Shown here: positions 1 to 32,324 of the stretch, piece by piece
Layout: every line of letters begins with the position of its first letter
Numbering within the stretch: position 1 is the first letter of the stretch
NCBI GenBank assembly: GCA_002697505.1
Contig: NZWA01000061.1
Coordinates: 10,973-43,296 of the forward strand
DNA from: Flavobacteriales bacterium
Lineage (GTDB): Bacteria; Bacteroidota; Bacteroidia; Flavobacteriales; BACL11
Direction of reading: 5' to 3'
Length of the DNA: 32,324 nucleotides
Position numbers and translations under genes: made by a program
Notes under the pieces: model-generated
The model's input: the letters and a program-made list of their open reading frames with translations, nothing else
Databases searched by the model: none
What the model was told of the DNA's origin: nothing

Positions 1-62
1 AGTGATACTACTGCGTGTTTTGGACGTCCTGCGTCTTTAAAATTAATTTCTAATTGTGTCAT
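1..62 (-). CDS. Partial CDS running off the window edge; N-terminus MTQLEINFKDAGRPKHAVVS, unknown function
   Basis: ATG at 62..60 on the minus strand, open to position 1; not in the ORF track because it is truncated. Confidence 0.4.
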   Translation of the reverse strand, partial: MTQLEINFKDAGRPKHAVVS

Positions 63-112
63 TTTATTAAAATTTATAATTTGCCAGGTATTATTAAGCG
101 TATAGGCTAACG

Positions 113-334
113 CTACATTTCATTTAATTTAAGCATTTTTTCTCTAACAACCACCCTAAAATGATTATTTTGTATTTTAGCACTGCCTCCCTGTTTAAGG
201 AGTTTTCTAAATAAAAATTCTTCATTCTCATTCCAAAATTCACTTAAAGCTATAATTTCATTTTTATCAGCTACTTCTTTACTTTTATTTAAGTAAATTT
301 TATGGGTTGATCTAATTGATTGTTTTTTTAACAT
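113..334 (-). CDS. Hypothetical small basic protein (73 aa)
   Basis: ORF co-directional with neighbours, 2-nt gap to the next ORF; no recognised domain. Confidence 0.5.
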   Translation of the reverse strand: MLKKQSIRSTHKIYLNKSKEVADKNEIIALSEFWNENEEFLFRKLLKQGGSAKIQNNHFRVVVREKMLKLNEM

Positions 335-336
335 TA

Positions 337-519
337 TTACATTACTTTTGGTAGTCTAAATTTTAAAATAGGATTACCATTTACTGTGGGTTGTCCTAAT
401 TCATCAATTCCAACTTCTTTTACTTTTACTGGTTTGTTTCTAAATCTACCTGTTAATATTGTATCACCTACTTTAATAGGGATTAAAAAACAGTCTTCGT
501 TAGTATATGTTGCTTTCAT
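337..519 (-). CDS. Hypothetical protein (60 aa)
   Basis: ORF shares an ATGA stop/start overlap with the upstream TGT-like gene, suggesting translational coupling. Confidence 0.55.
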   Translation of the reverse strand: MKATYTNEDCFLIPIKVGDTILTGRFRNKPVKVKEVGIDELGQPTVNGNPILKFRLPKVM

Positions 520-1301
520 ATATTATTAATTTTTCTAAACTTGTTAACATTATATTCTAATAAATCATAATCAATTTGATTATCTAGCATATAAAAATAA
601 TCATTCATATTTGCTTTAGGTTTTGAAATTAAACCTTGATTAGTATATGATACATCTTCTAAAGTAGCCATTACTGGGTTTGAGGTGTCAATTGATTCAA
701 TGCAATTTATACCTTTATACCAACCAAATTCTTGGGGCACAGCACACCCTAATAAATGAACTCTATCATCTTGTTTTAATTCTCCTGTTTTAAGTAAAGT
801 AGATACTACAAATAACCTACCTAATGCTTTACCTAAATCTTTATTAGGATGAGTACAAATATCATTGTAATAAGAAGCACCATATGAAAATGCTATTTTA
901 GGGTAACCTAAATCTTTATATCTTTTAACACACTCAGCAGCTTCATTAAGAGTAGTAGCTTGAACAACAGCAACTTTTTCAACACCTGTAGGAAAATCAT
1001 ATATCTGCCAAATTGCAGCATTATGAATGGATTGCTCTGCATCTTCCCAAACATCAGGAACTATAAATTCATTAGGTTTTAATTCATTAACCCAATGAAT
1101 AAGACGTTCATGACTATAAGCTTCACCTAATTCATGTAATGAATTATCCATTATAATGTAACGTCCTTCTTTTTTTGATTTTTGGAAGTATTCTAGATAT
1201 TTAGGTTCCTCATCTAGTAAGTGAGGGAGACAATAATCATAATCATTAAATCTTTGACTATCTTCTAATAAACACATTGGAGTTTCGTGACTAATCTTCA
1301 T
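516..1301 (-). CDS. TGT/DpdA-like (queuine tRNA-ribosyltransferase superfamily) TIM-barrel protein, possibly a phage DNA 7-deazaguanine transglycosylase
   Basis: TGT-like segments in the expected order: IIMDNSLHELG (cf. DSGG Asp), FIVPDVWEDAEQSI (cf. PDVxGD), VAVVQATT (cf. VQGG), HLLGCAVPQEFGWYKGINCIESIDTSNPV (cf. G(I/C)DxFDSA catalytic Asp). No CxCx2C zinc motif is visible. Confidence 0.7.
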   Translation of the reverse strand: MKISHETPMCLLEDSQRFNDYDYCLPHLLDEEPKYLEYFQKSKKEGRYIIMDNSLHELGEAYSHERLIHWVNELKPNEFIVPDVWEDAEQSIHNAAIWQIYDFPTGVEKVAVVQATTLNEAAECVKRYKDLGYPKIAFSYGASYYNDICTHPNKDLGKALGRLFVVSTLLKTGELKQDDRVHLLGCAVPQEFGWYKGINCIESIDTSNPVMATLEDVSYTNQGLISKPKANMNDYFYMLDNQIDYDLLEYNVNKFRKINNI

Positions 1302-1358
1302 TTATAACTTTTTATTTAAAACCAATATACAAAAACCTATTAATACAACCAAACTAAA

Positions 1359-2558
1359 TTAATATCTTATAATTAAATCGTCATCATCATTTTTTCTTGC
1401 TCTTAATTCATTAATTCTTTTATCTATAGTCTTCCAACCTTTAGGACCATATTTATTTGTTTTGGCTGTTCGAGACTTTAATTCTTCTAATTCTTGAATA
1501 TCTAAATTATCTATTGAATCTGCTTGTTGTATTGATTCTTCTAAATGTTCTTTGTTTTTTTCTGAAGATAATAAATAATCTGTTTCGTCTTCGTAATGTA
1601 ATCCTTCATTACCATTTTGACCTATAATATTCATTCTTTCGTCAGCTTCATCTTCTATATTATCAGCATAATATCCTTCTTCAACCCAATTATTATCTTC
1701 TTCTTCATCGTCTATAATAACCTCTTCTCTATAAAGGTTTTTTTTTGTTTTAGGTCTAATTTGTTCAAAGGCAAAATTAGCAGCTACTACAAGAGCAATT
1801 GCTAAAGGATCAAATACAAAAATAATAGTTAAAAGTAACCAATTAATAATTTTATCCATTGGATAACCAGTTAATCCTGATAGATATTTAAGAGGTCCTA
1901 ATTCACTAGATACAGCATCGCTTAATCTTATTTCAACTATTTCTTCTTCAAACTTAAATAATGCTTCATTTAATTGATCTATTTTATAATTTACTTCTGT
2001 TTGTCTATCAATAGCTTGATCTAATTGTTGAGTTAAAACTCTACGAGTTGTTGAACTTTGTGTAGTAATTATATTACCTAATGTGTCTTTATACTGTATT
2101 CTATTCGTAGATAAACCATTTCTCAAGCTAACCACAGCCTCATTTATAGATGATTTTTCTTCATTATATACAACAAGTTGTTCTTTTATATTATCTCTTT
2201 TTACTTCAACTAATGCAATTTGGGAATCAATTGTTCCGGCTTTAGCAGCAGTTTCTTGATAAGCTGCAGATAAAAATCCATAAATACCCATTGAAGTAAT
2301 TACAATTAAAACAAAACAAGCTATAGATAAATACCATTTTAAAAGTTTAGGGAGATTTTTTCTATATTGATATAAAAGAGATGCTATAACTAATTTTGCA
2401 ATTTCTAATGACGCTGCCATTACTATAACAGCGAATGCTGCTCCTGCAAACAATTTACTTAAACCACTAACTGAATAAAATGCAGCTGATGCGCTTACAG
2501 ACAAAGCTGAAAAAGCAATTAGTAAAGGAAATAATGATTGTTTAATTTTTTTAAGCAT
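1359..2558 (-). CDS. Multi-pass membrane protein with central coiled coil and acidic cytoplasmic-type tail (399 aa)
   Basis: Several N-terminal hydrophobic helices (LFPLLIAFSALSVSASAAF, LFAGAAFAVIVMAASLEIAKLVIASLL, WYLSIACFVLIVITSMGIYGFL), a coiled-coil segment, another TM (IINWLLLTIIFVFDPLAIALVVAANFAF) and a tail rich in D/E. Confidence 0.75.
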   Translation of the reverse strand: MLKKIKQSLFPLLIAFSALSVSASAAFYSVSGLSKLFAGAAFAVIVMAASLEIAKLVIASLLYQYRKNLPKLLKWYLSIACFVLIVITSMGIYGFLSAAYQETAAKAGTIDSQIALVEVKRDNIKEQLVVYNEEKSSINEAVVSLRNGLSTNRIQYKDTLGNIITTQSSTTRRVLTQQLDQAIDRQTEVNYKIDQLNEALFKFEEEIVEIRLSDAVSSELGPLKYLSGLTGYPMDKIINWLLLTIIFVFDPLAIALVVAANFAFEQIRPKTKKNLYREEVIIDDEEEDNNWVEEGYYADNIEDEADERMNIIGQNGNEGLHYEDETDYLLSSEKNKEHLEESIQQADSIDNLDIQELEELKSRTAKTNKYGPKGWKTIDKRINELRARKNDDDDLIIRY

Positions 2559-2612
2559 AATACAAATTTAATTCTGTATAATATGAATAAATTAGAGAGT
2601 ATCCAAATTATA

Positions 2613-3494
2613 TTACAGATTTACTAACATATCTAATAGTTCTTGTTGAGGGAACATATCAAATTTATCTTTTCTAGTATTAGTGTGAGTCCATAGCCCT
2701 TTTACTTTACCATAATAAGCATCTTCATTAAATTCAAATGCTTTAGCACCGTTCTTTTTAATTAAAGCTGGTAGTCCTGCTCTAACATCAATGTTATCTC
2801 TATCTGCTATGTGTAAGATTAATTTTCTTAAATTTTCTATTTGTTTATTTGAATATCTATGCCATTCACTAAATCCTCTAAATGGCTCGTTTAATTCAAC
2901 TATTTGTGAATCATCTGCTAATTGCCCAGCATATGTTCTTCCATTTTTTAAATACCCAAAATTATTAACTTCAATACCTACAGAATGTATATGCATATGT
3001 CTTGAACCATTTTTTCCTAAATGCCATCCAAAACCACCTTCTGGGAATGCTTGGACTACTTCTCCATCATATTTGTTGTCATTTCCTTTTATTGATTGAC
3101 CTCCTAATACAAATTCTGTTGCTACAGCACCTCTATTATCATTTGCCCAATGATCAATTGTATTATAAGGATTATGCCATCCTGCTGTGTGGTGTAAAAA
3201 TAAATATTCTTTATTCCAAGCTCCTTCTTTATATTCACCTACTGGGAGATAATGTTTATTAATAAGTAAACCATTTTCTGTTACGTATGATTTTTCAGCA
3301 TTATCAGTACTAGCGATACCCATTACATCTAATGTTTGAGGTCCTACTACACCATCTGCTACTAAACCATTTTCTGCTTGGAATTGTTTGACTGCTTTTT
3401 CTGTTCCAGGTCCAAATATCCCGTCAGCGTCGATTTCTAAAAATTCTTGGAGGTCTTTTACTTCAGCTCCTCTAGATCCTACTTTTAATATCAT
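2613..3494 (-). CDS. Endolysin: N-terminal peptidoglycan-binding domain plus N-acetylmuramoyl-L-alanine amidase (Amidase_2-like)
   Basis: N-term VGSRGAEVKDLQEFLEIDADGIFGPGTEKAVKQFQAENGLVADGVVGPQTL is a PG_binding_1 pattern; YLFLHHTAGWHNPYNTIDHW plus HSVGIEVNNFG are amidase_2-type. Confidence 0.88.
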   Translation of the reverse strand: MILKVGSRGAEVKDLQEFLEIDADGIFGPGTEKAVKQFQAENGLVADGVVGPQTLDVMGIASTDNAEKSYVTENGLLINKHYLPVGEYKEGAWNKEYLFLHHTAGWHNPYNTIDHWANDNRGAVATEFVLGGQSIKGNDNKYDGEVVQAFPEGGFGWHLGKNGSRHMHIHSVGIEVNNFGYLKNGRTYAGQLADDSQIVELNEPFRGFSEWHRYSNKQIENLRKLILHIADRDNIDVRAGLPALIKKNGAKAFEFNEDAYYGKVKGLWTHTNTRKDKFDMFPQQELLDMLVNL

Positions 3495-3511
3495 GTTTTA
3501 TAGTTTTATTT

Positions 3512-3523
3512 ATTATAAATATC
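3512..3523 (-). promoter_or_regulatory. Candidate late-promoter-like motif upstream of the amidase gene
   Basis: Minus strand GATATTTATAAT about 18 nt before the ATG at 3494; part of a recurrent set. Confidence 0.4.
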
Positions 3524-3524
3524 A

Positions 3525-3854
3525 CTAAAAGGCACTCATTATAAGTTCATCAATATAGTCTTGAAGTTCTTCTCTTGTTGCTGCTATTTTAAAACTTAAA
3601 TCTGCTTGAAACCTTTTTACTTCTTCTCCATCTTGGAAAATTATTATTGTTGGTACTACAACAACTTGATGTTTTTGTTGTAGATTTGGATCGGCTGCTA
3701 TATCAACTTTAGTTATATCACAATCTGATAATTTTTCAACCCATTGAACATCATTAGCTGAGTTCCATCCTGCGTTAAAATGTGTTACTGTAATTTGTCC
3801 GTAAACAGTTGTTGATAACAACCAAAATATTGGTAATAAAATTAATTTTTTCAT
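3525..3854 (-). CDS. Exported thioredoxin-fold protein lacking the CxxC motif (109 aa)
   Basis: Signal peptide MKKLILLPIFWLLSTTVYGQ; FNAGWNSANDVQWV in place of WCGPC; KVDIAADPNLQQKHQVVVVPTIIIFQDGEEVKRFQA is thioredoxin-like (cis-Pro VPT). Confidence 0.7.
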   Translation of the reverse strand: MKKLILLPIFWLLSTTVYGQITVTHFNAGWNSANDVQWVEKLSDCDITKVDIAADPNLQQKHQVVVVPTIIIFQDGEEVKRFQADLSFKIAATREELQDYIDELIMSAF

Positions 3855-3860
3855 AATAGA

Positions 3861-4145
3861 TTATCTTAATCTATCAATTTTTTCTTCAATACGTTTCATG
3901 TCTTCTTTTAACTCCTTTACATCATCTTGTGTAGTCATGATTGTTTGACGAATCAATTGATCTTTCATATCATACTCCATCCTAGTTACATCTGGTGGAG
4001 GTGGTACTGGTAGTTCTTTTGCTTCAGCTATATCTGCTTGTAGAATAAACCACATAGATATTACAGTTGCCATTCCAGCACCAATACCTAATAGTGTTTT
4101 AATACTTACATGAAAACCTGTATCTTCGTTTAATTCTTTTGCCAT
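3861..4145 (-). CDS. Single-TM protein with proline linker and C-terminal coiled coil; candidate inner-membrane lysis accessory/spanin-like protein
   Basis: TM VSIKTLLGIGAGMATVISMWFIL, linker LPVPPPPDVT, coiled coil DDVKELKEDMKRIEEKIDRLR. Confidence 0.6.
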   Translation of the reverse strand: MAKELNEDTGFHVSIKTLLGIGAGMATVISMWFILQADIAEAKELPVPPPPDVTRMEYDMKDQLIRQTIMTTQDDVKELKEDMKRIEEKIDRLR

Positions 4146-4147
4146 TT

Positions 4148-5227
4148 TTAAAATATTATATAATTTACACCCATTGAAAACTCATGCCATCTTCTATTCC
4201 AATATTTATTGTATTTACCTTCTGCAAATAACCCTAAAGATTTACTTAGTTTATAACCAAATATTAATCCTCCAGAATAATCAACCCATTGTCCTCCGTT
4301 ATAAGTATGGTAAGAATACTCATCAGCTGTTTTTACGTGGTAAGGCATTACATTACCCCACGCATGTGCCCAAAAGTTTTTTTCATAGTGATAAAAATCA
4401 GCACCTAATACAAAAGAATATTCTAATTTAAATGGAGCTTCATCTCTTTTCTTTTCTACATAATCTACTAATACTTGAGGAATTATTACTTCTTCCCAAA
4501 CAGCTGTACTAGTAGCAACTACATCACCTGAAGGATTTAAATATACTACATCACCAGGTCCATTAAAATTAACTTGATATCCTTCTTGGATAGCTAACCA
4601 AGTATAATGTAAATTTCCATTACTAAGTAACCATTCAGCTAATGGATCATAACCATAAGGTTCTGATAGTCTTTGGGCTGCTCCTAAATTTAATGAAAAT
4701 TTTTTATTTATATTATATCTATATCTTTGAGATGATTCAAAATATTCAACATCAACAAAACCATCTTTTAAATATTCTACTTTAGCTACCCAATCATTTG
4801 CTACATATCTTAAAAAATGATGTTGGTTAAAGTAATTTATACCTTGTATTCTTCTATAATCACCTTCAAATAAAAATTCAAATCCTTTTATTTTACCGAC
4901 TGTTGCATTATCACCTAAATGACCTTCTGTACCATCATAAAATACATTTTCTCTATTTTCGTAATCAAATCTAGCTATTTTTCTTACACCTGCTACTATA
5001 GAATAGTCAAATGGTGTTTCTACTACATCAGTAACTAATTGACCTGTATTTACTGTAAAGGTATTTCTGTCTGATAATGACGTTCCACCATTTACAGCTG
5101 CATAAAACGTAGAAAATTTAAATGTCTTTTTTAATTCTTTTTTAAATTCGGAGACTTTATCTACTTTTTCTTGACCAAAAACTACAGATGAGCAGAAAAT
5201 TAATATTAATAAAATTATCTTTTTCAT
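4148..5227 (-). CDS. Secreted outer-membrane beta-barrel protein (359 aa)
   Basis: Signal peptide MKKIILLILIFCSSVVFGQ; alternating amphipathic strands rich in Tyr/Phe/Trp; terminal strand HEFSMGVNYIIF ends in Phe, as typical for Gram-negative OMPs. Confidence 0.72.
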   Translation of the reverse strand: MKKIILLILIFCSSVVFGQEKVDKVSEFKKELKKTFKFSTFYAAVNGGTSLSDRNTFTVNTGQLVTDVVETPFDYSIVAGVRKIARFDYENRENVFYDGTEGHLGDNATVGKIKGFEFLFEGDYRRIQGINYFNQHHFLRYVANDWVAKVEYLKDGFVDVEYFESSQRYRYNINKKFSLNLGAAQRLSEPYGYDPLAEWLLSNGNLHYTWLAIQEGYQVNFNGPGDVVYLNPSGDVVATSTAVWEEVIIPQVLVDYVEKKRDEAPFKLEYSFVLGADFYHYEKNFWAHAWGNVMPYHVKTADEYSYHTYNGGQWVDYSGGLIFGYKLSKSLGLFAEGKYNKYWNRRWHEFSMGVNYIIF

Positions 5228-5228
5228 A

Positions 5229-8213
5229 TTATTCTTTTATAATTCTTTTAAAGTATGTATTACCTTCATGTTTTATATTTAGGAAATATACTCCAGATGG
5301 TAAATCTGAGAAATCAATTTGTTTTTCTGTTATTTTAGATTTTAATGATCTACCATTAATATCATATAACTCAGCTTCTATATCTAAATCTGTTTCAATT
5401 ATTAAGATATTTTCCGTTGGGTTAGGGTAAACTACAATACCATTAAATCTAGTAAATCTACTATTTATGTCTAATCCATCTGGCCATCCATTTTCACAGT
5501 AGTTATACATTTCTTGACATACTGGGTCCCAATCATTATCACAACAGTAGTTATCTACATCAATAACCCAAGCATAACAGTTATTATTTAACCAATATGG
5601 GTTACCAGGTCCTGTAATACAGCCTGCATCATATAAACAAGCTGATGAATCTGAAACATTTGCATTTGGGTCATAATTAAATGCATTTGGATCAGTACAA
5701 CCTACTACTGCTGTTATACAACTACCATTATCTACATTAGCATTAGGGTCATAATTAACTGCTGTTGAATCAGTACAACCATAAACTATCGGGATACATG
5801 GGTTAGTAAAGTCTGTAGCAGATACTTGATTTACATTTGCATTTGGATCGTAATTAAATGAACCTGGATCCATACAACCGTAAACAAAAGGAACACAAGA
5901 ACCATTATCTGTATTTGCTAAAGGATCATAATTAAATGATGTTGAATCTGTACATCCATAAATTATAGGTTCACAAGATCCATTATCAGTATTAGCATTT
6001 GGATCATAGTTAAATGCTTGTGGGTCAGTACATCCATATACAATTGGTATACAAGGATTTGACGTATCATTTGCACTTACTTGATTAATATTAGCATTTG
6101 GGTTATAATTAAATGAACCTGGATCTGTACAACCATATACAGCTGGTATACAACTACCATCGTCTGTGTTAGCATTTGGATCGTAATTAAATGAAGTTAC
6201 ATCTGTACAACCATAAATTATTGGAACACATGAACTATCATCTGTATTTGCATTTGGGTCATAATTAAATGATGTTGGATCAGTACAACCTAAAACTACA
6301 GGAATACAAGTACCAGGAGTATTTGCTGTTGGATCATAGTTAAATGCTGTTGAATCCATACAACCTGTAATTACAGGTATACAAGAACCATCATCAACAG
6401 TAGCTGTTGAATCATAATTAAATGCTAATGGATTCATACAACCCGGGATATTTGGAATACAAGGATCATTTGGATCTAATGTATTTGCATCTGGGTTATA
6501 ATTTAATGAAGTTGAATCTGTACAACCATAAACAATAGGTACACAAGAATCTCCACAGAATGGTGTAGCTACATATTTTTCATAAAATGGAGCTTCAAAT
6601 GGTTGTAATGCTCCTTGTCCATTATTAGCAAATGGGTTTACTCCTTCTTGTAATAAAACAACACTATCTGCATTTTCTAATGTAAATGAATTATGCCAAG
6701 TTTGGAATTGAACTTGTTGAGGTGAGGATTGTGGACTACCTACTTCAAAATAAAATACTTCTACTGTTTTATCTGTTTCCAATTGGAATTGGAACGTTTG
6801 TTCATATGAACCAGGTCCCATAGTAAATGTACCTACTGGCACACCATTTTGGGCAACACCTAAATATGAATTACCCCAACCATCACCTGCAGCATCTTCT
6901 ATAGTTAAGAAATAATCACATACAGGTACAATTGCTTGTTGAGTTGCTGTTGGGTCATAATTTACGGAATTAGAATCTGTACAACCTACTATATGTAAAT
7001 TAGCACATGAACCATCATCTACATTTGCTGAATCACTATATTCTTGGTAAGCTGGGTCTGTACAACCATAAACATCAGGAATAACAGGACAAGCAGATGC
7101 TTGTTGAGTTCCTGAATATAATACATTTCCAAAATTTGGAGTTGTCATTTCCCAAATAGTATCACCAGCACAATCTTTTATAACAACACTACCTGGTCCT
7201 GATGTTTGAGTACCAACCATACCATCTCCATAGGTATCATTTAAAATAAGTTCAAATCCTGCTGTTTGTGATACACAAAAATTATAAATGTAAGTTTGAC
7301 CAATATCATTATAACCATATTCTCCTGGTTGTACTGAACCTATAACACCACCACTATTCATAATCCAAGATGTTTCACTTGGCCAATTATCTAATGTTAT
7401 TTCCATTGTAATTGGATATTCTGTAAGACTATCACAACCTGCATTTCCAGCACAGCTTCCATCATCTGCTGTAGCCCAAGGGTTATAAGATACTTGACTT
7501 GAATCTGTACAACCTTCTATACATGGAGTTGGTGTATATGTAATAGTATCTGATAAAGTTCCATCACTAAATTCTACTTGAAGATAATGTTCAACACTCC
7601 AATTAGGTGGCATTTGTCCATTTCCTGCTAACATTCCATAATTAGTAGCATATGGTGGTACACCTTGATAAAATGGACCCCATCCTTCTTCATTCCAATA
7701 TTTTACATTTACTGGTTCACACCATCCATTATCCCATTCCCAAACTACTAATGCTTGCTCACCACCTAAACATTGTTGGTATGCATTTGTATTTGTAATA
7801 GCACATACAGGTGGAGGACAAGGTAATAAATTTACTGTTGTATCATATTGAGTAAAATTACCAAGGGAATCTACATCTAAATCTAAAATTACACCTTGAC
7901 ATTCATTTGATAATTTAATCCATGCTGGTGTGTTTGCGTTATTATTTTGTGGTCCACCTTGCCATCCATCACCCCAAGAGTCTAATAATGATATATCTAA
8001 CTCACCTGAGTCAGCTTGGATTACTGTAGAATAAAATTCAAATGGATTGCTTGGTTGGTAATTTACTAATGTGTCACCTTGTTGTGTGATTAGTGCGAAT
8101 GATTCATCGTCGGCATAATAATCGAATTGTACTTCCAACTTGAACCAACTGTCATTTTGCGAAAAACCTAAAAAAGGGAGTACGCATAACAGTAGTACTA
8201 AGATTTTTTTCAT
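5229..8213 (-). CDS. Secreted multi-repeat protein with type IX secretion system (Por) C-terminal sorting domain (994 aa)
   Basis: Signal peptide MKKILVLLLCVLPFLGFSQ; DSWGDGWQG, NDTYGDGMVG and DAAGDGWG repeats; many GCTDPxxFNYDPNANxDDGSC repeats; C-terminal YPNPTENILIIETDLDIEAELYDINGRSLKSKITEKQIDFSDLPSGVYFLNIKHEGNTYFKRIIKE matches the type A T9SS sorting domain pattern (TIGR04183-like). Confidence 0.88.
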   Translation of the reverse strand: MKKILVLLLCVLPFLGFSQNDSWFKLEVQFDYYADDESFALITQQGDTLVNYQPSNPFEFYSTVIQADSGELDISLLDSWGDGWQGGPQNNNANTPAWIKLSNECQGVILDLDVDSLGNFTQYDTTVNLLPCPPPVCAITNTNAYQQCLGGEQALVVWEWDNGWCEPVNVKYWNEEGWGPFYQGVPPYATNYGMLAGNGQMPPNWSVEHYLQVEFSDGTLSDTITYTPTPCIEGCTDSSQVSYNPWATADDGSCAGNAGCDSLTEYPITMEITLDNWPSETSWIMNSGGVIGSVQPGEYGYNDIGQTYIYNFCVSQTAGFELILNDTYGDGMVGTQTSGPGSVVIKDCAGDTIWEMTTPNFGNVLYSGTQQASACPVIPDVYGCTDPAYQEYSDSANVDDGSCANLHIVGCTDSNSVNYDPTATQQAIVPVCDYFLTIEDAAGDGWGNSYLGVAQNGVPVGTFTMGPGSYEQTFQFQLETDKTVEVFYFEVGSPQSSPQQVQFQTWHNSFTLENADSVVLLQEGVNPFANNGQGALQPFEAPFYEKYVATPFCGDSCVPIVYGCTDSTSLNYNPDANTLDPNDPCIPNIPGCMNPLAFNYDSTATVDDGSCIPVITGCMDSTAFNYDPTANTPGTCIPVVLGCTDPTSFNYDPNANTDDSSCVPIIYGCTDVTSFNYDPNANTDDGSCIPAVYGCTDPGSFNYNPNANINQVSANDTSNPCIPIVYGCTDPQAFNYDPNANTDNGSCEPIIYGCTDSTSFNYDPLANTDNGSCVPFVYGCMDPGSFNYDPNANVNQVSATDFTNPCIPIVYGCTDSTAVNYDPNANVDNGSCITAVVGCTDPNAFNYDPNANVSDSSACLYDAGCITGPGNPYWLNNNCYAWVIDVDNYCCDNDWDPVCQEMYNYCENGWPDGLDINSRFTRFNGIVVYPNPTENILIIETDLDIEAELYDINGRSLKSKITEKQIDFSDLPSGVYFLNIKHEGNTYFKRIIKE
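5629..6529 (-). repeat. In-frame tandem protein repeats (11 consecutive ~25-33 aa units GCTDxxxFNYDPNANxDDGSCxPxxY)
   Basis: Read directly in the translation of the 5229..8213 ORF; three further divergent units lie upstream (GCTDSSQVSYNPWATADDGSC, GCTDPAYQEYSDSANVDDGSC, GCTDSNSVNYDPTATQQ). Confidence 0.92.
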
Positions 8214-8219
8214 ACTATT

Positions 8220-8507
8220 TTAATTTTGTTCTTCTGATTTTTTACCACCAAATATTTTCTCTAAACCAGCTATACCAAAACAGCCAAGAGTTATTAGGGT
8301 AAAAGAATCGTAAATAAATTCATTGATAACTAAATCTCTACCAAGATAACCTGTTACAAGGTCTACTACTGCAAAGATAACCATAATTGCAAAAGACATA
8401 AACCCAATTACACTTTTTTCATTAATGTCGTTGTTATCTTTAAATATATTTTTAAATGCCATAAATTTTCTTTTTAATAAATTCATACACAAAACTTTGT
8501 AATACAA
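8220..8507 (-). CDS. Small two-TM membrane protein, holin candidate (95 aa; start may instead be the internal ATG at 8462, MAFKNIF)
   Basis: VIGFMSFAIMVIFAVVDLVTGYL and FIYDSFTLITLGCFGIAGLEKIF hydrophobic segments, charged C-term KKSEEQN. Confidence 0.6.
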   Translation of the reverse strand: MYYKVLCMNLLKRKFMAFKNIFKDNNDINEKSVIGFMSFAIMVIFAVVDLVTGYLGRDLVINEFIYDSFTLITLGCFGIAGLEKIFGGKKSEEQN

Positions 8508-8526
8508 TTAATGGTAACGATTTGGA

Positions 8527-8534
8527 TATAAATA
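8527..8534 (-). promoter_or_regulatory. Candidate late-promoter-like motif upstream of the envelope cassette
   Basis: Minus strand TATTTATA about 20 nt upstream of the ATG at 8507, directly after the stem-loop. Confidence 0.4.
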
Positions 8535-8536
8535 TA

Positions 8537-8563
8537 GGAGGAGTATACAAAGTACACTCCTCT
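8537..8563 (-). terminator. Candidate stem-loop/terminator between the 99-aa and 95-aa genes
   Basis: Minus-strand RNA AGAGGAGUGUAC-UUU-GUAUACUCCUCC pairs across about 12 bp with wobble pairs, followed by an A/U-rich tract. Confidence 0.5.
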
Positions 8564-8593
8564 TATTAAATTTCTAGGGAAATATGCTATTTA

Positions 8594-8893
8594 TTATTTC
8601 TTTTTAGGCTTTCTTCCCTTTCTTTTTCTTCCCTTAGCTGCGTCAACAACATCTTTTGACTGACTAGCTAATTCCTTAGCAGCTACAGCTACGTCTTTTA
8701 ATTCTTCTTTGACTCGCTTTGCTCTACGCTTTACTTCTTTAACACCTTCTTTAACATCTTCAACAGCATCTTCTACTTCATCAGGGATGTAATCTCCATC
8801 TCTGTCATTAATTTTACCTTTTTTGTAAAATTCAAAATAGTAAATAACTGCCCCAACTAATAAAAGTGCAATAATAACTAATGTTGTAATCAT
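8594..8893 (-). CDS. N-terminally anchored membrane protein with DxDGDxxPDExxD calcium-binding-like loop and Lys/Arg-rich tail (99 aa)
   Basis: TM MITTLVIIALLLVGAVIYYFEFY; DRDGDYIPDEVED; helical charged segment; KGRKRKGRKPKKK. Confidence 0.65.
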   Translation of the reverse strand: MITTLVIIALLLVGAVIYYFEFYKKGKINDRDGDYIPDEVEDAVEDVKEGVKEVKRRAKRVKEELKDVAVAAKELASQSKDVVDAAKGRKRKGRKPKKK

Positions 8894-8932
8894 AATTTGT
8901 AATTTAATATATTAATATGTTTATAAATATTA

Positions 8933-10684
8933 TTATCCATCACAAGATACACACTCTGCCATTCTTGATCCTAAATCACCTTTAATAACTGAATCTGTTC
9001 TTAAATAATAAAATGTTTTTATTCCTAATTTCCACCCTTCCATATGTACTTGATTTATCCATTTTGGTGAATCATTAGGATCAAAAGACAAGTTTAAAGA
9101 TTGGGTTTGATCAATATACCTTTGTCTTATAGCTGCTTGTCTTACTAATTCTAATTGGTTAGTTTCAGGGAATGTTAAAAATAATTCTTTTTCGTCTGGT
9201 GATAAAATTTCATCTGGGAGATTTTGAACTGAACCTCCATCTTGAAGCATTTGATCCCACCATTTTTGTTTATTTTCACCTTTTTCTTCTAATAATTTTT
9301 CTAATGATTTATTTTTTCTAATAAATGTACCTTTAGCACCATTAAAAGTGTAAATGTTAGCAGGTAAAGGTTCAATACCAGCTGATATACCCCCACAAAT
9401 AACAGAATTTGATACTGTGGGCGCTACTGCTAATAAATGAGTATTTCTCATACCTGTACCTCTACACCACATTGGTTCACCATATTCTTGAGCTAAATCC
9501 ATAGATGCTTTTTCAGCTTTACTACTAATATCTCTAAATATAGTATGTGTCCAAGCTGTAGATGCTATAGAATTAAATGGCAATCCTTTTTGTTGTAAAA
9601 ACGTATGCCAACCCATTACACCTAAACCTAATGCTCTACCTTTTTTAGCATGATTATGAGTTCTTCTTAATGAATCTTTACCATTTGATTTATCAATAAA
9701 TTCTTGCATTACACCATCTAAAAACCAAGTAGCTAATTCTACAGTATCTGTATCTTTCCACTCCTCATACTTAGCTAAGTTTAAAGATGATAAACAGCAA
9801 ATAAACGAATGTTCTTCATCTGTAAATAAAGTAATTTCAGAACAAATATTTGTCATTGAAACATCTAAATTATTTAATCTATATGCTATTGGGTTATCTT
9901 TATTAACATTATCCTTATACATGATATAAGGTTCACCTGTTTCCATTCTTGCTTTTAGTACAGTAGCCCAACGAGACATAGATTCAGGATCCCTAGCTTC
10001 TAGTTTTCTCATAAAATTGTCTCCTACAACTACACATTGGTGTAAATTTAAACATTGTCTATTAGGATCACCTTTAGGTCTTCTAATTTGTAAAAATTCA
10101 TCTATATCTGGATGTTCAATATCTAAATTAACTGATGCTGCTCCTCTTCTAACATTTCCTTGATTAGTAGCAATAATAGAAGAATCATAAATCTTACACC
10201 AAGGTACTACACCTTCTGATTTACCATTACCTGCTATTTCAGTTCCTCTAGGTCTAATTCTAGAAACACCAATTCCAACACCCCCACCTTTAGAAGTTAG
10301 TCTCATTAATTCAGCATTTGTTAATCCTATACCTCTAATAGAATCAGGAGTATCAATTCCATAACATGAAATTGGTAAACCTCTATCAGTACCCATATTA
10401 GAAATAACTGGTGAAGCTAAACCTAACCAACCATTCCAAATAATTTTATAGAATTTATTTTCTAAATCTGGTCTTTTAAGTCTAAATGCAGCTGCTTTAG
10501 CTACTCTTCTATAAGCTTTTTTTACATCTTCTCCTGGGAGTAAATATCCTTTAGATATTGTTGCTAAAGAAATTTCATCCATCCATTCTGGATAGTTTTT
10601 ACCTGCTTCCCAATTTGTATAATCTACTTGTAATGCGTTATTTTCCATATTAAAATATTGATGCGGCATCCCAATTTTGAACAC
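8933..10684 (-). CDS. nrdA: Ribonucleoside-diphosphate reductase alpha subunit, class I (NrdA-like)
   Basis: LTSKGGGVGIGVSRIRPRGTEIAGNGKSEG, NVRRGAASVNLDIEHPDIDEF, TNICSEI, CCLSSLNLAKYEEW, C-terminal CVSC. The true start may be ATG at 10648 (MENNALQVD), just after the nrdB stop. Confidence 0.95.
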   Translation of the reverse strand: MFKIGMPHQYFNMENNALQVDYTNWEAGKNYPEWMDEISLATISKGYLLPGEDVKKAYRRVAKAAAFRLKRPDLENKFYKIIWNGWLGLASPVISNMGTDRGLPISCYGIDTPDSIRGIGLTNAELMRLTSKGGGVGIGVSRIRPRGTEIAGNGKSEGVVPWCKIYDSSIIATNQGNVRRGAASVNLDIEHPDIDEFLQIRRPKGDPNRQCLNLHQCVVVGDNFMRKLEARDPESMSRWATVLKARMETGEPYIMYKDNVNKDNPIAYRLNNLDVSMTNICSEITLFTDEEHSFICCLSSLNLAKYEEWKDTDTVELATWFLDGVMQEFIDKSNGKDSLRRTHNHAKKGRALGLGVMGWHTFLQQKGLPFNSIASTAWTHTIFRDISSKAEKASMDLAQEYGEPMWCRGTGMRNTHLLAVAPTVSNSVICGGISAGIEPLPANIYTFNGAKGTFIRKNKSLEKLLEEKGENKQKWWDQMLQDGGSVQNLPDEILSPDEKELFLTFPETNQLELVRQAAIRQRYIDQTQSLNLSFDPNDSPKWINQVHMEGWKLGIKTFYYLRTDSVIKGDLGSRMAECVSCDG

Positions 10685-11636
10685 CTTTTGAATAATTAGT
10701 TACTCTATTAGCAAAGAAATCAGTGTGTTGTTTTCCAGCTGATAATGAATCAAACCAACTCATTCTTTGTACTGCTTCTGTATCAATTCCGTTTACAATA
10801 GGATCGTATCCTAAATCACCCATTTTTGTATTTAGTCTATGTTTAATAAATGATACTAAATCATATTTAGTACAACCTTCTAAATCACCCATTTCATATA
10901 CTTTATCAATAAAATCTAATTCTAATTTTAAAGATAAACGAGCTGCTTCTTCAATTTCTTTTTTTAACTCAGGTGTATCTAATTCTGGGTGTTCTTTTAG
11001 TAAAGTTCTAAATAACCAACAACCAGCATCAGAATGTAAAGATTCATCTCTAATACTCCATTCTACAATTTGACCTACACCTTTGAGTTTATTTTGTAAT
11101 TTAAATGATAATAAAACAGCAAATGAAGAAAATAAATTTACACCTTCTGTAAATGCTGAGAATATAGCTAATGATTTAGCTCTTTCATGCCAATTAGGAG
11201 TACCATCATGACTATCTTTAACACTCATTAACGTTTCAATTTTTGCTGCTGTTGTTTCATCCTCTAAAAATTCAGCAAAATTATCTAATCCTAATTCCTC
11301 ATTTAATAAAGAATAAGCTTCAGCATGAATAGTTTCAAAACAACCAAAAGTAACAGCCATTGCTATAACTTCAGGTTTTCTAAACCATTTAGTTACTAAA
11401 GTAGACCAATAATCATTTACTACAGTTTCTGTTTGAGCAAATCCTTTAAGTATTGAACCTACAATATTTTTTTCTGTTTCTGATAGGTTTTGTTTCCAGT
11501 CATTTACATCTGCCATCATTGGTACTTCTGTCCATAGCCAATGGGCTTGTTGTTGTTTCATATAGAAGTCAAATGCTTCTGGGTATTCAAAGGGTTTATA
11601 TACAATACGTTCCTGTAATAATGATTTTTTTGCCAT
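10650..11636 (-). CDS. nrdB: Ribonucleoside-diphosphate reductase beta subunit (NrdB-like)
   Basis: WTEVPMMADVNDWKQNLSETEKNIV; FETIHAEAYSLLNEELG (metal ligands E/H and Tyr four residues after His); RDESLHSDAGCWLF. Confidence 0.95.
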   Translation of the reverse strand: MAKKSLLQERIVYKPFEYPEAFDFYMKQQQAHWLWTEVPMMADVNDWKQNLSETEKNIVGSILKGFAQTETVVNDYWSTLVTKWFRKPEVIAMAVTFGCFETIHAEAYSLLNEELGLDNFAEFLEDETTAAKIETLMSVKDSHDGTPNWHERAKSLAIFSAFTEGVNLFSSFAVLLSFKLQNKLKGVGQIVEWSIRDESLHSDAGCWLFRTLLKEHPELDTPELKKEIEEAARLSLKLELDFIDKVYEMGDLEGCTKYDLVSFIKHRLNTKMGDLGYDPIVNGIDTEAVQRMSWFDSLSAGKQHTDFFANRVTNYSKGVQNWDAASIF

Positions 11637-11652
11637 TTTAATTAGTTTTAAG

Positions 11653-13017
11653 TTAAGAATTTAATTCAAAGAATTTGTTTGAAAGCATTTTTTTATCAAA
11701 AGTATCAAAATCTCCTTGCATTTTATTAGAAGTAGGTAACTCATCAGTTTCGTAGTCTTCAGCATTATAATCATGGACTTCAAAATGACCTGTAGATGTA
11801 TCAGCTTTTACACCAAATGTTAAACCATCCATACCATATCTGTTTTTCATAATGTGAAATCTACCAGTTCCGTTTACTTTATCTTTTGCTTTCCTCGAAA
11901 GAGATAGACAAAAGTCAGTAATCATTATTTTATCATATGATCCAGCTGCTTTGTCTCCCTCAATAACATCATCTTTTGCTCCAGCACGATTTACTTGTGA
12001 AACTGACCAAATAGGTACATCTAACTCACGAGCAAGTCCTTTAGTGCTTGTATAAATATCATCAATTTCTCCCTTACGATCAACAGTTCGTTTCTTTGTT
12101 GAAAGAAGATCTACATAATCAATTATTATTAAATCAGCTTTAACTCCTAATTCTTCTACTTTACGGATATGTGATTCAATAGTTGAAATTGTTGCACGAC
12201 CTGTTGGGAATTCTTTAATGATTAATTGTCCTGGAATTTCAGGAATTATTTCTTCTATTTTTTCTCTATTTCGTAATACTTTATCAACTGGTATTTTGGA
12301 AAAGAAAGCATCGTATCTTCTTCCTACATATTGTTCACCTAATTCTAAAGTATAATGTAAAACGTTATAACCCATTCTTACAGCATACCCTCCTAAGGCA
12401 ACTAAAGACCACGATTTACCACCTCCTGGATTACCAAAAATAAGACCAAAATCTCCATTTCCCAATCCACCTTGGAGTATGTCGTTAATCCTTTCCCATG
12501 GAGTTGATATAACTGTTCTTGCATCTTCTCTAAAACGAGATTCAATGTCTTTATTATATTCATGTCCTACATTTTTATCATTACCAGCTTTTAATGCTGT
12601 TTCTACTAAATGTTTAATACCATCAAAATCACCAGCTTTTAATAAATCAACAGATGACATTAGTGCTTTTTTAAGTTGTTGATTTTTACAAAATGTTTGA
12701 AACTCTTCTTGAACGTATTCTAAATCTTCATCTGATGCTTCATATGCTGCTTTTAGCTGTTCTCTTACTGATAATTTTAATACTTCATTTTCAATTTTAG
12801 AAATTTCTACTTTTAAAATATCCATTGAAGGCGTCGTATGATACTTATCGTAATACCTAAGAATTTCTTTAATTACCCATTGATGGGCTTGATTATCAAA
12901 ATATTCATCACTTAAAATGTCATGAATATTTACTAAAAATTCTTTATGTGTTAATAAAGAAGATAGTACTTTTATTTGAAAATGAGTACCATACTGATTT
13001 AAACTTGTTAATGTCAT
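11653..13017 (-). CDS. Replicative DNA helicase, DnaB/T4 gp41-like
   Basis: Walker A GNPGGGKSW, LHYTLELGEQYVGRRYDAF, Walker B DLIIIDYVDLL, WSVSQVNRAGA. Confidence 0.9.
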   Translation of the reverse strand: MTLTSLNQYGTHFQIKVLSSLLTHKEFLVNIHDILSDEYFDNQAHQWVIKEILRYYDKYHTTPSMDILKVEISKIENEVLKLSVREQLKAAYEASDEDLEYVQEEFQTFCKNQQLKKALMSSVDLLKAGDFDGIKHLVETALKAGNDKNVGHEYNKDIESRFREDARTVISTPWERINDILQGGLGNGDFGLIFGNPGGGKSWSLVALGGYAVRMGYNVLHYTLELGEQYVGRRYDAFFSKIPVDKVLRNREKIEEIIPEIPGQLIIKEFPTGRATISTIESHIRKVEELGVKADLIIIDYVDLLSTKKRTVDRKGEIDDIYTSTKGLARELDVPIWSVSQVNRAGAKDDVIEGDKAAGSYDKIMITDFCLSLSRKAKDKVNGTGRFHIMKNRYGMDGLTFGVKADTSTGHFEVHDYNAEDYETDELPTSNKMQGDFDTFDKKMLSNKFFELNS

Positions 13018-13029
13018 ATAACTTTTATT

Positions 13030-14055
13030 TTACAACTTCAATTTTTCGAATATATCTTTAACCCAAAATTCTACATTACGTATCATTCCACCTAACTTAT
13101 CTTCGTTATAGAATGCTACGAATTGTTCAGGAATGTACTGATATTCATTTGTTTCCACAACCTTAGTTAAGTATTTTTTATCATTATCATCTAACATAGG
13201 GTTAGATAAATCCATTATTTTATAATTTTTTTCTAATTCATCTATATGTTGAATAACTCTAGCATACACTACATGATCTTTATATTTTTGTTCACAAATA
13301 TTATAAATGTCATTTAATGTCATTTCACGTTCTGCTAATTCAGGGAATTTTTTTAATAATCCTTTTTCACCTAATCCTTTAACTCCCTTAACTTTATCTG
13401 AATTATCACCTAAAAGTGTTTTATATAAAATAAAATTATGAGGAGGCATATTATACTTTTCTTTAATTGTTTGATCTGTATAATACTCTTTTTCCATAGG
13501 ACGATATACAATTATATTTTCATTTACTAATTGTAAAAAATCCTTATCAGAAGATACTATAAATACTTTATCTTCTGGTTTAGAAGGTATGATACTACTC
13601 ATATAAGCTATAATATCATCAGCTTCTACTTTAGGTAAACTAACAGTTTTAACAGGTAATGTTTTTAAATATTGGATTATTCTTACCATTTGGTCTACTT
13701 TAGCATCATGTTCTTCTTCTAAATTATCAAAAGCATCCCAATTAGTAATACGCTGTAAATCTCTACCTGATTTGTATTCAGGGAGCAGATTCTTTCTAGC
13801 ATTAGCTGAACCTGCTCCATCAAATACAACATAAACATGGGTTGGATCTATTTGTCTTACCAGTGCTCCTAATGATCTAAAAAACCCACCTAAACCACCA
13901 ATGTGGACTCCATCAGGATTAACCATATTCATCATAGCAAAATTTCTGAAGAATAAATTTAATCCATCAATCATTAAAATTCTTTTACTGTCTACAGTCT
14001 CCTCTCCTTGCTCATCGAGATTATCGAGGAGTTTAAGTAATTCTTTATGTTTCAT
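13030..14055 (-). CDS. 5'-3' exonuclease / T4 RNase H-like (FEN family)
   Basis: ILMIDGLNLFFRNF, VVFDGAGSANARKNLLPEYKSGR, KVEADDIIAYM, VSSDKDFLQLV, LGDNSDKVKGVKGLGEKG. Confidence 0.9.
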   Translation of the reverse strand: MKHKELLKLLDNLDEQGEETVDSKRILMIDGLNLFFRNFAMMNMVNPDGVHIGGLGGFFRSLGALVRQIDPTHVYVVFDGAGSANARKNLLPEYKSGRDLQRITNWDAFDNLEEEHDAKVDQMVRIIQYLKTLPVKTVSLPKVEADDIIAYMSSIIPSKPEDKVFIVSSDKDFLQLVNENIIVYRPMEKEYYTDQTIKEKYNMPPHNFILYKTLLGDNSDKVKGVKGLGEKGLLKKFPELAEREMTLNDIYNICEQKYKDHVVYARVIQHIDELEKNYKIMDLSNPMLDDNDKKYLTKVVETNEYQYIPEQFVAFYNEDKLGGMIRNVEFWVKDIFEKLKL

Positions 14056-14105
14056 AATTAGTCTTTATGTCCTGAATATACGAAAAATATTTCAGGTATC
14101 AAAAT

Positions 14106-15182
14106 CTATTCCGGTTCTTCTACATGGGAAGTTATGTCAGTATAAGCTTGATCTTCTTCAGCAATAATAAAATCACCACCACCTAAAATTTTCTTCCACT
14201 CATCTTTCATTTCTTCTTTATATGCTTTCAATGATTTATCATTGTCCAATATAAAACCATGAGGGGTCATTACAATTTTACCTCTAGTAGTAACACCATT
14301 AATGTGGTTTTTATCAACTTGTAAATTTACTCTTTTAGCAAATTCAACCTGCTTACCATCTTTAATAGCTTTAATCTTAGAAGTACCTGCAGACATAACA
14401 TTACCAAATGTAACTACAAATGTTGAATCAAACCACATTGCATAACCTCCTTTGTTCATCAACTTAGGTTGACCCATTGGAGATTCCGGTTTTAAAGTCC
14501 ATACTTTGTTAATAGCAACAAGAGTATTAGTATATGGACTACTTTCCTTTCTAGACAATACAATACGCTGATTTACGTTATTACCAAATTGAGTTGACAT
14601 TGCACCTGCATTCCACTCATTATTGTTTTTATTTGATTTTAACGACATTTCACAAGGTACAGAACCAATTGAATCCCATAAGAATAATAAGTCATAAGGT
14701 AAATTACCTTTCTTTTGTTCATCAATAAGATCTAAAATAAACCCAGCTACATCTTCAATTGAATTAATTGATTCTCTATCTGTGTAAATAAAATTACCTG
14801 TGTAATCCAGAATTTCACCCGTTTCTTCATCTACCACTTCATTTACTTCTAATCCCATTTGAATAGCATGTTCCCAATTCCATTTCATCTCTGTAATAAT
14901 GAATACTGGAAGTACTTTACGTTTTTGGGCAGACACAGCAGCTTCAAGTAGAGCAGTTGTTTTACCTGTGTCTGAATGACCTCTAAGTAAAACAATATGC
15001 CCCATTGGAATCCCAGGAACTGATGTTATTTCTTGGTAAGCATCAGAAAGAGGAATCCATTCTTGTTCTTTAAATTTAGCTTTAGAAGTTAAACCTTTTT
15101 TATTCTTAAAACTTTCTAAATTAAAATTTGCTTTAATTTCTGAGGAGACTGCCTCCGATAGTGATTTTTTCTTTCTTGCCAT
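14106..15182 (-). CDS. uvsX: UvsX/RecA-like recombinase
   Basis: Walker A GHSDTGKTT, DLLFLWDSIGSVP, GNNVNQRIVLSRKESSPYTNTLVAINKVW; placed between gp32-like and RNase H-like genes. Confidence 0.88.
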   Translation of the reverse strand: MARKKKSLSEAVSSEIKANFNLESFKNKKGLTSKAKFKEQEWIPLSDAYQEITSVPGIPMGHIVLLRGHSDTGKTTALLEAAVSAQKRKVLPVFIITEMKWNWEHAIQMGLEVNEVVDEETGEILDYTGNFIYTDRESINSIEDVAGFILDLIDEQKKGNLPYDLLFLWDSIGSVPCEMSLKSNKNNNEWNAGAMSTQFGNNVNQRIVLSRKESSPYTNTLVAINKVWTLKPESPMGQPKLMNKGGYAMWFDSTFVVTFGNVMSAGTSKIKAIKDGKQVEFAKRVNLQVDKNHINGVTTRGKIVMTPHGFILDNDKSLKAYKEEMKDEWKKILGGGDFIIAEEDQAYTDITSHVEEPE

Positions 15183-15192
15183 ACAATATTAA

Positions 15193-16020
15193 TTAAAACG
15201 GTAAATCGTCTTTTTCGTCGTTAAACAGATCATCAAATTGTTGTCCTTTTGACTTAGTTTCTTTAGTATTTAAAGAATAATTTGATTTCTTTTCATCATT
15301 GTCAAATGCAACAGCAGGTTCTGATATAATATCACCTTCTTTTTCTTCACCTTCAGGAGCTAACCATTCTTGAAGTGATGCTTTCATTTCATCATAAGAA
15401 AGTGCTTTAAATACCTTCATAGGATCTGCTTGTTCATCTAAAAACCTTTCTACTTGCTTTTCATCATCCGATAATGGTGATGTTTTCAATGAAGGTCCTA
15501 CTGATGTTTTGTTGTAAGGTGTACCTGTTGACTCAGGCCCTACAGTATTTAATTTAATATCTCTACCTCCAACAATATCAGTGTAATCACCAATTTCATC
15601 ATCAGCAGCCATATTTAAAAAGTCTTGATATACTTCTTTACCAAATTGCCATAATTTAACACCCTCATCTTCTTGTCCTCTAACTACTACAGGAGCAAAA
15701 ATTCTTGTTTTTGGGTCTAATTTTTTAGCTAATCTCCAATTTTCTCTATCATTAGTTTGACGTAATTGTTTAGCAAACTCCATAATAGGATCTTTTTCAC
15801 CCCAGTTAGATGGTGAAGCCATTACTCTTTTACTACCAATTCCATAGTAAAATTTCATTTCTGTAAATGGAAATTCTTTGTTAAATTTATTAGGTACAAC
15901 TCTTACGACTTGTTTACCTATTGATGGTTTCCAGAATAGTTGTTTTTGTTGACCACCTGAAGAATTGTTCGCCTGTTTTTGAAATTCATTAAGGCGCTTT
16001 TTAATTGCGTTTAAATCCAT
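15193..16020 (-). CDS. gp32-like single-stranded DNA-binding protein
   Basis: FWKPSIGKQVVRVVPNKFNKEFPFTEMKFYYGIGSKRVMASPSNWGEKDPI is typical of the gp32 core; acidic C-term ending DDLPF; no Cys residues. Confidence 0.88.
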   Translation of the reverse strand: MDLNAIKKRLNEFQKQANNSSGGQQKQLFWKPSIGKQVVRVVPNKFNKEFPFTEMKFYYGIGSKRVMASPSNWGEKDPIMEFAKQLRQTNDRENWRLAKKLDPKTRIFAPVVVRGQEDEGVKLWQFGKEVYQDFLNMAADDEIGDYTDIVGGRDIKLNTVGPESTGTPYNKTSVGPSLKTSPLSDDEKQVERFLDEQADPMKVFKALSYDEMKASLQEWLAPEGEEKEGDIISEPAVAFDNDEKKSNYSLNTKETKSKGQQFDDLFNDEKDDLPF

Positions 16021-16083
16021 GTTTTATAACTTTTAATTTTAATAACTCTACTTAATATACAAACCCATATTTAATTTACCAAA

Positions 16084-16557
16084 CTAAAGTTCAATAATTT
16101 TAAATATTTTTGTTTTCAATTGCTTTAACTCATCATGTTGAGTTAGGAGAATTGTATTCCTATAATGTTGCCAATCAATTGGAAATTTTGTATCTACAAC
16201 ACCCCCATTTAATCTTTTAATTAATTCGTTTAAAGCATTAATAGTGTATAAGGTGTTAGTATCTTTCTTACGATGAACCATTATGGTATTAGGAGGTAAA
16301 CCTTCAGTATTACCTTGTTCTATATTGTAAGTACAAACATACTCATCATTGCTTTTTATATGTAATACGAACACTTTTTTATAAAGAATAGAATAATTAT
16401 TAGTAATACGATCTAATAACGATTCCAATCCTTCAAGTGTTGTGAACTTACAAAATAGTTTATTATTCAAATCTACAAAGTTTAAGTTATTCAACTCCTG
16501 AAAGTCGTCTACAGTATACATATTGTAAGATTTATTTGAAATTGTAAGTGTCTCCAT
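16084..16557 (-). CDS. Hypothetical protein (157 aa)
   Basis: Complete ORF overlapping the end of the PolA-like gene by 26 nt, co-directional. Confidence 0.6.
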   Translation of the reverse strand: METLTISNKSYNMYTVDDFQELNNLNFVDLNNKLFCKFTTLEGLESLLDRITNNYSILYKKVFVLHIKSNDEYVCTYNIEQGNTEGLPPNTIMVHRKKDTNTLYTINALNELIKRLNGGVVDTKFPIDWQHYRNTILLTQHDELKQLKTKIFKIIEL

Positions 16558-17791
16558 AATTAATTTTTACTTGTAAGTTGTTATTTTTAAAGATATTTTC
16601 TATTTCAGTTAATATCTCTTTATCTTCTTTACTAAAATCAAAAAGAAAACTATCATAGGTGTAAAGTACTAACTTTGTTCGCCTATTTTTTAACAACTTT
16701 AGTATGTCCCATAATATACAAACGTTGTATGATGTCTCCAAGTTTTGTAGTAAATAATTTAATAGTTTTTGGGGTTTCATATCCTCTAAATTATCTTCTA
16801 TAAGTTGATAACCCGAAATAGGACATTCAATCCAACCATTTTCTTGATAAGCTTCCCACAACTCATCAGTATATACTTGAACTTTTTTAAAAAATTCCAG
16901 ATCTTTATATTGATCAAATACTCCTCCGTATAGTTGTTTAAATGTTAATTCTTTAGCTTTTTGGTAATCCACTCCATACATTTCTGCAAAGGCCATGTGA
17001 ATATCTTCCACACCAAATTCATAACCGACAAGTTTAGCAAGGAGAGTAGGATGATAGGCACTAATATCAATTTCAATAAATACGTTATTAGAAGGGATAA
17101 AAGACTCTCTTGCTCCGTTTTCTTTGTTAAGCGCGGCATAATTTACTCCTTTAAATTTGTTACTTGGCCTTCCTGTAAGTGTTTTAAAGTTGTATTGCGT
17201 GTAGGTGAATTCTTCATTGATAGGGTGAAAGTACGATTCGAATTTTTCTCTATCAACTCGTATTCCACTTCGCTCCAAGGCGTTGAATACCACTGTAGTT
17301 TTTGTGTTGTTAAATTCGTTGATTGGCTCATATATTTTATCTTTTAAATCATTATATAATTTTTCACAATACTCATAGTGTTTAACTATTGGTATTATTT
17401 TATTTACATCTTTTTTATCACCCATTTTATTGTAAAAGTAAGAATGGGTTTTGGTGTATTCGCGTATATACGTATGAGAATTTAATGTTATGTCATAAAG
17501 AGTTTTTAATGGAAAATAATGTAAAAATTCCTTTTTATCACGTACATATAGTTTATCATATTTGTTTAATACGTGTTTTACGTTGTTTAAATCAATAGAC
17601 AATGTTTCTCCATGTGATATGGGGATAATATATCCTTTAGTGGCTAATAACGGTCTAAGGTAAATTGCACAAACTTCATTTATTGTAGGGTGAATGCGAT
17701 TGTTATATGGAATTACTTCCACAAACGCTTCTTTATAACCACTTTCATAAAACCCTTTTAATTGGGAGTCAGATTCCACTAACCAAAACAT
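16532..17791 (-). CDS. Divergent, reduced family A DNA polymerase-like protein (419 aa)
   Basis: TLTGRPSNKFKGVNYAALNKENGARESFIP (cf. TGRLSS..PNLQNIP), motif A-like IEIDISAYHPTLLAKL, motif B-like YQKAKELTFKQLYGG, motif C-like LYTYDSFLFDF; degenerate exonuclease-like N-terminal region. Confidence 0.78.
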   Translation of the reverse strand: MFWLVESDSQLKGFYESGYKEAFVEVIPYNNRIHPTINEVCAIYLRPLLATKGYIIPISHGETLSIDLNNVKHVLNKYDKLYVRDKKEFLHYFPLKTLYDITLNSHTYIREYTKTHSYFYNKMGDKKDVNKIIPIVKHYEYCEKLYNDLKDKIYEPINEFNNTKTTVVFNALERSGIRVDREKFESYFHPINEEFTYTQYNFKTLTGRPSNKFKGVNYAALNKENGARESFIPSNNVFIEIDISAYHPTLLAKLVGYEFGVEDIHMAFAEMYGVDYQKAKELTFKQLYGGVFDQYKDLEFFKKVQVYTDELWEAYQENGWIECPISGYQLIEDNLEDMKPQKLLNYLLQNLETSYNVCILWDILKLLKNRRTKLVLYTYDSFLFDFSKEDKEILTEIENIFKNNNLQVKINYGDTYNFK

Positions 17792-17839
17792 AACTATTAT
17801 TTTGGTTTAATATAAATAATTTATTATAAAAATCCAAAT

Positions 17840-18604
17840 TTAATTATAATCTTCACCAAACCTTTTTCTATGTTCCTTATTAGTCATTAAAGTTCCATCA
17901 GGCATATAATGATACCCAGGTGGTGGAGGTGGTAAATCATTTACATCAGTAGGTAAATAAAACTTTAAAAAGTTAAATTTTAAAAACCTACCAAACCCTT
18001 GTCTTTTCATTCTTCTTTCTTGAATTAAAACTATATTATTATTAGTTTTTTGTACTTCTTCTTCAATACCTGTTATAGTCCATTGAATTTTAAATGTTTG
18101 ATAAAGTTGCCATAAATATGAATCATCTTGGCTTTTTAATTTATCATATACCTCTTTATTTAATTCTAAATAAATATCTTGATTTACTTTTACACAAAAA
18201 TACCTTGTAAATTGTCCTAATTCATAATCATCTATATTAGGTTGGGGATAAGCCTGAGTTGGTAGTAATGTTCTTGTTGATTGGTTTAAATTGATACCTT
18301 GTAATCTAGCATAATCTACTACCATACCTTCATCATACCCCGGAGTATCTATTTCATCAAATATAGTTGGAAAATCTCCATATGCTATTTCATTTTGAAC
18401 TTGATCAGGTTTAAATGTTACACCTACATCTTCTACAGGAATTAACTCTACATTAGGTAAATCATTAGGTGTTTTACCTGAGAAGAATTTACCTTCAAAT
18501 GTTTTATAGTAATATCCTCTATAAAACTCTCCAGTTTCTTTTATTTGTAGCTTATTATCGCTAGTATACTGATTGGTTAATATTCTATTCTTTGGTATAT
18601 ACAT
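17840..18604 (-). CDS. Putative phage structural/baseplate-associated protein (254 aa)
   Basis: Position between hub and replication genes; PPPPPGYHYMPDGTLMTNKEH C-terminal segment; 1-nt overlap with the hub gene. Confidence 0.5.
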   Translation of the reverse strand: MYIPKNRILTNQYTSDNKLQIKETGEFYRGYYYKTFEGKFFSGKTPNDLPNVELIPVEDVGVTFKPDQVQNEIAYGDFPTIFDEIDTPGYDEGMVVDYARLQGINLNQSTRTLLPTQAYPQPNIDDYELGQFTRYFCVKVNQDIYLELNKEVYDKLKSQDDSYLWQLYQTFKIQWTITGIEEEVQKTNNNIVLIQERRMKRQGFGRFLKFNFLKFYLPTDVNDLPPPPPGYHYMPDGTLMTNKEHRKRFGEDYN

Positions 18605-21528
18605 TACGATGCAGGGGCTCTAAATGTTAATAAATCCCAATTATTACTTTTTCTTCCTTTATAAACCATATCGGTTCCATAATTGGTTTGAGTTGATGTT
18701 GCCCATCCTGTTGAATTAATTTCACCTACGTAAATTTGGGCATGACCATATTGATAATGAGATATTTTACCTGATGTAGGTTTATCATTAGCATAATAAA
18801 CACATACATCTCCATATCCCCATGTTTGAGTTGCTATTTTTTCTATACATCTTTTACGTGTTAAACCTGTAGCTACAGATTTTGTATAACCTAATTTCGT
18901 TAAGTTATTAAAGAATTCATTATTTTGATTGGCATTACCTCCAGCTGCTAATTTTCTACCAATATCAGCTGATTCATTTTTTAAGAATTTAGTATAAGCT
19001 CTTGCTAAATTATAAGACCATTGAGCACACATTCCGCTTACAGCTCCATCCCTTGAAAATACTGAATTATATGATTTTTGCATTGCATTAAATCTTGTAG
19101 CTGATGTTGGATTTAATGAAGCTGGTGGTTCAACGTCTGATGTTGGTGGGATAGGTTTAGCTGAACCAGCTGAGTAATTTTGTGCTACCACTACTGATTT
19201 TTGTTGTGCTGGTCTTTTAGGTGCTGCTTTTGATTTATTTGCTGGAACTGATAAAGTTTCTAATTTAGTCGTCCATTCATCTGAATTAATACTTTGATTT
19301 ACTGATGTTACTTGTAAGTCTACACTATCTCCTTGATATGAAGGAGGTAAAATATCTTCAGTTATTAAAAACTTTTGAAATAATTTAATACCAGATATAC
19401 CATCCATTTCTAAACTTAAATTAAATGGTAAAAAGAATGGAGAATCTAATTGTGATTCTTCAGCAGCTGTGGCATCTGTTAAAATTCCTAATAATAAATC
19501 AGCATGAGTAATATTATGTGATTTTAAAGATACACAATTTTCATCAACAAAATTTAAATTACTATATATTCCTTCAAATAAAGTAATTCCATCACCTACA
19601 ATATTAGTACTAAAGTTTTCTTTAGCTTGTTCTTGTGGTGATTTTTCTTCTCCTCCTGTTTCTTTATTTGATGGAGATGATTCTTTTTCAGGAATAATTC
19701 TATCTTTTAACCCAGCATTATAATTTGAAAAAGCAGTTGCGTTTCCAGATACTTGGTTTGAGTTAGCTTGAGCCCCTATTGAAATCATAGTAGCAAAATC
19801 ATTTGATAAATCAGCTGTTAAATTAATACTTTTAATAAAACTACCATTAACCTCTGGTTTTACCCCAAAAACATTAAATCTTGTGTATGTTCCTAATGCT
19901 GGTGGGTCTGTAAATCTTTGAGGTATATCTTCTATAAATCTTATTTTTAAACCATCATCTGATAATCTACAACTAAACTTATTAACTCCTCCTAATGCTT
20001 CAATTATACCTTTATTTAAACTTTGTAAAAAATCAATTAATTTAATATCACCATCTTCATTTGTGGACATAGCATTTAAAGTTCCTTCTATAAAGTTAAT
20101 ATTAACCATTATATTAGATAATCTTCCTAAGTAAATATTTTGTTTATAAGCAAAACTAGTTTCTTTTAATATTTCATTAATAGGATAATTTGGAATGTCT
20201 ATAGCAGGTAAAGCTACATTTGAATATGGTATTAAACATACTCTAGGATCCCCTGAAAACTGTCCTGGGAATGTTAAAATTACATTATCATCATTATCTA
20301 GATCATCAAGATCCATATCAAACGTAATAACTGGTGTTTTTGTTGTTTTACTGTATAATAATAATTTTGATTGGATAAAAGCCATTAATGCCCCATACTT
20401 CATATAAACTTGAGGGGTTACATTAGTATCATCATCTGTGGCTTCTACAGGAACAGATAATAAAGCCCCTCCATAAAGAGGTGATTTTTTATTTCCTGAT
20501 GCATCTAATAAAGAATTTAAACCATAATCTAAAAGTGAGGGTGCTTCTGCGGCTGCTTGTTTTGCTTGTTCATATATGTTAAATAATTCTTTATTTAAAA
20601 TTGATTTATCTTTATTAGCAATTAATGGTGGTTGTTCGTTTTCTTCATCTGCTTCTTCACCTTCACTTGTTTTATCTTTATTAGGATCTGTAATATTAAC
20701 TTTTAATGACTCTATAACATCACCTACAGAAGTTAATTCTACTTGACAATCATAACTGCCATCAGGGTTAAACTGCCAATTAAATTTGGTTATTTTACCA
20801 TATATAGCATCATAATTTCCATCATGTGCTTCTCTTTCAGCATTTATTTTTTCATATAATTCATATTGACTAACCCCTCCATTAAGTAAAGCACTCATAG
20901 GACCTGTATAAAATTGATCCATTGACTCTAATTCACCATCATTACTAAGATATTGACTCCAACCAAATTCTAATAATAATGTGTAACCTGGTCTTAAATA
21001 CAATACATCAAGTAATTGAAATTGTGCTTTTGAATAACATTGAATATTAATTATAGTTTTACTTAAAGCACCATTATTATAATAAGTTATATCAGCATTA
21101 GTTAATCCAGGCATAGGTACATAACCTCTTTCTGATATACCTCCCCATCCATAAGCTCCATTAAATACGTTTGTTTGATCATTTAACCCTTTTTGTAAAC
21201 CTGAAAATTCTCCATCTTTTATATTTGTAGCTGATACAACACCACCTTGTAGTATAAAGTTTTTTGCTAATTTATCACCAGATATCAATTCGGAAGGTAC
21301 ACCTGCTTTAATTAATTTTTTTAATACAGAATCTTTTAATTCGGCTCCTTGTGATCCTTTATTTGTTAAATTTACTGAACTTGCTAATCTTAAAAATGGG
21401 GTTTTATTTGTATAAAATCTAAGAAATTTTTCATCAATGTTACTACTTTTACCTAAAGCTTCTTGTCTTGTATCTATTTGTTTTTTAACCCATGAATCAA
21501 ATGGTAAACCTAAAAAATTATTAGCCAT
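18604..21528 (-). CDS. Baseplate hub protein with C-terminal NlpC/P60- or CHAP-like peptidoglycan hydrolase domain (974 aa)
   Basis: Large tail-module protein; C-terminal GMCAQWSYNLARAY ... WGYGDVCVYYANDKPTSGKISHYQYGHAQIYVGE fits the Cys...His order of CHAP/NlpC peptidases. Confidence 0.65.
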   Translation of the reverse strand: MANNFLGLPFDSWVKKQIDTRQEALGKSSNIDEKFLRFYTNKTPFLRLASSVNLTNKGSQGAELKDSVLKKLIKAGVPSELISGDKLAKNFILQGGVVSATNIKDGEFSGLQKGLNDQTNVFNGAYGWGGISERGYVPMPGLTNADITYYNNGALSKTIINIQCYSKAQFQLLDVLYLRPGYTLLLEFGWSQYLSNDGELESMDQFYTGPMSALLNGGVSQYELYEKINAEREAHDGNYDAIYGKITKFNWQFNPDGSYDCQVELTSVGDVIESLKVNITDPNKDKTSEGEEADEENEQPPLIANKDKSILNKELFNIYEQAKQAAAEAPSLLDYGLNSLLDASGNKKSPLYGGALLSVPVEATDDDTNVTPQVYMKYGALMAFIQSKLLLYSKTTKTPVITFDMDLDDLDNDDNVILTFPGQFSGDPRVCLIPYSNVALPAIDIPNYPINEILKETSFAYKQNIYLGRLSNIMVNINFIEGTLNAMSTNEDGDIKLIDFLQSLNKGIIEALGGVNKFSCRLSDDGLKIRFIEDIPQRFTDPPALGTYTRFNVFGVKPEVNGSFIKSINLTADLSNDFATMISIGAQANSNQVSGNATAFSNYNAGLKDRIIPEKESSPSNKETGGEEKSPQEQAKENFSTNIVGDGITLFEGIYSNLNFVDENCVSLKSHNITHADLLLGILTDATAAEESQLDSPFFLPFNLSLEMDGISGIKLFQKFLITEDILPPSYQGDSVDLQVTSVNQSINSDEWTTKLETLSVPANKSKAAPKRPAQQKSVVVAQNYSAGSAKPIPPTSDVEPPASLNPTSATRFNAMQKSYNSVFSRDGAVSGMCAQWSYNLARAYTKFLKNESADIGRKLAAGGNANQNNEFFNNLTKLGYTKSVATGLTRKRCIEKIATQTWGYGDVCVYYANDKPTSGKISHYQYGHAQIYVGEINSTGWATSTQTNYGTDMVYKGRKSNNWDLLTFRAPAS

Positions 21529-21532
21529 AACA

Positions 21533-21853
21533 TTACTGATTTAATAAATTATAACTATCTACAATTGCTTGTACATTAACTGGAATTCTAATTTGTGAAC
21601 CTTCTGCTATAAATAAAGAACCCATATTTACAATATTTGGATTTGCAATAGCAATCACCCAATACAATGTGACATCTTTATAAAATTGATTTGCTAATAA
21701 ATCTAATCTATCACCAAATTCAGTTTCAACCCAAATATCATTTTCATTTGCTGGTACTTCTGGGTATGTAACATTTTTATAATATTCTGTACCTAGTGTA
21801 CCTACGAATTGATTTTCGTTTCTTAATACTTCTATGTTAGCATATCTATTCAT
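21533..21853 (-). CDS. gp53/LysM-like baseplate wedge protein (106 aa)
   Basis: GDRLDLLANQFYKDVTLYWVIAIANPNIVNMGSLFIAEGSQIRIP is LysM-like, as in T4-type gp53 and related baseplate proteins. Confidence 0.7.
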   Translation of the reverse strand: MNRYANIEVLRNENQFVGTLGTEYYKNVTYPEVPANENDIWVETEFGDRLDLLANQFYKDVTLYWVIAIANPNIVNMGSLFIAEGSQIRIPVNVQAIVDSYNLLNQ

Positions 21854-24288
21854 TATTCTCCTGTACCTTCTCCTGGTATATTATTTCCATTATTATTATC
21901 TCCATCTCCTGTTGCTTGATATTCTCTATAATTATCTGCATAATTTCCACTAGAATCAACAGCATTTGCTAATGCAATAAATCTACTAGATGGATCATTT
22001 GCTTGATTTGGTTTCTGTGGTAGGAATGTATGAATAGGAGTGAACGAAAACCCGCTTACTTTAATCATATGTGGAAGTTCTTTTACAGATGAATCAACCC
22101 CACCCTCAGCATTTATACCTATCTCCCAAGGTGATTCTTGTGGAACATCGTAAGTTAATTGAGTTATAAATCCTGGTTGTTCATATAAATAACCTCCTAC
22201 TGTTAGTCTTACTAAATTTCCTCTCATAAATCCAGCTTGTGTATAATCTGGAGCTAAAGTTGAAGCTAAATAATTTAATTTTTTATGCATTGGGATAAGT
22301 TCTGCTTTTGACTGGGCAAAACAAGTAAATGATAAACTTATTGATCTACCAAATCCTCCATAATTATATAAAGTATCACCTCTACCTACATAGTTAACTT
22401 CATTCCAACTTGCATTATATGAATCACTAAATGAATCTAAATGAGCTCTAAAATGCATGTAAACTGCTTCCCTATTAGCACCATCATTATTAATAGCGGC
22501 TATTCTAAATTTAACTAAATCGTTTATAGCTAATTCACTTCTAGGACCTGTGCTAGTATACATAGGCATAGCTGTAATTTTATCTAACGCCTCTAATTGT
22601 GTAGCATCCAAACCATAATCCCAAACATTTTTAATAAATCCTTGTTCTGTACCTGTGTTAGATCTTCCTGGTTGACCCATATTTAATCTTCTATCCATGT
22701 TTTTAGTTTGATAGTCTGGTGATAGAGATAAAATAGTTGATCTATTATTTTTTTCAGCTGAACTTCCTGTAGATGGATATGTGTATAATTCTTTTCTAAA
22801 ATCTTGAGGAAAATCAATTGGTTGACCCTTACTTACATTTTCTTTATTTGCTAATTGATTTTGATCATATGTAAGTGATCTAAATCCATCTAATGTATCT
22901 TCCCCATCATATAAAACATTAGTGTTGGTTTTTAATTTTCCATTTTCATCAATTGAATTTACTGAGGTAACAAAGTTTTGTGTTGGGAATTGACCATCTG
23001 TTGAAATTGCATCATTTCCATTTGTTGCTGTAAAAAGATTAGCAGAATCATTAATAGAAGATGAATATAATGAAGATGCATTAGGTCTAATAACTCCTTT
23101 TATATCATAAGTACTTTGTCCTGGTTCTGCCTCTGATTTAGGAATATAAGCACTTTTTGTTACAGCAGAATTTATAGTAAATTGACTAGTAGGTGTTAGA
23201 TATGTGTTTATGTTACCTTTAGGGGTAAGTGAACCTGATGTTTTATAAACACTAGGGTAAAAACCTTTTAAATTCCATGTGTAACCACCACCTGATGTTA
23301 CACTTCCACTTATTCCATCTTCAAGATCAACTGATCCAGTAACACCTCCAAATTTAACAAATTCAGCAAATGCTCCTGATACTGCTGGGTTAATAAATGA
23401 ACCTGTAGTTCTATTATTAAATCTGCTTGTTAAATAACTTTTTAGTCCCCCTCCTTGAAGATTAAAATTTACGTTTCTTTCTCCTGTTCCTTGATCTGCA
23501 AATCGAAGATTTGTATTACCTATACCTAATATAGATCCTGGTCCACCAGGGTAAGAATATACATTTGTAGCAGTATTAGGAAACCCTGAATCTAAATGAA
23601 ATTCAAATAATTTTTTTAATCTATTTTGTTTATCATTATCTGCCTCTCTTTGACCTTTTGTAATGCCATAGTAAGTAGTTATTCCAGCACCTGGAAATAA
23701 ACCACCATCTTCATTTGCTGTTGGATCTAATCCTAAAAGATTAGGATGACCACCAAATCCAACTCCTGCTGCTCCTAATAAAGTTGATGCAGGTGTATAA
23801 ATACCTTGATTAACTCCACCTCCACCACCTAATACTAATTCTGAATTACTACTAGCGCCTACAGCATTCCCAATAAAATTATTTATACTTTCTAAAAGGG
23901 ATAAATCTTCACCTTGAGCAAAATTAAAATTTCCTTGACCTAATGTTTGTTGTGACTTTGCTCCTCCATAACCTGCACCACCAGCTTGTGTTTTAACTGA
24001 TGTACGAGATAATAAATTTTGTTCTGCTATAAATAATAAACCTCGAGGTGATTTCTCATCAATAAACATTTGGGTTAATCTACTTACATCTCTTATAGTT
24101 TCTCTAGGTTTTAGAAATCCTGTAGGGACGAAGAATTGATCGCCTATACCTCTTCCAGGCATATCGTCATAGTTTAACCCTTCAGGAATATCTTGAGTGA
24201 TGTATGGTTGTTTACTACTACCACCTTCACGTCTATCTCTTCCAAAGGGCAAACTTTTTAAGTCTGTCTGGAGATTAATTAGAGGCAT
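21853..24288 (-). CDS. Large baseplate/tail structural protein (811 aa)
   Basis: Structural-module position; C-terminal RGDTLYNYGGFGRSISLSFTCFAQSKAELIPMHKKLNYLASTLAPDY...VGGYLYEQPGFITQLTYDVPQESPWEI resembles contractile-tail baseplate proteins. Confidence 0.6.
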   Translation of the reverse strand: MPLINLQTDLKSLPFGRDRREGGSSKQPYITQDIPEGLNYDDMPGRGIGDQFFVPTGFLKPRETIRDVSRLTQMFIDEKSPRGLLFIAEQNLLSRTSVKTQAGGAGYGGAKSQQTLGQGNFNFAQGEDLSLLESINNFIGNAVGASSNSELVLGGGGGVNQGIYTPASTLLGAAGVGFGGHPNLLGLDPTANEDGGLFPGAGITTYYGITKGQREADNDKQNRLKKLFEFHLDSGFPNTATNVYSYPGGPGSILGIGNTNLRFADQGTGERNVNFNLQGGGLKSYLTSRFNNRTTGSFINPAVSGAFAEFVKFGGVTGSVDLEDGISGSVTSGGGYTWNLKGFYPSVYKTSGSLTPKGNINTYLTPTSQFTINSAVTKSAYIPKSEAEPGQSTYDIKGVIRPNASSLYSSSINDSANLFTATNGNDAISTDGQFPTQNFVTSVNSIDENGKLKTNTNVLYDGEDTLDGFRSLTYDQNQLANKENVSKGQPIDFPQDFRKELYTYPSTGSSAEKNNRSTILSLSPDYQTKNMDRRLNMGQPGRSNTGTEQGFIKNVWDYGLDATQLEALDKITAMPMYTSTGPRSELAINDLVKFRIAAINNDGANREAVYMHFRAHLDSFSDSYNASWNEVNYVGRGDTLYNYGGFGRSISLSFTCFAQSKAELIPMHKKLNYLASTLAPDYTQAGFMRGNLVRLTVGGYLYEQPGFITQLTYDVPQESPWEIGINAEGGVDSSVKELPHMIKVSGFSFTPIHTFLPQKPNQANDPSSRFIALANAVDSSGNYADNYREYQATGDGDNNNGNNIPGEGTGE

Positions 24289-24297
24289 ACTTTAAGT

Positions 24298-24594
24298 TTA
24301 AAATGAAGCTCCTTCTGGTGTATTATTTTTAAATCTGTTTACTGGTTCTTGATAAGCTCTTGCTGCTTCACCTAATTGTGAAACTGAAGGTACAGTATAT
24401 CCAGTAGCTCCTGCTCCAAAATTATCATAAGCTTGGTTTGGTGTACTAGGATCTCCTTGATTTGAATATTTAAAATGAAGGATTCCATTAGGATCATTAA
24501 CACTAGCTTGTGGTTGAGGACTAGCTGGCGATACAGGGTAACCTAAAGTTGAACCATTAGTATCAAATTCTTTTTTTATTGAATGTTTTGCCAT
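24298..24594 (-). CDS. Hypothetical structural-module protein (98 aa)
   Basis: Complete ORF in the tail cluster, preceded by the recurrent ATATTTATAATA motif. Confidence 0.5.
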   Translation of the reverse strand: MAKHSIKKEFDTNGSTLGYPVSPASPQPQASVNDPNGILHFKYSNQGDPSTPNQAYDNFGAGATGYTVPSVSQLGEAARAYQEPVNRFKNNTPEGASF

Positions 24595-24616
24595 AATATA
24601 ATTATTTAATTGTTTT

Positions 24617-24628
24617 ATTATAAATATT
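24617..24628 (-). promoter_or_regulatory. Candidate late-promoter-like motif
   Basis: Minus strand AATATTTATAAT, 23 nt before the ATG at 24594. Confidence 0.4.
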
Positions 24629-27359
24629 AACCAATTTTAGAAGTTGCTAAAGCCATTGATCTACCTGCTTTAGCACCATCAATGTAAACATCTCCACCTT
24701 TTTCTATAGCTGATGCTATTCTTTCTAGTAGTGTTATTACTTCTCCACTACCACCACCACCTAAATTAGTACCTCCTACTATAACATCATCAGCTCTAAA
24801 CTTTTGTATTGGTTGTCCTGGTCTTGAAATAAAATCTTCCGCTACATCACCTGATCCAAATAAATCTATTACAGCAGATCCTAATCCCTCAGCACCTATA
24901 GCATCTGCTAAAGCTCCACCAACCCATCTACCTAAAGCATCTCCAGCTAAAGCTCCTAAAAGAGTACCTACACCTGGGATAGGAATAAATGAACCTAAAA
25001 TTCCACCTAAAATTGAACCACCTATAGATCCTATAGCTTCAGCTGTTCTTTTTCCTACCATTTGATTTAATTTTGCTCCAGTTTCACCTGATCCTATCAT
25101 TGCTGAAATATCAGATGCTGCAAAAACACCTTCAATAGCTGTTCCAATTAATGGAATTTTTTTAGCTCCCGTTTTTAAGAAACTTCCAACATTTTTACTT
25201 AAGTACTCTTTAGCAGCATTTAAAGGATTTAATTTTGAAAAGAATTTACCTACTGATCCGAAAAATCCTTTACTTGCTCCTCCTGCTGCTGCTTTAGTAC
25301 CAGCTGAAGCTGTTGATTTAGCAGCTGTTGATGTTGCTGCTTTAGTACCTTCTTTAACTGCACCCCCAGTTCCACCTAATGCTTTAGGTAATTTAGATGC
25401 AGTTTTAGAAATACCACTTAAAGTACTTTTAATATTACTAAATATTTTTAAAGCACCTCCTATTCTACCAAATAATCTAAATGCAGCAATTCCTGCAACT
25501 ACTTTTGATATAGATGTTAAAACACCTTTCATAGATGATAGACCTTCAATACCATCCATTACAAAATCTAAAAACTTACCAAACATTTCAATAAGAGGAA
25601 CTAATTGATCTTTAAGTTTTATCATTGCATCTTCAAATCTTTTTGATGCTGCTTCAGCATGTAGTTGATTTGTTAATTGTTCAGCTCCAATTTTTCTTTG
25701 TTCTTCAGCTGTTATGACACCATCTTCCATTGCTTTATTATAAGCTTCTGTTGCTTCTGTCATTGATTTAGATTCACCATTTAAAAGCTCTTGAGTTTCT
25801 AAAGTTTTAGCTAATTCCTCTCTTGACATTCCAAAAGCTTTAGCTAATGAATTTTGTTGAAGAACATTCATCGCACCAAATTCAGCAGCTGTACCAATTT
25901 CATTTTGAATTGCTTTAGCTAATCCTTCTTGATCGCCCATTAAAGCAGCTCTTCTAGCTTCTTCTAAATTTAACTGTTTACCAGTCATTAATTCAGCTTC
26001 CATTTCAGCCGCAATAGAAGATTCAAAATCTAATAAACTATTACTAGTATTTTCTAATTGTTGTTGGCTTAATCCTAATTTAGCTGATTGGAAAGCTGCG
26101 TTAGCTAATGATTTACCTTGACCTTCCATTGTTAATCTATTAGCTGCGCTAATATTACCTATATCAGCAAATATTGCTTGTTGGTTTACTGCTACTCCTT
26201 CTTGTTCGGCTAAGACTGCTATTTGCCCTCTTAATTCATTTGTAAAATCTTCAGCGCTTTCACCTCTTATTTTTGCTGATTTTATAAATTGTGCTGCTTG
26301 CTCATTAGTTAGTCCAAATTCATTAGATAATAATGAAAAAGTTTTTAATTCTGAAGCTGTTAACTTAATAGATAATCCTACCTGTTCGTTAAATTCTTGT
26401 ATTCCTTTTACAGCATCAGCAATATTAAAGTGAAGTTCACCACTATTATTAGCAGCAAAATTTAACTCTGTTTTTAGCTGATTAGCATCACTTCTTCCTA
26501 AACCAAAAGTTTTAGCTAAATCTTCTCTTGCGGCACCAAATTCTTTTAAACCTTTTTTAAACCCTTTAAAAACTGCAACATCAAAGGCAGCCCCTAATTC
26601 TTTACTAAATATTTTAGCACCATCAGTAAGGGTTTTAGATAGTACTTTTGCTTTTATTTGTGAATCTGAAAGATTTTCCTCCCCATTAGCTAATTCTTCA
26701 GCATAGTCTCTAGCTCCTTGTTCTAATTCTTTAAATTTATCAGAACCTATATTTAAACCTATTTTCTTTAAAATCCCTGATGCCCCATCTAACGCTTGAC
26801 CTGTTAAACCTGTTAACTCAGTAATTTTTTGTTCTTCCTTTATTCTTTTTTTAGTTTGAGCTATAATATCTTCTTGAACTTTATATTCAGATTTTAAATT
26901 AGCTAAAATTGCTTCTTCAACTTCTGATAGTTCTTCTTTGCTTTCAAGCTCTTGTCTTATTAATTCTAAACGTTTTTTCTCTTGTTTAGCTTGAGTTAGG
27001 ATGAGGTCAAGGTCTTTTTCTCTAAGTTTAGTTATATCATTTACATCATCTGAGAGTTTTTGTGCTAAACTTTTTAATTTAGAAAATGATTTAGTTGCTT
27101 CTTTAGCAGGATCGGCAAATCCTGGTTTCCATTCTCTAACTATATTTTTAATAGATTCAGCTATTCCACCAAACCCATCATCAAGATCAATTGCTGCTAC
27201 TCTAGCTTCTTGTAAATACTGATTTAATAGTTCTATATCTTCAACCCCAGCAGCATTTATATCAATTTCAATTTTATCCTTACCTAATCTAGAATAAATT
27301 TTATTTATCTCAGCAAGATCTTTCCTAAGTTGTTGTATTTGTTTTGGATCTAAAGCCAT
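24627..27359 (-). CDS. Tail tape measure protein (910 aa)
   Basis: Length, extensive helical/coiled-coil segments, hydrophobic Gly/Ala-rich C-terminal region (AEAIGSIGGSILGGILGSFIPIPGVGTLLGALAGDALG); position after tube and chaperone-like genes. Confidence 0.8.
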   Translation of the reverse strand: MALDPKQIQQLRKDLAEINKIYSRLGKDKIEIDINAAGVEDIELLNQYLQEARVAAIDLDDGFGGIAESIKNIVREWKPGFADPAKEATKSFSKLKSLAQKLSDDVNDITKLREKDLDLILTQAKQEKKRLELIRQELESKEELSEVEEAILANLKSEYKVQEDIIAQTKKRIKEEQKITELTGLTGQALDGASGILKKIGLNIGSDKFKELEQGARDYAEELANGEENLSDSQIKAKVLSKTLTDGAKIFSKELGAAFDVAVFKGFKKGLKEFGAAREDLAKTFGLGRSDANQLKTELNFAANNSGELHFNIADAVKGIQEFNEQVGLSIKLTASELKTFSLLSNEFGLTNEQAAQFIKSAKIRGESAEDFTNELRGQIAVLAEQEGVAVNQQAIFADIGNISAANRLTMEGQGKSLANAAFQSAKLGLSQQQLENTSNSLLDFESSIAAEMEAELMTGKQLNLEEARRAALMGDQEGLAKAIQNEIGTAAEFGAMNVLQQNSLAKAFGMSREELAKTLETQELLNGESKSMTEATEAYNKAMEDGVITAEEQRKIGAEQLTNQLHAEAASKRFEDAMIKLKDQLVPLIEMFGKFLDFVMDGIEGLSSMKGVLTSISKVVAGIAAFRLFGRIGGALKIFSNIKSTLSGISKTASKLPKALGGTGGAVKEGTKAATSTAAKSTASAGTKAAAGGASKGFFGSVGKFFSKLNPLNAAKEYLSKNVGSFLKTGAKKIPLIGTAIEGVFAASDISAMIGSGETGAKLNQMVGKRTAEAIGSIGGSILGGILGSFIPIPGVGTLLGALAGDALGRWVGGALADAIGAEGLGSAVIDLFGSGDVAEDFISRPGQPIQKFRADDVIVGGTNLGGGGSGEVITLLERIASAIEKGGDVYIDGAKAGRSMALATSKIG

Positions 27360-27376
27360 TAGGTTTTTATTATTTT

Positions 27377-27388
27377 ATTATAAATATT
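27377..27388 (-). promoter_or_regulatory. Candidate late-promoter-like motif upstream of the tape measure
   Basis: Minus strand AATATTTATAAT, 18 nt before the ATG at 27359. Confidence 0.4.
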
Positions 27389-27396
27389 AAAAATAC

Positions 27397-27708
27397 CTAT
27401 TTTTTAGCCCTTTTTGTTACATAAGAGGGAGGTTGAATAGTTTGTGGTGGAGCATTTTTAGTTGGTTGGTTTAAATCTATTTGAGTACTATTTCCTTTAG
27501 AAGCTTTTTTAGTTGCTTCTGCTTGTTCGTCATAATACTTTTTTAATTTATTAAAAGTGAATGTACACAACCATGTAGGCATGTTGTAAACTGTTTCCCA
27601 GTCGTAACCACCGTTACCATGAAATACAATTTCGTGTATAGTATTAAATAAATTTATTCTTATTTTGGAAGCATTATCCAGCGTCAGGCCAAAAAAAGCT
27701 AAGCCCAA
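27397..27708 (-). CDS. Small ORF immediately upstream of the tape measure, overlapping the gp26-like gene; only a TTG start in the overlap; possible frameshift extension
   Basis: Open in the +1 frame relative to the 244-aa ORF from 27750 down to 27397; the only start is TTG at 27708 and the next in-frame ATG is at residue 43. Confidence 0.6.
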   Translation of the reverse strand: MGLAFFGLTLDNASKIRINLFNTIHEIVFHGNGGYDWETVYNMPTWLCTFTFNKLKKYYDEQAEATKKASKGNSTQIDLNQPTKNAPPQTIQPPSYVTKRAKK

Positions 27709-28408
27709 TTGGGATTGTAACGTCGTAGCTTGAGCCGTCGGGAAAAAAAGTTAGATCAACATCAGGTTGAACTAATTTAATATAATTCCTTAACGCCCTG
27801 GAATCTTGGGCTAAAAGGAAGTTATCTACAAACTCCCTGACTCCTTTCTTATCTGGGTTGCCATTAACGGCTGTAATAATATATTTTAAACGAGTTGATA
27901 ATTCAGGACTAGCATCTTTATTAATCTTTTTAAGGCCTTGTAATTCTCTTTCAATTGATCTTTCATCTCTACCATCAAGAATTTTAAATGAGATTTTTGT
28001 TCCAGTCTTTGGAAGCTCATAATCAAATTCATTTTTACCTTTTGTAATAACACTTTCATCAAATGGTTTATTTTCAAGAGTTGATAAATCAACTGTTTGT
28101 TTTTCTCCTTCATATTCAAATTCATAAGTAGATCCATAACCTAAAATACGTGCTGCTATTAATAAAGCATTTTTATCTCCAACAATTAAATCATCATATT
28201 TAATATTTTTATCAACTATAAGAGATTGTAATAATTTATCTAATACAATTCCTTTTTTAATGTATGATTGATTAGTTAAAATATCCTCTTCTTTAGCAGT
28301 CATATATTTTATTTCTACTTTTCCAGAAGATAATGGATTGTCTTCAGAATATAACAATCCTTTTGAGGGTAATTCTACTTGTTCAGTAGGTAATTTAAAT
28401 TCGCTCAT
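27674..28408 (-). CDS. T4 gp26-like (PF12322-type) baseplate/tail assembly protein (244 aa)
   Basis: FKLPTEQVELPSKGLLYSEDNPLSSGKVEIKYMTAKEEDILTNQ...KNALLIAARILGYGSTYEFE, typical of the T4-type gp26 family. Confidence 0.7.
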   Translation of the reverse strand: MSEFKLPTEQVELPSKGLLYSEDNPLSSGKVEIKYMTAKEEDILTNQSYIKKGIVLDKLLQSLIVDKNIKYDDLIVGDKNALLIAARILGYGSTYEFEYEGEKQTVDLSTLENKPFDESVITKGKNEFDYELPKTGTKISFKILDGRDERSIERELQGLKKINKDASPELSTRLKYIITAVNGNPDKKGVREFVDNFLLAQDSRALRNYIKLVQPDVDLTFFPDGSSYDVTIPIGLSFFWPDAG

Positions 28409-28456
28409 ATAAATTTTATTTAGTTATAACGCTATTTGTGTATACATATATAATGT

Positions 28457-28490
28457 AAAAAAAAGCTTGACCGAAGCCAAGCTATTTTTA
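28457..28490 (-). terminator. Intrinsic terminator downstream of the tail tube gene
   Basis: Minus strand ...AGCTTGGC-TTCG-GTCAAGCT-TTTTTTT: 8-bp stem (one G-U), UUCG tetraloop, run of T. Confidence 0.82.
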
Positions 28491-28508
28491 AAAATATTTT
28501 GAATTTTT

Positions 28509-28997
28509 TTAGAAATTCAATACGCAGTAATCCATTCCAATTGTTAAATCGATGTTTTGAGCTTCACCATCAGTATCCCAGTTCATGTCTGCAAATGATC
28601 CATCTTTAATAAATGCACCTTTTATAATCCATTCTGATACTACATCACCTACTGGTCCTAATACATCAATTGTTAAATCTTTCTTATAGAAATCAGAGTA
28701 ACCAGCTCTACCTGTTACTGATTCATAATGTAATCTAACCCATTCCATTACTGCTTGAGCACCTGAAGGAGTAATTGGATCAAATAATTGCATTGTGATG
28801 TCATTCCATCTCAATTTGCCTTTTACTTTTCTATAAGTATTAATATGGTTTAGTACAATTTCATCTTGTGCAAATCCTATTCCACTTACACCTTTAATGA
28901 TATAAGATGGGAATCCGTCAACATACATTACAAACCTATTTGCTACTTTGGGCTCAAAAGCTGTGAAAAATATTTCGTTTGGGTCTAATACTGCCAT
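28509..28997 (-). CDS. Tail tube protein, T4 gp19-like
   Basis: NRFVMYVDGFPSYIIKGVSGIGF, KLRWNDITMQLFDPITPSGAQAVMEWVRLHYE; adjacent to sheath. Confidence 0.88.
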   Translation of the reverse strand: MAVLDPNEIFFTAFEPKVANRFVMYVDGFPSYIIKGVSGIGFAQDEIVLNHINTYRKVKGKLRWNDITMQLFDPITPSGAQAVMEWVRLHYESVTGRAGYSDFYKKDLTIDVLGPVGDVVSEWIIKGAFIKDGSFADMNWDTDGEAQNIDLTIGMDYCVLNF

Positions 28998-29026
28998 TTT
29001 ATGTTTTGTTTAATTTTTTTAATTCA

Positions 29027-29038
29027 ATTATAAATATT
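29027..29038 (-). promoter_or_regulatory. Candidate late-promoter-like motif upstream of the tail tube gene
   Basis: Minus strand AATATTTATAAT, 30 nt before the ATG at 28997. Confidence 0.4.
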
Positions 29039-29052
29039 ACGTTTTCTAATTC

Positions 29053-31347
29053 TTATGCAGGGAACTCAGCTCCTGTTGGAAGAATATTGAAATCTAGGTA
29101 AATAAATTCTGCCGTTTTAGTCGGTTGAATGTATATAGCACCTCTTAATTCGTTTCTATCAATTACCTCAGGTCCATTATTTGAATCATTCATTACAACT
29201 TTAAACGCATATAAACCTTGTCTTTGTTGTACAGACTCTAAATATGGGTTAACTTGTCCTAAGAATACATTTCTAGTTGCAGCTGTATTTTGTTCAAATA
29301 CTAAGTTATCTGAAATCTGTGAAATGAAATTCTTAAGGGCAATTAACAATCTTCTTACATTTACTCTATCTAAAGCTGATGCTTGTGTTTGTAGTGTTTT
29401 CTGTCCAAATACTACAACTCCTCTTCCTGGGAATGTAGCAATTGGGTTAACTTTACCTACATATAAAGTATCTCTGTTAGATTGAGTTAATTTTCTTTCT
29501 GCTTGAACTACTACTCCTAATCCACCTCTGTTTATACCTGCTGGTGCAAACCAAGCTTCTGCTGTTCTATCATTAGCTGCATAAACACCTGGGATTAATG
29601 TTGAAGCTGGAACCCAAACTCTTTGTCCTGAATCTGGATCAGTTACCATACACCAAGGCCAATATGCTGCTGCATATGAAGTATCTAAACTTGCTGCTGT
29701 AGTTGTAGTTGCTGTTATTGATGAATTATAAGCTTCAAGATCTAGTACAATTATATTATCACCTCTATCTTCAGTATTTGAAATTAAAGTGTTTGTTGTT
29801 GAACTATAATCTGATTGATATAATCCTGGAACTGAAATTATATTGTATTGGTAATCATCTTTATTTGCTAATAAATTAATAGCATCTGTATAATTTCCTC
29901 CTACTAATCCTTGAGTATCAGTTCCATTAATTTCTTGATAATATTTTCCTTGTCCAGTTAATATTGATCCTTGAGCATCTCCAAATGAACCAGAACCTGC
30001 TACTGGGATTGAAGCTGTAAATTGTGATTTTGCATTTCCACTATTATCTAGGTAATCTGGAGTTTTGTAATTTACTTGTTTTACTCTTACATATCTTGAA
30101 GCGTTAGCATAAGATCCAGTTGTTTGTAAATATGGCTCTGAAGTTCCAGATCCTAATAATGTTTCTGTTTGGTCACCAATTATTCTTGAAATATAATTTG
30201 ATGCTTTTGGATCTAATGAAACGTTATTAAAGCTTTCAAGTACTGATTTTGCTCTTGTTGTATCATTACCTCTTCTGATTATTACACTAAATGTACCAGA
30301 TGAAGTGTTTGGTGAAGCAATTTCCCATCTTAAATTATCATTAGTACCAGTTGAAATAGCACCTTGAGAATTTAATGTTCCTGCATTATTCATAATTTCA
30401 CCTTGACCAATTGTTTCTAATACGAAAGCAGCGTCATCTGTAATATTAGCATCTACTAATGTAAATGTTAAATCTGTATCTGCATTACCAATATCAGCTT
30501 TAGCTACTGTAATTGTATTACCTACTGCATAACCTGATACTGAACCTGAAGTTACAATAGCTGTTGGTTTAACATGCAAATCACCTGCTCCAATTGTAAT
30601 TGTTAAATCAGCACCACCAGCACCAGTACCACTACCCATTACAGATTGTGAAGTTACTGTTAATGTATCACCAGTTGCATATCCTGAACCTGTTGATACT
30701 GCTATAATACTATCAATTGTTGTAGCATCTGAACACGTAACAGCAAATGTTGCACCTGATCCAGCACCTGAAGTTGCTGATTGAGAAACTAGGTAACTAG
30801 CTGCAACTGCATTTGTTGGAGCTGAAACTGTTGGAATTGCACTTTGGCTAAATTGACCACTTGCTGACGTAGCTGTAACATTTACTTTTAATCCTGATCC
30901 ATCACCACCTGTAGTAGATACGTCATCGAATTGTCCTGCTGTTCCATCATTACCTGTATCTACAGTTAATTGTGAAAATACGTTTGTTCCATCTGGAATG
31001 TCACCACTTTCTACGTCGTTAAATATCGTTGATGAAGTTGCTGCTGTAAATGAACCAGAAGCTACTCTAGTAACAATTAAAGAAGTACCTCCATTTTGGA
31101 AATAATTGTAAGCTGATATAGATGTTAAAAATGTATATTCTTCCTTTTGGTTTGTAGAACCACTTTCAAAAGTAGTACCAAAATTAGCTTGATACTCACT
31201 ATAAGAAGTAATAAGCTTAGGAATATTTACTCGACCCTTTACTGTAGGTCCAATTAGTGCTGCACCAGCCTGTATTGGTTGAGAAGTTATTTGAGATTGA
31301 TCATTTTCTCTCGCTAATACTCCTGGGGAAATTAATGTTTCTGCCAT
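29053..31347 (-). CDS. Contractile tail sheath protein, T4 gp18-like (764 aa)
   Basis: N-term SPGVLARENDQSQITSQPIQAGAALIGPTVKGRVNIPKLITSYSEYQANFG; C-term RNVFLGQVNPYLESVQQRQGLYAFKVVMNDSNNGPEVIDRNELRGAIYIQPTKTAEFIYLDFNILPTGA. Confidence 0.93.
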   Translation of the reverse strand: MAETLISPGVLARENDQSQITSQPIQAGAALIGPTVKGRVNIPKLITSYSEYQANFGTTFESGSTNQKEEYTFLTSISAYNYFQNGGTSLIVTRVASGSFTAATSSTIFNDVESGDIPDGTNVFSQLTVDTGNDGTAGQFDDVSTTGGDGSGLKVNVTATSASGQFSQSAIPTVSAPTNAVAASYLVSQSATSGAGSGATFAVTCSDATTIDSIIAVSTGSGYATGDTLTVTSQSVMGSGTGAGGADLTITIGAGDLHVKPTAIVTSGSVSGYAVGNTITVAKADIGNADTDLTFTLVDANITDDAAFVLETIGQGEIMNNAGTLNSQGAISTGTNDNLRWEIASPNTSSGTFSVIIRRGNDTTRAKSVLESFNNVSLDPKASNYISRIIGDQTETLLGSGTSEPYLQTTGSYANASRYVRVKQVNYKTPDYLDNSGNAKSQFTASIPVAGSGSFGDAQGSILTGQGKYYQEINGTDTQGLVGGNYTDAINLLANKDDYQYNIISVPGLYQSDYSSTTNTLISNTEDRGDNIIVLDLEAYNSSITATTTTAASLDTSYAAAYWPWCMVTDPDSGQRVWVPASTLIPGVYAANDRTAEAWFAPAGINRGGLGVVVQAERKLTQSNRDTLYVGKVNPIATFPGRGVVVFGQKTLQTQASALDRVNVRRLLIALKNFISQISDNLVFEQNTAATRNVFLGQVNPYLESVQQRQGLYAFKVVMNDSNNGPEVIDRNELRGAIYIQPTKTAEFIYLDFNILPTGAEFPA

Positions 31348-31399
31348 GTTATTTAATTGTTATATTTTGATAATAAATATATGAGCTTTTGTCAAAAAT

Positions 31400-31645
31400 T
31401 TATTCAGTAGGAGAAAATTCACCAGTATCTAAAGAAACTGTTCCTTTACCATACTTTTCTTCTAACTCTTTAGCTATTGTTAATTCTTCTTGCTGAATGT
31501 TTAACAAACTCATTTGTAATTCTTTTTTCTGTTCTTGAAGATTATAAAGTTGAACTTCTACTTGCCCAATTGTATTAATTAGTTGGTCAAATTTTATTCT
31601 TAAACCTTTAACCTTCTCGATTTCTTGTTCCGTTATTTTTGTCAT
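31400..31645 (-). CDS. Small coiled-coil protein (81 aa)
   Basis: Heptad-like QLINTIGQVEVQLYNLQEQKKELQMSLLNIQQEELTIAKELEEKYG. Confidence 0.6.
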   Translation of the reverse strand: MTKITEQEIEKVKGLRIKFDQLINTIGQVEVQLYNLQEQKKELQMSLLNIQQEELTIAKELEEKYGKGTVSLDTGEFSPTE

Positions 31646-31684
31646 ATTATACGTATTAAAACTATTTGTTAAAAACTATTGTTA

Positions 31685-32324
31685 TTATGCTATTTGTTGT
31701 GCTACTGTTATAGTAACTGTACCACCAACTTGTAACCCATTAGATGGTGTAACACCACCATGAGTAATTTGTAGTGATAAATATCCTTGGTCAGTTCCTG
31801 GTATTGGTTGACCTACAAAGAAACTACCTCCCCCAGATGTTAACACATTTGAAGTTTTATTTGCAATTGTAGTACCACCTCCAGTAACTTCTGATAATTG
31901 ATAACCTGATCCTCTAATTCCAAATACAGATGAATATTCTAAATATCCAACATTATCTTCTTCATCTACTAATGTAGATCCTCTTTCCATTAAAAGTAAA
32001 TTTGCCTTCATTGTAACTACAAAATTATTACTAGCATTTAATGCAGGTAAAGGATATAAACCTAACCATGGATAATATCTAAAAATAATTGTTGGTGAAG
32101 TTGTAACTGCTATATTTGATACTATAAAATCTGCTGTTTGGATTCCCACAGCATTTTGAGTAGCATTAGCATTAAGATTACCTCCTGAGAAATAACTTCC
32201 TGTTGGTACTGATAATCCGCTTTGAACATTAATACTACCACTATAAACGTGAAGATCATTTGAAGCTGAAACTGCTACTTTTGCATTAGCCGCCGCTGTA
32301 CCACCTAAAGCAAATGCAACTTTA
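31685..32324 (-). CDS. Partial beta-rich structural protein (C-terminal part of a longer gene)
   Basis: The frame stays open past the GTG at 32149 to the window edge (KVAFALGGTAAANAKVAVSASNDLHVYSGSINVQSGLSVPTGSYFSGGNLNANATQNAVGIQTADF...), so the 154-aa ORF call is an internal start. Confidence 0.75.
   Translation of the reverse strand, partial: KVAFALGGTAAANAKVAVSASNDLHVYSGSINVQSGLSVPTGSYFSGGNLNANATQNAVGIQTADFIVSNIAVTTSPTIIFRYYPWLGLYPLPALNASNNFVVTMKANLLLMERGSTLVDEEDNVGYLEYSSVFGIRGSGYQLSEVTGGGTTIANKTSNVLTSGGGSFFVGQPIPGTDQGYLSLQITHGGVTPSNGLQVGGTVTITVAQQIA

Follow-up and report, generated by a model that had tools for sequence, protein, structure and literature searches.

The window analysed here, a stretch of 32,324 nucleotides, belongs to a contig of 43,296 bases in an 89-contig genome of 1.98 Mb, and carries on its minus strand phage tail genes in the order sheath (29053-31347), tail tube, G and T, and tape measure. 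The gp19-like tail tube gene (28509..28997) matches phrog_4542, tail tube, at 1.6e-20 and PF06841 at 0.0005, below the PF06841 cut-off, and is followed by a terminator-like hairpin with a T tail (28464..28483) that separates it from G. The G gene (27674..28408) is an ORF of 244 amino acids in phrog_150, which we label TAC-N, the putative short form of a gp26-family tail assembly chaperone (TAC), and an identical G protein was found in an IMG/VR contig. Overlapping the end of G is the T ORF of 103 amino acids (27397..27708), with TTG as its only start; the part kept in close relatives (27397..27690) bears the motif GGYDWxTVYNMPxWLRxF and would form the 97-amino acid, +1-frame C-terminal extension of a long form. 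Directly downstream lies a gene for 910 amino acids (24627..27359), assigned by position and length as that of the tape measure protein, the presumed client; its PHROG matches have no assigned function, and its counterpart in immuto and SP-15 carries a tape measure annotation. G and T are thus found between tube and tape measure, the position that marks TAC genes. Rfam and tRNA scans of the window gave no matches. Elsewhere in the window, an nrdA-like ORF with a GTG start overlaps the end of nrdB by 35 nt (10650-10684), and its N-terminus may be short, because its RNR profile match begins at position 203 of 975; two ORFs of 419 and 157 amino acids without family matches overlap by 26 nt in different frames (16532-16557).

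Two T7 runs lie near the 3' end of G on the minus strand, at 27749..27743 and 27697..27691, where an earlier sequence-only reading had placed them, and its account of the frames also stands: in +1 a TAA (27753..27751) closes the frame before the first run and no further stop occurs until a TAG (27399..27397), and the only start of the 103-amino acid ORF, the TTG, falls inside the overlap. The gene ends AGC TTT TTT TGG CCT GAC GCT GGA TAA, so that the second run is read in the zero frame as TTT TTT TGG (FFW), and after a +1 slip at this run the reading is GGC CTG ACG CTG GAT AAT and onward to the TAG, giving 239 + 97 = 336 amino acids, the fusion length already calculated. The stretch just past the run, GGCCTGACGCTGGA (27677..27690), would be dual-coded, as WPDAG in frame 0 and as GLTL.. 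in frame +1.

Approximately 350 relatives were compared, taken from IMG/VR scans (four with different G proteins at 80 loci each, and two more that gave 1 and 20) and from the phage records of immuto, Mel-JY01, two huge uncultured phages, GXN1, SP-15, LIS04, Bellamy and KVP40; T was found in 345 loci by a T-domain profile, and the statistics for the +1 clade refer to 133 non-redundant loci. Relative to G, T is in the +1 frame in 95/95 loci obtained with the window query, 85/87 with immuto, 62/62 with Mel-JY01 and 15/15 T-bearing loci with L003, as well as in SP-15, LIS04 and GXN1; in KVP40 and every one of the 81 Bellamy-type loci it is in −1. T in +1 also accompanies a UUU-Y site in MAG copies drawn from several phyla (protein identity 35-64%), with one exception (L364), and in a tree of G, some rows of which carry long-branch warnings, the +1 clade is separate from T4, the cyanophages and KVP40 with support of 100/99. 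The exception is one MAG contig of 1.1 kb inside the +1 clade (L364, 134-850), which reads GGT TTT TTT TGG CCG GAT, with eight Ts, and has T in −1, a possible direction switch or else an error. In two other loci (L344 and L349) T lies in −1 and carries its own ATG just past the G stop, and UUU-Y is gone (TTC TTG, TTC CTT), and L253 has a T TTT TTC site with T in −1; these exceptional loci fit a joint change of site and frame, but they are few. Also, L003 has an ATG inside the overlap, and L244 (1501-2229) has one stop codon within the extracted G reading frame, either an error or a broken copy.

A comparison of homologues, which the sequence-only reading had proposed as a check, finds the T7 run and the open +1 frame in every close relative of the window, and because both recur and the site codons are invariant, the site is not a product of chance. 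More widely in the +1 set the site takes the forms TTT TTT TGG, TTT TTT TAT/TAC, TTT CTT TGG, TTT CTA TGG and TTC TTT TGG, with TTC TTT CGT in GXN1, TTT TTT CAC in SP-15 and TTT TTT AGT in LIS04, and what all 133 non-redundant loci share (133/133) is a zero-frame UUU followed by U or C. At the FF position the codon is TTT for 236/236 Phe codons, against ~80% over these genes; CCT follows the run in 131/131 cases, against ~42% of Pro codons in the same genes, and GAC is used at the site in 85/85, against ~25% of Asp codons. Frame 0 leaves the last base of CCT and of GAC open, but in +1 these bases determine Leu and Thr, so that the +1 product would come under selection right after the run. Furthermore, the dN/dS of T is 0.16 in the +1 frame (0.13 for indel-free pairs) and 1.24 and 1.97 in the other two frames, for pairs picked by the dS of G (picking by T-region dS biases the estimate), so that T is, on these estimates, under purifying selection in the +1 frame only. 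No ATG, GTG or TTG is present from the upstream +1 stop to 60 nt beyond the site in 31 unique loci, and in several of these start-less loci the +1 stop sits 5 nt before the run, ending two bases ahead of it. The first T7 run was also considered as the slip site and rejected, because in many relatives the +1 frame is closed by a stop that falls after the first run and ahead of the second, at the closest by 5 nt. Near the +1 sites, downstream RNA structure is at the control level (z −0.55 vs −0.53), and no SD-like element above control was detected upstream. The comparison of genomes demonstrates a kept site, a kept +1 frame, a selected +1 product and, in many loci, the lack of any other start, and a programmed frameshift that takes place at the second T7 run and fuses a gp26-family protein with the T domain is strongly supported by these comparative data; of the two directions first offered for it, +1 is favoured over −2, for reasons that lie in the variant sites.

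The canonical −1 arrangement, X XXY YYZ with the second ORF in the −1 frame, is not what is found, as T lies in +1, and a −1 reading of T was rejected because 113/133 loci share an early −1-frame stop two codons further on. Both T TTT TTT and T TTT TTC belong to the standard −1 heptamers, which would account for the codon before the run ending in T in 3/133 loci of the +1 clade vs 66.9 expected, and in 68/68 of the cyanophage −1 loci vs 41.1 expected; it is as if −1 slipping in the +1 clade were avoided through codon choice. Phage Mu uses a −2 frameshift, and the same fusion could arise in that manner with 337 amino acids and one additional Phe, since at T7 sites of the window type tRNA-Phe pairs equally well two bases back and the resulting frame is identical, so that the choice between +1 and −2 leans on the variants in relatives. 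At TTC TTT TGG, the site in most of the L334-L348 group, and at TTC TTT CGT (L004) a −2 move would need UUU->UCU, a middle-base mismatch, and it fails at TTT CTA TGG as well, whereas moving +1 to UUU or UUC works at all sites and the frame of T is unchanged at all of these. In other words, at TTC TTT T, TTC TTT C and TTT CTA T re-pairing of tRNA-Phe is possible at +1 and impossible at −2, and because these sites re-pair at +1 only, the +1 shift is preferred and a −2 shift appears very unlikely.

Alternatively, T could be a gene in its own right, with translation beginning at the TTG (27708) or another codon within G, perhaps by translational coupling, with no fusion made at all. The window overlap does contain that TTG, T4 gene 26 carries an annotated internal product, 26', and ATGs occur in the L003 overlap and right after the G stop in L344 and L349; however, the TTG is not conserved, the 31 start-less loci provide no ATG, GTG or TTG, and both loci in which T is out of +1 with its own ATG have lost UUU-Y (TTC CTT, TTC TTG). 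Independent initiation would also leave unexplained the invariant UUU-Y, the codon selection on GLT and the avoidance of a T-ending codon, and we regard it as distinctly improbable. Slippage of RNA polymerase at the T7 run, giving fusion-encoding transcripts with six or nine U, is a rival for which a T7 homopolymer in an A+T-rich genome provides a natural setting, and the avoidance of T8 could likewise limit such slippage; it is nevertheless implausible, with only a slight chance of being correct, because TTTCTTT-type runs are short: in 28/133 loci the site is TTTCTT or TTTCTA, where the T runs are three long, and in 4/133 it is TTCTTTT, with a run of four, T being still in +1 in both groups, and some short-run loci have no start codon for T. 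Finally, homopolymers are error-prone, but a sequencing error or decayed gene hiding a single continuous ORF has a negligible chance and is excluded because the same frame break recurs, with several site sequences, across hundreds of independent contigs and in the isolates immuto, Mel-JY01 and SP-15.

As to which proteins are joined by the +1 shift, window G matches PHROG 150 at 5e-8 and its relatives L001 and L002 do so at 8e-9 and 9e-12, and T4 gp26 and gp51 are also phrog_150. Pfam PF12322 gave no match for window G, L001 or L002, so window G is filed as a distant relative rather than a Pfam member; L004, from the same +1 clade, matches PF12322 at 4e-25. Direct profile matches of window G to gp51 and to T4 gp26 alone are both weak, as is that of window-type T to gp51; window-type T is linked to cyanophage T (hhalign 93.6%) and cyanophage T to the gp51 C-terminus (hhalign 95.6%). 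The AF2 model of G (pLDDT 94.1) matches gp26-family models such as that of SP-15, and by Foldseek against the PDB the HK97 TAC 2ob9 has the top probability among the matches listed, 0.54, at an E of 0.53, which is not significant. The model of T is a small helical domain for which Foldseek returned no significant match among viral models, and a PDB sequence search with G and T profiles produced no useful match. Gene order, homology and the weak HK97 fold match together suggest that G and GT are tail assembly chaperones.

In lambda-type TACs the slip is usually −1, at a heptamer such as GGGAAAG. Set beside lambda G/GT by description, the window likewise has two frames that overlap between the genes for tube and tape measure, and it would share the slip near the end of the first ORF and the short and long forms, but the slip would be +1 at UUU-Y instead of −1 at a heptamer. 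Bacterial RF2 (prfB) is made by a +1 frameshift at CUU UGA. The window type resembles it in the proposed P-site slip from NUU to UUU, with immuto-type sites reading CUU UGG, and differs in that the A site holds no stop codon and no upstream SD-like signal was detected at the +1 sites. Tail assembly chaperones with a programmed frameshift were reportedly treated by Xu, Hendrix and Duda in 2004. A forward shift in a TAC gene is likewise proposed for the haloarchaeal myovirus HSTV-2, 'very likely +1' (PMC5009743), which we compare by description, and the same 2016 review calls the G-T frameshift widely conserved 'except T4'. The G/GT frameshift device is real, widespread and already known in kind, taking an unusual, forward-slipping form here, and the T4 link is not new either, because the T4 tail assembly chaperones were assigned by Vladimirov, Gautam and Davidson (2022), as that work is cited in PMC10885494 and PMC12846349. 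From the same source, as relayed by these papers, come a short gene plus a fused long gene in some T4-like phages (PMC10885494) and poly-T −1 signals in T4-like phages (PMC12846349).

The sequence-only reading knew of no fusion for the T4 gp26 family; this did not survive, as gp26 and gp51 are, by these accounts of Vladimirov 2022, short and long TACs, and a −1 version is visible in cyanophages and KVP40. The window shares with T4 a G in phrog_150 and, in gp51, a T-like C-terminus, and differs in that T4 has its short and long forms as two genes whereas the window has one gene and a probable frameshift. In RB43 (L354, 1501-2794) a gp51-like gene and a probable gp26, named by position, stand in tandem with a short overlap, and this may reflect a duplication behind the separate G and GT genes of T4. 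Cyanophage and vibriophage gp51 is described as being without about 200 N-terminal amino acids (Sullivan 2010, PMC3037559), and cyanophages of the Bellamy type and KVP40, with gp26 and a short 'gp51', have homologous G and T in the same place and a poly-T site; unlike in the window with its +1, T is in −1 there, the site reads T TTT TTC in 79/79 unique loci, and in nearly all loci T has an ATG of its own. In the cyanophage-type loci L090 and L254-L333 the gp26-like gene ends NNT TTT TTC and T is open in −1. An SD-like sequence is found upstream in 51/68 of the cyanophage −1 sites, an enrichment that may reflect a conserved Glu-Gly pair, and downstream structure is above control. Judged by its sequence, the cyanophage-type site resembles a canonical −1 site through which gp26 would be fused to the short 'gp51'.

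Now considering all of the above, the T4-related phage in the window probably makes two forms of one tail assembly helper by a single-base forward skip at a T7 run; that this is its TAC gene, with a +1 slip of a minority of ribosomes leading to GT, we hold to be highly probable; we infer that a slip occurs, that it goes +1, how efficient it is and that the products act as chaperones. The majority of ribosomes would translate G (244 amino acids, TAC-N) and terminate, and in a minority at AGC UUU UUU UGG the P-site tRNA-Phe, paired with the second UUU, would move +1, from UUU to UUU, after which reading as GGC CUG AC... would produce GT (336 amino acids, TAC-NC). Reasoning from lambda G/GT, one would expect the G portion to coat the tape measure protein of the adjacent gene and the T portion to bring in tail tube subunits, neither of them remaining in the virion. 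In immuto, the tryptic junction peptide of GT would be FFPEDGPDGGVDIPIGVSF(L or F)GLTPEYR, with L for a slip on CUU and F for one on the preceding UUU.

What we add is the clade-wide +1 version, whose form and spread are, Vladimirov 2022 aside, not described in the literature examined. It is rather likely that a large clade of contractile-tailed phages apart from T4, the cyanophages and KVP40 uses a +1 slip of tRNA-Phe at a minimal UUU-Y without detectable RNA stimulators, that its homologues slip −1, and that the direction was switched within one family; opposite slips in homologous clades would mean that the shift direction switched in evolution, by a handful of bases, and, if this is true, the codon choices of each clade suit its own shift direction. 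In the isolate phage records examined the T ORF is truncated, separate or absent and the joined product is never annotated (L001 at 4839-4949, L088 at 3321-3440 and L089 after 3229 have a T fragment or nothing annotated), and such unjoined entries show why annotations miss the long chaperone. Programmed +1 shifts in phages are much rarer than −1 shifts. For forward shifts no general motif has been identified, according to the authors of PRFect (PMC10885494), and the hundreds of naturally occurring variants of a single +1 site in this clade, together with the −1 relatives as controls, would make the sequence rules of forward slipping directly testable.
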